From Thiobacillus denitrificans (GTDB taxonomy: Bacteria > Pseudomonadota > Gammaproteobacteria > Burkholderiales > Thiobacillaceae): a DNA stretch of 64,000 nucleotides. Positions within the stretch are counted from its first letter, which is position 1. Each line of letters starts with the position of its first letter. Shown here one piece after another: positions 1 to 64,000 of this stretch. The notes beneath the pieces are model-generated. The model saw nothing but the letters and a program-made list of their open reading frames with translations. It was not told where the DNA came from and made no database searches. The stretch is from positions 1 through 64,000 of the forward strand of contig DYIY01000005.1 of the NCBI GenBank assembly GCA_020723405.1, given 5' to 3'. The position numbers were made by a program, and so were the translations under genes.

Positions 1-60
1 CCACTCAACCCAATGCCCACACCTTAAGGCTGTAAGTAGTTTGTTAAAGAACTGTCGAAC

Positions 61-137
61 TGGTTGCGGGGACAGGATTTGAACCTGTGACCTTCGGGTT
101 ATGAGCCCGACGAGCTGCCAGACTGCTCCACCCCGCG
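61..137 (-). tRNA. initiator tRNA-fMet (CAT anticodon)
   Basis: Read on the minus strand this is a complete 77-nt cloverleaf with encoded CCA. The anticodon loop reads CTCATAA. Three consecutive G:C pairs (GGG/CCC) close the anticodon stem and position 1 is a C facing A72, the two hallmarks of initiator tRNA. The T-loop GTTCAAATC is intact. A consensus promoter lies 15 bases upstream. Confidence 0.97.
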
Positions 138-151
138 TTCGGAGAAGCGAG

Positions 152-180
152 ACTATACGGGGCTACAAAATGCGTGTCAA
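152..180 (-). promoter_or_regulatory. sigma-70 promoter of the initiator tRNA
   Basis: On the minus strand TTGACA (complement of 175-180) is followed by a 17-base spacer and TATAGT (complement of 152-157). This perfect -35 and near-perfect -10 put the start of transcription a few bases before the tRNA 5' end. Confidence 0.85.
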
Positions 181-262
181 CACTCTTGCTTCAATTTCTT
201 TCCACTCTTCCAAAATAGACCGTGGCAAGTAGGATGGGAAACCCCCATTCCAGAGGGCTTCC

Positions 263-1447
263 ATGAGCATCTCATTCTCCCTGGCGCGGCTGCCGCGCAT
301 CGAATTCGGACCCGGCCTGCTGGCGCAGGCGCCGGTCCTGGCGGCGGGATACGGGCCTCGTGTTCTGGTCGTGACGGGCGCCCGGTCCTTTGTTGAAGGG
401 ACCCATTGGGCCACATTGCAGGCCGGGCTTCGGGAGCAGGGCTTGGCCTGGGACTGCCTCCAGGTGCCCGGTGAGCCGTCGCCGGAACTGGTGGATGGTG
501 CCGTGGCGGCCCACCGGCAGGGGGGCTACACCTGTGTTCTGGGCGTGGGGGGTGGCAGCGCACTGGACGCGGCCAAGGCCATCGCCGGATTGTTGGTCCC
601 AGGCAATTCGGTCCTGGACCACCTGGAAGGCGTCGGCCCCGAACTGCCCTACCGGGGGCCCGCCGTGCCCTTCATCGCCGTGCCCACCACGGCGGGCACC
701 GGTTCGGAAGCCACCAAGAACGCTGTCCTGTCGCGCCATGGCGCCCACGGGTTCAAGAAGTCCTTTCGGGACGACAAGCTGGTGGCGGAGCACGCCATCC
801 TGGACCCGGATCTGCTGTCCGGCTGTCCGCCCCGGGTACTGGCGGCCAATGGCATGGATGCCTTCACCCAGTTGCTGGAGTCTTACGTGTCGGCCAAGGC
901 CAATCCCCTGACCGATGCGCTGGCGGTATCCGGCATGGTCCGGGTGCGGGACGCCCTGCTGCCCTGGTACGAAGGCAGTGGAGATCCGGCACCCCATCGC
1001 GCCGCCATGGCCTACGGCGCCCTGCTTTCCGGCATCACCCTGGCCCAGGTGGGGCTGGGCTCGGTCCACGGCCTGGCGGCGCCCCTGGGGGCCTTCTTTC
1101 CCATTCCCCACGGGGTGGCCTGCGGCACCCTGGTGGCCGAGGCGAGCCGGGTGAACATCCGTGCCCTGCGGCAGCGGGCGGCAGACCACTCCTCCTTGAG
1201 GAAGTACGCCGATGCGGGCCGGTTGCTGGCCAGCGAAAGCCTGTCCGACGCGGAGGCCTTGGCAGCCCTTCCGGAAATCCTGGACGACTGGACCCGGCGC
1301 CTGGACCTGCCCCGTCTCGGGGCCTACGGGATGACCGAAGCGGACGTGGCGCGGGTGGTGGCCAACAGCCGGGGTTCCAGCATGAAGACCAATCCGGTGG
1401 TGCTGACGGACGAGGAGATCGCTGGATTGGTGCGGGCGCGTCTCTGA
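263..1447 (+). CDS. iron-containing (group III) alcohol dehydrogenase family protein
   Basis: A 394-aa protein of the Fe-ADH fold, which normally reduces aldehydes or oxidises alcohols with NAD(P)H. The dinucleotide-binding loop GGGSALDAAK is at residues 96-105 and TTAGTGSEAT at 142-151. The ATG is preceded by AGAGGG at suitable distance. Of the usual metal ligands (Asp, His, His, His) only Asp199 and His283 (in IPHGVACG) are kept; the first His is Gln203 and the second Ala273, although His269 is close by. It may belong to a subfamily with altered metal binding; substrate unknown. It converges on recX with 7 bases between stops. Confidence 0.85.
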   Translation: MSISFSLARLPRIEFGPGLLAQAPVLAAGYGPRVLVVTGARSFVEGTHWATLQAGLREQGLAWDCLQVPGEPSPELVDGAVAAHRQGGYTCVLGVGGGSALDAAKAIAGLLVPGNSVLDHLEGVGPELPYRGPAVPFIAVPTTAGTGSEATKNAVLSRHGAHGFKKSFRDDKLVAEHAILDPDLLSGCPPRVLAANGMDAFTQLLESYVSAKANPLTDALAVSGMVRVRDALLPWYEGSGDPAPHRAAMAYGALLSGITLAQVGLGSVHGLAAPLGAFFPIPHGVACGTLVAEASRVNIRALRQRAADHSSLRKYADAGRLLASESLSDAEALAALPEILDDWTRRLDLPRLGAYGMTEADVARVVANSRGSSMKTNPVVLTDEEIAGLVRARL

Positions 1448-1454
1448 CTGCCGC

Positions 1455-1886
1455 TCAGTCCTCGTTGTTGCCGCCCACCACCCGGCGCACCACGTCGGCG
1501 GGGAATCCTCGGCTGGCCAGGAAGCGCATCTGACGGGCCCGATCAGCAGCGTCGGCGGGAGGCTGGCCGAACTTCTTGGCCCAGACCGCCCGGGCACTTT
1601 CCAGGTCCGATGTCCGGGCCTCGGCCAGGGCGGATTCGATGAGGGGGGCGGGCACGCCCTTGTCGCGCAACTCGGCCTTGAGTCGCAAACTGCCGTGGCG
1701 GCCGGCCCGGGCATGGGCCAGCATGTCGGCATAGCGGGCGTTGGAGAGCAGGTTTTCCTGCTCCAGGGCGTCCAGCAGAGCGGCGACCTCGTCGGCCTCG
1801 CCGTGGGGGGCCAGCTTGCGGGCCAGTTCGGCGCGGCTGTGTTCCCGCCGCGCCAGGAAGGCGATGGCCCGCTCGCGCAGGGTCAC
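1455..1886 (-). CDS. recX: regulatory protein RecX
   Basis: A 143-aa RecX-family protein, a modulator that binds RecA filaments and restrains recombinase and coprotease activity. It is made of repeated short three-helix units with the typical RARRxHSRAEL-type opening near residue 12 and an arginine-rich body. Its ATG overlaps the recA stop in an ATGA junction, so the two are translationally coupled, as in many proteobacteria. The length is normal for the family. Confidence 0.93.
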
Positions 1887-2896
1887 GCTTCCGCGGCGGC
1901 CAGGGGCTTGACGCCCAGCTTGGTACGGATCTGAGCTTCGATTTCCCGGGCCATTTCCGGATGTTCCTTGAGGAACTCCCGGGCGTTGTCCTTGCCCTGG
2001 CCGATCTTCTCGCCCTGGTAGGCATACCAGGCGCCGGACTTGTCGATGAGCTTCTGGGCCACGCCCAGCTCGATGATCTCCCCTTCCCGGGACACGCCTT
2101 CACCGTAGAGGATGTCGAACAGGGCTTCCTTGAAGGGGGGCGCCACCTTGTTCTTGACCACCTTGACCCGGGTCTCGGAGCCCACCACTTCGTCGGCCTT
2201 CTTGATGGCGCCGATGCGGCGGATGTCCAGGCGCACCGAGGCATAGAACTTGAGGGCGTTGCCGCCGGTGGTGGTTTCCGGGTTGCCGAACATGACGCCG
2301 ATCTTCATGCGGATCTGGTTGATGAAGATGACCAGGGTGTTGGTGCGTTTGATGTTGGCGGTGAGCTTGCGCAGGGCCTGGCTCATGAGGCGGGCTTGCA
2401 GACCAACGTGGGAGTCGCCCATCTCGCCTTCGATTTCCGCCTTGGGGGTCAGGGCCGCCACCGAGTCAACCACGATGACGTCCACGGCGCTGGAGCGCAC
2501 CAGCATGTCGGCGATTTCCAGGGCCTGCTCGCCGGTGTCCGGCTGGGAGATGAGCAGTTCCGAGACGTTCACCCCCAGCTTCTGGGCATAGACCGGGTCC
2601 AGGGCGTGCTCGGCATCGATGAAGGCGGCGGTGCCACCCATCTTCTGCATTTCGGCGATCACCGACAGGGTGAGGGTGGTCTTGCCGGAGGATTCCGGCC
2701 CGTAGATCTCCACCACCCGGCCCCGGGGCAGGCCGCCCACGCCCAGGGCCACGTCCAGGCCCAGGGAGCCGGTGGACACCACCTGCAGGTCGTCGGCCAC
2801 GGAGCCGTCGCCCATGCGCATGATGGAACCCTTGCCGAACTGTTTCTCGATCTGGGCCAATGCGGCGGCCAGGGCCTTGCTGCGGTTGTCGTCCAT
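1883..2896 (-). CDS. recA: recombinase RecA
   Basis: A 337-aa DNA strand-exchange ATPase and LexA coprotease. The Walker A loop GPESSGKT occupies residues 66-73, and the family signature [14 protein letters not shown] follows around residue 215. The C-terminal acidic tail is shorter than in E. coli RecA (353 aa). It lies 49 bases after pncC and is coupled to recX, giving the order thiL-pgpA-pncC-recA-recX. I see no LexA-type operator in the 49 bases before it; an SOS promoter, if any, lies further upstream. Confidence 0.98.
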
Positions 2897-2945
2897 GAAG
2901 TCTTCCTCCGGAATGGGGTCGGTCTGGGTTTGTGGAATCGGCGGA

Positions 2946-3440
2946 TTATGTCACGAGGGCCAGCATGCGTCCGAGGGCGTGACGCACCGCCTGGGCACGT
3001 ACCTGACGACGGTCTCCGGTGAAATGCTGGCGGTCCAGGAGGGGAGCCTCGCCGGGCCAGACCCAGGCGAAACAGACGGTGCCCACGGGCTTGTCCGGGC
3101 TCCCGCCCCCGGGGCCGGCGATGCCGGTGACGGCGAAGGCGCACTGGGCCCGGCTGTGCTGCAAGGCCCCCTCGGCCATTTCCCGGGCGGTTTCGGTACT
3201 CACGGCACCGAACTCCACCAGGGTCCGCCCCCCAACCCCCAGGAGGTCCTGCTTGGCGTCGTTGCTGTAGGTGACGAAGCCCCGCTCGAACCAGGTGGAA
3301 CTGCCGGCCACGGCGGTCATGGCCTGGGCCGCCCAGCCGCCGGTGCAGGATTCGGCGCAGACCAGGCGCCAGCCCCGGCGGTTCAGAGCCTGGCCCAGTT
3401 GGGCGGCCAAGTGTTCGAGTTGCTCCTGGCTTACATCCAT
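2946..3440 (-). CDS. pncC: nicotinamide-nucleotide amidase (CinA C-terminal type)
   Basis: A 164-aa protein matching the stand-alone CinA C-terminal domain, which deamidates NMN to nicotinate mononucleotide in pyridine nucleotide recycling. AESCTGG at residues 29-35 carries the catalytic Ser, followed by FVTYSNDAK and the glycine-rich [12 protein letters not shown] start it at the ATG (MDVSQEQ), because the frame stays open upstream only as an overlap of pgpA. It overlaps the end of pgpA by 10 bases and precedes recA, a common proteobacterial arrangement. Confidence 0.93.
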
Positions 3441-3922
3441 GAGGCGACTCCCAGCAGGATGAGGATGGCGTAGCCGGCCGCCAGCAGGTCGTCCAGCATG
3501 ACCCCCAGGCCGCCGGGCACCCGGGCGTCCAGCCAGCCGATGGGGAAGGGTTTCCAGATGTCGAACAGGCGGAACAGGGCGAAGGCCAGCAGGAAGCCTC
3601 CCGGCGTGGCGGGTGCGAAGGGCAGCACCAGCAGGAAGGCGGCCACCTCGTCCCAGACGATGCCGCCGTGGTCGTGGACGCCCAGGTGGCGGCCGGCCAC
3701 GTCGCAGGCCCACACGCCCACGACAATAAAAAGCAGCATCCAGCCCCAGTAGAGCGGGTGGTCCACCAGCAGCCAGAAGAGGGGAAAGGCCACCAGGGTG
3801 CCCGCCGTGCCCGGGGCCCTGGGGGACAGGCCGGCGCCGAACCCCAGGGCCAGGAAATGGGCCGGATGGGCCAGCAGGAAGGCCCGGTCCGGCCGGACAA
3901 CAGGTTCAGGCGAAGTGGTCAA
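3431..3922 (-). CDS. pgpA: phosphatidylglycerophosphatase A
   Basis: A 163-aa inner-membrane protein that dephosphorylates phosphatidylglycerophosphate to phosphatidylglycerol. The family block GLSPRAPGTAGT is at residues 31-42, with HDHGGIVWDE and FRLFDIWKPFP further on and several hydrophobic segments. The start is a TTG with GGAG seven bases upstream, overlapping the end of thiL; the alternative ATG at 3961 would add 13 residues lying entirely inside thiL and has a weaker ribosome site. Function is well supported, start less so. Confidence 0.9.
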   Translation of the reverse strand: MTTSPEPVVRPDRAFLLAHPAHFLALGFGAGLSPRAPGTAGTLVAFPLFWLLVDHPLYWGWMLLFIVVGVWACDVAGRHLGVHDHGGIVWDEVAAFLLVLPFAPATPGGFLLAFALFRLFDIWKPFPIGWLDARVPGGLGVMLDDLLAAGYAILILLGVASWM

Positions 3923-4868
3923 AACCCCGCTCCCGGACCTCCATGACGGCCCCCTCCCCATCCAGCAGACGCAGGCCCGGCGACTCGGTGATGGCACCGA
4001 TGGCGGCCACCGGCACACCGGCTTCCCGGGCAGCGGCCAGAATCGTGGCAGAGCGCTGCGACGGCGCGGTGAAGCACAGCTCGTAATCGTCGCCGCCGGC
4101 CAGCAGGCAGCGCCGCACCACCGGGTCGGCCCGCCGACCGGCCAGCACCGGATGGGCCGGCAGGCGGTCCAGTTCGATCTCGGCCCCCACGCCGGAGCGC
4201 TCCAGGATGTGACCCAGGTCGGCCAGCAGACCGTCGGACACGTCGATGGCGGCATGGGCCAGGCAGGCCAGCAGCCCCCCCAGCATCACCCGGGGTTCGG
4301 GACGGTACAACCTCGCCAGGCACAGGGCGGCATCGGCCGGATCCAGGCGCAGCTCACCGGTCAGGTGGGCCACCCCCAGGGCGGCCCCGCCCAGGTCGCC
4401 GGACACCCAGACCATGTCCCCCGGCCGGGCGGCGGAACGGCGCAGGGCCCGGCCCGCCGGGGCCTCCCCCAGGATGGTGACGCACAGGTTGAGGGGCCCC
4501 CGGGTGGTGTCGCCCCCCACCAGGCTCACCCCGAAGCGTTCGGCCAGGGCAAAGAAGCCCCGGCTGAAGGCTTCCAGCCAGACCTCGTCCACCTGGGGCA
4601 GGGCCAGGGCCAGGGTGGCCCAGCGGGGCACCGCCCCCATGGCGGCCAGGTCCGACAGGTTCACCGCCAGGGCCTTGTGGCCCAGCAGAAAGGGATCGGT
4701 ATCGGGGAGGAAGTGCCGGCCGGCCACCAGCATGTCGCTGCTGACCACCAGTTCCGCCCCGGGGGACGGGGCCAGCAGGGCAGCATCGTCGCCCACACCC
4801 AGTACGGCATTGCCGGCAGGGCGGTGGAAGAAACGCTCGATGAGGCCGAATTCGGTCAGCATTGCCAT
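3906..4868 (-). CDS. thiL: thiamine-monophosphate kinase
   Basis: A 320-aa kinase of the PurM/ThiL fold that phosphorylates thiamine monophosphate to the active cofactor thiamine diphosphate. Visible motifs are GVGDDAALL (24-32), NLSDLAAMGA, GGDTTRGP and DVSDGLLADL. The length matches E. coli ThiL (about 325). The reading frame continues upstream into nusB; I choose the ATG that gives MAMLTEFGLIERF, with a second possible ATG two codons later. It overlaps pgpA at its 3' end and follows nusB by 38 bases. Confidence 0.95.
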   Translation of the reverse strand: MAMLTEFGLIERFFHRPAGNAVLGVGDDAALLAPSPGAELVVSSDMLVAGRHFLPDTDPFLLGHKALAVNLSDLAAMGAVPRWATLALALPQVDEVWLEAFSRGFFALAERFGVSLVGGDTTRGPLNLCVTILGEAPAGRALRRSAARPGDMVWVSGDLGGAALGVAHLTGELRLDPADAALCLARLYRPEPRVMLGGLLACLAHAAIDVSDGLLADLGHILERSGVGAEIELDRLPAHPVLAGRRADPVVRRCLLAGGDDYELCFTAPSQRSATILAAAREAGVPVAAIGAITESPGLRLLDGEGAVMEVRERGFDHFA

Positions 4869-4906
4869 GGGCCGGAAAAACCCGCTTCCACCCTGGGGCA
4901 GACCGG

Positions 4907-5398
4907 TCAGACGCGGCCCTCGGCCGCCAGTTCCACGGTCCGGGTGACCCGGGCCAGTTTGTCCAGCACGCCGTTGACGAACTTGTGGCCGTCGGTGCCG
5001 CCGTATTGCTTGGCCAGTTCCACGGCCTCGTTGATGCACACCCGGTAGGGCACGTTGAGGCTGTGGGTCAGTTCGAAGGCGCCGATCAGCAGGATGGCGT
5101 GTTCGATGGGGGAAAGCTCCGCCACGGCCCGGTCCAGGTGGGGCGCCAGGGCTTCATCCAGGCTGGCCGCCTGCTTGAGCACCCCGTCCAGCAGTTCCTT
5201 GAGAAAGCCCTCGTGGGGCCGGGTGCTGTCGCCGGTCTCCTCGGGTTCGTGCTGTTCCGCCTGGACCAGCAGGCCGGCGTAGTCGCCGCCGGCCACCTGC
5301 CATTGGTAGAGAGCGCGCAGCACCCGTTCCCGGGATACCCGGCGGGGGCTGGGGCCCCGCTTGCCGTCGCCCGGTTTCCTGCCTGCCGCTTCGCTCAT
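4907..5398 (-). CDS. nusB: transcription antitermination factor NusB
   Basis: A 163-aa all-helical protein that binds boxA RNA with NusE for antitermination at rRNA operons. The [12 protein letters not shown] opening and the [20 protein letters not shown] segment are characteristic. The first 20 residues are a basic low-complexity extension. Its ATG overlaps the ribH stop in an ATGA junction, the conserved ribH-nusB coupling of proteobacteria. Confidence 0.95.
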
Positions 5399-5862
5399 AG
5401 GGCCTTCAGGAGGTTGGCCATCTCGATGGCGGTGATGCCGGCTTCCCGGCCCTTGTCGGACATGCGCTCGGTGGCCTGGTGATCGGTGTTGGTGGTCAGC
5501 ACGCCGTTGGCGATGGGCACGCCGGTGTCCAGGGTGACCCGGGTGATGCCGCTGGCCATTTCGTTGGAGACGATTTCGAAGTGGTAGGTGTCGCCCCGGA
5601 TCACCGCGCCCAGGGCCACCAGGGCGTCGTAGCGGCCCGATTCAGCCATCTTCTTCAGAACCAGGGGAATTTCCAGGGCGCCGGCCACGGTGGCGATGCG
5701 GATGTCCTCGGCCGCCACACCGTGCTTGATCAGGCCGGCGGTGCAAGCCGACAACAGCCCCTCGCAGACGTCGATGTTGAAGCGGCTCATGACGATGCCC
5801 ACCTTCAGGCCCTTGCCGTTCAGGTTGGATTCGTACTCGTGGATCTTGTCGTAGCGGGGCAT
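5395..5862 (-). CDS. ribH: 6,7-dimethyl-8-ribityllumazine synthase
   Basis: A 155-aa lumazine synthase that condenses 5-amino-6-ribitylamino-uracil with 3,4-dihydroxy-2-butanone 4-phosphate in the penultimate step of riboflavin synthesis; the family forms icosahedral or pentameric shells. [11 protein letters not shown] at residues 85-95 holds the catalytic His94. It follows ribBA with one base between stop and start and is coupled to nusB. Confidence 0.96.
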
Positions 5863-5863
5863 T

Positions 5864-6967
5864 TCAGTTTCCTTCGTAATAGCCGGTCACTTCCAACCCG
5901 AAGCCGTCCATGGCCGGCATCTTGCGGGGAGTGGCGAGGAGTCTCATCTTGCCGACCCCCAGATCCCGCAGGATCTGGGCGCCGGTGCCGTAGTTGCGCA
6001 GGTCGAACTTGCGGGCGCTGGGCGCCGCCTCGGCCGGCAGGGCCCGGGCCGCCAGTTCGTCGGCGGATTCCGGCCGGTGCAGGAGAACGATGGCGCCCCC
6101 GCTGCCCCGGGCTTCCGCCTCCGCCAGGATCTTCATGGCCGCGGGCACGGAATAGGCGTGGCCACCGCCACCCACGTCCAGCACGTCGATCAGGGACACG
6201 GGCTCGTGGACCCGCACCAGGGTTTCCCGATCCGGGGACAGTTCGCCCCGGGTCAGGGCCAGGTGGGTGCAGCGGCTGATCTTGTCCCGGTAGACCACCA
6301 TGCGGAAGGGGCCGAAGGGGGTGCTGATCTGCCGTTCCCCTTCCCGCTCCACCAAGCGCTCGTTGGCGGCCCGGTAGTGGATGAGATCGGCGATGGCGCC
6401 GATCTTCAGGCCGTGCTCCCGGCCGAATTCCAGCAGGTCCGGCAGGCGGGCCATGGTGCCGTCTTCCTTGAGGATCTCGCAGATCACCGAGGCGGGCTCC
6501 AGGCCGGCCATGGCCATCAGGTCGCAGCCGGCCTCGGTGTGGCCGGCCCGGATCAGCACCCCGCCGGGCTGGGCCCGCAGGGGGAAGATGTGGCCCGGCT
6601 GGATGATGTCGCTGGGCTTGGCGTGCTTGGCCACGGCGGCCTGGATGGTCACCGCCCGGTCGGCGGCGGAGATGCCGGTGGTCACCCCTTCGGCGGCTTC
6701 GATGGACACGGTGAAGGCGGTGCCGTGGGGGGTCTGGTTGTCGCTCACCATCTGCTTCAGGCCCAGTTGCCGGCAGCGCTCGTCGGTGAGGGTCAGGCAG
6801 ACCAGGCCCCGGGCGTGGCGGACCATGAAGTTGATGGCGTCGGGGGTCACGTGCTCGGCGGCCATGACCAGGTCGCCTTCGTTTTCCCGGTCTTCCTCAT
6901 CCACCAGGATGACCATGCGGCCGGCCTTCAGCTCGGCCACGATCTCTTCGATAGGGGCGAGGCTCAT
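5864..6967 (-). CDS. ribBA: 3,4-dihydroxy-2-butanone 4-phosphate synthase with degenerate GTP cyclohydrolase II domain
   Basis: A 367-aa two-domain protein. The N-terminal half is a RibB domain making the four-carbon riboflavin precursor from ribulose 5-phosphate, with the acidic metal loop [10 protein letters not shown] at 23-32 and [15 protein letters not shown] near 170. The C-terminal half (from about residue 210) has the GTP cyclohydrolase II fold, but the zinc-binding cysteine motif (GxRCDCGEQ type) is absent; [19 protein letters not shown] stands there instead. I infer RibB activity only, with GTP cyclohydrolase II supplied elsewhere. TGATG overlap with ribE. Confidence 0.9.
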
Positions 6968-7584
6968 CAGTCTTTGTCCTGTTCATTGATGTAGTTCAGC
7001 AGCCGGTCGGCGTAGCGGGCCAGCATGTCGGCCTCCAGGTTCACCCGGGCCCCCGGCTTCAAGTCCCGCAGCATGGTCTGCTCCAGGGTGTGGGGGATCA
7101 GGTTTATGGAGAACTCCAGGCCCTGAACCCGGTTCACGGTGAGGGACACGCCGTTCACCGCGATGGACCCCTTGGGCGCCAGGTAGCGGCCCAGGGCGGC
7201 GGGAGCCTGGATGTCCAGGCGCCAACTGCCGTCGCCGTTGGCCACCGGGGCGAAATGGGTCACTTCGCCCACCCCGTCCACGTGGCCGGAGACCAGATGG
7301 CCCCCCAGCCGGTCGGACAGGCGCATGGCCATTTCCAGGTTGACCCGGTCGCCGGGCACGTAGCCGATGGTGCAGGAGAAGGTCTCGCCGGACACGTCCA
7401 CGCTGAAGCTGTCGGCGGTCTTGGCCACCACGGTGAGGCACACGCCGTTGCAGGCGATGGAATCGCCCAGGCCCGTGTCGGAAAGGTCGAGACCCGTGGC
7501 GGCCAGGGTCACGCGAGCGTCCCCTCCACCGGATTCGACGAGATGGGATACGTGGCCGACGGCCTGGATGATGCCGGTAAACAT
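6967..7584 (-). CDS. ribE: riboflavin synthase alpha chain
   Basis: A 205-aa enzyme that dismutates two lumazine molecules to riboflavin. The diagnostic N-terminus MFTGIIQAVG and two internally repeated barrel halves are visible (IACNGVCLTV in the first, IAVNGVSLTV in the second). It is followed directly by ribBA (one-base overlap), ribH and nusB, so the riboflavin steps are co-transcribed. I see no room for an FMN riboswitch in the 40 bases upstream. Confidence 0.95.
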   Translation of the reverse strand: MFTGIIQAVGHVSHLVESGGGDARVTLAATGLDLSDTGLGDSIACNGVCLTVVAKTADSFSVDVSGETFSCTIGYVPGDRVNLEMAMRLSDRLGGHLVSGHVDGVGEVTHFAPVANGDGSWRLDIQAPAALGRYLAPKGSIAVNGVSLTVNRVQGLEFSINLIPHTLEQTMLRDLKPGARVNLEADMLARYADRLLNYINEQDKD

Positions 7585-7624
7585 GGAGGAAAACCGCCTG
7601 GAAAAAGTGGACGCGAGGGAAAAA

Positions 7625-8371
7625 CTAGGCGCGGCCCAGCCGCACCGAAAGGGGCCATTTTATGGTTTTGCCCTGATCAAGGGAAATCCACGCCCCGGCG
7701 AGCCTTTCAGCCAGGTCCGGCAAGGGGTCCGTGCCGGTGTCCTTTTGGTAGGCCTTCAAGGCCGACCAGGTGGAGAAGTAGCCCAACAGTTGGTCCAGGG
7801 TCCACACCGCGCCCATGGCCACCCGGGGCGGCGGCAGTTCGGCAAAGGGGAAGGGCAGATCCCGGTAACCCGCCTCCACGTGGCGCCGCTCCGGGGGCCA
7901 ATAGGGGCCCAGCAGGCCCTGGTAGAAGTCTTCGACGATCCGGTCCAGGGCCGGCTCGATGGACAGGCGTTCGTAGCACCAGATGGCCAGCAGCCCGCCC
8001 GGCCGCAGCACCCGCCTTGCTTCAGCGAAGAAGGCGGGCAGATCGAACCAATGGGCGGCCTGGGCCACGGTCACCAGATCGGCACTGGCATCCGGCAGAC
8101 CACTGGCCTCGGCAGGGGCCACCCGGAATTCCACCCCGGCATGGGGCGGCGCGGCGGCGATCTGGGCGGCGCTGGCATCGCTGGCCACGACCCGCCGGAA
8201 GTACCCCGCCAGACCCCGGGCCGCCTGCCCGTTGCCGGTGGCGCAGTCCCAGGCCAGGCCGCGGCCCGGACAGGCTTCCGCCAGCAACTGGAACAGGGCT
8301 TCGGGATAGTGGGGCCGAAAAGCCGCGTAACCCGCCGAGCGGCTGGAGAAATGGTCCTTGAAAGCGGCCAA
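7625..8371 (-). CDS. class I SAM-dependent methyltransferase
   Basis: A 248-aa methyltransferase-11-type protein. Motif I is DCATGNGQA at residues 42-50, followed by ASDASAAQI (motif II) and ARRVLRPGGLLAIW (motif III). The start is a TTG; the N-terminus FKDHFSSRSAGYAAFRPHYP matches the usual beginning of this family, so I trust it. Substrate unknown. It lies between the chemoreceptor gene and ribE on the same strand. Confidence 0.85.
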   Translation of the reverse strand: MAAFKDHFSSRSAGYAAFRPHYPEALFQLLAEACPGRGLAWDCATGNGQAARGLAGYFRRVVASDASAAQIAAAPPHAGVEFRVAPAEASGLPDASADLVTVAQAAHWFDLPAFFAEARRVLRPGGLLAIWCYERLSIEPALDRIVEDFYQGLLGPYWPPERRHVEAGYRDLPFPFAELPPPRVAMGAVWTLDQLLGYFSTWSALKAYQKDTGTDPLPDLAERLAGAWISLDQGKTIKWPLSVRLGRA

Positions 8372-8381
8372 GGCTGGGGTC

Positions 8382-10004
8382 TCAGACCCGGAAGCCGGCT
8401 ACCAGTTCGTGCAGGTGGGCCGCCAGGCCGGACACGTCCCGCGCCATGGAGCTGGTCTGCTGGCTGGAACTGGAATTGGTTTCCGTCATCTGGGCAATCT
8501 GCTCCACCCGGGCGGCCACATCCCGGGCCGCCGAACTCTGCTCCTGCAGGGCATTCTGGATCTCGTTCACCGAGCGCATGACCGCCTCGGCACGCTGGGC
8601 GATCTGATCGATTGACGCGCCCGCCTGCCGGGCCATCTCCTCGCCCTGGTTGGCCTGTTGCACGCCCCCCTCCATGGCGGCCACCGCCCGGGTGGTGCCA
8701 TCCTGGATACGCTTGATCATGTCGCTGATCTGCACCGTGGAGGAGGCGGTCCGCTCGGCCAGCTTGCGCACCTCGTCGGCCACCACGGCAAAACCCCGGC
8801 CCTGCTCGCCGGCCCGGGCCGCCTCAATGGCGGCGTTGAGGGCCAGGAGGTTGGTCTGGTCGGCGATATCCTTGATGACGTTGACGATGCTGGTGATCTC
8901 CCCAGACAACTGGCCCAGCTCGGTCACGATGTCCTGGGTGGCCCGGGCGCCCTCGGCGATGCGACCCATCTCCCGGGCGGCGCCCAGGGTGATTTCCCTG
9001 CCTCCCTGGGCCGCCTCGCCGGAACTGCGTGCCAGCCGGTCGGACTCCCGGGCATGCTCACTCATCTGGTCGATGGAGACGGACAATTCCTCCATGGAGG
9101 CCGCCATGCCCGTGGCGGATTCCGCCTGGTGCCGGCTGGCACGGGCCACTTCGCCACTGGCTGATGACAGATCCCCGGAAATGCTTTCCAGGGATCCGGC
9201 GCCCTCGCGCACCTTCAGCACCACGTCGCGCAGCCGGTCCTGCATGGCGGACAGGCTGCGCAGCAACTCGCTGATCTCATCCCGGCCCTGGACCGGAATG
9301 GGTCCGGAGAGATCGAAGCCGGTCACCGCAGCCACGGCCTGCCGTGCTGCGCCCAACTGGCTGCTCAGGCGGCGTTGCAGCACCCAGGCCACACCACCGG
9401 CCAGCACCAGGGCCACCGCCAGAAGGGCGGCCACCAGCCAGACCATGCGGGCAATATCCTGGCGAGCCGCCTGGAAGCGTTCGTCCACCACCGTCTGGTA
9501 ATGGGGAATGAACTGCTCCATGGGCTTGATGAGCTTGCCGTGGATCAGTGGCCAGTCATCCTCCAGGATGCCCTTCACCACCCCCATGTCATCGTTCTGG
9601 TAGGCGGCCAGCAGCCGCTCCATGAGGGATTTCAGGTCCCCCATACCGGCATCCATCTTGTCCAGCAGTTTGCCCTCCTCCTCCGGCAGGCCGGCGCCCC
9701 GGGCCATGTCCCGGAAGCGGGTCCAGTCGCCGGGCAAGGCGGCCTGTACTTCCTTGAGATGATTGGCCGAGCCCACCGTGGGCAACTGCCCCAGGGCCAC
9801 TCCGGCGATACGGAAGCGCACTTCCTTGATCCGCCGCTCGATTCCGGTCAGCAGGACCATGGGGGCCACGGCCTGGTCGTTCACCCCCTCGATGGCTGCG
9901 GCCCCGCCCCGCGCCGCCTGGATCGCCATGCCGCCCAGGATGAGCACGCAGGCCAAGGCAACGCTGGTGGTCAGCAACAACAGCCCACGCAGACTGTGGA
10001 TCAT
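8382..10004 (-). CDS. methyl-accepting chemotaxis protein
   Basis: A 540-aa transmembrane chemoreceptor. A membrane helix at about residues 7-29, a periplasmic four-helix-bundle-like region of about 160 residues, a second membrane helix near 190-212, a HAMP segment, then the cytoplasmic signalling coiled coil with the hairpin tip [20 protein letters not shown] and [14 protein letters not shown]. The ATG (MIHSLRG) is preceded by GGGGGAG; a longer frame upstream has no ribosome site. The ligand cannot be predicted. It probably signals to CheA/CheW encoded elsewhere. Confidence 0.92.
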
Positions 10005-10100
10005 GCTCGTCTCCCCCTTCCCTCTCGCCGGCGGATCGCCGGTTCCCACCCGACCGGCCCGATGCCGGTCCTCAGGCAGGCTTCAGTCCGGTGAAGCGGA

Positions 10101-10547
10101 TCACTCGGTGGGCAGGCCCTTGGCTTCCCAGGCGGGCAGTCCGTCACGGAACCAATGCACCTTCTTGTAGCCGGCCTTGATGGCCTGATCCGCGGCTTTG
10201 TAGCCTTTCCAGCAGGGGGAACCGTTGCAGTAGAAGATCAGGGCTTTGCCTTTGTCAGCGGGCAGTTTGGCCAGGTCGAACTTGTCCTCGGGACCGGTCT
10301 TGGAGACCTTGGGAAACTGCTCCTTGAAGGGTACGTTGATGGCGCCCTTGATGTGCTTCTCCGCGTACTCCGCCGCCACCCGAGCATCCACGAACAAGGC
10401 CCCCTTGTCGGCCTGGGCCTTGGCCTGGTCCGCATTGACGAAGGTACCGCCGGGAATGCTGCTGGGAGTCTCCTCCACGGCCCGGGCGGGCGTGGCGGCG
10501 AGAAAACCGGCGAAGGCGAAGAAAGCGAGCAGTTGCAAGTGTTTCAT
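10101..10547 (-). CDS. exported rhodanese-like protein
   Basis: A 148-aa single-domain rhodanese-family protein with a cleavable signal peptide (about residues 1-23, ending ATPARA). The active loop YCNGSPCWKGY gives Cys107 as the expected catalytic thiol and Cys112 as a second cysteine. Rhodanese domains carry persulfide sulfur, and periplasmic forms are frequent in sulfur-metabolising bacteria. Whether it transfers sulfur here is inferred only. It stands alone between the chemoreceptor and the FKBP gene. Confidence 0.85.
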   Translation of the reverse strand: MKHLQLLAFFAFAGFLAATPARAVEETPSSIPGGTFVNADQAKAQADKGALFVDARVAAEYAEKHIKGAINVPFKEQFPKVSKTGPEDKFDLAKLPADKGKALIFYCNGSPCWKGYKAADQAIKAGYKKVHWFRDGLPAWEAKGLPTE

Positions 10548-10621
10548 GACCGTCTCCTGGCAATTGGGGTGCTCATGTCAGTAGGCTGACCAGGGCCTTT
10601 ACGGTCAAGAGGAGGAAAACT

Positions 10622-11071
10622 TTAATCCGGTTCGCCCCGGGTAATCTCTCGGGACGAGGCCGGCCGGACACCCACCACGGTGCCGGAAAACACCAGATCC
10701 AGGCCGGCCAGGGGATGGTTGCCGTCGATGACCACCCGGTCCCCGTCGATGCTGGTGACGGTGAACAGCAGGTCATCGTCCCCTTCCGCCTCCACCTGGG
10801 TGCCCACGTGGATGTTGGGCGGGAAGGCATCCCGGGATTCGATGCTCACCAGGGCCTCGTCGTATTCGCCGAAGGCTTCCTCGGCGCTGAGTTCCACCCG
10901 GAAGGCATCGCCCTCGCCCTTGCCTTGGAGGGCCATTTCCAGGGCGTCGAACAGGCCGCCGTAGCCGCCATGCAGGTAGACCAAGGGCTCGCTGCCCGTG
11001 TCCACCACCTCCCCTTCCCTATTGGTGACCTGGTAATTGAGGGTGACCACGTGGTTGCGGCTGATCTGCAT
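10622..11071 (-). CDS. FKBP-type peptidyl-prolyl isomerase, SlyD-like
   Basis: A 149-aa FKBP protein with an IF (insert-in-flap) chaperone domain: the FKBP half begins VVTLNYQVTNREGEVVDTG, the insert covers roughly 65-125, and DGNHPLAGLDLVFSG closes it. The C-terminal His/Cys-rich metal-binding tail of E. coli SlyD is absent, so this is the short metal-poor type found in many betaproteobacteria. It follows ribD by 15 bases. Confidence 0.9.
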   Translation of the reverse strand: MQISRNHVVTLNYQVTNREGEVVDTGSEPLVYLHGGYGGLFDALEMALQGKGEGDAFRVELSAEEAFGEYDEALVSIESRDAFPPNIHVGTQVEAEGDDDLLFTVTSIDGDRVVIDGNHPLAGLDLVFSGTVVGVRPASSREITRGEPD

Positions 11072-11086
11072 GAAAGCTCCGTTGTG

Positions 11087-12169
11087 TCAGGCCGGACGCA
11101 GGCGCAGGCGCAGGTCGCCCCCCGCCATGGACACGTCCAGCAGCTTGAAATTCCAGCGGCCGGCCATGTGCTCCAGGTCCGGCACGTCGAACAGGCCCCG
11201 GGCGCCGTGGCCCAGGGCCAGGGGCGCCAGATAGGCCAGCCACTCGTCCACCAGGCCGGCCTGCAACAGGGCGCCATTGAGGCGGCTGCCCGCCTCCCCG
11301 TGGACTTCGTTGATGCCCCGCCGGGCCAGTTGGGTCAGGAGGGCGACCAGGTCCACCCGGCCGTCGGCACCGGGCAGTTCCAGGATCTCCGCCCCGGCGG
11401 CCAGCAGGGCGTCCCGCTGCCGGGCCGGTGCCTCGGCGCAAGCCAGCAGGGCCCCACCCGCCAGGATGGCGGCGCCCGGGGGGGTGGCCAGACGGCTGTC
11501 CACCACCACCTTCAGGGGCTGGCGGCCGATGTCCATATCCCGCACGTTCATGCGCGGATCGTCGGCCAGCACCGTGCCCACCCCGGTCAGGATGGCGCAG
11601 GACCGGGCCCGCCAGCGCTGCACGTCGGCCCGGGCAGCCGGGCCGGTGATCCATTTCGACTCGCCGTTGTGCAGGGCGGTCTTGCCGTCCAGGGAGGCGG
11701 CGGTCTTGAGGCGCAGCCAGGGGCGCTGCCGGGTCATGCGGGCCAGGAAGCCGATATTGAGTTCCCGGGCCGCTTCTTCCAGCAATCCCACCTCCACGGT
11801 GATGCCGGCCAGGGTGAGGAGTTCCAGGCCCCGACCCGACACCTGGGGATTGGGATCCCGCAGGGCGGCCACCACCCGGGCCACCCCGGCATCAATGAGG
11901 GCATTGGCGCAGGGCGGCGTGCGTCCGTGGTGGCTACAGGGTTCCAAGGTCACGTAGGCGGTGGCGCCCCGGGCCTGGTCCCCGGCCGCCCGCAAGGCGT
12001 GGACCTCGGCGTGGGGCTCGCCGGCCCGGGCATGCCAGCCCTCCCCCACCACCACTCCGTCCCGGACCAGGACGCAGCCCACCCGGGGATTGGGCGTGGT
12101 GGTGAACAGGCCCTGTTCGGCCAGGCGCAGGGCCCGGGCCATGTGGGCGTGGTCTTGGGCGGTGAACAC
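11087..12169 (-). CDS. ribD: bifunctional diaminohydroxyphosphoribosylaminopyrimidine deaminase / 5-amino-6-(5-phosphoribosylamino)uracil reductase
   Basis: A 360-aa bifunctional enzyme for steps two and three of riboflavin synthesis. The N-terminal zinc deaminase domain has His53 (PHAEVHAL) and Cys78/Cys87 (EPCSHHGRTPPC). The reductase domain begins near residue 150 with LKTAASLDGKTA. The start codon is GTG, 23 bases after nrdR. nrdR-ribD is a conserved pair, here separated from ribE/ribBA/ribH by about 3.5 kb of unrelated genes. Confidence 0.95.
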   Translation of the reverse strand: MFTAQDHAHMARALRLAEQGLFTTTPNPRVGCVLVRDGVVVGEGWHARAGEPHAEVHALRAAGDQARGATAYVTLEPCSHHGRTPPCANALIDAGVARVVAALRDPNPQVSGRGLELLTLAGITVEVGLLEEAARELNIGFLARMTRQRPWLRLKTAASLDGKTALHNGESKWITGPAARADVQRWRARSCAILTGVGTVLADDPRMNVRDMDIGRQPLKVVVDSRLATPPGAAILAGGALLACAEAPARQRDALLAAGAEILELPGADGRVDLVALLTQLARRGINEVHGEAGSRLNGALLQAGLVDEWLAYLAPLALGHGARGLFDVPDLEHMAGRWNFKLLDVSMAGGDLRLRLRPA

Positions 12170-12192
12170 GACCGGCGCTCAGTCCCGGGCCA

Positions 12193-12642
12193 TCACTTGT
12201 CCACTTCCCGGATGGCGTCGCGGAAGTCGTCCACGTCCTGGAAGGCGCGGTAGACCGAGGCGAAACGGATGTAGGCCACCTTGTCCAGGCGCTTGAGTTC
12301 CGCCATGACCCATTCGCCGATCATCCGCGAGGTGACTTCCCGTTCGCCCAGAGCCAGCACCTTGTGCACCACCCGGCTGATGGATTCCTCCATGAGTTCC
12401 GTGGACACGGGCCGCTTGTGCAGGGCCTTGCGGAAACCGGCGGCGAGTTTGTCCCGGGAGAATTCCTGGCGCTCGCCGCCGCCCTTCACCACCGCCGGCA
12501 TGCGCACCTCGGCGGTCTCGAAGGTGGTAAAGCGCTTGTCGCAGGCGTTGCACTTGCGCCGCCGGCGGATGCTGGTGCCATCCTCCGACAGGCGGGTTTC
12601 CACCACCTGGGTTTCAGAATCGCCGCAGAAGGGGCATTTCAT
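12193..12642 (-). CDS. nrdR: transcriptional repressor NrdR
   Basis: A 149-aa ATP/dATP-responsive repressor of ribonucleotide reductase genes. The N-terminal zinc ribbon has Cys3, Cys6, Cys31 and Cys34, and the ATP-cone domain follows from about residue 49. The length is standard. It lies between glyA and ribD on the same strand, the typical glyA-nrdR-ribD order, but the glyA-nrdR junction is interrupted by an inverted repeat. Confidence 0.97.
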
Positions 12643-12649
12643 TGTTCAG

Positions 12650-12742
12650 TCGGTAGCCGGTGGTCGGTAGCAGGTAGCTATGCTTCAGCGCGCCGCAGGC
12701 GCGGAAACATTCAGCTGCCGACTACTGACTACTGGCTACCCG
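12650..12742. repeat. imperfect inverted repeat between glyA and nrdR
   Basis: Two 30-base arms (12650-12679 and 12713-12742) match in reverse complement apart from about eight positions, with a 33-base centre that itself contains GCGCCGCAGGCGC. The arms are built from repeated GTAG/TAGT units. It looks like a short palindromic mobile or REP-like element inside the glyA-nrdR operon. Confidence 0.6.
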
Positions 12743-12746
12743 CTCC

Positions 12747-13991
12747 TCAGCCATACACCGGGAACGCCGTGGTGAGCTTCTTCACCTCGGCCTGGACCCG
12801 GCTGATGACCACCTCGTCATTGGGGGCGTCCAGCACGTCGGCCACCAGGTGGGCCAGCTTTTCGGCCTCCAGCTCCTTGAAGCCCCGGGTGGTCATGGCC
12901 GGCGTACCGATGCGGATGCCGGAGGTGACCATGGGTTTTTGCGGGTCGTTGGGGATGGCGTTCTTGTTCACGGTGATGTGGGCCTTGCCCAGCACCGCCT
13001 CGGCTTCCTTGCCGGTGAGGTTCTTGGCGCGCAGGTCCACCAGGAAGACGTGGCTCTCGGTGCGCCCGGAAACGATGCGCAGGCCCCGCTCGATCAGCAC
13101 CTTGCACATCACCAGGGCGTTGGCCGCCACCTGTTCCTGGTAGTGCTTGAACTCCTTGGTGGAGGCCTCCTTGAAGGCCACGGCCTTGGCGGCGATGACG
13201 TGCATCAGGGGGCCGCCCTGCAGGCCGGGGAAGATGGCGCTGTTGATGGCCTTCTCGTGCTCGGCCTTCATCAGGATGATGCCGCCCCGGGGTCCGCGCA
13301 GGGTCTTGTGGGTGGTGGAGGTGACCACGTCGGCGTGGGGCACCGGGTTGGGGTACACCCCGGCGGCCACCAGGCCGGCGTAGTGGGCCATGTCCACCAT
13401 GAAGACGGCGCCCACTTCCTTGGCGATCCTGGCGAAGCGGGCGAAATCGATGCGCAGGGCGTAGGCCGAGGCGCCGGCGATGATCAGCCGGGGCTTGTGT
13501 TCCCGGGCCTTGGCTTCCATGGCCTCGTAGTCGATCTCTTCCTTGGCGTTGAGACCGTAAGACACCACGTTGAACCACTTGCCGGACATGTTGAGGGCCA
13601 TGCCGTGGGTCAGGTGGCCGCCTTCCGCCAGGCTCATGCCCATGATGGTGTCGCCGGGCTTGCAGAAGGCCATGAGCACCGCCTGGTTGGCCTGGGAGCC
13701 GGAATTGGGCTGCACGTTGGCGGCTTCGGCGCCGAACAGTTTCTTCAGCCGGTCGATGGCCAGCTGCTCCGCCACGTCCACGAACTCGCAGCCGCCGTAG
13801 TAGCGCTTTCCCGGATAGCCTTCCGCGTACTTGTTGGTGAGCTGGGAGCCCTGGGCTTCCATCACCGGGCGGCTGACATAGTTCTCGGAAGCGATGAGCT
13901 CGATGTGCTCCTCCTGGCGGTGATTCTCGCCCTGGATGGCGGCCCACAGCTCGGGATCGGTATTGGCGATGGTCTGGCTGGCGGAAAACAT
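12747..13991 (-). CDS. glyA: serine hydroxymethyltransferase
   Basis: A 414-aa PLP enzyme interconverting serine and glycine with tetrahydrofolate, the main source of one-carbon units. The PLP lysine is Lys229 in [13 protein letters not shown], and [10 protein letters not shown] and [10 protein letters not shown] are intact. The length is that of bacterial GlyA. A G-rich heptamer array lies about 70-130 bases upstream of its start. Confidence 0.98.
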
Positions 13992-14063
13992 GATGGCGAC
14001 GTCCGGGTAAAAATGAAGGCCGTGATTTTACCACGGTGCCCTTTGGCCCTCTCCCGCTTGCGG

Positions 14064-14119
14064 GTGAGGGGTGAGGGGTGAGGGGTGAGGGGTGAGGGGT
14101 GAGGGGTGAGGGGTGAGGG
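14064..14119. repeat. tandem heptamer GTGAGGG x 8
   Basis: Eight uninterrupted copies of GTGAGGG (56 bases), so the plus strand reads as runs of four G separated by TGA, a textbook G-quadruplex-forming pattern. It lies between divergent glyA and the HNH gene, upstream of both. A small hairpin (CCCGCTTGCGGG) borders it on the glyA side. Confidence 0.9.
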
Positions 14120-14173
14120 GAAATCATCCGTTCAGTCATCTATCCTGCAAATACTGCCGCCCCAGGAACCACC

Positions 14174-14542
14174 ATGCCCAAGCAACCCGACCACGCCCGC
14201 CTGGACCGCATCGTTGCCGAAGCCCGCCGCCAGGCCGATGCCCGGGCCGAAACCTATCGGGGCCAGGCCCTGAAGCTCTTTCCCTGGGTCTGTGCCCGGT
14301 GCAGCCGGACCTTCGACAGCCGCAACCTCCAGCAGCTCACGGTCCACCACAAGGACCACAACCACGACAACAACCCGCCCGACGGCAGCAACTGGGAACT
14401 GCTCTGCCTGTACTGCCACGACGCGGAACATTCCCGGGACCTGGATGCGCCGTTGATCGCACAGACCCGGGCCAGCCACGAGCCGGCCACCCCGGCGAGC
14501 CACAATCCGTTTGCCAACCTGAAGGACCTGCTCAAGAAATAG
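14174..14542 (+). CDS. YajD-like HNH nuclease family protein
   Basis: A 122-aa HNH protein. A zinc knuckle is formed by Cys40/Cys43 (CARC) and Cys78/Cys81 (CLYCH), and the HNH core HHKDHNHDN lies at 58-66 with a downstream Asn73. It matches the conserved YajD type found as a single chromosomal gene in many proteobacteria. The nuclease role is assumed from the motif; the cellular task is not known. Confidence 0.85.
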   Translation: MPKQPDHARLDRIVAEARRQADARAETYRGQALKLFPWVCARCSRTFDSRNLQQLTVHHKDHNHDNNPPDGSNWELLCLYCHDAEHSRDLDAPLIAQTRASHEPATPASHNPFANLKDLLKK

Positions 14543-14545
14543 GCG

Positions 14546-14884
14546 TCAGCCGGCCCCGAGCACTCGGCGGTCAAGCAAGGCGCGCAGATCCCGGCGCCCA
14601 TCGGCAATGAGATAGACGTAAACGCCTTCGTCACGAACCCGGTAGATCACTCTGTAGGGCTTGAAGAAAACCTGCCGGAATGCCTTGATGCCCAGGGCCA
14701 GGAGTTCCCTGGGATGGCTGCCCCGCTCCGGGAAGGTGGCCAGGTCTTCCACGACCTCCATCAGCCGGTCGAGCAGATGATCCGCGCTGGCCGGGGAATC
14801 ATGGGCCGCGACGAATTCGTGCAACGATTCCAGGTCCCGCTCTGCGCCTGCGGTCAGAAACACCTGGAAACGGTTCGGCGCCAT
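14546..14884 (-). CDS. RelE/ParE-family toxin
   Basis: A 112-aa RelE/ParE-superfamily protein: AERDLESLHEFVA opening, the central FKPYRVIYRVRDEGVYVYLIADGRRD strand-turn block shortened here to its key features (Arg-Val-Ile-Tyr and the final Asp-Gly-Arg-Arg-Asp), and length typical of the family. Its ATG overlaps the upstream antitoxin stop (TGATG), so production is coupled. The target (ribosome or gyrase) cannot be told apart by sequence alone. Confidence 0.88.
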   Translation of the reverse strand: MAPNRFQVFLTAGAERDLESLHEFVAAHDSPASADHLLDRLMEVVEDLATFPERGSHPRELLALGIKAFRQVFFKPYRVIYRVRDEGVYVYLIADGRRDLRALLDRRVLGAG

Positions 14885-15153
14885 CAGGCCTTCCGAACAC
14901 GCAGGCGAGCCACCACCTCCCCCACCGGCTTGACCCGTCCCGCCTCCACGTCCTGACTCCCCAGGGCGAGGATCTTGAGCAGGGCCAGGGTCTCCTGGGT
15001 TTCCTCGAAACTGGCCACATCCTGGAGTACGGCCCGAGCTTCACCGTTCTGGGTAATGACCAGCGGCTCCCGCTCCTCTGCCAGTCGTTGCAGAACTTCA
15101 GCGGCATTGGCTTTGAGATAGCTGATGGGTTTGACTTGGGTCGAGTAGCGCAT
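14884..15153 (-). CDS. Phd/YefM-family antitoxin
   Basis: An 89-aa antitoxin. The N-terminal DNA-binding portion reads PISYLKANAAEVLQRL then PLVITQNGEARAVLQD, the standard Phd/YefM signature; the C-terminal half should wrap the toxin. It is the first gene of the pair and presumably represses its own promoter in the 70 bases upstream. Confidence 0.92.
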   Translation of the reverse strand: MRYSTQVKPISYLKANAAEVLQRLAEEREPLVITQNGEARAVLQDVASFEETQETLALLKILALGSQDVEAGRVKPVGEVVARLRVRKA

Positions 15154-15223
15154 TGGGCCGCCTATGGATTGAATACGGTCCGAATTTAGTCCTTATCCGG
15201 AACCCCGTGCAAGCCTGGCATCG

Positions 15224-15583
15224 TCACGGCCCCCTGAATATGAAGAACACCGCCCCCATCAGGCACAGCCCCGCCCACAGGTAGTTCCAGCTCAGGGGTT
15301 CCTTCATGTAGAGCACGGCGAAGGGCACGAACACGGTGAGGGTGATGACCTCCTGCATGATCTTCAGCTGGGGCAGGGTCAGGGTCTGGTAGCCGATGCG
15401 GTTGGCGGGGACCTGGAGCAGGTATTCGAACAGGGCCACGCCCCAGCTGGCCAGGGCGGCGATCCACCAGGGCTTGTCGTTGAGGTGCTTCAGGTGGGCG
15501 TACCAGGCCACGGTCATGAACAGGTTGGACAGGGCCAGGAGAACGACGGTCTGCAAGGCGACGGTATTGAACAGGGCGGACAT
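15224..15583 (-). CDS. DUF486 / DMT-type small membrane protein
   Basis: A 119-aa inner-membrane protein with four predicted helices. ALSNLFMTVAWYAHLKHLN, FEYLLQVPANRIGY and MKEPLSWNYLWAGLC match the DUF486 family related to small multidrug-resistance and DMT transporters. The ATG has GGAG nine bases upstream. Substrate unknown. It is downstream of the METTL25-like gene on the same strand (37 bases). Confidence 0.85.
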   Translation of the reverse strand: MSALFNTVALQTVVLLALSNLFMTVAWYAHLKHLNDKPWWIAALASWGVALFEYLLQVPANRIGYQTLTLPQLKIMQEVITLTVFVPFAVLYMKEPLSWNYLWAGLCLMGAVFFIFRGP

Positions 15584-15620
15584 GGGGGCGGGCTCCGGGA
15601 ATCGCGGCGATGATACGGGC

Positions 15621-16820
15621 TCAGCGCCGGGCGGAGATGAGCAGGTTGCGCGGCGTGAGATCCCGGTCGCAGAACTCGGCCAGGCGCACCCGGTAGCCGT
15701 GGCGGGCCAGGTAGAGGGCCCGGTCCAGGGCCAGCCAGATTTCCAGGGGGCGGCGGAAGGCCAGGCGGGCCAGTTCCAGGCGGCGCACTTCCGCCAGGCG
15801 GCGCCAGCCCAGGGCTTCCCGGTCCGGGTCGTGGCCGGGCTCGGGCAGGCCTTCCCGGGCGGCCAGGCGGGCGAGCCAGGCGGCGAAGCCCTGGCCCAGC
15901 CAGGCGGCGGGCACGGGCTTGAAGGTGCGCGTCCGCGCCACCCCCTGCTCCGCCCGCCATTCCAGGAAAGCCAGTTTCCAGGCCAGGGCCCGGTCCCGCT
16001 GGCGCCGGTCCCGGGCACCGGCGGTGACGGTTTCGGTGACCGCCAGGTGCAGTTCGTCCCGGCTCAGGGCCAGGCCCGCGTCCGGGTTCAGGGGCTCATA
16101 GCGGGGCGCGGCGATGCGGTAGTAGCAACAGGGGGCCAGGTCCAGGGCCGGGCTCTGCCGTTCCACGGCGCCGCGCAGCAGGGCCAGGTGCAGGTCGCCG
16201 CAGGCGTGGAGGGCCACGGCGTGGCGGCCGGCCAGCAGGGGGACGGATTCGGCGGCCAGGGCGTCGCCGATCCGGAAGGTCTGTTTCACGCGGGCCCGTT
16301 GCGCCAGCCGGGCCCCTTCGGCGCAGAGATCCGGGTCGATCTCCAGGCTCAACACCTCCCCTGCCGCGTCGGGTTCCCGGGGGCCCGCCAGCAGGCGGCC
16401 CAGGTGGCCCTTGCCGGCACACCACTCCAGGGCCGGGGCGGCCAGGGGCCCCACGCCCCCGGCGAAGGCCCTGATCTGGGCCAGCTTGCGGCCGGACACG
16501 TGGCGGTCCTCCCGGGGTTGGGCAACGACCGGGGGCGGTTCCAGCCGGGGCAGGGCCGTCCGGTCCGCCAGGGGGGCCAGGGCGGGCAAGAAGCGGGCGG
16601 CCAGGGCCATCAGGGCTCCGTTGTCGCCGGCCAGGCGCTCCACCGCCGCATCCTCCAGGCCCAGCAGGTGGGCCGCGTAGCCGGGATGGTCGGCGCACCA
16701 GGCGGGCCGGAGCTCGTGGAAGGGCGCCGGCCGCCACAGGGGCTGCCCGGCCAGCAGCAGGGCTTCCAGCCCCGTCCGGCGGGCCAGCAGGGATTCGGTG
16801 GTTGCAAACGGGTCGGCCAT
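15621..16820 (-). CDS. METTL25/RRNAD-like methyltransferase domain protein
   Basis: A 399-aa protein with a central SAM-binding core: EWCAGKGHLGRLLA (motif I, about 140-153), SLEIDPDLC, then LHACGDLH and LAPCCYYR, a pattern typical of the Methyltransf_32 group. The substrate is unknown; an RNA target is possible by family. It is divergent from the EgtB-like gene with 66 bases between starts. Confidence 0.75.
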   Translation of the reverse strand: MADPFATTESLLARRTGLEALLLAGQPLWRPAPFHELRPAWCADHPGYAAHLLGLEDAAVERLAGDNGALMALAARFLPALAPLADRTALPRLEPPPVVAQPREDRHVSGRKLAQIRAFAGGVGPLAAPALEWCAGKGHLGRLLAGPREPDAAGEVLSLEIDPDLCAEGARLAQRARVKQTFRIGDALAAESVPLLAGRHAVALHACGDLHLALLRGAVERQSPALDLAPCCYYRIAAPRYEPLNPDAGLALSRDELHLAVTETVTAGARDRRQRDRALAWKLAFLEWRAEQGVARTRTFKPVPAAWLGQGFAAWLARLAAREGLPEPGHDPDREALGWRRLAEVRRLELARLAFRRPLEIWLALDRALYLARHGYRVRLAEFCDRDLTPRNLLISARR

Positions 16821-16886
16821 GGTGCGCCAGCATGCCCGGCCAACCGACCCGGCTCAAGCATCAACCAGCGGGTTATGCTTGCCGCC

Positions 16887-18251
16887 ATGGCACATCCCAC
16901 CTTTCCCGACCTGGCCACGGCCCCGGGCATCCAGCGGGCCCTGGACGCCGCCCACCAACGCCTGCTGGCCCTCGTCCACAGCCTGGAGCCACAGCAACTG
17001 GCCCTGCCCTACCACCCGGGCGTCAACCCGCCCCTCTGGGAAGCGGGCCATGCCGCCTTCTTCTTCGAAGTCTTCCTGCTGCGGCCCTGGCTGGGGAACA
17101 AGCCCCTCATGCCGGGCCTGGACAACGTCTGGGATTCCTTCGACATCGACCACGAGGACCGCTGGCGCCCCGGGGTGGTGCCGGACCAGGCCGCCACCCT
17201 GGACTACCTGGCCCGGGTGCACCAGGCCCTGGGGGAATGCCTGGCCAGCCGGCCCCTCACGGCGGCCGACCGCTACCTGTACAAGTACGGGCTGTTCCAC
17301 CTGTACATGCACATCGAGTCCATGACCTGGGCCCGCCAGACCCTGGGCTATCCGCCGCCCCCCTTCGCCGGCGCGGTCTCCCCGCTGGAGGACCCTCCGC
17401 CGCCCCCCGGCGACGCCCGGGTCCCCGCCGGCCGCTACCGGATCGGCCTACCCGCCGATCCCCCGGACTTCGCCGGCCGGGGTTTCGCCTTCGACAACGA
17501 GAAACCCGGATTCCTGGTGGACCTGCCCGCCTTCGCCATCGCCCGGACCCTGGTGAGCAACGGCCAGTTCCTGGAATTCGTGACCGCCGGCGGCTACCGG
17601 AATCCGGACTGGTGGAGCTGGGGCGGCCGCAAGTGGCTACGCGACCGGGCCGCCCGGGACCCGGACCCGACCCGGCCCGACGGCGTGGCCCCCGAGGGCC
17701 CCATCTACTGGAAGCGGGAGGGCAGCGACTGGCGCATGCGCCACTTCGACCGCTGGCTGCCCCTGGACCCGGCCCAGCCGGTGCTCCACGTCAGCTTCTG
17801 GGAGGCGGAGGCCTACTGCAACTGGGCCGGCCGGCGCCTGCCCACGGAATTCGAATGGGAAGCGGCGGCCCTGGGCCTGACCGGGGAGTCGGAGACCCCG
17901 GGCCGGCCCTATCCCTGGGGGGCCGAGTTCGCCCCGGGCCGGGCCGACCTGGACATCACCCGGCTTGCCCGCCCCCCGGTGGGCGCCCTGGCGGCGGGCG
18001 ACAGCCCCTTCGGCTGCCGGCAGATGCTGGGCACCTGCTGGGAGTGGACCAGCAGCCAGTTCCTGCCCTACCCGGGGTTCACGGCGGACATGTACCCCTA
18101 CATGTCCACCCTCCAGTTCGGCTACCACAAGACGGTGAAGGGGGGCTCCTGGGCCACCGCCGCCGCCCTGATCCGGGGCAGCTACCGCCAGGCCTACCTG
18201 CCCCAGCGGCGGGACGTGTTCGTGGGCTTCCGCACCTGCGCCAAGGACTGA
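16887..18251 (+). CDS. EgtB/SenA-family nonheme iron sulfoxide or selenoxide synthase
   Basis: A 454-aa protein with an N-terminal DinB-like iron-binding domain (His55, then His138-x3-His142-x-Glu144) and a C-terminal formylglycine-generating-enzyme-like lectin fold (RRLPTEFEWEAA, then VKGGSWAT and VGFRTCA). EgtB joins hercynine and a thiol in ergothioneine synthesis; SenA uses selenosugar for selenoneine. No EgtD-type histidine methyltransferase and no senB/senC partner is in the window, so the product is open. An ATG four codons upstream (16875) is also possible. Confidence 0.8.
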   Translation: MAHPTFPDLATAPGIQRALDAAHQRLLALVHSLEPQQLALPYHPGVNPPLWEAGHAAFFFEVFLLRPWLGNKPLMPGLDNVWDSFDIDHEDRWRPGVVPDQAATLDYLARVHQALGECLASRPLTAADRYLYKYGLFHLYMHIESMTWARQTLGYPPPPFAGAVSPLEDPPPPPGDARVPAGRYRIGLPADPPDFAGRGFAFDNEKPGFLVDLPAFAIARTLVSNGQFLEFVTAGGYRNPDWWSWGGRKWLRDRAARDPDPTRPDGVAPEGPIYWKREGSDWRMRHFDRWLPLDPAQPVLHVSFWEAEAYCNWAGRRLPTEFEWEAAALGLTGESETPGRPYPWGAEFAPGRADLDITRLARPPVGALAAGDSPFGCRQMLGTCWEWTSSQFLPYPGFTADMYPYMSTLQFGYHKTVKGGSWATAAALIRGSYRQAYLPQRRDVFVGFRTCAKD

Positions 18252-18258
18252 GCGCCCT

Positions 18259-19965
18259 CTACTCCCGCACGTAGCTGCCGGGCGCCGGGACCAGGGGCGG
18301 ATAGTCCGCCGAGCCGGGCTCCCGGGCCGGCACTTGCGGCCCACAGACTTCCCGCAGCCAGCGGGCCCAGTCCTCCCACCAGGAGCCCTGGATCTTCTCC
18401 AGGCCCTGGCGCCAGGCTTCCGGGTCCCGGACACCGGTGGCGTCGCCGCTCCAGTAGCGGCGCTTGGGCGGATTCACCGGGGGGTTGAGGATGCCCAGGA
18501 TGTGGCCGGAAGTGGCCAGGGTGTAGTGCACCGGGCCGCCCACGTTGGCGGCGATCTTGAAGGTTTCCTTCCAGGGGGCGATGTGGTCCTGCTCGGCGCC
18601 CACGGCATACAGGGGGGCCTGGATGCGGCCCAGGTCGATGGGCCGGCCGGCCAGGGTGACGGCATCGGGCTGGACCAGGCGGTTGTTCAGGTAGAACTCA
18701 CGCAGGTAGAAACTGTGCATGGCGGCGGGCAGGCGGGTGCAGTCCATGTTCCATTGCAGCACGTCCATGGGCGGCGGCTCCTCGCCGTAGAGGTAGCCGC
18801 TCACCATGTAGCGCCACACCAGGCTGTTGGGGCGTAGCCAGCGGAAGGAGGTGCCCATCTGCTTGCCGTCGAGGAAGCCCCCCTGGCTGGCCATGGTCTG
18901 CTCGATCCAGGCCACGCTCTCCTCGGTGATGAACACGTCGATGTCGCCGGGGTTGGAGAAATCCACCAGGGTGGTGAACAGGGTCCAGTGGGCCGCCGGA
19001 GCCGGCGCGGCCTCGTCCCGGGCCGCCCAGGCCAGGGTGGAGGCCAGCAGGGTGCCGCCGATGCAGTAGCCCACGGCGTGCACCGCCTCCACGCCGCAGA
19101 TGTCCCGGGCCGCCTTCATGGCCGCCAGGGCGCCTTCGCTCAGGTAATCGTCGAAGCGGGTGTTGCCCATGTCCCCGTCCGGGTTCTTCCAACTGGTGAT
19201 GAACACGGTGAAGCCCTGGTCCACCAGATAGCGCACCAGGCTCCGCTCCCTGCCCATGTCCAGCACGTAATACTTGTTGATCCAGGGGGCGATGATGACG
19301 ATGGGCAGCCGTGCCACCGTGGGGGTGGTGGGGGCGTACTGGATCAGCTCCAGCAGGCGGTTGCGGAGCACCACCTGGCCCGGGGTGGCGGCGATGTCCC
19401 GGCCCAGCTCGAAGCCTGCCTTGTCGACGATGCTAACGTCGCCCTCGGCCAGGTCCTCCAGCCACTGCCTGTAACCGTCCACCAGGCTCATGCCGCCGCT
19501 GGCGACCATGCGTTGCAGGGCCACCGGGTTGGTCCAGAGGAAATTCGAGGGGGCCAGGGCGTTGAGCCACTGGCGCACCCAGAAGGCCGCCTGGCGCCGC
19601 GTCTTGTCCGGCACGTCCGGGGTGGCGAACAGGGCGTCCTCCACTGCGTGGGTGCCCAGCAGGTAGACCTCCTTCAGGTAGTCGAACCAGGGGTTGTCGT
19701 TCCAGGCCGGGTCCTGGAAGCGCTCGTCGTAGACCGAGGGCTTCACCGGATCGCTGCCGATGCCCGCCGCATGGGCCAGGAACTGGCCCTGGATGGCGGT
19801 GAGCCCCACGTTGAAGTCCAGCATCCGGGACGCCAGCTCGAAGGGGTGCCTGGCCCAGGCGCTGGCCACCGCCTGGCAGGAGGCGGCAATGCCGAAGGGG
19901 TCCAGGGAGGGGGGGATGAAGGCCAGGGGAGAGGGAGGCGCGGCGGTGGGGCTGGAAGGGGGCAT
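18259..19965 (-). CDS. phaC: class I poly(R)-hydroxyalkanoate synthase
   Basis: A 568-aa PHA synthase that polymerises 3-hydroxyacyl-CoA into storage granules. The lipase-like box GYCIGG carries the catalytic Cys301; EQDHIAPW holds the Asp and TSGHI the His of the triad. The PhaC N-terminal domain begins near residue 84. The ATG follows GGA by about ten bases; a TTG 11 codons upstream is the alternative. No phaA/phaB/phaR is adjacent. It converges on the EgtB-like gene (7 bases). Confidence 0.95.
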   Translation of the reverse strand: MPPSSPTAAPPSPLAFIPPSLDPFGIAASCQAVASAWARHPFELASRMLDFNVGLTAIQGQFLAHAAGIGSDPVKPSVYDERFQDPAWNDNPWFDYLKEVYLLGTHAVEDALFATPDVPDKTRRQAAFWVRQWLNALAPSNFLWTNPVALQRMVASGGMSLVDGYRQWLEDLAEGDVSIVDKAGFELGRDIAATPGQVVLRNRLLELIQYAPTTPTVARLPIVIIAPWINKYYVLDMGRERSLVRYLVDQGFTVFITSWKNPDGDMGNTRFDDYLSEGALAAMKAARDICGVEAVHAVGYCIGGTLLASTLAWAARDEAAPAPAAHWTLFTTLVDFSNPGDIDVFITEESVAWIEQTMASQGGFLDGKQMGTSFRWLRPNSLVWRYMVSGYLYGEEPPPMDVLQWNMDCTRLPAAMHSFYLREFYLNNRLVQPDAVTLAGRPIDLGRIQAPLYAVGAEQDHIAPWKETFKIAANVGGPVHYTLATSGHILGILNPPVNPPKRRYWSGDATGVRDPEAWRQGLEKIQGSWWEDWARWLREVCGPQVPAREPGSADYPPLVPAPGSYVRE

Positions 19966-20102
19966 TGCAGTGATTTCCGAGGGAGATGCCAGATCCAAGA
20001 TTAGCAGCGAACGACAGGGGCCTGGATGGCTTTATCCGGGTTGCGAGGGCGCCAGCCCAAGACGTACCATCGAGTGACAACAAGCAATCCAGGGAGAACA
20101 AC

Positions 20103-20514
20103 ATGCCGACACAACAGGCAAAATCAGTCACGCCTTCGGTCAAGTCCATCACCGTCAATCTCATGCAGCAGATTGTCGAAGCCCACGAGGGCAGCACCCG
20201 TATTTTTTCGCTTTGAATGCGTCACGGGTGATCAGGATCACCCTACGGAGCCGGGATCCTTCACCATATTGCGCAAACACGCCCTCTACCGCAGCCGCTC
20301 CTACGATGCACAGATGAATTACGCCATGTTCTTCAGCCACGACGGCAAGGCTTTTCATCAGTACCACGGGTTCGTCCCGCTCTCTGCGGTGCGAATCGCC
20401 CGGGCAGGCGTCAGCGAGTGGTTTGGTTCCCACGGCTGCGTCCGGCTCACGGAACGGGATGCGAAGGCCCTCTATGCATGGGCCCCCGTTGGCACCCGGG
20501 TCCATGTGCGATGA
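20103..20514 (+). pseudogene. L,D-transpeptidase (YkuD) family gene, frameshifted at a T6 run
   Basis: An ATG with a strong GGGAG ribosome site opens MPTQQAKSVTPSVKSITVNL..., but the frame stops after 37 codons. One base removed from the run of six T at 20203-20208 restores a 136-codon frame that continues FECVTGDQDHPTEPGSFTI and contains the catalytic SHGCVRL motif near its end, preceded by the conserved HQYHGF histidine. L,D-transpeptidases cross-link peptidoglycan or attach lipoproteins. This may be a sequencing error, a fresh mutation or a slippage site. The next gene overlaps its stop by ATGA. Confidence 0.75.
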
Positions 20515-21074
20515 GCCATCCCGCCCGCTGGCTTCCTAAACCGCCCCTCCTGCTGGCCGTTGCTGCCGTCATCGCCGCCGGGGCCTATTTCGTGGGCCGC
20601 ACGACGCCCCCGAGCCCGAACATCCAGGCCGGAATGGAACTGTTCAGCGTGCTGCCCGATGAAATCCTGTCCGTCACCTTCCGCAATGAGGAACTACAGC
20701 TGACCGCCAGGCGGGCCGACCCCGGCCAGGCCTTCGCCGTCCGGGTCGAATACCAGGATGGTCGGCCCCCCGTGCAGTGCATCTTCAACGCGGATCTGAA
20801 TGGTCAACTGAACGCCCTGGCCCGGATCATGGCCAAGAGCGCCATGACCGAAGATGTGTACCTGAAGACCTTCACCACCCGCCTGGGTAGCGTCGAACTG
20901 GGCGACCGCATGGTCGCCGAGCCCCCCAGCCGCCAGGAATATCGCGCCACGCCGGACCTGGGCCGCGTGGCCGTGGCCCTGGATGGCACCGTCGCCGAGA
21001 CCGCCACACCGCCCCAGGTCTTCCTGAAGCTGGCGGCAGGCTGCCCGTCCGGCGGCCAGGCGCCCCCGGATTGA
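20511..21074 (+). CDS. hypothetical protein with N-terminal membrane anchor
   Basis: A 187-aa protein I do not recognise. A hydrophobic segment at about residues 10-27 should anchor it or act as a signal; the rest is a soluble periplasmic-type domain containing a single Cys in VQCIFNADLNGQLNAL. Its ATG overlaps the stop of the L,D-transpeptidase frame (ATGA), so the two were translated together, suggesting an envelope role. It converges on the hyfI-like gene. Confidence 0.65.
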   Translation: MSHPARWLPKPPLLLAVAAVIAAGAYFVGRTTPPSPNIQAGMELFSVLPDEILSVTFRNEELQLTARRADPGQAFAVRVEYQDGRPPVQCIFNADLNGQLNALARIMAKSAMTEDVYLKTFTTRLGSVELGDRMVAEPPSRQEYRATPDLGRVAVALDGTVAETATPPQVFLKLAAGCPSGGQAPPD

Positions 21075-21080
21075 TCCGGA

Positions 21081-21617
21081 TCAGCCGGCCCTGCCGCCGC
21101 TCACCGCGGCCAGGATGCCGGCCAGCAGGGCTTCCGGGGTGGGGGGGCAGCCGGGCACTTCCACATCCACCGGGATCACGTTGCTGATCTTGCCGCAGGA
21201 GGCATAGTTGGCGCCGAACAGGCCGCCGGCCTCGCCGCAGCCGGCCGCGCAATCCCCCATGGCCACCACCCACTTGGGTTCCGGGGTGGCGTCGTAGGTC
21301 CGCTTCAGGGCCGTTTCCAGGTTGCGCGACACCGGGCCGGTGACCAGCAGCAGGTCCACGTGGCGGGGGCTGGCGGCGAACTTCACGCCCATGCCCTCGA
21401 TGTTGTACTGGGGGCCGTTGATGGCGTGGATCTCCAGTTCGCAACCGTTGCAGGAGCCGGCATCCACGTGGCGGATGGCCACCGCCTGGCCGAACACCTT
21501 GAGGATTTCCGCCTGGAGTTCCTGTTCCCGGGTGCGCAGGGCGGGATCGGCAACGGGAGCCGGCTCGGAAACGATGCCGGTCTTGAAGATCTTCTGGAGG
21601 AGGAGGTGGGTAGCCAT
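21081..21617 (-). CDS. NuoB/HyfI-like iron-sulfur subunit of an Ehr complex
   Basis: A 178-aa homologue of complex I NuoB and hydrogenase-4 HyfI. The ligands of the proximal [4Fe-4S] cluster are kept: SCNGCE (Cys56, Cys59), GDC (Cys123) and PGCPPTPEALL (Cys157). In NuoB/HyfI it docks on the large subunit at the membrane interface. It is the last gene of the hyf-like run. A palindromic repeat separates it from the large-subunit gene, and no clear ribosome site precedes its ATG. Confidence 0.9.
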   Translation of the reverse strand: MATHLLLQKIFKTGIVSEPAPVADPALRTREQELQAEILKVFGQAVAIRHVDAGSCNGCELEIHAINGPQYNIEGMGVKFAASPRHVDLLLVTGPVSRNLETALKRTYDATPEPKWVVAMGDCAAGCGEAGGLFGANYASCGKISNVIPVDVEVPGCPPTPEALLAGILAAVSGGRAG

Positions 21618-21636
21618 TTGTTAGTGAGGAGTGAGG

Positions 21637-21710
21637 GGTGAGGAGTGAGGAGTACAGGCAGCAGCGGCGCGCGGGGTTTTTCCCTCGCTCCTTACTCCTG
21701 ACGCCTCACC
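21637..21710. repeat. inverted repeat between hyfG-like and hyfI-like genes
   Basis: Arms 21637-21654 and 21693-21710 pair over 18 bases with two mismatches, centre 38 bases including a GCGCGC stretch. The left side extends as GAGTGAGG units resembling the heptamer array upstream of glyA. It occupies most of the 98-base gap between two genes that are normally tightly linked. Confidence 0.6.
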
Positions 21711-21715
21711 GCCTC

Positions 21716-23269
21716 TCATAGATCCTGCCCGGAATAACTCAGGTTGAAGGATTTGTTGATGAGGGGGAAGTCGGGGACGATGTTGCCCAGGACGCCGATT
21801 TCCAGCAGGGGCCAGTTCTGCCAGGAAGGATCGTGGGGATGGACCCGGTCCAGGCGGCCGTCGGCAGCGATGCGCACCGCCACCAGGATTTCGCCTCGCC
21901 AGCCTTCCACCCAGCCCAGGCCCTGGCAGACCCCGTCAGCCACCGGCAGGGGCGCGGCCAGGTCGCCGTTGGGCAACTTGTCCAGGATGGCCCGGATCAG
22001 GCGCAGGGACTCGAACACCTCGGCGAAGCGCACCTCGGCCCGGGCCAGCACGTCGCCCTTGCGGCCGGTGGCCATGTTCACTTCCAGACGGTCGTAGGGA
22101 GCCTGGGGGAACTGGACCCGGGCATCCCAGGCCTGGGCGCTGGCCCGGCCGGCCAGGCCGGTGAGGCCCAGGCGGGCGGCCAGGGCCGGCTTGCAGATGC
22201 CGGTGTTGGCGAAGCGGTCCTGGAGGGTGGCGTGTTCGTCGTAGATGGCCTTGAGTTCCCGGACTTCGCCCTCGATGCGGTGGCTCAGGTCCGCCAGCCG
22301 GCGTCGGCCCGGGTCGTCCAGGTCGGCGGCCACGCCACCGGGAACGATGCGGTCGAACAGGTAGCGGTGGCCGAACAGATCCCGGCAGAGGCGCAACCAG
22401 TCTTCCTTGAGCCGCCAGAACTGCATGAAGCCGAAGGACAGGGCCACGTCGTTGCCCAGGTAGCCCAGGTCCCCCAGGTGGTTGGCCACCCGTTCGATTT
22501 CCAGGAACAGGCCCCGCAGCCATTGGGCCCGTTCCGGCACCCGGGCGCCCAGGGCCTGTTCCACGGCCATGCAGTAGGCCCAGGTGAAGGCGCTGTGGGA
22601 GTCGCCGGACACCCGGCCGGCCAGCTTGGCGCCGGTGGCCAGGTCACGGCCTTCGAAACGCTTTTCCACGCCCTGGTGGGTATAGCCCAGACGCTGTTCC
22701 AGCTTGAGGATGCGGTCGCCGATGATGGAGAAGCGGAAGTGGCCCGGCTCGATGGTGCCGGCATGGATGGGGCCCACGGGGATCTCGTGGACGCCTTCGC
22801 CTTCCACCCGGATGAAGGGGTAGCCGTCCACCGGGGCGGGGTCGCCGGCGGAAGCGGCAAAATCCTTGCGCAGGGGGAATTCATCCGCCGCCCAGGCTTT
22901 GTGGCGCAGCCACTTGCGGCTGTCCACGGCACCTTCTGCGGTGAGGCCCAGCAGGTCGTAGGTGGCCCGCTGCATGCGCTCGGCCTGGGGGAAGGTGGCC
23001 GAGAGGTCGGGATAGGCAGGTTGCTTCGCGTCCAGGGCGGCGCTCACCCAGGCCAGGCCCCCGGCGGTGATGAAGGCGGCGTGGACGGCAAAGCAGCCAC
23101 TTCCTTGCCCAGCCAGGTGACGCTCGTCGGAGCCCCACAGGGCCACCAGTTGCCCGCCCTCCTCCTTCACCGCCCGGGCCAGGTCCGGCAGGGCGTCCGG
23201 GGTGACCTCACCCCGCCAGATATGTTCGGCCAGGGGGGCCAGGTTCCAGTCCAGTCCGTTGATCTTCAT
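21716..23269 (-). CDS. NuoCD/HyfG-like large subunit lacking NiFe ligands (Ehr complex)
   Basis: A 517-aa fusion of a NuoC-like N-terminal part (1-150) and a NuoD/hydrogenase large-subunit part. Neither hydrogenase cysteine pair is present: the first site reads RVSGDSHSAF (219-228), where true hydrogenases have RxCGxC, and the C-terminus ends NLSYSGQDL without a CxxC. It cannot bind the NiFe centre. With the HyfI-like subunit it should form the peripheral arm of an energy-converting-hydrogenase-related complex whose electron donor is unknown. Confidence 0.9.
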   Translation of the reverse strand: MKINGLDWNLAPLAEHIWRGEVTPDALPDLARAVKEEGGQLVALWGSDERHLAGQGSGCFAVHAAFITAGGLAWVSAALDAKQPAYPDLSATFPQAERMQRATYDLLGLTAEGAVDSRKWLRHKAWAADEFPLRKDFAASAGDPAPVDGYPFIRVEGEGVHEIPVGPIHAGTIEPGHFRFSIIGDRILKLEQRLGYTHQGVEKRFEGRDLATGAKLAGRVSGDSHSAFTWAYCMAVEQALGARVPERAQWLRGLFLEIERVANHLGDLGYLGNDVALSFGFMQFWRLKEDWLRLCRDLFGHRYLFDRIVPGGVAADLDDPGRRRLADLSHRIEGEVRELKAIYDEHATLQDRFANTGICKPALAARLGLTGLAGRASAQAWDARVQFPQAPYDRLEVNMATGRKGDVLARAEVRFAEVFESLRLIRAILDKLPNGDLAAPLPVADGVCQGLGWVEGWRGEILVAVRIAADGRLDRVHPHDPSWQNWPLLEIGVLGNIVPDFPLINKSFNLSYSGQDL

Positions 23270-23357
23270 ATCAGTGCGCGCAGGGCCGCCCCAAGCGCGC
23301 TGACACCCCCCTCGGGGGGCAGCGCGCGGAGCGAGTGAGGGGGTCGTTTCATATCAG
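23265..23357. repeat. palindromic repeat with 10-bp flanking duplication between hyfF and hyfG-like
   Basis: TTCATATCAG occurs at 23265-23274 and again at 23348-23357, bracketing a 73-base GC-rich element with a CCCCCCTCGGGGGG palindrome and a GCGAGTGAGGGGG end. This pattern is a familiar intergenic repeat in Burkholderiales-like genomes. Removing the insert and one copy gives a hyfF stop directly followed by the hyfG ATG. Confidence 0.75.
23266..23352 (-). CDS. possible 28-aa bridging peptide inside a repeat element
   Basis: An ATG created at the distal copy of a 10-base duplication opens 28 codons (MKRPPHSLRALPPEGGVSAL...) across the inserted repeat and ends in a TGA that overlaps the start of the hyfG-like gene (ATATGA). 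The good ribosome site GGGAGG at the end of hyfF stands just before this ATG, not before hyfG. It could carry ribosomes from hyfF to hyfG. Not known to be translated. Confidence 0.35.
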   Translation of the reverse strand: MKRPPHSLRALPPEGGVSALGAALRALI

Positions 23358-24820
23358 CCTCCCAGCAGGGCCGCAGCCTGGCGATACCACGTGGCCAGGT
23401 AGGGGGGGATGAACAGGCCCAGCATGAGCACCAGGCCCAGGTGCATGAACACCGGGGTCAGGGCGGGCTGATGGGGCAGGCGGGGCAGTTCGGTCTCGCC
23501 GAACACCATGGGCTGGACCTTGCCGAAGATGGAGGCGAAGGCCACGCCCAGGGCCAGGAGCAGGAAGGGGGTGGCCCAGGGATGTTCGTGCATGGCGGTG
23601 GTGATGATGAGGAATTCGCTGGCGAAGACGCCGAAGGGCGGCACGCCGAGGATGGCCACGGTGCCCAGCATGAGGCCCCAGCCGATGGTGGGATGGGTCT
23701 TGATCAGGCCGCGGATGCCGTCCATCACCTGGGTGCCGGCACTCTGGGTGGCGTGGCCCACGGCGAAGAAGATGGCCGACTTGGTCAGGGAGTGCATGGT
23801 CATGTGCAGCAGGCCGGCGAAGCTGGCCACGGCGCCGCCCATGCCGAAGGCGAAGGTGACCAGGCCCATGTGCTCGATGGAGGAGTAGGCGAACATGCGC
23901 TTCACGTCCGTCTGGCGCTTGATCAGGAAGGCGGCCAGCACCACCGAGAGCAGGCCGAAGCCCATCATCAGGTTGCCCGCCATGCCCTGGCCATCCTCAG
24001 CCCCCAGGGCCCCGTCCACCAGCACCTTGGAACGCATCACCGCATAGAGGGCCACGTTGAGCAACAGGCCGGAGAGCACGGCGGAGATGGGGGTGGGGCC
24101 TTCGGCGTGGGCGTCGGGCAGCCAGTTGTGCAGGGGTGCCAGGCCCACCTTGGTGCCGTAGCCCACCAGCAGGAAGACGAAGGCCAGTTGCAGCACCGTG
24201 GGTTCCAGTTGCGACTTGACCCCGTTCAGGTGGGTCCAGAGCAGGGCGGTGCCCCCGGAACCCAGGATCTTCTCCGCCGCGAAGTAGAGCAGGATGGTGC
24301 CGAACAGGGCCAGGGCGATGCCCACGCCGCACAGGATGAAGTACTTCCAGGCCGCCTCCAGGGAGGCCGGGGTGCGGTACAGGGAGACCAGCAGCACGGT
24401 GGCCAGGGTGGCCGCCTCCATGGACACCCAGAGGATGCCCATGTTGTTGGTGGTCAGGGCCAGCAGCATGGCGCCGATGAAGATCTGGTAGCTGGCGTGG
24501 TAGAGGCGCAGGCGCTTGTCGGTGAGCCGGCCGTGCTCCTTCTCGATGCGCATGTAGGGCCGGGAGAACAGGGCCGTGGTGAAGGCCACGAAGGCGGTGA
24601 GGGCCACCAGGAAGACGTTGAAGGGGTCGATGAAGAACCAGCCCTCGCCGCCCACCATCAGGGGCCCGTGTTCGACGATGCGGGCGGTGAGCAGCCCCGC
24701 CGCCAGCAGGGTGAGGAAGCTGAACAGGGCGTTGATTTCCGGCGCATTGCGGCGGTTGCCCCAGAGGGCCAGGAAGACGCCGCCGGTGAAGGGAATGCCG
24801 AGTACCCAGTAGATTTCCAT
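23354..24820 (-). CDS. hyfF: HyfF/NuoN-like proton-translocating membrane subunit
   Basis: A 488-aa Mrp-type antiporter-like subunit with about 14 hydrophobic helices. Conserved features include the charged TM5-type glutamate region, the lysine in GYGTKVGLAPLHNWLPDAHAEG and DVKRMFAYSSIEHMG. Such subunits carry the proton (or sodium) channel in complex I and hydrogenase 4. It follows hyfE by 47 bases. Confidence 0.92.
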   Translation of the reverse strand: MEIYWVLGIPFTGGVFLALWGNRRNAPEINALFSFLTLLAAGLLTARIVEHGPLMVGGEGWFFIDPFNVFLVALTAFVAFTTALFSRPYMRIEKEHGRLTDKRLRLYHASYQIFIGAMLLALTTNNMGILWVSMEAATLATVLLVSLYRTPASLEAAWKYFILCGVGIALALFGTILLYFAAEKILGSGGTALLWTHLNGVKSQLEPTVLQLAFVFLLVGYGTKVGLAPLHNWLPDAHAEGPTPISAVLSGLLLNVALYAVMRSKVLVDGALGAEDGQGMAGNLMMGFGLLSVVLAAFLIKRQTDVKRMFAYSSIEHMGLVTFAFGMGGAVASFAGLLHMTMHSLTKSAIFFAVGHATQSAGTQVMDGIRGLIKTHPTIGWGLMLGTVAILGVPPFGVFASEFLIITTAMHEHPWATPFLLLALGVAFASIFGKVQPMVFGETELPRLPHQPALTPVFMHLGLVLMLGLFIPPYLATWYRQAAALLGG

Positions 24821-24867
24821 GACTTATCGGCGCTCCAGAAGGCCCGGGGGGACGGTAATGGCCATGC

Positions 24868-25536
24868 TCATTTTTCCTTCAACTTTTCCATGTGCTTCAG
24901 ATCCAGGGAATCGAAGGTCTCGCGGATCTGGAAGAAGAAGATGCCCAGCACGAAGACCCCCACCAGCACGTCCAGGGCCACGCCCAGTTCCACCACCAGG
25001 GGCATGCCGTAGGTGGCGCTGGTGGCGGCGAAGAACAGGCCGTTCTCCATGGCCAGGAAGCCGATCACCTGGGGGATGGCCTTGCTGCGGGTGATCATCA
25101 TGAGGAAGGCCAACAACACGCTGGCCATGGCGATGCCCAGGGTGGAACGGGTCACCGTGCCGGACATTTCCGAGATGGGCAGGGCCAGGTTGAAGGCGAA
25201 GATCACCAGGGCGATGCCGATGAGCATGGTGGTGGGAATGTTGATCATGGGTTCCACGTCCCGGTCCACGTCCAGCTTCTTCACCAGGCGGTAGAAGTAC
25301 CAGGGCATGGCGATGACCTTGAGGATCAGGGTCAGGGCCGCCGAGTAGTAAAGGTGGTGCTGGTCCGTGGACCAGGCCACGATGGCCGTGGACAGGGACA
25401 GGGCCGCCCCCTGCCAGGCAAACAGGGTCACCAGGCCGACGATGCGCCGCTGGGACAGCATGGCGAAGGCGATGAGCAGCAGCATGGCCGCCAGGAAGTT
25501 GACCACCTGCAGGTGATAGGTCAGGGACAGGGTCAC
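24868..25536 (-). CDS. hyfE: HyfE-like (NuoK-related) membrane subunit
   Basis: A 222-aa subunit with six hydrophobic segments: a HyfE protein, the NuoK-like part in its C-terminal half (GFLAMENGLFFAATSATYG with the conserved Glu). The start is GTG, preceded by GGAGGT, which belongs to a duplicated copy of the hyfC 3' end. Its neighbour hyfC was evidently overlapping before a repeat was inserted. Confidence 0.9.
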   Translation of the reverse strand: MTLSLTYHLQVVNFLAAMLLLIAFAMLSQRRIVGLVTLFAWQGAALSLSTAIVAWSTDQHHLYYSAALTLILKVIAMPWYFYRLVKKLDVDRDVEPMINIPTTMLIGIALVIFAFNLALPISEMSGTVTRSTLGIAMASVLLAFLMMITRSKAIPQVIGFLAMENGLFFAATSATYGMPLVVELGVALDVLVGVFVLGIFFFQIRETFDSLDLKHMEKLKEK

Positions 25537-25538
25537 GT

Positions 25539-25716
25539 CAGACCTCCAACAGGAAATGGATCAGAGCGACTCGTAGGATGTGGTGAGCGCAGCGAACCGC
25601 ATCGTTCCGAGCATCTTCCAACCTGTCCTCGCGGGATGATGCGGTTCGTTCCTCACCACATCGTACGGCGATGTCTCGACTGGTCTTCATCACACCTCCA
25701 GCAGGAAATGGATCAG
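25539..25716. repeat. palindromic element with 26-bp duplication of the hyfC 3' end
   Basis: The last codons of hyfC and its ribosome site occur twice, at 25691-25716 (the working hyfC end) and 25539-25564 (just before hyfE), two mismatches in 26 bases. Between them are 126 bases with an inverted repeat, arms 25576-25603 and about 25636-25662 (GTGGTGAGC / GCTCACCAC type, GCGAACCGCATC core). The same palindrome family recurs at 44599-44671. Confidence 0.8.
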
Positions 25717-26634
25717 CATGCCCAGCACCCCCAGCAGGAAGGCGGTGCCCAGGAATTCCGGGGCCCGGAACAGGCGCACCTTGGCGGAAATGGCTTCCAG
25801 CAGGGACAGGGCGGCGCCGCCCACGGCCATCTTGGCCACCAGGGCCAGCACCGCCAGGGGCAGGGCGTTCAGCTCCCCCTGGGGGGCGATGCCCCAGGGC
25901 AGGAACAGGGCGATGCCCAGGGCCGAATAGGTGAACAGCTTGAGGGCCACGGCCCATTCGATGAGGGCAAGGTGGCGGGCGGAATATTCCAGGATCATGG
26001 CCTCGTGGATCATGGTCAGTTCCAGGTGGGTGGTGGGGTTGTCCACCGGGATGCGGGCGTTCTCCGCCGTGGACACCATCCAGAAGGCCACCGCCGCGAA
26101 GGCCATGCTGGGGTAGAGGACGAATTCCTTGTGGGCCAGGGTCTCCACGATGGTGGGCAGTTCCGTGGACTGGGAGATCAGGCTGGCGGTGAAGAACACC
26201 ATGAGCAGGGCCGGTTCCGCCAGGAAGGCCACCAGCATCTCCCGCCGGGCCCCCAGGGTGCCGAAGGAGGTGCCGATGTCCATGGCGGCCAGGGCCAGGA
26301 ACACCCGGGCCAGGGCGAACACCCCCACCAGGGCGATGGCGTCCGCCGCCGGAGAGAAGGGCAGGTCGTTGGCGATGGTGGGCACCAGGCCGGCGGCCAG
26401 GGCCATGCAGGCGAACACCATGTAGGGGGCGAAGCGGAACAGGGGCGAGGCGTTGTGGGCAATCACCGCGTCCTTGTGGAACAGCTTGCGCAGGGTCCGG
26501 TAGGGCTGGGTGATGGGCGGCGCCGAACGGCCCTGGAGCCAGGCCCGGCACTGGTTGACCCAGCCCATGAGCAGGGGGGCCAGGAGGATGGCGGCCAGGG
26601 TCTGGGCGATTTGCAGGAGGATGCCGGTGGTCAT
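25690..26634 (-). CDS. hyfC: HyfC/NuoH-like membrane subunit
   Basis: A 314-aa homologue of NuoH/HyfC, the membrane subunit that contacts the peripheral arm in complex I. ENARIPVDNPTTHLEL and MIHEAMILEYSARHLAL are the signature loops, with eight or so helices. I start at the ATG giving MTTGILLQIAQ; a TTG five codons upstream is the alternative. A C-rich repeat lies directly upstream and no good ribosome site is left before the start. Confidence 0.92.
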   Translation of the reverse strand: MTTGILLQIAQTLAAILLAPLLMGWVNQCRAWLQGRSAPPITQPYRTLRKLFHKDAVIAHNASPLFRFAPYMVFACMALAAGLVPTIANDLPFSPAADAIALVGVFALARVFLALAAMDIGTSFGTLGARREMLVAFLAEPALLMVFFTASLISQSTELPTIVETLAHKEFVLYPSMAFAAVAFWMVSTAENARIPVDNPTTHLELTMIHEAMILEYSARHLALIEWAVALKLFTYSALGIALFLPWGIAPQGELNALPLAVLALVAKMAVGGAALSLLEAISAKVRLFRAPEFLGTAFLLGVLGMLIHFLLEV

Positions 26635-26660
26635 GGGGCGATCTCGCAAGCTCCGAGGAG

Positions 26661-26767
26661 ATTCAACCCCCCCCTTTGAAAAAGGGGGGTTGGGGGGGAT
26701 TCAAGGGAAGGGGTCCGGCCAGACCGGGCGCAAATCCCCCCCTGCCCCGCTTTTCCAAAGGGGGGAG
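26661..26767. repeat. C/G-run palindromic repeat between hyfB and hyfC
   Basis: The gap of 175 bases between the hyfB stop and the hyfC ATG holds two related hairpins, CCCCCCTTTGAAAAAGGGGGG near 26669-26689 (stem of nine) and a second TCCCCCCC...CAAAGGGGGGAG unit at 26735-26766, with GGGGGGATT/AAATCCCCCC outer ends. The same unit occurs at 51066-51107. Confidence 0.7.
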
Positions 26768-26809
26768 TGGCGTAGGGGGCGGCGATGGCGCAGCAAGGTC
26801 CCATGGCGT

Positions 26810-28837
26810 TCATCGCGTCACGAAAACGAGCAGGAAGATCAGGGTGGCGAAGCTGTAGATCAGGTACCACTGGATGCGGCCGTGTTGCAGGCGGCCGGCC
26901 TGTTCCGACAGCCAGGCGGCCAGGTCGGCGATGGGCTGGTAGAGCAGCACCCACAGCTTGTCCCGGCTGTCGCCCCGGTACTTGGGCTGGCGATCGAAGG
27001 GGTCCGGGGTATCCCGCTCCACCCGCATGAAGCTGCTGAAGATGAGGCGGATGGGCTGGCCGAAGCCTTCGGCGCTGTCCTGCATGCGGGCGTCCTGTTC
27101 CGGGTAGCCGCAATCCCAGGGATCGGACCTGCGCACCCGGCCGTGGTAGGCCTTGCGCACCCAGAGGAAAACCAGCAGCAGGGTGACCAGCACCACGGCG
27201 AAGAACACCAGGGGTCCGTAACTGGCCCGTTCCGCATCCACCGGCGCCAGCATCAGCCAGTTGCCGCCGTTGACCAGGGTCTGGCCGGTGAGCAGGCGCA
27301 CCACCGGGGCCAGGGCGTCGATGACCTGGACCGGGAACAAACCCAGCAGCACGCAGCCCGCCGCCAGCCAGAGCATGCCCAGCCGCTCCCGCCAGCCCGC
27401 CTCGTGGGCGTGGGACACGGCCGGGGAACGGGCCGCGCCCAGGAAGGTGACGCCGAAGAACTTGACCATCACGTAGGCGGCCAGGGCGGCGGCCAGGGCC
27501 ACGGCGGCGGCGGCCACGGGAATCACCATGTTCAGGTAGGAATGGCTGAGGCCGGGGGTCAGCAGGAAGGCCTGCAACAGCAGCCACTCGGAGACGAAGC
27601 CGTTGAGGGGCGGCAGGCCGGCGATGGCCAGAGCGCCCATGAGGGTGAGCCAGGCGGTCCAGGGCATGGCGGCCATGAGCCCGCCCAGGCGGTCCATGTT
27701 GCGTTCGCCGGTGGCGTGCAGCACCGACCCCGCGCCGGTGAACAGCAGGCCCTTGAAGAAGGCGTGGTTCAGGGCGTGGTAGAGCATGGCGGTGAGGGTC
27801 AGGGCCGCCAGGGCGCCCTTGCCGTCGGTGTAGAAGATCAGGGTGAGGCCGAAACCGGCCAGCAGCACGCCGATGTTCTCGATGGAGGACCAGGCCAGCA
27901 GCCGCTTCATGTCCGACTGGACGGCGGCGAAGATGACGCCGTAAAGGGCGGTGACCAGGCCCAGGGTCAGAGCCAGGGTGCCCCACCAGGCCAGTTGCAC
28001 GTTGAGCAGGTCGAAGGTGACCCGCAGCAGACCGTAGATGGCGGTCTTCAGCATCACCCCGGACATGAGGGCCGACACCGGCGATGGCGCCGCCGGGTGG
28101 GCTTCCGGCAGCCACACGTGCATGGGCACCAGGCCGGCCTTGGCGCCGAAGCCGAACAAGGCCAGCAGGAAGGCCGCCGAGGCCCAGAAGGGGGTCATCT
28201 CGGCATGGCGCATGTAGGCGAAGGTGTAGGCGCCGGCGTTGGCCACCTCGCCGCCTTGCAGGACACCGTAGCAGAGCAGCAGGGCCACCGCCCCCACATG
28301 GGCGATGAGCAGGTAGAGGAAACCGGCGCTGCGGATGGCCGGCTGGTCGTGGTCGGTGGTGACCAGGAAGTAGGAGGACAGGGCCATGACCTCCCAGGCC
28401 ACCATGAAGGCGTAGGCGTCATCCGCCAGCAGCACCAGGCTCATGCCGGCCAGGAACAGGTGGTACCAGAGCAGGATCAGGGCCAGGGGACCGGCTGCCA
28501 GGTCCTTGAAGTAGCCCCAGGCATAGAGGGTCACGCCAAAGGCGGCCCCGCCCAGCAGCAGCAGGAAGAAGCCGGACAGGGCGTCCAGGCGCAGATGCAT
28601 GGGCAGGTCGGGCAGGCCGATGGGCAGCACCACGGCCGAGGCCGGCAGCAACAGACCGGCCAACCCCAGCCCGGCCATGGCCAGGGCCACCAGGGTCCCC
28701 AGGGGGAACACCAGGCTCAGCAGGCCCCGGGACTTTTGCAGGAACAGGGCGGCGAAACCCAGGCCGATCCAGCACAGCACCCCCATCCAGGCCAGGTTCA
28801 CCAGTTCGGGCATTTGCGACAACAGGGATTCATTCAT
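26810..28837 (-). CDS. hyfB: HyfB/NuoL-like proton-translocating membrane subunit
   Basis: A 675-aa antiporter-like subunit with about 16 helices; AKAGLVPMHVWLPEAHPAAP and MKRLLAWSSIENIG mark the HyfB/NuoL family. It is the first of six Ehr genes (B, C, E, F, G, I); homologues of HyfA, HyfD and the ferredoxin-like HyfH are missing. It starts 63 bases after the SulP stop with no terminator visible in the sense direction, so it may be read from the SulP promoter. Confidence 0.92.
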   Translation of the reverse strand: MNESLLSQMPELVNLAWMGVLCWIGLGFAALFLQKSRGLLSLVFPLGTLVALAMAGLGLAGLLLPASAVVLPIGLPDLPMHLRLDALSGFFLLLLGGAAFGVTLYAWGYFKDLAAGPLALILLWYHLFLAGMSLVLLADDAYAFMVAWEVMALSSYFLVTTDHDQPAIRSAGFLYLLIAHVGAVALLLCYGVLQGGEVANAGAYTFAYMRHAEMTPFWASAAFLLALFGFGAKAGLVPMHVWLPEAHPAAPSPVSALMSGVMLKTAIYGLLRVTFDLLNVQLAWWGTLALTLGLVTALYGVIFAAVQSDMKRLLAWSSIENIGVLLAGFGLTLIFYTDGKGALAALTLTAMLYHALNHAFFKGLLFTGAGSVLHATGERNMDRLGGLMAAMPWTAWLTLMGALAIAGLPPLNGFVSEWLLLQAFLLTPGLSHSYLNMVIPVAAAAVALAAALAAYVMVKFFGVTFLGAARSPAVSHAHEAGWRERLGMLWLAAGCVLLGLFPVQVIDALAPVVRLLTGQTLVNGGNWLMLAPVDAERASYGPLVFFAVVLVTLLLVFLWVRKAYHGRVRRSDPWDCGYPEQDARMQDSAEGFGQPIRLIFSSFMRVERDTPDPFDRQPKYRGDSRDKLWVLLYQPIADLAAWLSEQAGRLQHGRIQWYLIYSFATLIFLLVFVTR

Positions 28838-28900
28838 GGCCGGGAGCGGGCTTTTTTATCGGTGTGGAGGCGGGATGGCAGCGACGGCAAAGGGGGATTA

Positions 28901-31018
28901 TCACGCCGGTTTCAGGGCGCAGAACAGATCATCCTGGGCCACATCCCCCAGACGCTCGTAGATGGCGGCGATGGCCTGGTCCTCGGTGGCGAAGATGTTG
29001 GCCTGGGTCACCAGGTCGAACAGGCCGGTGGCGCGCATCACGTCCAGCACCTGTTTCTTCAGGCCGGAGAACACCAGGGTCACCCCGTTCTCCTTGAGCC
29101 GGCTCACCAGATGGTGGATCACTTCTTCCCCTGAAGCGTCCAGTTGGTTGATGCCGTCACCCACCACCAGGAAGTACCTGGCTTCGGGATGGTCGGCCAG
29201 GGCGGAGAGCACCGTGTCCTCGAAGTAGGACACGTTGGCGAAGTAGAGCTGGCCGTCGAAGCGCATGGCCACCACGTGCTTGCTGGTGGGGATGCCCGGA
29301 TTCACTTTGATGTCCCGCAGGGTGCCGTCCTTGAAGCGGCCCAGTTGGGCCACCCGGGGCTTCATGGTGCGCATGAGGAAGAGGATCAGGGCCAGGCCGG
29401 CGCCCACCATGATGCCGTTGTCCAGGTGGGGGGCGAAGGCCAGGGTGGCGATGAAAGTCACCACGGAGGCGGCGCCGTCATGCTTGTTGGCATGCCAGGC
29501 GTGCTTGATGGCCTCGAAGTTCACCAGGCCGATCACCGCCATGATGATGATGGCCGCCAGCACCGCCTGGGGCAGGTGATAGAGCAGGGGCGTCAGGAAC
29601 AACAGGGTGATGAGCACGAACACGGCGGTATAGACCGAGCTCATGCCGGTCCTGGCCCCCGAGTTCATGTTCACCGCCGAGCGGGAGAAGGATCCGGACA
29701 CCGGGAAGGCCTGGGTCATGGAACCGACGATGTTGGACAGGCCCTGGCCCACCAGTTCCTGATTGGGGTCCAGACGCTGCTTGGTCTTGGCGGCGATGGC
29801 CTTGGCGATGGAGATGGCCTCCATGAAGCCCACCAGGGAGATCACCAGGGCGGCGGAAAGCAGGGCCCCCAGCTTGTCCAGGTCGAACTTGGGCAGGGCC
29901 GGCGCCGGCAGCCCCTCGGGGATCTTGCCCACCACCTCGCCGCCGCCGGCCAACCTGATTTCACCCTTGGCCACCTTGGCGATCTTCCAGACGCCGCCAT
30001 CGGTTTGCACCCCGGCGGGAGCCGCCCCGGCCCGGTGCAGAACGCCCAGCTTGCCGTCGGCCAGCACTTCCCGCTCGAACTTCAGCTTGCGCAGTTCCTT
30101 CAGGCGCTTGGCGTTGGAGGCCTCAAGCACCTTGGCCTGGGAGAGGAGCAGATCGGCCTGGTAGTTGAGGGCCAGGACGAACTGGGCGTTGTCCCCCCCC
30201 TCCTTCTCCAGTTTCTTGGCTTCCGCCTGGTTGGCCAGGGCATCGGCATTCACCTGGCTCAACTGCTTCTCGGCCGCCTCGTATTCGATGAGCATGGACA
30301 CGATCTGGGGATCGGCCACCTCGTCCACGTGTACGGTGGCCTGCTTCTCGAAACCGATGGCCCAGGACACCACGGTGGTCAATACCACGGCGATCAACAC
30401 GCCGGGCAGCTTGGGCTTGAACTTCCTGATGCCCCACATGATGGCGATGGCCGCCACCCCCATGGCCAGGGTGGGCAGGTGGGTGTCGCCGATCTGCTTG
30501 AACACGCCGACGATGTCGTTGATGAAGTGCTCGCTGCGCCCCATGGGCACGCCGAACAGCTTGGACACCTGGGACAGGGCGATGATGATGGCCGCCGCGT
30601 TGGTAAAGCCGACGATGACCGGATGGGAGAGGAAGTTCACGATCACCCCCAGCTTGAACACCCCCAGGAGCAACTGGATCACCCCCACCAGCAGGGCCAA
30701 CATGATGGCCAGGGCCACGAAGTCGGGGGACCCGGGGGCCGCCAGCACCGCCAGGGAAGAGGCCGTCAGCAGGGACACCACCGCCACCGGTCCGGTGCCC
30801 AACTGGTTGGAACTGCCCCACAGGGCCGCCACCGCCACCGGCAGGAAGGCCGCGTAGAGGCCGTAGTAGGCCGGCAGACCCGCCAGTTGGGCATAGGCCA
30901 TGGACTGGGGGATGAGCACCAGGGCCACGGTGATGCCGGCCATGAAATCGGCCTTGATGGTCTCCCCACGCATGGGGAACCAGCGCAGGAAGGGCAGGAA
31001 GCGGGCGAACTTGTTCAT
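28901..31018 (-). CDS. SulP-family anion transporter with large internal insert and STAS domain
   Basis: A 705-aa SulP protein. The membrane domain starts with DFMAGITVALVLIPQSMAYAQ and ends near 545; a cytoplasmic STAS domain follows (INQLDASGEEVIHHL). Unlike ordinary SulP proteins it carries an insert of about 130 residues (roughly 229-365) rich in Lys/Glu/Ala, predicted coiled coil, closing with KGEIRLAGGGEVVGKIP. The second SulP of the window shares it. SulP members move sulfate, bicarbonate or other anions; bicarbonate is suggested by context only. Confidence 0.9.
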   Translation of the reverse strand: MNKFARFLPFLRWFPMRGETIKADFMAGITVALVLIPQSMAYAQLAGLPAYYGLYAAFLPVAVAALWGSSNQLGTGPVAVVSLLTASSLAVLAAPGSPDFVALAIMLALLVGVIQLLLGVFKLGVIVNFLSHPVIVGFTNAAAIIIALSQVSKLFGVPMGRSEHFINDIVGVFKQIGDTHLPTLAMGVAAIAIMWGIRKFKPKLPGVLIAVVLTTVVSWAIGFEKQATVHVDEVADPQIVSMLIEYEAAEKQLSQVNADALANQAEAKKLEKEGGDNAQFVLALNYQADLLLSQAKVLEASNAKRLKELRKLKFEREVLADGKLGVLHRAGAAPAGVQTDGGVWKIAKVAKGEIRLAGGGEVVGKIPEGLPAPALPKFDLDKLGALLSAALVISLVGFMEAISIAKAIAAKTKQRLDPNQELVGQGLSNIVGSMTQAFPVSGSFSRSAVNMNSGARTGMSSVYTAVFVLITLLFLTPLLYHLPQAVLAAIIIMAVIGLVNFEAIKHAWHANKHDGAASVVTFIATLAFAPHLDNGIMVGAGLALILFLMRTMKPRVAQLGRFKDGTLRDIKVNPGIPTSKHVVAMRFDGQLYFANVSYFEDTVLSALADHPEARYFLVVGDGINQLDASGEEVIHHLVSRLKENGVTLVFSGLKKQVLDVMRATGLFDLVTQANIFATEDQAIAAIYERLGDVAQDDLFCALKPA

Positions 31019-31036
31019 GACGGCGGTGCTCTTGGT

Positions 31037-31408
31037 TTATTGCTCTTTGGGCAGATCGGGGTGGTCGGAAGCGGCCACCAGAGGACATTCCAGCCGGGAC
31101 CAGGGGTCGCCCCCCTCCCCGGCCCAGGCGGCGGGCCGGCCCACCACCACGGAAGTGACGCATTCGTGGCGGCGGGCGTGCTCCACCACGAAGCGGGCAT
31201 TGAGGCCGGGCGCCGGGGTCAGGTGGACCTTCACCCCCTCCCCCGCCAACCGGGCCGCCCGGGCCTCGATGTCGGCCCAGTCGGGCCGGGCCGGATCGGC
31301 CAGCACCTCCAGGTCCGCATCCATGCGCCGGCACAGGGACGCCCCCACGGCAAACAGCCGGTCCAGGGGCGACACCGGGCGCAGGGCGACGACGATGCGC
31401 CGTCTCAT
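31037..31408 (-). CDS. universal-stress-protein-like protein
   Basis: A 123-aa protein with a UspA-like alpha/beta fold: RRIVVALRPVSPLDRLFAVG at the N-terminus, a DLEVLAD strand and the C-terminal CVTSVVVGRP strand. The usual GxxG-9x-GS ATP loop is not complete. It is TGATG-coupled to the 82-aa gene before it and 18 bases ahead of SulP. A Usp-like gene also precedes the SulP at 53.5 kb, so an accessory role in transport is likely. Confidence 0.7.
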   Translation of the reverse strand: MRRRIVVALRPVSPLDRLFAVGASLCRRMDADLEVLADPARPDWADIEARAARLAGEGVKVHLTPAPGLNARFVVEHARRHECVTSVVVGRPAAWAGEGGDPWSRLECPLVAASDHPDLPKEQ

Positions 31409-31656
31409 CAGCGGGCCAACCCCAGGGTGCGCAGGGCGAAGTAGGCGAAGCGGAACCAGGCCGGCACCGGGGAACCTGCCTGATTCCCCCCGTTCAACGC
31501 GATTGTCGGGAGCGGATTTCCCGGTGCCGCCCCATCCGTCTCATCCAGGCAGACGGAGGTCCGTTGCGCGTCCATTCCGGCCTGCCAGTCCCAGCCCAAA
31601 CCCCGGGCGGATTGGAGACGTTCGGCAAGCAGGGTTTCCTGGGGCGTGGGGCGCAT
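31408..31656 (-). CDS. small hypothetical protein, first gene of the sigma-54 SulP operon
   Basis: An 82-aa protein with no recognised domain. It ends in an amphipathic aromatic stretch (WFRFAYFALRTLGLAR) that could lie on a membrane. It begins about 22 bases after the predicted start of transcription from the sigma-54 promoter and its stop overlaps the Usp-like start. The ribosome site is weak. Confidence 0.55.
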   Translation of the reverse strand: MRPTPQETLLAERLQSARGLGWDWQAGMDAQRTSVCLDETDGAAPGNPLPTIALNGGNQAGSPVPAWFRFAYFALRTLGLAR

Positions 31657-31689
31657 GATGGGGCTCGATCATTGGACCCGTTGCCAATA

Positions 31690-31704
31690 GCAGCTACCGT
31701 GCCA
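31690..31704 (-). promoter_or_regulatory. sigma-54 promoter (-24/-12)
   Basis: On the minus strand the sequence reads TGGCACG-N4-CTGC, with GG and GC at exact -24/-12 spacing and one deviation (C for T at the first base of TTGC). It faces the 82-aa/Usp/SulP/hyf run, and a sigma-54 activator gene lies next to it on the other side. Confidence 0.8.
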
Positions 31705-31835
31705 ACCCAAAATATCAGATAAGCCTATGTTTTCTAATAGCGCAGCCTCCATTCGCCAAGAATATGCGCTGCAAAATGCAATAGCCTTGTTACACTTCCG
31801 CGACACCCCTGCCCGCACCCAACCCCATTGAGCCC

Positions 31836-34696
<2,861 letters not shown>

Positions 34697-34711
34697 CGCC
34701 CATGTCCCGGT

Positions 34712-37700
34712 TCACCACGCCTCGATGGGGATGGGGTGGCCGAACAGGTAGCCCTGGAAGGCCACGCAGCCGTTCTGGCTGAGGAAATTCCGCTGTTCCT
34801 CGGTTTCCACGCCTTCGGCGATGGCGTGCAGCCCCAGGGATTGGCTCATGGCCAGGATGGCCCGGACGATGGCCACGTCGTTGGCATCCTGGGGCACGTC
34901 GCGGACGAAGCTCTGGTCGATCTTGACCTCCGCCAGGGGCAGGCGCTTCAGGTAGGTGAGGGAGGAATAGCCGGTGCCGAAGTCGTCCAGGGAGAAGCTC
35001 ACCCCCAGGGCATCCAGGCGCACCATGCGGCCGATGACCTCCTCCACGTTGTCCAGCAGCACACTCTCGGTGAGTTCGAGGCGCAGCCGGGCCGGGTTGG
35101 CACCGGTCTCGGCCAGGCATTCCCGGACCTGGGCGACGAATTCGGTCTGGCGGAACTGGCGGGCGCTGACGTTGACCGAGAGGCGCAAGTCCCGGGTGCG
35201 GGGATCGGCTTCCCAGGCCTTGAGCTGGGCGCAGGCCGTGCGCAGCACCCATTGGCCGATGGGCAGGATCAGGCCGGTCTCCTCGGCCAGGGGGATGAAA
35301 GCGGCCGGTGACAGGGGCGGCCGGCCGGGCGGGAACCAGCGCAGCAGGGCTTCTGCACCCCGCCGCTGGCCGGCCAGGTCCACCTGGGGCTGGTAATGCA
35401 GTCGCAGTTCGCCGTGTTCCAGGCCGTAGCGCAGGGCCGCCTCCAGACCTGCCCGGGCTTCGATGGCCGCCTGCATGTCCGGGTTGAAGAAGCGGATGGC
35501 GTTGCGCCCGGCGTCCTTGGCCTGGTACAGCGCCACGTCCGCCTGCTTGAGCAGGGTCTCCACGGCCACGCCGCCACCGCGGAACAGGGTGAGTCCCAGA
35601 CAGGCCGTGCTGTGGTGGGGCCGTTCGCCTTCCTTGAGGGCATAGGGCTGATCCAGGGCCCGGCGCAGCTTTTCGGCGACCATTTCCGCTTGCAGGGCCG
35701 CCAGGGCTTCACCGGTCCCCAGATCCTCCACCAGCACCACGTATTCGTCGCCGCCCAGGCGGGCCACCGTATCCTGCTTGCGCACCCCGGCCACCAGGCG
35801 GCGGGCCACTTCCACCAGCAGCAGGTCCCCCACATCGTGGCCCTGGGTGTCGTTGATGGCCTTGAAGTTGTCCAGATCAAGGATCATCAGGGCACCGTAT
35901 TCCTGACTGCGTTCGCTGGCGCTCATGGCCTGGCCCAGGCGATCCAGGAGCAGACGGCGGTTGGGCAATTGGGTGAGGGAATCGAAATAGGCCAGGTTGC
36001 GGATCTGTTCCTCGGTCTGGCGGCGGGTGGTGATGTCGAGGAAGCTCACCACGGCGCCGATGATCAAGCCCTCCTTGCGCTGGGCGTAGGCCCGGTATTC
36101 CGCCGGAAAATTCCTGCCGTCCCGCCGCCAGAAGACCCCGTCGGAACACTGGCAATCCTGGCCCTGGCCCAGGACCCGGTGGAGGGGAGAGGCGTCCCGG
36201 GCGATGGGTTGTCCGTCGGCGTGGGAGTGGAGCACCAGGTCGTGGATGTCCTGGCCCACCAGATCCTCCGCCCTGGCATAACCCAGCATCTCCAGGGCCG
36301 CAGGATTGACGAAGGTGCAGCGCCCGTCCAGGTCCACGCCGAAAATGCCTTCCCCCACCGAGGCCAGCAGCAGGCGGGTGTGTTCCTCGTTCCGGCGCAG
36401 CAGGGCTACTGCCGCGATGGTCATGATGAGCATGCCGCCGGCCGCAATGAGCAGGATGAAGAAGCCCAGGCGCTCGGCCTCGATGCGGCCCAGATCCCCC
36501 AGATAGCGGGGCACGTGCACCGTCACCGAGGCCTCGGGGATGGTTTCCGATGCCAGGGCGAAGGGTCGTTCAAAGGGACCGATGCGCAACAGGCCGGCAT
36601 AGCGTTCCCCACTTGCGGGTTCCTTGGCCAGGGGGATGAAGCGGGTCTGCTTGTACTGCAAGCGCTTTTCCAGTTCCGACAGGGTGTCGATGGGGCTGCC
36701 GGGCAGGGCGCGCAGCTCGAAGTCCCGATCGTGGCTGAGCACCACGATGCGGTTGCCGTCGCTCAGGAAAGCCCCCACCGGGGCGGTCCACAGGCTGAAG
36801 GCGGTGATGTTGCGCTTGACCACCACCGCCCCCAGAAAACGCTGGCCCTGAACGACCGGATGGGAGAAATACAGGCCCGGCACGGACGTGGTTCGCCCCA
36901 CGGCGTATTGATGGCCCGGCTGTCCCTGGCGGGCCTGGCGGTAATAGGCCCGGTCGGCGTAATTGACGCCGACGAAGCTCTGGGCCTCCCCGGCGTTGCT
37001 CGCGGCGATGCAATCGCCCCGGGCGTTGAGCAGCCAGATGGCATCGGCCCCGTGGTTCTGGGCCAGAAAGGCGAAACGGCCGTTCAGGGCCTGGAGGGCC
37101 GGTGTCGCCAGCCAACGCCCTTTCCACAGTGCCAGTTCACCATCATCCGGCAATCCGTCCCGTTCTCCGGCAAGCAGGGCCTGGTGCACCATGGGCTCAA
37201 CAGCCAGGGAATGGGGAATTCCCCGCAGCAGGTGGACGCTCTGCCGGATGCTTTCCGCTACGCCGCGCACCCCCTGGAGGGCGATCAGGTATTCCCGCTG
37301 GTAGGCTTCGTCCGACTGGACCCGGCTGTAGTGGCCGGAATACAGCCAGGCCAGAACGCTCCAGACCACGAACAGGATGCTCGGCACGCGAAACGGCAGA
37401 GCCTTGAGGGTGAGGGCCGAACGGGTGGTGTAGACCGCAGTGATGGTGGCGATGATGATGGCTCCGGTCACCACCAGCACCACGGAGGCGAGCAGGCTCG
37501 GCGTCATCTGCATCGCCGGGGAATCCATACCGGCATCGCGCACGAAATAGGCTGCCGCCATGCCCGTGTAGTGCATGCCGGAGACGGCGCAGCCCATCAC
37601 CGTGGCGGCGGCCAGACGGATGCCCAGCCGGGGCAGGTTCAGCCAGTGGGGCAGCCGGAATTTCACCCATAGGGCCAGGGTGGCTACCAGCACGGCCACC

Positions 37701-38200
37701 AGCAGGGACAGCAGGAACAGGCCCTGGTCGTAGCGCACCAGGCCGTCCAGGCGCAGGGCCGCCATGCCCGTGTAGTGCATGGCGCCGATGCCCGCGCCGA
37801 ACAGCAACCCGCCCATGAGCAGCGTGCCCCAGCGCAGGGTGCGATGGGCTATCAGGCTCAGGGCCAGGGTGGAGGCCATGAGGGCCGGCACCATGGAGAG
37901 CAGGGTGATCCATGGATCGTAGCCGGTCCGGCAGGGCAGGGTGAGGGCCAGCATGCCGACGAAATGCATGGCCCAGATGCCGGCGGCCATGGAGAACCCC
38001 CCCACCAGAATCCACAGCCGCCGGGACAGTCCACCCCGGCGGCTGGCGATCAACTCGGCCACCAGCAATGCCGTATAGGACGCGCCGATGGCGATGGCCA
38101 CGGACAGGAGCACCAGGATGGGGTCGTAATGCCCGGTGTAGAGCAGACTGTCATCCGGGGCGATGCCGATGAGGTCGAGATAAGCGCTGGGCATCGCCAC
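34712..38200 (-). CDS. MHYT-sensor / PAS / GGDEF / EAL c-di-GMP protein
   Basis: A 1162-aa multidomain protein. Seven-helix MHYT domain (MHFVGM, MHYTGM, MHYTGM), proposed to bind copper and sense O2, CO or NO; then a further helix and an extracytoplasmic Cache-like domain; helix near 575; PAS with ALEMLGYARAEDLVGQDI; GGDEF with intact GGDEY and an inhibitory I-site RKQD five residues before it; and EAL with EALLRW. Both cyclase and phosphodiesterase motifs look intact. A combination of MHYT and Cache sensing in one chain is uncommon. Confidence 0.92.
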   Translation of the reverse strand: MAMPSAYLDLIGIAPDDSLLYTGHYDPILVLLSVAIAIGASYTALLVAELIASRRGGLSRRLWILVGGFSMAAGIWAMHFVGMLALTLPCRTGYDPWITLLSMVPALMASTLALSLIAHRTLRWGTLLMGGLLFGAGIGAMHYTGMAALRLDGLVRYDQGLFLLSLLVAVLVATLALWVKFRLPHWLNLPRLGIRLAAATVMGCAVSGMHYTGMAAAYFVRDAGMDSPAMQMTPSLLASVVLVVTGAIIIATITAVYTTRSALTLKALPFRVPSILFVVWSVLAWLYSGHYSRVQSDEAYQREYLIALQGVRGVAESIRQSVHLLRGIPHSLAVEPMVHQALLAGERDGLPDDGELALWKGRWLATPALQALNGRFAFLAQNHGADAIWLLNARGDCIAASNAGEAQSFVGVNYADRAYYRQARQGQPGHQYAVGRTTSVPGLYFSHPVVQGQRFLGAVVVKRNITAFSLWTAPVGAFLSDGNRIVVLSHDRDFELRALPGSPIDTLSELEKRLQYKQTRFIPLAKEPASGERYAGLLRIGPFERPFALASETIPEASVTVHVPRYLGDLGRIEAERLGFFILLIAAGGMLIMTIAAVALLRRNEEHTRLLLASVGEGIFGVDLDGRCTFVNPAALEMLGYARAEDLVGQDIHDLVLHSHADGQPIARDASPLHRVLGQGQDCQCSDGVFWRRDGRNFPAEYRAYAQRKEGLIIGAVVSFLDITTRRQTEEQIRNLAYFDSLTQLPNRRLLLDRLGQAMSASERSQEYGALMILDLDNFKAINDTQGHDVGDLLLVEVARRLVAGVRKQDTVARLGGDEYVVLVEDLGTGEALAALQAEMVAEKLRRALDQPYALKEGERPHHSTACLGLTLFRGGGVAVETLLKQADVALYQAKDAGRNAIRFFNPDMQAAIEARAGLEAALRYGLEHGELRLHYQPQVDLAGQRRGAEALLRWFPPGRPPLSPAAFIPLAEETGLILPIGQWVLRTACAQLKAWEADPRTRDLRLSVNVSARQFRQTEFVAQVRECLAETGANPARLRLELTESVLLDNVEEVIGRMVRLDALGVSFSLDDFGTGYSSLTYLKRLPLAEVKIDQSFVRDVPQDANDVAIVRAILAMSQSLGLHAIAEGVETEEQRNFLSQNGCVAFQGYLFGHPIPIEAW

Positions 38201-38256
38201 CTCAACCCCGGTGCCCGTTGCCGGGACTTGGAATCCGCCGCGAAAACGCGCGGCAC

Positions 38257-38270
38257 TTGATCAAGATCGA
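38257..38270 (-). promoter_or_regulatory. FNR/Dnr-like box upstream of the MHYT gene
   Basis: TTGATCAAGATCGA matches the TTGAT-N4-ATCAA consensus in nine of ten positions and lies 57-70 bases before the MHYT gene start, a reasonable place for oxygen- or NO-dependent control. It could be chance. Confidence 0.3.
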
Positions 38271-38421
38271 ACAACCATCGGCACGGGTCGAGGGCAATTG
38301 GCAGCCATCCATACGTTTTTAGGGGATTATCCTAAGACGGGAACCGGATGGCCAGCACCCTGTCCTTCCCGACCCATGGCCCCAGGGGGCGATGGGCGGA
38401 ACGAGTTCCGCCGGACCCGGC

Positions 38422-39828
38422 TCAGCCCAGGAAAACCGCCAGCCCCAGGAGTCCCAAGAACAGGCCTGCGCCCACCATGGTCAGGACGGTGAGGCGCCGG
38501 AGTTTCCCCTCCAGGCGGGCCACGTCGGGCGCCGGGCCGCTCCCGCCCGTAGGGGCTGTGGATGGCAGCGGGGCGGTGCCCACCGTTTCGGCGATGAGCT
38601 GGCGCAGGTTGGGCTCGCTCAGGCGCTCGCAGAGTTCCAGGATCTCGGACTGGAGACCATCCGCATCCGCCGCCAGGCTGGGTGCTGCCAGGCTGGGCCC
38701 CTTGTCCAGCACGGCTTCGATGGCTTCCTCCAGGGGGCCGATGCGCTCGGTGACCACCGAGCGAACTTCGCCCAGTTCCCCCGCCAGCCTGTCCAGGGTG
38801 CTCGCCGAGTCTTCGATGCGCTTCTCCAGGGCCTCGCTCCGGGCCGCCATCAGGGCAGCGTGTTCGGCCAGCCGGGCCGACAGGGACTCGCCCAGGCTTT
38901 CGATCAGGGGGAGGGGATCCTGGGCCTGGGCGGCGCCCAGACGTTCCGTCAACGCTTCGCCCAGGGCGGCCACCCGGGCCTCCACGTCCGGGAAGGGCCG
39001 GGCGGCCATGCCTTCGGCTGCCTGCAAACGCAGGTCCAGGTTATCCAGTTGATGGGCCAGGGGGGCGAGATCGACGGCGGGCCGGTCCAGGCCATCGAGG
39101 CGGGCGGTTTGCGCGGCCAGCCGCTCCTCCAGGCGTTGTTCCAGATCGGCCAGAAGCCCTTTGACGTCCAGGCCGGGTGCTGCGGCAGCGGCCTCCAGGG
39201 CCTGCATGCGCTGGACCAGCAGAGCCTGGGCGGTACCCTGATCCGCCAGGCCCTGGAGCCGGATTTCCAGGGCAGCCAGGGCATCCGTCTGACGGCCGCG
39301 CAGCGCTTCCAGATTGGCCGCAAATTCGGTCCGCACCTGGGCGGCCAGGTCGTCAAGCAAACCCGCCACCAGGGCACGCACCTCGTCCAGGGTGAAAGCC
39401 GGTTGAGCCGGAGCGGAAACGGGGGTGGCGGTGGCCCCGGCGGCAACCGCTTCGGGGACGGGGGCCGGCAGATTGGCCAGCAAGTGCTCCAGCACCTCGG
39501 TGGCCGGTGGCTTGGCCACCGCAGCCAAGGCGCCGGCCTGACGGGCCTCCTGGACGAATTCATCCTCATCGTTGCCGCTCACGATGATCACCGGAATGTC
39601 CCGGGTGGCCGGGGTAGACTTGATGCGCCGGGTGGTCTCGAAGCCATCCATATCCGGCATCTGGTGGTCCATGAAGACCAGGTCCGGGCGCTCCCGGGCC
39701 AGGTATTCCAGGGCCTGCACGCCGGAATCCACCATCTCCACCCGCATGCCCATGGACTCCAGCTTCTTCAGCATGGTCAGTCGTCCCACCTTGGAGTCGT
39801 CCACCACCAGTGCGCGCAGGTCATGCAT
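38422..39828 (-). CDS. receiver domain protein with long coiled coil and C-terminal membrane anchor
   Basis: A 468-aa protein: CheY-like receiver (1-120, Asp54, VDD and KPP motifs), then roughly 300 residues of Leu/Ala/Glu/Arg heptad-rich helix, and a terminal hydrophobic helix (about 446-468) ending FLG at the C-terminus. No output enzyme or DNA-binding domain. The tail anchor should hold the receiver at the inner membrane on a long stalk. I know no characterised protein with this layout. It is 52 bases downstream of the MFS gene. Confidence 0.8.
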   Translation of the reverse strand: MHDLRALVVDDSKVGRLTMLKKLESMGMRVEMVDSGVQALEYLARERPDLVFMDHQMPDMDGFETTRRIKSTPATRDIPVIIVSGNDEDEFVQEARQAGALAAVAKPPATEVLEHLLANLPAPVPEAVAAGATATPVSAPAQPAFTLDEVRALVAGLLDDLAAQVRTEFAANLEALRGRQTDALAALEIRLQGLADQGTAQALLVQRMQALEAAAAAPGLDVKGLLADLEQRLEERLAAQTARLDGLDRPAVDLAPLAHQLDNLDLRLQAAEGMAARPFPDVEARVAALGEALTERLGAAQAQDPLPLIESLGESLSARLAEHAALMAARSEALEKRIEDSASTLDRLAGELGEVRSVVTERIGPLEEAIEAVLDKGPSLAAPSLAADADGLQSEILELCERLSEPNLRQLIAETVGTAPLPSTAPTGGSGPAPDVARLEGKLRRLTVLTMVGAGLFLGLLGLAVFLG

Positions 39829-39880
39829 GGGCCGGAATCCTTGCTTGATCGGAGGCCGTAACCTTATCACCGTTCGGCCG

Positions 39881-41092
39881 TCAGGCGCTCGGGGCAGGGG
39901 CCGCCCGGCGCCGGGCCTTGATGTCCCTGGCCAGCACCAGGCCGGCCAGGGGCAGGACCAGGGCAGCCCCCAGGAACAGCCACTGGGCGCCCCAGCGATC
40001 CACCACCTGGGCCCCCAGGGCGGCGCCGGCGGCGTGGCCCAGGAAGAAGCAGAAAGCAAACAGGGACAGGGCCGTGCCCCGGGCCTGGGGCGCCATCTGG
40101 GTGGCCAGGGTTTGCAGGGTGTTGTGCAACTGGTAGAAGCCCAGGCCCAGCACCAGGCAGGCCGCCAGGGCCAGGCCCCAGGCGCTGCCCTGGGACAGGG
40201 TGAGGAAGGCCAGCCCCAGCAGGACGCCGCCCAGGCGGGCCAGGCGGCGCTGGCCCAGGGCCCGCACCCAGCGCTGGGCCAGCAGGGTGTATCCCAGGCC
40301 GCCCACGCCGACTCCGGCCACGATGAGACCGGCGTGGAACAGGCTGATGCCGAAGCGATCGTGGAGAAAGGCGGGGATGAAGGTCATGATGCCGAAGGTG
40401 AACAGGGCCTCCAGAAAGATCATGGCCAGGATGAAACGGGCGTGGCCCTGGCGGAGCACCAGCCGGTAGCGGCCCGGAATGCGCGGCGCATGGGCCACGG
40501 CGTCGTGGTGGCCGCGCAGGGCCCCCAGGAGCAGCAGGCCCACCAGCAGATAGACCCCGGCCAGCAACACGAAGGCCCAGCGCCAGCCCACGTGGTCCAC
40601 GAAGAAGCCGGCCACCGCCTGGCCGCTCACCAGGCCCAGGATCTGCCCGGACATGAAGCGGGCCAGGGTGGCCTGGCGCCGCTCCATGGCCACCGCATCG
40701 CCGATCCAGGCCAGGGACAGGGGGATCAGGGCCGCCGTGGTGGCGCCGTTGAGGGCCCGGGCCAGGGCCAGCACGTCCAGGCTGGGGCTCATGGCGCAGG
40801 CCAGGGCCCCCAGGGTGGAAGCCAGGCAGGCGGCGGTGACCACCTTCAGCTTGCCGTAATGGTCCCCCAGGGGACCGAAGGCCAGTTGCAGCAGGCCGTA
40901 GGCCAGGCCCGTGGCGGTAACCACCAGGGCCGCCTGGCCCACGGTGGTGGAAAACTCCCGGGCCAGGGCCGGCAACATGGGATCGCAGACCCGCAGGGCG
41001 GCAGAACTGGCGAAGGCGGCCCAGGCCAGCAGGAACACCACCCGGTCCACCCGGGGGTCGGGGGCTTGGCTCACGGGCCTTGCCGGCGGCAT
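39881..41092 (-). CDS. MFS transporter
   Basis: A 403-aa major facilitator with 12 helices and the motif-A loop GPLGDHYGKLKV between helices 2 and 3. It resembles the YnfM/arabinose-efflux-like drug:H+ antiporter group. A TTG nine codons upstream would also serve as start. Substrate unknown. Confidence 0.87.
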   Translation of the reverse strand: MPPARPVSQAPDPRVDRVVFLLAWAAFASSAALRVCDPMLPALAREFSTTVGQAALVVTATGLAYGLLQLAFGPLGDHYGKLKVVTAACLASTLGALACAMSPSLDVLALARALNGATTAALIPLSLAWIGDAVAMERRQATLARFMSGQILGLVSGQAVAGFFVDHVGWRWAFVLLAGVYLLVGLLLLGALRGHHDAVAHAPRIPGRYRLVLRQGHARFILAMIFLEALFTFGIMTFIPAFLHDRFGISLFHAGLIVAGVGVGGLGYTLLAQRWVRALGQRRLARLGGVLLGLAFLTLSQGSAWGLALAACLVLGLGFYQLHNTLQTLATQMAPQARGTALSLFAFCFFLGHAAGAALGAQVVDRWGAQWLFLGAALVLPLAGLVLARDIKARRRAAPAPSA

Positions 41093-41185
41093 GCCGGACC
41101 AGGCGAAATAGGAAGGCAATACTTCATGACGGAGCAGTGAACGGCATCCCCGCCTGACTCGGGCAGGCCAGGGCGCGGCGGATGC

Positions 41186-41665
41186 TCAAGCGCGGGGAGC
41201 CAGGACCGCTTTCTTTTCCTCCTCGCTCAGTTCCTTGGCCCGCTTCAGGTTCCAACTCCCCACCCAGCTTTTGAACAGGGCCAGGTTGCCGGCCCGCTGG
41301 GCGTCGTCGCTGCCCAGGTGCTTGTGCATGTTGCCGGGTTTGTTGTCCTTGGTGTTGGTGCCGTCGTCCAGACGGCGCATGAGGGCACCGGCATCGCTGC
41401 CGTTGACCATCACCATCAGGTGCTCATAGGTGTCCATGCGCGGGCCCAGCTTTTTGGCCTTGTATCCCTCCTGATCCTTCTTGAACTCCTCCATGCTGGG
41501 CGCGTCGTTGCCATGGCATTCTGAACAGCGCTTGTCCACCAGGGCGCGGATGGTGTTCTCGTAGGTCACCTTGGGCGAAGCGGGCGGCGTAGCAGCACAG
41601 CCGGCCAGCAGCAGGATCAGCAGAGGGGTTCCAACGGCAACAGGAACGAGGGGGTGGCGAGCCAT
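41186..41665 (-). CDS. c-type cytochrome lipoprotein
   Basis: A 159-aa exported protein. The signal ends in the lipobox LLLAGC (Cys23), so it is lipid-anchored; a single haem site CSECH is at 47-51, and GNMHKHL near 110 may give the distal Met. The ATG has GGGAGAA upstream. The C-terminus is a Lys/Glu helix. It follows the gamma-carbonic anhydrase gene by 47 bases. Its redox partner is unknown. Confidence 0.87.
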   Translation of the reverse strand: MARHPLVPVAVGTPLLILLLAGCAATPPASPKVTYENTIRALVDKRCSECHGNDAPSMEEFKKDQEGYKAKKLGPRMDTYEHLMVMVNGSDAGALMRRLDDGTNTKDNKPGNMHKHLGSDDAQRAGNLALFKSWVGSWNLKRAKELSEEEKKAVLAPRA

Positions 41666-41712
41666 GGTGTTCTCCCAGGGAAAAGCAAGCCGGCAGCCCG
41701 GCGGAGCGCCCA

Positions 41713-42273
41713 TTAGAACTCGTTGCGGATGCGCTTGTAACCCTTCACCAGCTCGTGATTGGCCTGGGCCACGCTTTCCGAGAAACCGGCCTGATCGAGG
41801 GTGACCCGCTCGATGCGGGCCAGTTCTTCGTCGCTGTGCACGTTGGTGGTGGAGGGGATGTAGAAGCCCGGGGGCACCGTGCAGCCTTCCACCACGGCGT
41901 TGTGGCGCACCACCGAGCCGTCGCCCACCACGCAGTTGTAGAGCACGGAATTGAAACCGATGAACACCCGGTTCCCCACTTTGCATGGGCCGTGGACGAT
42001 GGAGCGGTGGGCGATGGAACTCTCCTGGCCGATGACCACCCCGCCGCCGGCCTTGCAGTGGATCACCACCCCGTCCTGGATGTTGGAACCGGCGCCGATG
42101 ACGATGGGTTCCATGCCCCCCGCCTCGTCCACCTCGTCGGCGCGGATCACGGCGTAGGGGCCGATGAAGACGTTGGCCTCGACGATGACCTTGCCGCACA
42201 GGATGGCGGTGGGATCGACGAAGGCCGACTCGTGGACGACGGGCACGTCGCCATTGGGATTGCGGCGGATCAT
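41713..42273 (-). CDS. gamma-class carbonic anhydrase (Cam-like)
   Basis: A 186-aa left-handed beta-helix protein of hexapeptide repeats. The three zinc/iron histidines of gamma carbonic anhydrase are present as His72 (VVIHCKAG), His89 and His94 (AHRSIVHGP), with the same spacing as in the archaeal Cam enzyme, whose surrounding residues it resembles more than PaaY/CaiE proteins. It should interconvert CO2 and bicarbonate. It is divergent from a SulP gene with 134 bases between starts, which supports a role in inorganic carbon supply. Confidence 0.82.
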   Translation of the reverse strand: MIRRNPNGDVPVVHESAFVDPTAILCGKVIVEANVFIGPYAVIRADEVDEAGGMEPIVIGAGSNIQDGVVIHCKAGGGVVIGQESSIAHRSIVHGPCKVGNRVFIGFNSVLYNCVVGDGSVVRHNAVVEGCTVPPGFYIPSTTNVHSDEELARIERVTLDQAGFSESVAQANHELVKGYKRIRNEF

Positions 42274-42346
42274 GGACGCTCCTCTCCCCGCACCATGGGC
42301 GGGTGCATCAGAGTTTGCTAAACTGCTGCGGTTTGCGATAAGCAGA

Positions 42347-42378
42347 TTGCATTATGCAACATTTTGTTGCATTGCAAC
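42347..42378. promoter_or_regulatory. nested palindromes, probable operator of the gamma-CA/SulP intergenic region
   Basis: Three overlapping dyads occur: TTGCATTATGCAA (42347-42359), ATGCAACA-TTT-TGTTGCAT (42354-42372) and GTTGCATTGCAAC (42366-42378). They sit 30-60 bases before the SulP ATG and could bind a dimeric regulator of either divergent gene. No sigma-54 site is visible here, unlike the other SulP operons. Confidence 0.55.
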
Positions 42379-42407
42379 CAGAACATGATCCCACAGGCGC
42401 CCTTCCG

Positions 42408-44531
42408 ATGAACAACCCGCTGCTGCTCCGCTTATTCCCCTTCCTGGCCTGGTTCCCCGTCTCCTCCCTGATCCTGCGCGGTGACATGATCGCCGGCATC
42501 ACCGGCGCCCTGGTGCTGGTGCCCAAGGCCATGGCTTACGCGCAACTGTCCGGCCTGCCGGTGTATTTCGGCCTCTACGTGGCCTTCATCCCGGCCATCA
42601 TCGGCGCGCTTTGGGGTTCCTCCCGGCAACTGGCCACCGGCCCGGTGGCCATCGTCTCCCTGATGACCGCCGCCGCCATCTCGCCCCTGGCGGTGCCCTT
42701 CTCGGAAGAATTCATCGGCCTGGCCCTGCTGCTCTCCCTGATGGTGGGGGTCATCCAGTTCAGCCTGGGGGCGGTGAAGCTGGGCACCATCGTCAACTTC
42801 GTCTCCCATCCGGTGATCCTGGGCTTCATGAACGCGGCGGCGGTGATCATCGCCCTGTCTCAGTTGGACATGCTGCTGGGCATCCCCAAGGGCCGCAGCG
42901 ATTCCTTCCTCTATGACATCTGGGAAATGTTCGGCTACCTGCCGCAAACCCACCTGCCCACCCTGGCCATGTCGGCCTTCGCCCTGGCTCTCATGCTGGG
43001 TCTGAAGAAGATCCCCGCCCTGTCCAAGCTGTCGGTGCTCATCGCCGTGGTGGTCACCATCATCGTCAGCGCCGTGCTGGAGTTCGAGCACAAGGCCAAG
43101 GGCACCCCGGACCGCATTGCCGACAGCCAGGCCCAGGAACTGGTGCTGGCCTACGCCGGCACCGCCAAGCGCATCGACAGCATGAGCGCCGAGGTCACCG
43201 CCCTGGGCACCCAGATCCGCGCCGCCCAGAAGGCCCACGACGAACGCACCGTGGCCGACCTGGACTACACCGCCGAGGTCTATCGCCTGGAAATCGCCAC
43301 CCTGGAAGACGAGAACAAGGAGCGCATGCACGCCCTGCGCAAGCTCCAGTTCGAGCGGGCCAAGGCCCCCGAGGGCGACAACGCCGTGCTCTACGTGGCC
43401 GGCCAGGTGCCCGAGGGCATCGAGACCGACGGCCGCCACTGGCACATCAAGAAGATCGAGAAGGGTGAGATCAAGCTGGTGGGCGGCGGCGACGTGGTGG
43501 GCAAGATCCCCTCCGGCCTGCCCGCCTTCCGCCTGCCGCCCCTGTCCCTGGATGCCATGATGCAGTTGCTGTCCGCCGCCTTCATCATCGCCCTGGTGGC
43601 CTTCATGGAATCCATCTCCATGGCCAAGGCCCTGGCGGCCCAGACCAAGCAGCGCCTGGACCCCAACCAGGAGCTGATCGGCCAGGGCCTGTCCAACATC
43701 GCCGGTTCCTTCTTCCAGGCCTACCCGGCCTGCGGCTCCTTCACCGGCTCGGCCATCAACCTCCAGGCCGGGGCCAAGACCGGCTTCGCCATGGTGTTCA
43801 ACGGCCTGTTCGTCACCGTGACCCTGCTGTTCCTCACCGACTACCTCTACCACCTGCCCAAGGCCACCCTGGCGGTGATCATCCTGCTGGCGGTCACCAG
43901 CCTGATCACCCCCAAGGCCCTCAAGCACACCTGGCAGGCCAGCAAGATGGACGGCATCGTGGCCGGGGTCACCTTCGTCATCACCCTGGTGGCCGCCCCC
44001 CACCTGGACAAGGGCATCCTCATCGGCGCCGGCCTGGCCATCATCCTGTACCTCTACCGCACCATGAAGCCCCGGGTCGCCCAACTGGGCCGCTTCAAGG
44101 ACGGCACCCTGCGGGACATCAAGGTGAACCCGGACATCCCCACCAGCCCCCACATCATCGCCATGCGCTTCGACGGCTCCCTGTATTTCGCCAACGTGGC
44201 CTACTTCGAGGACAACGTGCTGGAAATGGTGGCCGCCAAGCCCAACGCCAAGTACCTGCTGGTGGTGGGCGACGCCATCAACCAGCTGGACGCCTCCGGC
44301 GAGGAAGTGGTGCACCATCTGGTGGACCGCATGCGCGAGAACGGCCTGGAAATCGTCTTCTCCGGCCTGAAGAAACAGATCCTGGACGTGATGCGTTCCA
44401 CCGGCCTGTTCGACAAGATCGGCCAGCCCAACATCTTCGCCACCGAAGACCAGGCCATCGCCGCCATCTACGAACGGCTGGGCGAAGAAGCCAAGGACGA
44501 CCTGTTCTGCATGGTGCCGGCCCGGGCCTGA
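42408..44531 (+). CDS. SulP-family anion transporter with large internal insert and STAS domain
   Basis: A 707-aa paralogue of the SulP at 28.9-31.0 kb, including the extra region at about 229-365 (LRKLQFERAKA and KGEIKLVGGGDVVGKIP are shared) and the STAS domain (INQLDASGEEVVHHLV). The start MNNPLLLRLFPFLAWFP aligns with the paralogue; the frame is open to 42354 but that part holds an operator. It is divergent from the gamma-carbonic anhydrase and ends at a strong terminator, so it is transcribed alone. Bicarbonate is a plausible substrate by context. Confidence 0.9.
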   Translation: MNNPLLLRLFPFLAWFPVSSLILRGDMIAGITGALVLVPKAMAYAQLSGLPVYFGLYVAFIPAIIGALWGSSRQLATGPVAIVSLMTAAAISPLAVPFSEEFIGLALLLSLMVGVIQFSLGAVKLGTIVNFVSHPVILGFMNAAAVIIALSQLDMLLGIPKGRSDSFLYDIWEMFGYLPQTHLPTLAMSAFALALMLGLKKIPALSKLSVLIAVVVTIIVSAVLEFEHKAKGTPDRIADSQAQELVLAYAGTAKRIDSMSAEVTALGTQIRAAQKAHDERTVADLDYTAEVYRLEIATLEDENKERMHALRKLQFERAKAPEGDNAVLYVAGQVPEGIETDGRHWHIKKIEKGEIKLVGGGDVVGKIPSGLPAFRLPPLSLDAMMQLLSAAFIIALVAFMESISMAKALAAQTKQRLDPNQELIGQGLSNIAGSFFQAYPACGSFTGSAINLQAGAKTGFAMVFNGLFVTVTLLFLTDYLYHLPKATLAVIILLAVTSLITPKALKHTWQASKMDGIVAGVTFVITLVAAPHLDKGILIGAGLAIILYLYRTMKPRVAQLGRFKDGTLRDIKVNPDIPTSPHIIAMRFDGSLYFANVAYFEDNVLEMVAAKPNAKYLLVVGDAINQLDASGEEVVHHLVDRMRENGLEIVFSGLKKQILDVMRSTGLFDKIGQPNIFATEDQAIAAIYERLGEEAKDDLFCMVPARA

Positions 44532-44550
44532 TTGGCATCCGCTGGGTGAC

Positions 44551-44579
44551 AAGGCCGGCGCAAGCCGGCCTTTGTCTTT
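44551..44579 (+). terminator. rho-independent terminator after SulP
   Basis: A perfect nine-base-pair stem AAGGCCGGC/GCCGGCCTT with a GCAA loop is followed by TGTCTTT. It lies 20 bases after the SulP stop. Confidence 0.9.
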
Positions 44580-44598
44580 GTGGCTTGGTGTCGTGTAG

Positions 44599-44671
44599 GG
44601 TGTGGTGAGCCTAGCGAACCGCACCACCCGGCAACGGTTGATTGATGCGGTTCGCTAGGCTCACCACATCC
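44599..44671. repeat. long palindromic repeat (GTGGTGAGC...GCGAACCGCA family)
   Basis: Arms of 25 bases (44599-44623 and 44646-44671) are complementary apart from one position. The same family forms the insert at the hyfC-hyfE junction, so at least two copies exist in the window. It resembles a MITE or REP element. Confidence 0.8.
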
Positions 44672-44746
44672 ACATCCACATCGACAGGACTTCAGCAACT
44701 TCTGCCTGAATCCCTGGAAACCCACTTCCCCAATACCGAGCCCGCC

Positions 44747-45268
44747 ATGTCCCCCGCCCCCTTGATCCGCGACGAAACCGCCAACGACGTTGACGCCATC
44801 ACCGACCTCACCCGCGCCGCCTTCGCGACCCTGGAAGTCAGCAGCCACACCGAACAGTTCATCATCGCCGCCCTGCGCGCCGCCGGGGCCCTCTCGGTTT
44901 CCCTGGTGGCGGAAGTGGATGGCCAGGTCGTGGGGCACATCGCCTTCTCACCCGTGACCCTGTCCGACGGCACCCCCGGCTGGTACGGCCTGGGCCCCAT
45001 ATCCGTATCGCCGGCCCAGCAGCGCCAGGGAATCGGAAAAGCGCTCATGGCGGCAGGCCTGAACCGCCTCAAGGCCATGCAAGCCCGGGGATGCTGCCTG
45101 GTGGGCCATCCGGAGTACTACGTCAAGTTCGGCTTCAGGAACGCACCGGGATTGGTGCTGGAGGGCGTACCCCCGGAATATTTCTTCGTGCTGTCGTTCG
45201 ACGGGCGGGTGCCCCAGGGGAGCGTCACTTTCCATGAAGCGTTCATGGCTGGGGGACCTCAAGGGTAA
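44747..45268 (+). CDS. GNAT N-acetyltransferase
   Basis: A 173-aa YhbS-type acetyltransferase. The acetyl-CoA loop is LGPISVSPAQQRQGIGKALM, with VVGHIAFSPV before it and GHPEYYVKFGFR after it. Substrate unknown. It is the last gene before the foreign-looking segment. Confidence 0.85.
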   Translation: MSPAPLIRDETANDVDAITDLTRAAFATLEVSSHTEQFIIAALRAAGALSVSLVAEVDGQVVGHIAFSPVTLSDGTPGWYGLGPISVSPAQQRQGIGKALMAAGLNRLKAMQARGCCLVGHPEYYVKFGFRNAPGLVLEGVPPEYFFVLSFDGRVPQGSVTFHEAFMAGGPQG

Positions 45269-45625
45269 TCGAGATGTTGCAGAGGTAGTGGCGACTTCCG
45301 GGGTCGTTGTGGCGGCTCTTCGGCCTGAGCAGACGTTCGTGCTGGAAGCGGTTACGGTCTGCAATGCACCTGGAGCGGCTGTTGGCCACCCGTGCCAGCT
45401 ACTCCCGTAGTCAGCCAGGAGCGGTTGCTGGTCACGGGCAGCTTCCGGGCATCTCGCCGGCTGTGGTTGGCCGCTGGCGCCTCAGGAGGCAAGCGGTGGT
45501 CACCATAAGGTTGGCGACCAAAGCCCAGGAGAGCGTTGTTCCTGGGTTGTTCCAAATAGTTGACACAGCGGTGCGAATGCAGTGACACTCCGGTCCGGAA
45601 CAACACTGGAACAACGGAGTGTGCC
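45269..45625. other. 357-base gap at the left edge of the island
   Basis: No convincing gene on either strand. Near the end are a CCCAGGA/TCCTGGG hairpin (45524-45546), a TTGACA hexamer at 45560-45565 without a good -10 partner, and a CACTCCG/CGGAGTG inverted repeat (45586-45592, 45615-45621) just before the GTPase-like start. These may be its control region. Confidence 0.4.
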
Positions 45626-47863
45626 ATGTCCGAAGCCTTCTACACCGCTAACCTGAGCCGGACGCAGGGCCGCAGCACCTGGGCCATCATCTTCCGGCAC
45701 CCCAAGCGCACCGACCCAACTACAGGCAAGGAAGGTCTGCGGGTGCGCCAAAGCCTGAAGACCGAGGACGACCACGAGGCTGCCAAGCTGCGGGACGACA
45801 TGAACGTCCTGCTCTCGAGCCCGCATCTGTGGGACCTCGGGGCGCGCGAGCAGGCCCTCGCCACGCTTGATCCCCGTGTCGTGGACATCTTCTACTACAA
45901 ACTTGAAGGTGGCGAGACCGACTTCCTGAGCTTGCGCGAGGCGGTTATCGCCATGCCTTCGGCGCAGACGAGCGAGTACCGGCGGGCCTTGATGCTCGGC
46001 ACGACCGGCGCGGGTAAGACGACGTTGCTGCGCCAGATCATCGGCACGGACCCGGCCCGTGAGCGCTTCCCCTCTACCTCCACCGCGAAGACGACGGTTC
46101 ATGAGACCGAGATCGTCCTCGCCGAAGGCCCCTTCCGGGCCGTCGTGACATTCTTCCCGATGGAGGACGTGCGCGAGCACCTGAAGGAATGCGCGTCGGC
46201 GGCGGTCCTCGCCGCCTATCGCGGAGAGCCCGAAGGCGAGCAGATGCGCCGCCTTCTCACTCACGTCAACCAGCGCTTCCGCTTCAACTACGTGCTTGGC
46301 AACGGGCCGGTCAGGGAGGTCAGCGATTTCGACGATGAGCCGGGGGTCGAGGCCGCCACGGAAGCCAGCGAGATGATGGAGCGCACCAACGAGGTTCTCG
46401 CGCAGGCACTCGACGCGCTGCAGGCTGTCGCCGCCCAGCACGGCGAGGCACTGCGGCGGGAGCTAAACGCGACGGAGGAGAAGGACCAGCGCGTTATCGA
46501 CGAACTGTTCGAGGAAGGTCTGGACAACCGGACGCGCGACGACGAGGCCTTCCAGCAGGTCGTAGACACGCTGATGGACGAGATCGAGGGGCGCTTCGCC
46601 GCGCTCGACGGCAAGCTGCAGAAGACCAAGGTCGGCTGGCCGATGAACTGGACGTGGGAGACGGAAGACCGGGACGCTTTCATCCGCACACTGGCCCGCT
46701 TCTCGTCGAACTACGCCCCGTTCTTCGGCACCCTCCTGACGCCGCTGGTCAACGGCGTCCGCGTCGCCGGGCCGTTCCATCCGACATGGAGCGGAGACGT
46801 GCCGAAACTCGTCCTGCTTGATGGCGAAGGCCTCGGCCACACGCCACGCTCGATGTCCACGATCTCGACGGCACTCGCAAGGCGCATCGATATGGTCGAT
46901 GCTGTGATCCTGGTCGACAACGCGACACAGCCGATGCTGGCCGCTCCGGTGGCGGCGATGAAGGAACTGGTGTCCTCGGGAAGCGCGCCGAAGCTGATCT
47001 TCGCGTTTACGCACTTCGATCAAGTCGGCGGCGACAACCTGCCGACCCCAACGGCGTGCGTCCACCATGTCCTGGCCTCCGCAGAGAACGTCCTGTCCTC
47101 CATCGGCGAAGACCTCGGGCCGTTCGCCGAAAGGGCACTGCGCGCCCGCCTGAGCACAGCGCGGGTCTTCCTCTCGGGGATCGACGCGAAGCTTGATGTC
47201 GCTTCCACCGACGGGCAGCGGACGATCAAACAAATCGGCAAGCTGTTGGAGATGGTGGACGGCATCATCGCGCGGCCCAAGCCTGCCGACTCGCGCCCCT
47301 TCTATGACCGCATGAATCTGGGGATCGCGGTCGAACGGGCTGCAGAAACCTTCCGCAATGCCTGGCGTCCCCGCCTCGGCCTCACCGTCAAACAGGGGAC
47401 CGAGAAAGAACACTGGACACGCGTCAAGGCGCTCAGCCGCCGCCTCGCGACGGGGCAGGCCGACGAATACGACAGCCTCAAACCCGTCGCGGACCTTAAG
47501 CTACTTCTCCAGCAGCGGCTCTACGTACTGCTGCAGAGCCCCGTCGGCTGGTCGGGGCAAGAGCCCAGCGACGACGACAAGCAGCACCTCTACGGCGCGA
47601 TTGCAGAGGACCTTAGCCGCAGGCTGATTGACCTCGCCTCTCGGCGCATCCGCACAGAGCGCTTGGCGGAATGGCGGAGCGCGTTCGATGAATCGGGCTA
47701 CCGCTCGACTTTCCGCCGCGCCGAGTTGATCGGGACGCAAATCTATGACCGGGCCGCGCCGATCCCCGACGTGACCCCCTCGCCGGACCGCAACGCGTTC
47801 CTGCAGGAGGTCGCTGAGGCAACGCGCGAGGCGACCGAAGCCGTCGGAGCGAAGCTCCTGTGA
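45626..47863 (+). CDS. large P-loop GTPase-like protein of unknown function
   Basis: A 745-aa protein I cannot name. Walker A GTTGAGKTT at 125-133, a DGEG (399-402) after hydrophobic VLL as in a G3 motif, and THFD (462-465) in the position of NKxD/TKxD support a TRAFAC-type GTPase. About 270 residues separate G1 and G3, far more than usual, filled by a charged helical region (180-360). Residues 8-70 resemble the N-terminal DNA-binding domain of tyrosine recombinases. GGAG eight bases before the ATG. It overlaps the next gene by GTGA. Codon use differs from the neighbours. Confidence 0.75.
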   Translation: MSEAFYTANLSRTQGRSTWAIIFRHPKRTDPTTGKEGLRVRQSLKTEDDHEAAKLRDDMNVLLSSPHLWDLGAREQALATLDPRVVDIFYYKLEGGETDFLSLREAVIAMPSAQTSEYRRALMLGTTGAGKTTLLRQIIGTDPARERFPSTSTAKTTVHETEIVLAEGPFRAVVTFFPMEDVREHLKECASAAVLAAYRGEPEGEQMRRLLTHVNQRFRFNYVLGNGPVREVSDFDDEPGVEAATEASEMMERTNEVLAQALDALQAVAAQHGEALRRELNATEEKDQRVIDELFEEGLDNRTRDDEAFQQVVDTLMDEIEGRFAALDGKLQKTKVGWPMNWTWETEDRDAFIRTLARFSSNYAPFFGTLLTPLVNGVRVAGPFHPTWSGDVPKLVLLDGEGLGHTPRSMSTISTALARRIDMVDAVILVDNATQPMLAAPVAAMKELVSSGSAPKLIFAFTHFDQVGGDNLPTPTACVHHVLASAENVLSSIGEDLGPFAERALRARLSTARVFLSGIDAKLDVASTDGQRTIKQIGKLLEMVDGIIARPKPADSRPFYDRMNLGIAVERAAETFRNAWRPRLGLTVKQGTEKEHWTRVKALSRRLATGQADEYDSLKPVADLKLLLQQRLYVLLQSPVGWSGQEPSDDDKQHLYGAIAEDLSRRLIDLASRRIRTERLAEWRSAFDESGYRSTFRRAELIGTQIYDRAAPIPDVTPSPDRNAFLQEVAEATREATEAVGAKLL

Positions 47864-49332
47864 GCGACAAGGCGAGCTGCGTTACTGCGACGGAGCGGCT
47901 GCTTGCGGAGTTCTGCGAGCGGTCGTTCCTGAAGCTATGGAGCTATCCAAATCCATACAAGGATGACGGGCACGAGCTGTGCGACCTGCTCGCGGTCTTT
48001 GGCGACACCGTGTTCATCTTCTTCGACCGTGAGAACATGCTGCCCGAAATCCCGGACAAGGACCCGCAGGTCCTCTGGGACCGCTGGAAGCGCAACGTCA
48101 TCGACCGCCAGACCCGGACCGCTCACGGGGCGGAGCGCTACATCCGCAATGGCAGGCCGATCTTCCTTGATGCGAAGCGGAAGCAACCCTTCCCGATCCC
48201 CTTCGACAAAGACAAGGCAGTCATCCACAAAATCATCGTCGCCCATGGCGCGAAAGCGGCTTGCGAGCGGGCATCGGCCCAGAACATCTATGGCAGCCTG
48301 GCCATCACCTACGGCGAGACCAGCGGCGAGCCAACCCAGCCCTTTCACGTCGAGATCGACCGGCACGATCCGGTCCACGTTCTCGATAGCCACAACATGC
48401 CCATCGTGCTGCGCGAGCTGGACACGGTCAGCGACTTCAAGGCGTATCTCGACGAGAAGGTCCGCGCCGCCGCGACCTTCGACTACCTGAGCTATTGCGG
48501 TGAAGAGGACCTCCTCGGTCACTACCTCTTGAACTACGACGCCGCGACGCAGCGTCATGTCATCGGGCCGAAGGGCAAAGACAAAGGCAAGGTCAATGGC
48601 GTGATGATCGGCGAGGGCGAGTGGCACGACTTCGTGCAGACTGATCTCTACAAGAACACCAAGAACGAAGACCGGATTTCGTACTTCTGGGACAAACTGA
48701 TCCAGAGGACCTGCCAGAATAGCCTCGACGGGACACTCGGCGGCAACTCCGACATCGCGCGCGGCGAGAGTGCGGTCTACGAGATGGTCAAGGAGCCGCG
48801 CTTCGTGCGACGGGGCCTATCCGCGAAGATACTCACCGCAGTCGAGCGCTTCCCAGACGACTGGAAATTCGCGCGCCAAGTGACGTTCCTGCCCTCTTTT
48901 GAGCCTAATGTCGGCTACGTGCTTCTGCAGTTGCGTGTGCCTGATGAGTACCGCGCGACGGCGGACTTCCGCGAGAAGCGGCAGACGCTTCTGGAGATCG
49001 CCTGTGGCGCAGCGAAGAACAAGTTCCCGAACCTTGTGAAGGTCATCGGAATTGGCATCGAAGCGCCGAAGTTCTCGGGCGGCACGGTGGCTGAGGATTT
49101 CATCCTGATGCCTTGCGAGAGGTGGCCCAAGGAGACAAAGGCCTACTACGAGGAGCTGAACCGGGAGTGGCGCTTCTTCGGTACGCCCGAGCTGCAGAAA
49201 TTCAACGACCGCGTCACCCGGTTCGTGCCGCCGCCGCGTCACGCCAAATCGGCAAAGCCCAGAAAAATCGGGCGCAACGATCTCTGTCCCTGCGGCTCAG
49301 GCAAGAAGTTCAAGAAGTGCCACGGGCGGTAG
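47860..49332 (+). CDS. SEC-C motif protein with possible nuclease-like N-terminus
   Basis: A 490-aa protein ending in a SEC-C zinc motif (Cys476, Cys478, Cys487, His488 in LCPCGSGKKFKKCH). The N-terminus has ELCDLLAVFGDTVFIFFDRE (39-58): acidic residues Glu39, Asp42, then Asp56-x-Glu58 at the end of a hydrophobic strand, like a PD-(D/E)xK nuclease core with Glu in place of Lys. The remainder is unrecognised. GTG start overlapping the GTPase-like stop, so the two form one translational unit. A defence function is inferred from architecture and setting only. Confidence 0.72.
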   Translation: MSDKASCVTATERLLAEFCERSFLKLWSYPNPYKDDGHELCDLLAVFGDTVFIFFDRENMLPEIPDKDPQVLWDRWKRNVIDRQTRTAHGAERYIRNGRPIFLDAKRKQPFPIPFDKDKAVIHKIIVAHGAKAACERASAQNIYGSLAITYGETSGEPTQPFHVEIDRHDPVHVLDSHNMPIVLRELDTVSDFKAYLDEKVRAAATFDYLSYCGEEDLLGHYLLNYDAATQRHVIGPKGKDKGKVNGVMIGEGEWHDFVQTDLYKNTKNEDRISYFWDKLIQRTCQNSLDGTLGGNSDIARGESAVYEMVKEPRFVRRGLSAKILTAVERFPDDWKFARQVTFLPSFEPNVGYVLLQLRVPDEYRATADFREKRQTLLEIACGAAKNKFPNLVKVIGIGIEAPKFSGGTVAEDFILMPCERWPKETKAYYEELNREWRFFGTPELQKFNDRVTRFVPPPRHAKSAKPRKIGRNDLCPCGSGKKFKKCHGR

Positions 49333-49631
49333 TGTCGAACGTCACACGGGACGATGTTTTGCACGCAAGACTCCCGACGCGGTGGCCCGAAAGGCCTCAA
49401 GTCGTGCGCCGCGCCTCCATCGCCCCGAATGCTGCCGAGCAGCAGGGCGACCGTCGGGGCTCGGTACAAATCCGAACGCCCGCTCCGGGGCGACGAATTC
49501 GTGGCCGCGGATGTCGCTAATGGGTCGGGTGCGCCCCGACACGGCACTTACCTTGTAGGTCGGCTTTGAGGCGATAGCGGTCATCAATGATGTTCGACTT
49601 GATCGGCTGCTTCGGCCGAACAGCCGCCCCC
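49333..49631. other. 299-base gap at the right edge of the island
   Basis: No gene supported. The minus strand contains degenerate peptide-like stretches in several frames, similar in style to intergenic repeats of alphaproteobacteria; this is an impression without a search. No tRNA or clear attachment duplication is visible. Confidence 0.35.
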
Positions 49632-50999
<1,368 letters not shown>

Positions 51000-51065
51000 G
51001 GTTTGGGGGGGGCTGGGTGGGGTTGGGGGGGTTTGGACGAGGGTTGTTGGGGTGCTGGCGTTGCT

Positions 51066-51107
51066 AAATCCCCCCCAGCCCCCCTTTACAAAGGGGGGAG
51101 AAGGGGT
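51066..51107. repeat. C/G-run palindromic repeat between kinase and regulator genes
   Basis: CCCCCCTTT/AAAGGGGGG (51079-51098) with an outer AAATCCCCCCC end. It is the same unit as in the hyfB-hyfC gap, here splitting a kinase-regulator pair. Confidence 0.7.
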
Positions 51108-51138
51108 GGGGGAGAGGGTAAGGGTGGTGGTGAGCGGG

Positions 51139-52599
51139 TTACTTCCTTTCTGTGCAGGGTAGCCAGAGGCTGAAGCAGGCGCCGCCGTCCGGGGGGCTGG
51201 TGACGGCGATGGCGCCGCCGCTTTCCTGGACGATCTCGCCGACGATGTAGAGGCCCAGGCCCGTGCCTTCGCCGGGGTCGCGGGTGGTGAAGAAGGGGTC
51301 GAAGATCTGGCCGATGCGCTCGGCGGGGATGCCTGGCCCGTCGTCGCGCACCCGGATCAGCACCGCCCGGGCGGTCGGGTCGGGCATGCCCAGCACTTGT
51401 CCGGTCCCGGCGGCCAGGGCCCGGGCCACTTCGGCGGGAGGCCACTCCCGGGGCGCCGCCGCCCGGGCCTCGATGTGGATGTGGACTTTTTCGCCGCCGG
51501 CGGCCAGGGCGTTCTGGATGAGGTTGATGAACACCTGCTGCATGCGTTGCGGGTCGATGCACAGGCTCAGGTCCGCCGGCACGTCCACCCGCACCGTGTC
51601 GTCTGCCGGCAGACGGGGGCCCAGCAACAGAAGGCTGCGCGTCAGCATCTCGCCCAAGGAGGAGGGCGGATTGTCTGGGGTGGGACGGCGGCTGTAGTCG
51701 AGCAGGATGTCCACGATGCGCCGGGCCCGTTGGGTTTCCCCGTCGATCTGGCTCAACCAGCCGTGCAGGGCCTGGCGGGTCGGTTCGGGCAGGGTGTCCA
51801 GTTCCTCCAGGGCAATCTGGGCGGCGCCGGAGATGTTGCCCAGGGGGTTGTTCAGTTCGTGGGCGACGCCGGAGGCCAGGGTGCCCAGGGCGGCGAGCTT
51901 TTCCGATTGCAGCATCAGCCGGCGGCGGGATTCCAGTTCTTCCAGCATGTGGTTGAGGGCCTGGGTGAAGGAGACGATCTCCCGGTCCCGGGAGACCATG
52001 GTGAAGGCCCGGTAGCGGCCCTGGGCCAGGGGTTCCAGTTGGTCTTCCAGTTGCCGCAGGGGCCGCCCCACCACCCGGTACAGCACCTGGCCACCGGCCA
52101 GGGCCAGGAGCAGCAGCACCCCCACGGACCAGAGCAGGGCATGGCGGGATTCCCGCACGCCGGCCACCAGGCTGGCCCGCTCCCGGCCCGCCAGTTGTTC
52201 GCTGCGGGCCAGGATGTCGTGGCCGGCAGTCCGTACCCGGTCATCGTCCGGGGTCCCTTGCAGCAGGCGCCGATAGCCGGCCAGGGCCTGTTCCAGGGCG
52301 GCCAGTTCGCCGTCCCGGGCCAGTTCGGCCAGGATGGCCCGGTCCTTGTCCAGTTGCCGGGCCAGTTCGTCGGCCAGGGCCCGGGTGGCGGCCAGGTCGG
52401 CAGCGGCCCGGTAGAGGAAGAAGTTCTTCTCCAGGCGGCGCATTTCCTGGGTGGTCTCCTGGAAGGCGGCGATGGCCACGCCTTCGTTCACCCGCTGCTC
52501 CACGTAGCGCAGGCTGGCCGAGGCGAACAGCACAAAAACGCCGACGCCCAGGGCCAATGCCAGGTAGATGAAGATGATCTTGCCGCGGATGCTGGCCAT
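51139..52599 (-). CDS. sensor histidine kinase (HAMP, HisKA, HATPase)
   Basis: A 486-aa membrane kinase: helix at about 8-28, periplasmic helical domain with MRRLEKNFFLYRAAADL, second helix, HAMP, GVAHELNNPLGNISGAAQI H-box, N-box NLIQNALAAG and G-box VRDDGPGIPAERIGQIFDPF. I start at ATG (MASIRGK), which has GGAG upstream; a GTG four codons earlier is less likely. The sensor motif is shared with the first kinase, so both may read a similar signal. Confidence 0.92.
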   Translation of the reverse strand: MASIRGKIIFIYLALALGVGVFVLFASASLRYVEQRVNEGVAIAAFQETTQEMRRLEKNFFLYRAAADLAATRALADELARQLDKDRAILAELARDGELAALEQALAGYRRLLQGTPDDDRVRTAGHDILARSEQLAGRERASLVAGVRESRHALLWSVGVLLLLALAGGQVLYRVVGRPLRQLEDQLEPLAQGRYRAFTMVSRDREIVSFTQALNHMLEELESRRRLMLQSEKLAALGTLASGVAHELNNPLGNISGAAQIALEELDTLPEPTRQALHGWLSQIDGETQRARRIVDILLDYSRRPTPDNPPSSLGEMLTRSLLLLGPRLPADDTVRVDVPADLSLCIDPQRMQQVFINLIQNALAAGGEKVHIHIEARAAAPREWPPAEVARALAAGTGQVLGMPDPTARAVLIRVRDDGPGIPAERIGQIFDPFFTTRDPGEGTGLGLYIVGEIVQESGGAIAVTSPPDGGACFSLWLPCTERK

Positions 52600-52603
52600 G
52601 CCG

Positions 52604-52708
52604 TGTTTCACTCCAGAAACGTGTTTCGCTTCTTAAACAACGCCATCAACTCGTAACGAAACATGGCTTTATGTTAGTTCATCGGCTTATTGTTTCAGAA
52701 CAGAAACA
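52604..52708. promoter_or_regulatory. three 18-bp palindromic sites, probable activator binding sites
   Basis: TGTTTC-N6-GAAACg (52604-52621), TGTTTC-N6-tAAACA (52622-52639, directly abutting) and TGTTTC-N6-GAAACA (52691-52708, perfect). They lie 65-170 bases upstream of the sigma-54 promoter, the normal place for NtrC-type enhancer sites, and also cover the start region of the kinase gene. Confidence 0.75.
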
Positions 52709-52772
52709 CACGACATCCGCCGGGGACAGGCAGGATTTCAAGCAATTCAACGACTTGCGTACATCGTCGGGA

Positions 52773-52787
52773 TGGCATGGCGCTTGC
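52773..52787 (+). promoter_or_regulatory. sigma-54 promoter (-24/-12)
   Basis: TGGCATG-N4-TTGC, one change from consensus, exact spacing. Transcription should begin about 25 bases before the ATG of the Usp-like gene. Confidence 0.85.
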
Positions 52788-52823
52788 GAAAGGGGGGACA
52801 CCGCTTTTCTGGAGCTTGCCCCC

Positions 52824-53423
52824 ATGACCACCCTGACCGAACAGCTCAGGCAGGCCCTCCATGGCCTGGCCTTTGCCGACATCGGCGAGCGCTGCGGACG
52901 CCGCGCCATGCACGCCGCCCTGTTCCCCAAGACCCCGGCCGCCGAACCGGCACTCCAGGCCGCGACGGGATCTCCCACCCAACCGCCTCCCCAGCCGTCC
53001 GCCCAACCGGCCACCCGATCGGCCAACCCGGCCGCCTCCCGCAAGTGGATCGCCCTGGGGGTGGGCCTCAGCCTGCCACCCCATGTCATGGCCTACGTCA
53101 TCGGCACTTGCCGCCGCATGGGGGCCGATCTGCTGCTGGTTTCCCGGGACGGCATGGCCACCCGGGAACTGCTGGCGCCCTATCTGCCCGAGCTGGCCGG
53201 CATCGCCTGCCAGGGCGAGGAGTTGACCGGCCAGGGCGGCGCGGCGGCCTTGCTGGACCGGCATCGGGGCGTGTTGTTCGCGGTCACCGGCTCCGAGGAC
53301 GACCCCCTGCGCCCCCTGCTGCGTCCCCGGCGGGGCGCCCGCTCGCCGGTGCCGGTGGTCCTGGTCAGCCCGAAACGGGCGGGCCCTTCCCGGTCCGCTG
53401 CCCTGAAGGCGGTCGGCGGGTGA
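52824..53423 (+). CDS. Usp-like protein preceding SulP
   Basis: A 199-aa protein. An N-terminal helix (1-40) is followed by a Pro/Ala/Gln linker (about 50-72) and a UspA-like alpha/beta domain (WIALGVGLSLPPHVMAYVI, GADLLLVSRDG, VLFAVTGSEDD, VPVVLVSPKR). GGAG precedes the ATG. It is the first gene of the sigma-54 SulP operon and overlaps the next small gene (GTGA). Its partner operon at 31 kb has a Usp-like gene in the same relative place. Confidence 0.7.
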   Translation: MTTLTEQLRQALHGLAFADIGERCGRRAMHAALFPKTPAAEPALQAATGSPTQPPPQPSAQPATRSANPAASRKWIALGVGLSLPPHVMAYVIGTCRRMGADLLLVSRDGMATRELLAPYLPELAGIACQGEELTGQGGAAALLDRHRGVLFAVTGSEDDPLRPLLRPRRGARSPVPVVLVSPKRAGPSRSAALKAVGG

Positions 53424-53554
53424 ATGCCTTGGGTCCCCTCCGACCTTTGCCCAGGCCCCTGCTGTTGGTGCTGGGGCTGATCCTCCTGGCCCTGTTCTGG
53501 CTGAACCGGGATCTGCTGATCCCCCTCCTTCCCTCTTTCACAGCCCACCCATGA
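53420..53554 (+). CDS. 44-aa single-span membrane peptide
   Basis: A GTG-start frame of 44 residues: a short N-terminus, one strong hydrophobic helix (PLLLVLGLILLALFWL) and a hydrophobic tail. Its start overlaps the Usp-like stop (GTGA) and its stop overlaps the SulP start (ATGA), so it is fully embedded in a translational chain, which argues that it is real. A small SulP subunit is possible. Confidence 0.6.
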   Translation: MNALGPLRPLPRPLLLVLGLILLALFWLNRDLLIPLLPSFTAHP

Positions 53555-55350
53555 CCACGCCCTCCATCGACCGTTTCCCCCTCTGGCTGCGTCCCCTGCT
53601 GCCCTTTCTCCTCTGGCTGCCCGGGGTCAACCGGGGCACCCTCAAGGCCGACGCCATGGCCGGCCTCACCGGCGCCCTGGTGGCCCTGCCCCAGGGGGTG
53701 GCCTTCGCCACCATCGCCGGCATGCCGCCGGAATACGGCCTCTACGCCGGCATGATCCCGGCGGTCATCGCCGCCCTGTTCGGCTCGTCCTGGCATCTGG
53801 TCTCGGGCCCCACCACGGCGGCCTCCATCGTGCTCTTCTCGGTGCTGTCGCCCCACGCCGAACCGGGTAGCGCCCAGTACGTGGGCATGGCCCTGACCCT
53901 GACCTTCCTGGTGGGGATGATCCAGATCGGCATGGGCCTGGCCAAGCTGGGCACGCTCATCAATTTCATCTCCCATTCGGTGGTCACCGGTTTCACGGCG
54001 GGGGCGGCCATCCTCATCGCCACCAACCAGGTGAAGCATTTCACCGGCCTGGCCATTCCCCGGGGATCGGATTTCACCACCACCTGGGGCATGGCCTTTA
54101 CCCAGGCGACGGACATCCATCCGGACATCTTCCTGGTGGGGCTGGTGACCCTGCTGCTGGGCATCGGCGTGAAGCGCTGGCTGCCCCGTCTGCCCTACAT
54201 GATCGTGGCCATGCTGGGGGGCTCTCTGCTGGCGGCCCTGCTGAGCCTGTGGAAGGGGGTGAGCCTGCCCACGGTGGGGGCCCTGCCCGACGGTCTGCCG
54301 CCCCTGTCCGTCCCCAAACTGGACGGCGAGAGCATCCGCGCCGTGGCTTCCGGAGTGGTGGCGGTGACCTTGCTGGCCCTCACCGAGGCGGTGTCCATCG
54401 CCCGGGCCCTGGCAGCCCGTTCCGGCCAGCACGTGGACGGCAACCAGGAGTTCGTCGGCCAGGGGCTGTCCAACCTGTTCGGCAGCTTCTTTTCCGGTTA
54501 CGTGGCCACCGGCTCCTTCAACCGCAGCGGGGTGAACTTCGCCGCCGGGGCCAAGACGCCCATCGCCGCCATGCTGGCCGGGGGGTTCCTGCTGGTGCTG
54601 GTGCTGTTCGTGGCCCCCTGGGCCCAGTATCTGCCCAACGCCGCCATGGCCGGCATTCTTTTCCTGGTGGCCTGGGGTCTCATCGATTTCGAGGAGATCG
54701 CCCACGTGCTCAAGTCCAGCCGGGCGGAATCGGCCATCCTGCTGTCCACCTTTGCCGCCACCCTGTTCCTGACCCTGGAAGAGGCCATCATCATCGGCGT
54801 GCTGCTGTCCCTGTCCCTCTACCTGTCGCGCACCTCCAAACCCCAGGTGCGGGTGCGCACCCCGGATCCCCACAGCGCCCGGCACAAGTTCACCGACGCG
54901 GCCAACGCGCCGGAGTGCCCGCAACTGCGCTTCGTGCGCATCGACGGTTCCCTGTTCTTCGGTGCCACGGCCCACATCCGCGAGAGCCTGGCCGCCCAGG
55001 ATCAGGCCCATCCGGGCCAGAAGCACGTGGCGGTGGTGGCCCACGGCATCAACTTCATCGACCTGGCCGGCGCCCACTACCTGGCCGAGGAAGCCCAGCA
55101 GCGGCGGGCCGCTGGCGGTGGCCTCTATTTCATCCGCATCAAGGACACGGTCCAGGAACAACTGGCGGTGAGCGGCGCCCTGAAAGTCATCGGCGGCAAC
55201 AATCTGTTCGATTCCAAGACCGAGGCCATTGCGGAAATCTACCGCCGCCTGGATCCGGCGGTCTGCCGGCACTGTGCGGCACGGATCTTCCGGGAGTGCG
55301 GCCAGGCAGAAGCGCCCACCGAAGAAGAAAGGCCATTGGTTGCCACCTAG
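53551..55350 (+). CDS. SulP-family anion transporter with STAS domain
   Basis: A 599-aa SulP protein of ordinary build (no insert): DAMAGLTGALVALPQGVAFA, GLYAGMIPAVIAALFGSS, then a STAS domain from about 455 (INFIDLAGAHYLAEEA). The C-terminus adds a Cys/His cluster, CRHCAARIFREC, not typical for SulP. Last intact gene of the sigma-54 operon and followed by a beta-carbonic anhydrase relic, so bicarbonate uptake is a reasonable guess; sulfate cannot be excluded. Confidence 0.9.
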   Translation: MTTPSIDRFPLWLRPLLPFLLWLPGVNRGTLKADAMAGLTGALVALPQGVAFATIAGMPPEYGLYAGMIPAVIAALFGSSWHLVSGPTTAASIVLFSVLSPHAEPGSAQYVGMALTLTFLVGMIQIGMGLAKLGTLINFISHSVVTGFTAGAAILIATNQVKHFTGLAIPRGSDFTTTWGMAFTQATDIHPDIFLVGLVTLLLGIGVKRWLPRLPYMIVAMLGGSLLAALLSLWKGVSLPTVGALPDGLPPLSVPKLDGESIRAVASGVVAVTLLALTEAVSIARALAARSGQHVDGNQEFVGQGLSNLFGSFFSGYVATGSFNRSGVNFAAGAKTPIAAMLAGGFLLVLVLFVAPWAQYLPNAAMAGILFLVAWGLIDFEEIAHVLKSSRAESAILLSTFAATLFLTLEEAIIIGVLLSLSLYLSRTSKPQVRVRTPDPHSARHKFTDAANAPECPQLRFVRIDGSLFFGATAHIRESLAAQDQAHPGQKHVAVVAHGINFIDLAGAHYLAEEAQQRRAAGGGLYFIRIKDTVQEQLAVSGALKVIGGNNLFDSKTEAIAEIYRRLDPAVCRHCAARIFRECGQAEAPTEEERPLVAT

Positions 55351-55437
55351 CGGCCTGGGCAGACGCAGTTCTGCCCGCCCCCTGACGGGGCCTTCCGCCC
55401 GCGCGCGCCGAAGCTTCTTCCACACAAGCACTTTCTT

Positions 55438-55853
55438 ATGCAGCATCGCCCAGGCAATAAACCAGCCTCGTTACGCTGCTTGCCCTGGCCTCCTCCCTGT
55501 TGCTGTTCATCGGCCATTCCTCCTGCGGCGCCATCAAGGCCGCCAGCGGTGACTACGCGGGCCTGGAGCCGGCCATCGTCAAGGAACTGGACACCATCCG
55601 CATCGACAAGGGCGTGGCCAATATCGACGGCGTCACCCGCAACGTGCACAACCAGGTGGCGGATGCACTGGCGGATTTCGCCGACAAGGTGAAGGAAGGC
55701 CACCTGCTGGTGGTGGGCGCGGTCTATGACTTCAACAATGATATGAAGCAGGGGGCCGGCAAGCTCAAAGTCATCGACGTGAACGGCGAAAGCGATCCGG
55801 CCCGCATCAAGCTGCTGCTGGCCGGCGACGAAAGCAAACACGGCGCCTACTGA
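55438..55853 (+). pseudogene. truncated beta-carbonic anhydrase
   Basis: An ATG opens a basic signal-peptide start (MQHRPGNKPASLR), but the hydrophobic core TLLALASSLLL is in another frame. In that frame the text runs directly into GHSSCGAIKAASGDYAGLEP, the second zinc site (His-x2-Cys) of a beta-carbonic anhydrase, and continues normally to a C-terminus ending SKHGAY. The first zinc-site half (CxDSR region, roughly 80-100 residues) is missing. I read this as a formerly exported carbonic anhydrase that suffered a deletion and a frameshift. Confidence 0.75.
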
Positions 55854-55865
55854 GCGCCGTGTTTG
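55835..55865. terminator. perfect 12-bp hairpin at the carbonic anhydrase end
   Basis: CAAACACGGCGC/GCGCCGTGTTTG with a seven-base loop that includes the stop codon. It can fold on both strands and separates the convergent carbonic anhydrase relic and SQR gene; the T run is short. Confidence 0.65.
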
Positions 55866-55902
55866 ACCGTTCCCCGGGGCCACCCCCGGGGAGGGGTGGG
55901 GC

Positions 55903-57171
55903 TCAGTGCAGCTTCTTGATCCCCAGCACCCCCAGCACGTACTTCTCGTAGATGGGTTCGGTGGTGCCCTTCTTCATCTTGCGCAGGAAGTACTTCTCGA
56001 AGGCCACCTTGGCCAGGTGAACCCACTTGCCTTCCTTGAACCAGTTCACGTTGCGCGGCGGGATCTGGGGCAGGGCCACGAAGGCGGCGCCGGTGTCGCC
56101 GAAGTCGGCCAGGCAGACAGCGTTCCAGGTGGCCTTCTGGTCGGGCTCCTTGCCGTCCAGCACGGCGCGGATGTTGTGGGCGGCGGCGGTGACCATGGTC
56201 TCGATCATGTAGCCGGTCTTGGGGGTGCCGGTGGGCACCGGGGTCGCCTCCACCGGCGGGATGGCCACGCACACGCCCACCGAATAGATGTTGGGGAACT
56301 TGGGATTGCGCTGGTAGGGATCGGCCACGATGAAGCCCCGGGGGTTGGTCAGACCCTCGATGCCGAACACGGCATCGATGCCCTTGAAGGCGGGCAGCAT
56401 CATCGAATACTTGAAGGGCAGTTCGTGTTCCTTCTTCACGGTGCCGTCGTCGTGGTGCTCGGCGACGAACATCTTGCCGTCCTCCACCTTGGTGACCTTG
56501 GCATTGCAGATCCACTTGATGTGCCGGTGGCGCATGGCGGCTTCCATGAGTCCCTTGGAATCGCCCACACCCCCCAGGCCCAGGTGGCCGATGTAGGGTT
56601 CGGCGGTGACGAAGGTCATGGGCACCTTGCTGCGGATGCGCCGTTTGCGCAGGTCCGTGTCCATGATCATGGCGAACTCGTAGGCCGGGCCGTAGCAGGA
56701 AGCCCCCTGGACCGCGCCCACCACGATGGGGCCCGGTTCCTTGACGAACTTGTCCCAGGCCATGCCCGCGTCCACTGCGTGGTCCACATGGCACACCGAC
56801 TGGGTGAAGCCGTTGGGGCCCAGGCCGGTCACCTCGTCGAAGGCCAGTTTGGGGCCGGTGGCGATGATCAGGTAGTCATAGCTGATGAGACGGCCGTCCA
56901 GCAGTTCGATTTCGTTGGACTCGGGACGGACCCGCTTGGCGCCCACGGGGATGAAGTCGATGCCCTTCTTTTCCAGGTAGGGGGCCACGGGCAGGGTAAT
57001 GTCTTCCTTGCTGCGCCAGTTCACGGCGACCCAGGGGTTGGAGGGGGTGAACTGGAAGAACGCATGGTTGGAAATGACGGTGACCTTGTCCTGGGGCCGC
57101 GCCTGTTCGCGCATCTCGTAGGCCATGGTCATGCCGCCGATGCCGGCGCCGAGTACGACGATTTGAGCCAT
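55903..57171 (-). CDS. sqr: sulfide:quinone oxidoreductase
   Basis: A 422-aa FAD protein that oxidises sulfide and reduces the quinone pool at the membrane. The FAD loop is VVLGAGIGGMTMA near the N-terminus. The three redox cysteines expected from the Acidithiobacillus enzyme are present as Cys127 (SVCHVDHA), Cys159 (GASCYGPAYEF) and Cys353 (WNAVCLADFGD), and FQFTPSNPWVAVNW matches the family. It follows a 67-aa gene by 50 bases and is read from a sigma-54 promoter. Confidence 0.92.
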   Translation of the reverse strand: MAQIVVLGAGIGGMTMAYEMREQARPQDKVTVISNHAFFQFTPSNPWVAVNWRSKEDITLPVAPYLEKKGIDFIPVGAKRVRPESNEIELLDGRLISYDYLIIATGPKLAFDEVTGLGPNGFTQSVCHVDHAVDAGMAWDKFVKEPGPIVVGAVQGASCYGPAYEFAMIMDTDLRKRRIRSKVPMTFVTAEPYIGHLGLGGVGDSKGLMEAAMRHRHIKWICNAKVTKVEDGKMFVAEHHDDGTVKKEHELPFKYSMMLPAFKGIDAVFGIEGLTNPRGFIVADPYQRNPKFPNIYSVGVCVAIPPVEATPVPTGTPKTGYMIETMVTAAAHNIRAVLDGKEPDQKATWNAVCLADFGDTGAAFVALPQIPPRNVNWFKEGKWVHLAKVAFEKYFLRKMKKGTTEPIYEKYVLGVLGIKKLH

Positions 57172-57221
57172 CTTGTGTGTTCCTTATCGGTGTGTGTTCT
57201 GGGTGTTGGGTGCGGGCGGAA

Positions 57222-57425
57222 TTACCAGACGAAGATGCGGGCCATGGCGTCCAGTCCTTCCTGGACGATCTTCTGCAGGTCTTCGGGGCAGTCTTCCCGT
57301 TCCATGGCGAAGGTGGTGTAGGCGGACAGGCTCTTGAGGGCGCAGGCCACCCGGGCCACCTCGTCGGCCAGTTCCGGGCTGATGTTCACGCCGGGCTGCA
57401 ACTGCCAGTTCTTCTTCTCGGGCAT
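57222..57425 (-). CDS. 67-aa hypothetical protein upstream of SQR
   Basis: A small helical acidic protein (MPEKKNWQLQPGVNISPELA...) with AAGGAG before the ATG. No family recognised. Two Cys (VACAL and EDCPEDL) are visible. As first gene of the sigma-54 transcript with SQR it may be an accessory or regulatory partner in sulfide oxidation. Confidence 0.75.
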   Translation of the reverse strand: MPEKKNWQLQPGVNISPELADEVARVACALKSLSAYTTFAMEREDCPEDLQKIVQEGLDAMARIFVW

Positions 57426-57461
57426 GGGGTACTCCTTCCGGGTTGTGGGGATGGAGCTATC

Positions 57462-57476
57462 GCAACCTCCGTGCCA
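57462..57476 (-). promoter_or_regulatory. sigma-54 promoter of the SQR operon (perfect consensus)
   Basis: On the minus strand TGGCACG-N4-TTGC without any mismatch, about 25 bases upstream of the predicted transcript start's first gene. A sigma-54 activator gene begins 137 bases away in the opposite direction. Confidence 0.92.
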
Positions 57477-57538
57477 GCACCAGGGTTCCGCTGCCAGCGC
57501 GGCCTTCCCGGCAATTGGTGAGACATCGGGATAAAGAC

Positions 57539-57577
57539 ATGACATTGATGTCATGACACAGAAGTCATGACATTGAT
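57539..57577. promoter_or_regulatory. repeated dyads, probable enhancer site for the SQR activator
   Basis: GACATTGAT occurs at 57541-57549 and 57569-57577 and GTCATGACA at 57550-57558 and 57564-57572, forming dyads such as ATGACATTGATGTCAT (57539-57554). They lie 65-115 bases upstream of the sigma-54 promoter and just before the activator gene. Confidence 0.7.
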
Positions 57578-57612
57578 AGCATCCGTCCTGACACCACTGT
57601 CTCCCCCAACCC

Positions 57613-58941
57613 ATGCCCCAGGTCAAACTCCAAGACATGCTCGAAGCCCACGACCAGCCCTTCGTAGTCATCGACGAGCAGTACCGCATCGTGGCCGCCA
57701 ACCAACGCTATTGCCAGATTTACGACCTGCCCCTGGAACGCATCCTCAAGCGCCACTGCCACGAGATCTCCCATCATTCCGCCAAGCCCTGCCATGAGAA
57801 CGGTGAGGAATGCCCCCATCTGGCCCTGTTCCGCGACGGTCAGGGCAGCGTGGTGCTGCACACCCATTTCCACGGCGACGGCACACCCCACCGGACCCGC
57901 ATCCGGGGCCATGCCATCCGGGGCCAGGGCGGCCGCCTGTACCTGGGGGAGATCCTCTATCCTCTCGACGTGGGCGCCGAACTGGGTTGCGAGGAGATGC
58001 GCATGGTGGGCCATTCCCCCGCCTTCCTGGCCTGCGTGGACAAACTGGCCAGGGTGGCGGAATGCGAGGCGCCGGTGCTGCTGCTGGGTGAAAGCGGCGT
58101 GGGCAAGGAACTGGCCGCCCGCTTCGTGCATGACCGTTCTGCCCGGGCCAGCAAGCCTTTCGTGGCCATCAACTGCGCTGCGGTGCCGGAAAACCTGTTC
58201 GAGACCGAGTTGTTCGGCCACGAGAAGGGGGCCTTCACCGGTTGCGCCGGCCAGAAGAAAGGCCTGTTCCAGATGGCCGACGGGGGTACCCTGTTTCTTG
58301 ACGAGGTGGCGGAGATTCCGCCCCTGCTCCAGGCCAAGTTATTGCGGGTGCTGGAATCCGGCGAGCTCCGCCGGGTGGGGGGCACCCAGCCGGTCCAAGT
58401 GGATGTGCGGGTGGTCTCGGCCACCAACCGGGATCTGGCCCGGCGGGTCGAAGACAAGCGCTTCAGACAAGATCTCTACTACCGTCTGGCAGGCATCGAA
58501 GTGGCTCTGCCGCCGTTGCGAGAGCGGCGTGAGGACATCCCTGCCCTGGCCAAGGTGCTGCTGGAGCGCATGCCCCGACCCGGTCAGCTACCGTGCCACC
58601 TGGACCGGAGTGCGGCCCAGGCCCTGAAGCGCTATGGGTTTCCCGGCAACGTGCGGGAACTGCGCAACCTTCTGCAACGGGCTACCGTGCAATGCCAGGG
58701 CGGCGTCATTCGCGCCGCCGATCTGGGTCTGGATGAGGAAAGCAACACCCGGCCATCAGCAGCCGCTGCCCGCAGTCCACAACTGGAGATCGACTCCCCC
58801 AAGTGCCTTACCGACGTGGAACGGGAACACATCCGTGGCCTACTGTCCCTGCACGGTGGCCACCGACGCACCGTGGCGGAGTTGCTGGGGGTCACTGAAC
58901 GGACCCTGTACCGGAAGATCAAGCTATATCAACTGGGCTAA
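57613..58941 (+). CDS. PAS-containing sigma-54 transcriptional activator, probable SQR regulator
   Basis: A 442-aa activator: N-terminal PAS domain with four Cys (34, 49, 60, 67; [13 protein letters not shown] then ECPHL), AAA+ domain with GESGVGKE (159-166) and a sigma-54 loop written GAFTGC (206-211) instead of GAFTGA, and Fis-type HTH ([20 protein letters not shown]). No receiver domain, so it senses directly. Its cysteines and position opposite a perfect sigma-54 promoter for SQR suggest sulfide or polysulfide sensing, an inference. Confidence 0.9.
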
Positions 58942-59058
58942 TTGAGCACAAAACCACTTCCTCAGCCTGCAGCCTTCACCGTTTTTTAACCTTCCCTTTA
59001 CCTGCAGCAAACGGCACATCGAACAGCATGGTTCCCCGACCCTGCCCAGCCCGACACC

Positions 59059-59585
59059 ATGTCCCTTCCCACCGCTGATCGGCTGCCCGAATGGGCCCGA
59101 CCCTTCGTGCCCTTCCTATCCTGGTTTCCCCTGGTCAACCGAGAGACCACTAAACCCGACTTCACGGCCGGCCTCATCGGCGCCCTGGTGGCCCAATCCC
59201 AGGGAGTGGCCTTCGCCACCATCGCCGACATGCCGCCGGAATTGGGCCTATACGCGGACATGACCTCGGCTGTTGTCGCCGCCCTGTTCGGGGATCCTCC
59301 TGGCACCTAGTCTCCGGTCCCACCACGGCGGCCTCCATCTTGTTGTTCTCGGTGCTCTCACCCCACGCGGAACAGGGTAGCGCCCAGTACGTCAACATGG
59401 CCCTGACCCTAACCTTACTGGTGGGCCACATCCAGATCGTCATGGGCCTGGCCCGCCTGGGCACTCTGGTCAACTTCATTTCCCATTCGGTAGTGACCGG
59501 CTCACCGCCGGTGCTGCGATTCTCATTGCCACCAACCAGGTGAAGCATTTCACTGGCCTGACCATCCCCGGAGCGCGGATTTCGC
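59059..59585 (+). pseudogene. decayed N-terminal part of a SulP gene
   Basis: The first 83 codons follow the SulP at 53.55 kb closely (MSLPTADRLPEWARPFVPFL..., GVAFATIADMPPELGLYADM) until an insertion after LFGD creates a stop at about 59308; homology resumes in another frame (ASILLFSVLSPHAEQGSAQY...NFISHSVVTG), loses one more base near 59503 and ends around residue 170 of the intact gene. The membrane core and STAS domain are gone. A duplicated, dead copy. Confidence 0.88.
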
Positions 59586-59945
59586 CCCATTGATGCTCGT
59601 AGAGGACCAGTAGTCCTTCCCGGCCGAGTAGGTATTGGGTTCCCAGGGCCGCCAGGGGTGTAGGCCTCGGCATAAGGCGCACCGACCTTCCAGAATCGGG
59701 CCCAGACCTCCAGCCCAGTTTCCCTACCCAGGCGCCTTCATGGCTGGCGTCACTACAGACGACCATCACGTTGTAGGACCAATGGCTGGATATGAGTGAC
59801 TCGATGGCCGTCTGTTCCTCTGCGGAGGTGATGGTGGCGAGCCGGCTCGGATTGCACACTTAGCTCATGGACGCAGCCGCGACATTCGCTACCCCCACTG
59901 CAAGTAGGTTTCCACGTATTCGTAGATACTGCTACCCAAGGCAAC
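59580..59945 (-). pseudogene. decayed C-type lectin-like domain gene fragment
   Basis: Read on the minus strand in three frames, the segments IYEYVETYLQWG, VANVAAASMS, RLATITSAEEQTAIESLIS, SDASHEGAW and PWRPWEPNTYSAGKDYW follow the order of a C-type lectin-like fold, including the LATITSAEE start and the EPN calcium-site motif. At least two frameshifts and an in-frame stop break it. It abuts the dead SulP. Identification is from motif order only. Confidence 0.6.
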
Positions 59946-60098
59946 GGAATTCCCGGTCTGGACATGCCAGGGCAACGCCAGCCGGCAGGCTGGGACACCG
60001 CCCCTCTGAACCGGAGCATCTTCCCACCCATGACCCACTCCTTGGATATGTGTGGCGTATCCACCCACAGACGTCCTACGAGGGCGGCCGCCCCCGCC
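59946..60098. other. gap without features
   Basis: Nothing recognisable between the lectin-like relic and the end of the GGDEF/EAL gene. Confidence 0.4.
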
Positions 60099-62522
60099 TC
60101 AACCCGGATTGCCGCCCGCTTCCAGCCAAGCCCGGAATTCCCCGGCGGGCAGGGGCGGGCTGTAGAAATAGCCCTGGGCCACCGGGCAACCCAGTTCCAT
60201 GAGGATGTCCCGCTGGGCGGCGCTTTCCACCCCCTCCGCCACCACCCCCAGCCCCAGGCTGTGGCCCAGGGCGATGATGGAGCCGGCCAGGGTCCGATCC
60301 TCGGCCTGGCTGACCAGATCCCGGACGAAGCTCTGATCGATCTTCAGTACGCTGATGGGGAGCCGGCGCAGATATCCCAGACTGGAATAGCCGGTGCCGA
60401 AATCGTCAATGGCCAGCCCCAGTCCCAGGTCCTCGATGGCCATCAGGTTGGTCAGCACCTGGCTGGCTGCCTCCAGCAGGGTGGACTCGGTCAGTTCCAG
60501 TTCCAGGTCGGTGGGTCCCAGACCATGGCTGGACATCAGTTCCCGCAGCATCACGGGTAGGCCCGGGTCGCGGAAATTGCGCGGCGACAGGTTCACCGCC
60601 ACCTTCACCGTGGCCAGCCCCTGGCGGCGCCACTCGGCCAGTTGCGCTGCCACGTCGGCGAGCACCCGACGGCACAGGGCATGGATGAGGTCGGTGGTCT
60701 CCGCCACCGGGATGAACCGCCCAGGAGTGATGAGGCCATGCTGGGGATGCCGCCAGCGCACCAGGGCCTCAGCGCCCACCAGACGGTTGTCGGCCAGGGC
60801 GATCTTGGGTTGGTAGTAGACGACCAGTTGGCCGGCGTCGATGGCGTGCTTCAGTTCGGTTTCCAGGACCAGTTTCTCGAAGGTGGCCACGTTCATTTCC
60901 CGGTTGTAGAACACCAGGGTGTTGCGGCCCTCCTGCTTGGCCCGGTAGAGGGCGGCGTCGGCGTTCTTGAGCAGTTCGCCCATGTCGCCGCCATCCTGGG
61001 GAAAGAGGGCGATTCCCACGGAAGTGGACAGGCTGAGACTGTGGCTTTCCACCTGGTAGGGCTGGCGGAGGGCAGCCAGGATCTTTTCCGCCACTTCGCC
61101 CGCCCCATGCTGGTCGGTGCCGGTGAGCAGCAGCACGAACTCGTCGCCCCCCAGCCGGCTCACCGTGTCGGCTTCCCGCACCAGGGATTCCAGGCGATGC
61201 CCGGCCTCGATCAACATGGCGTCACCGGCGGCATGGCCCAGGGAGTCGTTCACTTCCTTGAAGCGATCCAGATCCAGGAACAGGACCGCCGCCGATTCCC
61301 GGCGCCGCTGGGCCAGGGCCAGAGCCAGACGGGCCCGCTCCATGAGCAGGGCCCGGTTGGGCAGGCTGGTCAAGGCGTCATGGTAGGCCAGGTGCTCGAT
61401 GCGTTCCTCGGCCTGCCTGCGGGTTTCCAGTTCCGCTTCCAGCTCCGCCTTTTGGCGGTCCAGGGTGGCCACCATCTCGTTGAAGGAACGGGTGAGGTGG
61501 CCGGTCTCGTCCTTGCTCACCACAGGCAACAAGCGTTCCTCTCCCCGCTTGCCCGCCAGGTCGTCCATATGCCGGGTAAGGGTCAGCATGGGGCTCAGCA
61601 GACGGCCCATGAGGGCATGCACCAGCAGCACACTGGCCAACATGCCCAGCAGGACCAGGAGCAGCATGCGCGACTGGAAGGCCCGCACGGGGGCCAGGGC
61701 CTCTTCCACGGGATAGTTGACCGCCAGCACCCAGTCCTTGCCCGTCAGCCGGGTGAAGCTGGCATACATGTGCAGGCCGTAGGTGTTGACGGTTTCCATG
61801 GTGCCCTGGAAACCGGCGATGGCCGCGTCGTAAGCCTGGTTTCCCCCCTGCGGGAAGGGTTTGAAGATGCGGCTGCGGTCCGGGTGCATGACCATGATCC
61901 GCTGGCCTGTGGTCAGGTAGAAGTAGCCGCCCTTGCCGATCCTGCGTTCGGAGAGTTTGCCCAGGAAGTTGTCGCCCATCAGGTCCAGGCTGGCCGCCAG
62001 GATGGCCAGCAACCGGCCCTCATCGTCCAGGATGGGGGCGGTCATCATGATCACCGGGTGCTTGTGGGGCTGGGAGGAGGTGTAGGGATCGGAGATGTAG
62101 GGCCGGTTGCCGGCCAGGGTGTTGCGGATGTACTCCCGGAAGGAGAAATCCTTGCCCCGCCGCTCCGGGGCAAAGGGGGATTCCACGAAGATCCGGCCCT
62201 CGCGGCTGAAGATGAACACCTTGTTGTCGAACACCTCATGCAGATCCGCCCGCCCGTCCAGCAGGGCCTGGGCCCGGTCCGGGTCCGCCAGGGCTTGCCG
62301 GGGCAGGGATCGGGCGGCAGCCGTCAGCAGCAGATGAGCCGTCTCCAGCCGGGTATCCAGAGACTCCGCCGCCGTCCTGAGCATGGCGTACTGGGTGCGG
62401 AAAATCTCTGCCACGAGGGCATCGCGGAAGCGTTCCACCACGAAAAAGGCGGTGGCCGCCAGCAGGACTGCCAGTAACGCGCTGACCGTGAGGCTGAGTT
62501 TGGTCTTGATGTTCAAGGCCAT
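60099..62522 (-). CDS. Cache / HAMP / GGDEF / EAL c-di-GMP protein
   Basis: An 807-aa membrane protein: helix at 9-29, periplasmic double-Cache sensor (about 35-275, with FSFREYIRNTLAGNRPYISD), helix near 285-307, HAMP, GGDEF with intact GGDEF and I-site READ five residues ahead, and EAL with GAEALVRWRHP. Both catalytic motifs look functional. The Cache form usually binds small organic molecules. Confidence 0.94.
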   Translation of the reverse strand: MALNIKTKLSLTVSALLAVLLAATAFFVVERFRDALVAEIFRTQYAMLRTAAESLDTRLETAHLLLTAAARSLPRQALADPDRAQALLDGRADLHEVFDNKVFIFSREGRIFVESPFAPERRGKDFSFREYIRNTLAGNRPYISDPYTSSQPHKHPVIMMTAPILDDEGRLLAILAASLDLMGDNFLGKLSERRIGKGGYFYLTTGQRIMVMHPDRSRIFKPFPQGGNQAYDAAIAGFQGTMETVNTYGLHMYASFTRLTGKDWVLAVNYPVEEALAPVRAFQSRMLLLVLLGMLASVLLVHALMGRLLSPMLTLTRHMDDLAGKRGEERLLPVVSKDETGHLTRSFNEMVATLDRQKAELEAELETRRQAEERIEHLAYHDALTSLPNRALLMERARLALALAQRRRESAAVLFLDLDRFKEVNDSLGHAAGDAMLIEAGHRLESLVREADTVSRLGGDEFVLLLTGTDQHGAGEVAEKILAALRQPYQVESHSLSLSTSVGIALFPQDGGDMGELLKNADAALYRAKQEGRNTLVFYNREMNVATFEKLVLETELKHAIDAGQLVVYYQPKIALADNRLVGAEALVRWRHPQHGLITPGRFIPVAETTDLIHALCRRVLADVAAQLAEWRRQGLATVKVAVNLSPRNFRDPGLPVMLRELMSSHGLGPTDLELELTESTLLEAASQVLTNLMAIEDLGLGLAIDDFGTGYSSLGYLRRLPISVLKIDQSFVRDLVSQAEDRTLAGSIIALGHSLGLGVVAEGVESAAQRDILMELGCPVAQGYFYSPPLPAGEFRAWLEAGGNPG

Positions 62523-62690
62523 GTGCCGGGACGCTCTTGGGTAAAGACAGCGGGTCCAGATGTTACCCCCATAGTGATTCCGGGCATGGTCTGGCCTCTA
62601 CGGCACAAACGTACCAGGGGCATGTCCGATTCCGTTCTCCGCTATCGCCGTAACCCGCGCCACAATGGCGTTTTTGCCCCTCTGCCGCCC

Positions 62691-63083
62691 ATGGACCGCA
62701 CACTCCGCTACTTCCGCACGCTCAGCTCGGGGAAGATCACGCTCTGGTGCTACCTCATCTGGTGGGGGGTCACCGTGTACTTCCGCTTCGATCCCACTCC
62801 GGCCATCTGGCTCAATGCCCTGGGCATCAGCGCGGTGATCGGCGTGGCCCTCAAGCTGTCGGTGGGCGGTGCGGGCGGGGCCAAGGCCGATCCCTGGGTG
62901 ACCTTCCGGCTGTTCTGGATGCCCTTCGCGGTGTCCAGCTTTTCCTCCCTGATCAAGGGCCACGGCTACGTGCTGATCTTTCCTGCCGATCTCCGGGAAC
63001 TGGCGGTGTCCTGCGCCGCCTGCGCTCTGTTCCTGGCTGTCGTGGTCCTGCTCAAGCGGCTGTCCCCGCCGGGCGCCGCCTGA
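62691..63083 (+). CDS. small membrane protein of unknown function
   Basis: A 130-aa protein with about four hydrophobic segments (LWCYLIWWGVTVYF, IWLNALGISAVIGVALKL, WMPFAVSSFSSLI, CALFLAVVVLL). No family recognised. The ATG giving MDRTLRYFRT is chosen; one at 62622 with AGGGG before it would add 23 residues. It is divergent from the GGDEF/EAL gene and converges on the mutarotase gene. Confidence 0.65.
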   Translation: MDRTLRYFRTLSSGKITLWCYLIWWGVTVYFRFDPTPAIWLNALGISAVIGVALKLSVGGAGGAKADPWVTFRLFWMPFAVSSFSSLIKGHGYVLIFPADLRELAVSCAACALFLAVVVLLKRLSPPGAA

Positions 63084-63093
63084 ACGTCCCGCC

Positions 63094-63999
63094 TCAGAGG
63101 GGCTTGGCGGAATACTCCACGGCCAGCCTGTGCACCTGGCCCGGGGCCACGCTGACCACGTTCTCCAAAGCGTTGGCCGATTCCACGCAGACCATGCGCC
63201 GCCAGCCTTCCGGGCCGAAGTCGCCCATCTTGTCGGCCTTCTCCGTCCACGGCGTCCACACCACGGTGGAGCGGGAGCTGGACTTGGCCACCACGATGCG
63301 CCGCCGCAGGCGCCGGTCCACGATCTCGCAGGTGGCCTCGGTGTCCAGGTAGACCCGGTCCACCTCGCCGGCGCAACGGATGGCGCCGGCCTGGACGTGG
63401 CGGTTGCCGCCGTCCACCTTGTCCACGAAGGCGCTGCCTTCCAGGCCGGTGATCTCGATGTCGGCGATGTCGCCGATCTGGAAGTAGGTGTGCAGGGCCT
63501 CGCCCACGGTCACCGGGGTGCTGCCCAGGTTGTGGGTGGCCAGATCCAGCGTCAGGCTGGCGCCTACGGTGACGGTGAGTTCCAGGCGGGTGGCGTGGGG
63601 CCACTGGGCCTTGCTCTGCTCGGTCTCGCCGATGGCCAGGGTGATCCGGGTCTCGCCGCCGGGCAGGGCCTGGCTGGCGACCACGTCCCATAGGGTGGTG
63701 CGGGCGAAGCCGTGGGCCGGGTAGCCGCTTTCCGTGGCGTGGGGGCCGAACCAGGGCCAACACACCGGCACGCCGCCGCGGATGGACTTGCCCGGGGCGA
63801 ATTTGGCGTAGTCGGACAGCCAGACCACCGGCTCGGCCTGGTCCTTGGGCCGGAAGGTGGTGACGTGGGCGCCCTGGAGGCACAGGTAGGCGGTGCCCAG
63901 GGCGTTGTCGATTTCAGCGAACACCAGGCCGCCGGGGCCTTCGATGAACTTGAGCTGGTCGGCGAGGGCAAAGCGGGTGTTGAGGTCGGCGAGGGTCAT
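63094..63999 (-). CDS. D-hexose-6-phosphate mutarotase (YeaD-like aldose 1-epimerase family)
   Basis: A 301-aa galactose-mutarotase-fold protein, interconverting anomers of hexose 6-phosphates. GVPVCWPWFGPH and AHGFARTTLWDV are typical, the catalytic His is in LHTYFQIG and the Glu in VCVESAN. It begins one base inside the window edge with a complete ATG, so the gene is whole but its promoter is outside. Confidence 0.9.
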   Translation of the reverse strand: MTLADLNTRFALADQLKFIEGPGGLVFAEIDNALGTAYLCLQGAHVTTFRPKDQAEPVVWLSDYAKFAPGKSIRGGVPVCWPWFGPHATESGYPAHGFARTTLWDVVASQALPGGETRITLAIGETEQSKAQWPHATRLELTVTVGASLTLDLATHNLGSTPVTVGEALHTYFQIGDIADIEITGLEGSAFVDKVDGGNRHVQAGAIRCAGEVDRVYLDTEATCEIVDRRLRRRIVVAKSSSRSTVVWTPWTEKADKMGDFGPEGWRRMVCVESANALENVVSVAPGQVHRLAVEYSAKPL

Positions 64000-64000
64000 G

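Follow-up and report, generated by a model that had tools for sequence, protein, structure and literature searches.

Results

Two overlapping genes lie on an inserted island

What do the two long, overlapping genes of the window (the whole 64,000-nucleotide stretch of DNA analysed here) encode, and do they form an undescribed phage-defence system, as a preliminary description of the sequence proposed? The genes, which we call A and B, have 745 and 490 codons and the GTGA overlap given in that description, and the non-coding edges that it put at about 300 bases measure 357 bp from the stop of an acetyltransferase (GNAT) gene (45268) to A and 299 bp from B to the stop of a response-regulator gene (49632).

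44542-49630: island with a palindromic repeat, the acetyltransferase gene, A and B; absent from two congeners
45626-47863, + strand: gene A, 745 codons (745 aa) from ATG; the frame is already open from 45560
47860-49332, + strand: gene B, 490 codons (490 aa), GTG start; SEC-C protein and candidate effector
47860-47863: overlap of A and B, GTGA

The region had also been called a foreign island, and comparison with nine congener stretches bears this out. The site is empty in two of them (L091 and L094), where the sulphate-transporter and response-regulator genes face each other about 30 bp apart; in L090 other genes lie between these two flanking genes, and the other stretches have different neighbours or run into a contig end. 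Window DNA matches L091/L094 up to 44541/44531 and again from 49631-49632, so that the edges of this 5.1-kb insertion carrying the GNAT gene, A and B are precise to about 10 bp. The codon use of the pair is likewise unlike that of its neighbours: the distance to the rest of the window is 0.210 for A, 0.181 for the GNAT gene and 0.179 for B, compared to about 0.07-0.15 for other long frames with recognisable products, while, of the 38 frames compared, five others exceed B (0.19-0.31; two are 416 and 512 aa long) and look like chance frames where gene calls are rough. Third-position GC is 84 in A and 83 in B, similar to the values in seven neighbouring frames (61, 76 and 82-93). Since relatives of A occur in 15 genome loci (39-95% identity) and 140 plasmid records match B, 108 of them over at least 80% of its length, neither gene is a chance frame.

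Gene A has a dynamin-like fold and a putative DNA-binding domain

45638-45823, + strand: N-terminal domain of A (residues 5-66), integrase-arm/DUF6538-like, three strands and a helix; sequence likeness weak
45998-46021, + strand: G1/Walker A motif GTTGAGKT (residues 125-132)
46820-46840, + strand: G3-like motif DGEGLGH (residues 399-405); D399, G400 and G402 invariant
47009-47020, + strand: G4-like motif THFD (residues 462-465); invariant

The NTPase motifs previously noted in the first gene hold up well, with GTTGAGKT, D399-G400-x-G402 and T462-H-F-D465 being invariant or at least 90% conserved in alignments of 20 and 24 homologues. Two of them depart from the usual form, in that G3 is usually DxPG, with a proline that DGEG does not have, and G4 usually contains a lysine that is missing from THFD. 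The label "P-loop GTPase-like" was correct but too narrow: A has a dynamin-like fold with invariant G motifs, presumably with GTPase activity, and carries a putatively integrase-like N-terminal domain. The best Foldseek rows were dynamins (SynDLP, BDLP, IniA and the C. jejuni DLP pair), and the BDLP structure aligned to residues 114-742 with an rmsd of 6.4. E-values were modest, with seven rows at 0.001 or below; the first 17 rows had whole-chain TM-scores of 0.13-0.26 and rmsd above 20; and the rows also include EF-Tu, GIMAP and Toc, the GTPase core being common to all TRAFAC GTPases. LeoA (4aur) reached an E-value of only 0.02, and Pfam Dynamin_N (PF00350) scored 12.3 bits, below its cut-off of 27. 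Family scans and a profile search of PDB sequences returned P-loop-sized or weak matches only, and beyond these A matched no solved dynamin chain by sequence. No membrane segment was found in A, whose best 19-residue mean hydropathy is 1.22, although membranes are where dynamins usually act. The best PADLOC match, mad8 of MADS (22.6 bits around the P-loop, residues 115-295), was considered as a relative and dropped.

The N-terminus of A consists of three strands followed by a helix, as in integrase arm-type DNA-binding domains. The DUF6538 profile matched five of ten A N-termini, all below cut-off, and the N-terminus of the window's own A had no Pfam match. Aligning the domain by hhalign with a DUF6538 template of four sequences (three above the family cut-off) gave a probability of 71% and a score of 27.8, compared to a best score of 18.5 in 60 shuffles. 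The likeness to an arm-type domain is weak by sequence, and DNA binding is putative. A family scan showed no recombinase domain in A.

A four-box operator accompanies gene A

45535-45542, + strand: operator box 1, GTTGTTCC
45546-45553, + strand: operator box 2, GTTGTTCC, 11 bp after box 1
45560-45565, + strand: candidate -35 element TTGACA, between boxes 2 and 3; its promoter activity is presumed
45597-45604, - strand: operator box 3, inverted; the + strand reads GGAACAAC
45608-45615, - strand: operator box 4, inverted, 10 bp 5' of the A start codon

In everything searched, this operator is linked to A. Across 399 genomes the four-box pattern was found only 5' of A, and it is absent from the lineage whose A has no N-terminal domain (three Rhodococcus losses, which represent one lineage on a long branch). 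Of 32 strict operators, 31 have TTGAC in the gap that separates box 2 from box 3, and the boxes stop 3-19 bp 5' of the start codon; these counts include near-identical prophages. Six of the eight box positions are nearly invariant among boxes picked with one mismatch allowed. Six loci (L013, L014, L019, L022, L063 and L064) have an A with the N-terminal domain, yet failed the box scan, and altered boxes were read there by eye. Box spacing and, by eye, box sequence change along with the A protein lineage; the plasmid copies of Bradyrhizobium (L021) and Rhizobium (L022) have 10-bp spacing, as do prophage copies. The operator did not figure in the preliminary description, and among the titles and abstract openings listed in one open-access library none describes such an operator or a dynamin with an integrase-like domain. 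We infer that A itself binds the boxes and represses its own operon.

An unlikely alternative is that a host regulator binds the boxes instead of A, such as an alphaproteobacterial-type SOS repressor, whose site is the direct repeat GTTC-N7-GTTC; A-B would then be a moron that responds to damage or induction. SOS-controlled morons and defence genes are known, and GTTC-N7-GTTC occurs in 18 of 43 upstream regions, one of them alphaproteobacterial (L010, Reyranella); a literature search on this repressor site found nothing. However, the named hosts among the 18 are Betaproteobacteria save for L010 and L011, and the betaproteobacterial SOS box is of another kind, while CTGT-N8-ACAG is found in 0 of the 43. 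The 10-bp spacing in the two plasmid copies, which are alphaproteobacterial, also argues against a host repressor, as do the extension of box conservation past GTTC and the restriction of the pattern to A in the 399 genomes, with its loss where the N-terminal domain is missing.

Gene B combines a SEC-C zinc knuckle with a candidate nuclease core

47887-48147, + strand: candidate nuclease core of B (residues 10-96); helix, three strands, helix
49273-49329, + strand: SEC-C zinc knuckle (residues 472-490)

The zinc knuckle reported in the second gene is indeed a SEC-C motif (PF02810, E 8.9e-11, 41.9 bits with a cut-off of 20.4). The nuclease-like acidic core also claimed for B found no structural counterpart, as Foldseek returned no match at an E-value of 0.001 or below for the B model (mean pLDDT 67.6), in which the confidence of residues 10-96 is good from about residue 30 on. 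E12 and D42 are invariant and D56 nearly so; R or K follows directly, not in D/E-x-K register. Family scans and a PDB sequence profile search recovered SEC-C only, and PADLOC matches to B were confined to the SEC-C tail. PADLOC 2.0.0 gave no match to a named system over either whole protein, in line with the preliminary description, which did not recognise the pair as one. Profile comparison of the B N-terminus with SduA and with the 282-aa and 524-aa partners of other A copies gave probabilities below 1%. B may act as a nuclease effector.

A exchanges partners and occurs in prophage and defence-gene settings

At E 1e-20, A is present in 9 of the 399 genomes that represent its order and in 2 of the 398 that represent its phylum; both counts include its own genome. 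Relatives occur in Pseudomonadota and Acidobacteriota, the Actinomycetota copies being those without N-terminal domain and boxes, and the gene has spread among unrelated hosts at 92-95% protein identity. It is carried by prophages and plasmids, stands alone in prophage tail modules, and adjoins or sits within restriction, BREX, DISARM-like, CBASS and Shedu loci. The proposed defence setting is supported in that known defence genes adjoin a number of relatives, although the 20 proteins scanned were picked where promising and indicate presence, not enrichment; no defence gene was recognised by eye in L009, L012, L014 and L021. Viral contigs searched with a single A protein yielded no relative, and 50,697 phage records contained no match to A and three short ones to B, all to its C-terminal part.

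Near-identical A copies differ in their partner genes. B lies behind A in the window and in L001, L002, L003 and L005; in L015 the A ahead of it is truncated. The overlapping pair is thus conserved, and coupled as first described, but not obligately, since plasmids and viral contigs also carry B in the absence of A, and A is likewise found without B. In L010 the second gene behind A encodes an SduA protein, and in L006 the place held by B in the window, directly behind A, is taken by a protein 90% identical to the L010 SduA over 429 aa. SduA and HsdR are the only recognised nucleases among the partners; the 282-aa and 524-aa partners show acidic-K patterns by eye, which are motif readings. Since the profile comparison of these partners and SduA with the B N-terminus gave nothing, the notion that all A partners are nucleases is not supported.

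These arrangements bear on whether A-B could be an ordinary toxin-antitoxin-like or addiction pair, in which A restrains B and represses the operon via the boxes. The overlapping genes, the seemingly autoregulatory operator and the mobile island would suit such a pair, but we consider it quite improbable: A is found alone in prophages or beside unrelated partners and B is found without A, which suggests that each can do without its partner.

It is very unlikely that A, rather than serving defence, moves the element as a DNA-handling factor derived from an integrase or related to recombination, with arm-type sites flanking a core. The arm-like domain, a box layout resembling integrase arm sites, the island insertion and the high protein identity among unrelated hosts point that way. 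Against this, A shows no recombinase domain, and its boxes flank TTGAC and end close to the start codon. Moreover, no repeats marking the island ends were found inside either edge region, the two ends (200 and 220 bp) have no common word of at least nine bases, direct or inverted, and the DNA shared with the window stops at different points in different loci. Least probable is that A, despite its dynamin-like fold, is a housekeeping membrane-remodelling dynamin that happens to adjoin mobile genes, given its sporadic occurrence, its presence on prophages and plasmids, and the failure to find a membrane segment in it.

Discussion

Because A joins a dynamin-like GTPase to a putatively DNA-grasping part, has its own operator, lies in prophage and defence settings and changes partners, it is probably a phage-defence component, and probably one of a new kind. 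Our main reading, to which we assign a probability of roughly 60%, is that A is a defence GTPase of the dynamin family that regulates its own operon and works with interchangeable effectors. The integrase-arm-type domain of A would bind the four boxes flanking its own promoter, and A bound there would repress its operon or keep it poised. Phage infection might then draw A off the operator, or switch it by GTP-driven assembly, such that the operon would be induced, and A together with its downstream effector (B here; the Shedu nuclease, HsdR or others elsewhere) would stop the phage or kill the cell. More tentatively, A could be a DNA-working dynamin whose arm domains, lined up as GTP drives its assembly, grip DNA and loop it; it would rest on the boxes, silencing its own operon, and during infection assemble either on phage DNA or on complexes for replication or packaging, where it would deliver the partner effector.

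The known dynamins are membrane machines, some of them antiviral. If A does combine a dynamin-like GTPase with an integrase-type DNA-binding domain and an operator of its own, it would tie GTPase function both to DNA and to its own expression in a new manner, set in prophages, plasmids and defence loci. The operator offers a specific molecular handle for studies of binding, looping and induction by infection, as well as a DNA tag for finding further members of the A family, and the changing partners are a ready set of candidate effectors.

Comparison with known systems

B has in common with SEC-C proteins (PADLOC E2 and PDC-S12; the tails of SecA and YchJ) only the C-terminal zinc knuckle, and its other ~460 residues match none of them. 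Shedu (SduA, DUF4263) is met behind A in L010 and L006, whereas B itself is not SduA; to our knowledge, Shedu has been known without a dynamin-like partner. The N-terminal domain of A resembles the arm-type N-domain of tyrosine integrases and DUF6538 in its three strands and helix, with weak sequence matches, but in A this arm-like domain is joined to a GTPase and no recombinase domain is seen. Eukaryotic Mx proteins (MxA, MxB) are distant from A in sequence, and we know of no integrase-like domain in them. Bacterial dynamin-like proteins (SynDLP, BDLP, IniA, the C. jejuni DLP pair and LeoA) share with A a GTPase domain and helical parts, while A differs from them in its DNA-binding-like N-domain, its four-box operator and its want of an evident membrane segment. 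For one bacterial dynamin, DynA of Bacillus subtilis, an anti-phage effect has been reported, and the protein is described there as membrane-clustering and lysis-delaying (PMC8844932). A is set apart from DynA by its DNA-binding-like domain, its mobile settings and its varying partners.

Genes A and B lie in a small insertion

Genes A and B overlap by GTGA. A palindromic repeat and an acetyltransferase gene accompany them, and all four sit in a stretch of ~5.1 kb in the window:

44598-44671, palindromic element of 74 bp, left edge of the island
45626-47863, same strand as B, gene A (745 aa), dynamin-like GTPase
47860-49332, same strand as A, gene B (490 aa), SEC-C protein and candidate effector

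The genes that flank the island, typed by eye, encode a SulP-type transporter on one side and a sigma54-type response regulator on the other. Since these flanking genes face each other across a gap of only ~30 bp in two congeners (L091 and L094), we regard the ~5.1-kb stretch as an insertion; the remaining congener stretches, nine having been fetched in total, showed different neighbours or contig ends at the site. Codon-use deviation was 0.210 for A, 0.181 for the acetyltransferase gene, and 0.179 for B, compared with ~0.07-0.15 for long frames with recognisable products. Five further frames among the 38 compared deviated more than B, and these look like chance frames.

A query containing the palindrome gave 49 matches in the window's own genome, nearly all at that element, and many in congeners. 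The SulP-type transporter genes at window 42354-44531 and 28901-31018 are 79% similar in DNA over 385 bp, and in congeners the transporter and regulator gene types turn up repeatedly around the island site.

Relatives of A were found in genome contigs (15, 95-39% identity), in plasmids (11, namely five from Rhodococcus and six from Proteobacteria), and, by profile search, at 16 loci in viral contigs, where the window's A protein alone retrieved no relative. The gene is sporadic, occurring in 9/399 genomes of the order (some as partial copies) and 2/398 of the phylum, with the window's own genome in both counts. In a tree of 40 A proteins, the window's A clusters with those of loci L001, L002, L003, L005, and L004 (100/99). 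One searched genome, G317, has a copy of A on C3 (L030) and another, broken, on C7 (L037), both behind the same operator.

Four short boxes precede A

Reading towards A, one meets two direct GTTGTTCC boxes, then TTGACA, and finally a pair of inverted boxes that leads up to the start codon. Under one rule set, four boxes were present in 33 of 43 upstream regions, which include near-identical prophages, and in none of 860 base-shuffled regions; at L023, four boxes precede a DUF4258-A operon, bringing the total to 34. A stricter rule retained 32 of the 43 upstream regions (29 distinct), with TTGAC separating box 2 from box 3 in 31 of the 32, and box spacings of 11/11 in 18, 10/10 in 14, and mixed in none. 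Since resemblance to GTTGTTCC was itself the selection criterion for boxes, their conservation looks higher than it is.

Exact four-box scans of viral contigs gave 7 and 2 matching contigs, and A had previously been located in all nine; the same scan of 399 genomes gave five places in four genomes, in every case immediately ahead of an A gene, one of them the broken copy in G317. With the pattern reversed as a control, every genome listed scored 0. A mismatch-free box pair exists in the window's own genome only at A; six other places match with two mismatches.

Residues 5-66 of A, hereafter the N-domain, comprise three strands and a helix. DUF6538, an integrase N-terminal family, was the best or only Pfam match for five of ten diverse A N-termini (E 0.006-0.08, under the cut-off), and the window's own A N-terminus had no Pfam match. 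A profile of 25 A N-termini scored 27.8 (probability 71%) against four DUF6538-hit N-termini taken from relatives, three of them above the family cut-off; among 60 column-shuffled profiles, the top score was 18.5. By these sequence comparisons, the N-domain probably resembles the DUF6538 family.

Only the three Rhodococcus loci L020, L024, and L025 (3/5 records) have an A without the N-domain, and exactly these have no boxes anywhere in the locus; as these loci make up a single long-branched lineage, this joint absence counts as one event. Six loci with the N-domain failed the four-box scan (L013, L014, L019, L022, L063, and L064), and putative altered boxes were picked out by eye in them, e.g. 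GTGTTCC, GATGTTCC, and GATATACC. The main rival reading is that an SOS-type repressor binds the operator, as the core GTTC-N7-GTTC in 18/43 upstream regions would allow, but the 10-bp-spaced group, including Bradyrhizobium and Rhizobium plasmid copies, does not fit it, and CTGT-N8-ACAG occurs in 0/43. We consider it likely that A's own N-domain recognises the boxes.

In L020 (6527-7929) and L025 (4516-5765), two related genes precede A, the first NYN-ribonuclease-like by eye.

A and B change partners

B lies downstream of A in the window, L001, L002, L003, and L005, and behind a truncated A in L015. In L004, sister of L005 (A 88.7% identical), an unrelated 524-aa gene takes its place. The A proteins of L006 and L012 are 97.3% identical, and an SduA-like gene comes next in L006 and none in L012. 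In L010, A is followed by a 263-aa gene (relative in L008, 76%) and SduA (1.1e-159 to a PADLOC SduA model), to which the L006 protein is 90% identical over 429 aa. In L064, A is embedded in a type I restriction locus and overlaps, at its end, the start of a predicted HsdR (HsdR assigned by profile, other subunits by eye). B in the absence of A was seen on plasmids of Xanthomonas and enterobacteria, and also in the viral contigs L055-L059 (L055 starts at B, its upstream lying outside the contig). Thus, the A-B pair is one combination of genes that travel separately.

In viral contigs L056 and L057, the gene after the B homologue is a conserved one of 335 aa (L056 4540-5547, L057 4751-5758; DUF4238-like by eye). 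A divergently transcribed 614-aa gene lies immediately upstream of A in L006, L007, L011, and L012, with a HipA_C domain in the L006 copy.

B ends in a C-terminal SEC-C knuckle. Its N-terminal 100 residues were modelled as helix, three strands, and helix, with E12 and D42 invariant, an arrangement that would suit a PD-(D/E)XK nuclease; the catalytic register is not canonical for such an enzyme, and a structure search with the model gave no match at E 0.001 or below. The chance that B is a nuclease is about one in two.

A occurs near defence genes and among phage tail genes

Profile matches within ~10 kb of A comprised HsdR (L062, L064), DrmD-type helicases (L068, L004), a type III methyltransferase (L004), BrxC (L013), CBASS phospholipase and cyclase (L019), a helicase with partial ZorD likeness (L023), SduA (L010), and PDC-S68 (L063); these counts are a minimum because only 20 hand-chosen neighbour proteins were scanned, with no control set. 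A PLD protein with a ZacB match adjoins a partial A in L065, and by annotation A has BrxL nearby in L024 and type I restriction in L025.

Ten of the 16 viral loci (L044-L051, L053, L054) have A as a lone gene, with the tail genes on the other strand. PHROGs matches to its neighbours in L051, L054, and L044 were tape measure, minor tail protein, tail terminator, and families of unknown function; the other seven, several being near copies of one another, repeat this arrangement, as judged by eye, on one side of A or both. In L041, A comes after a major head and protease gene. Positions like these are typical of morons, extra genes serving the lysogen. B too may be a moron by itself, given a lone distant homologue (28%) amid tail-region genes of viral contig L059 (7986-9455; phage genes by eye).

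Proposed mechanism and comparison with known systems

A very probably has a dynamin-family fold, and it probably acts in phage defence or superinfection exclusion; for B as an effector with nuclease activity, the odds are even. As an overall judgement, not obtained by multiplying the component figures, we put at roughly 0.6 the general mechanism in which A represses its own operon, or holds it poised, through the boxes, infection induces the operon, and A with its effector stops the phage or kills the cell. A search of one open-access collection turned up no account of a dynamin that bears an integrase-like domain, nor of this four-box operator. Bacterial dynamins with an anti-phage effect are themselves already known, DynA among them (PMC8844932).
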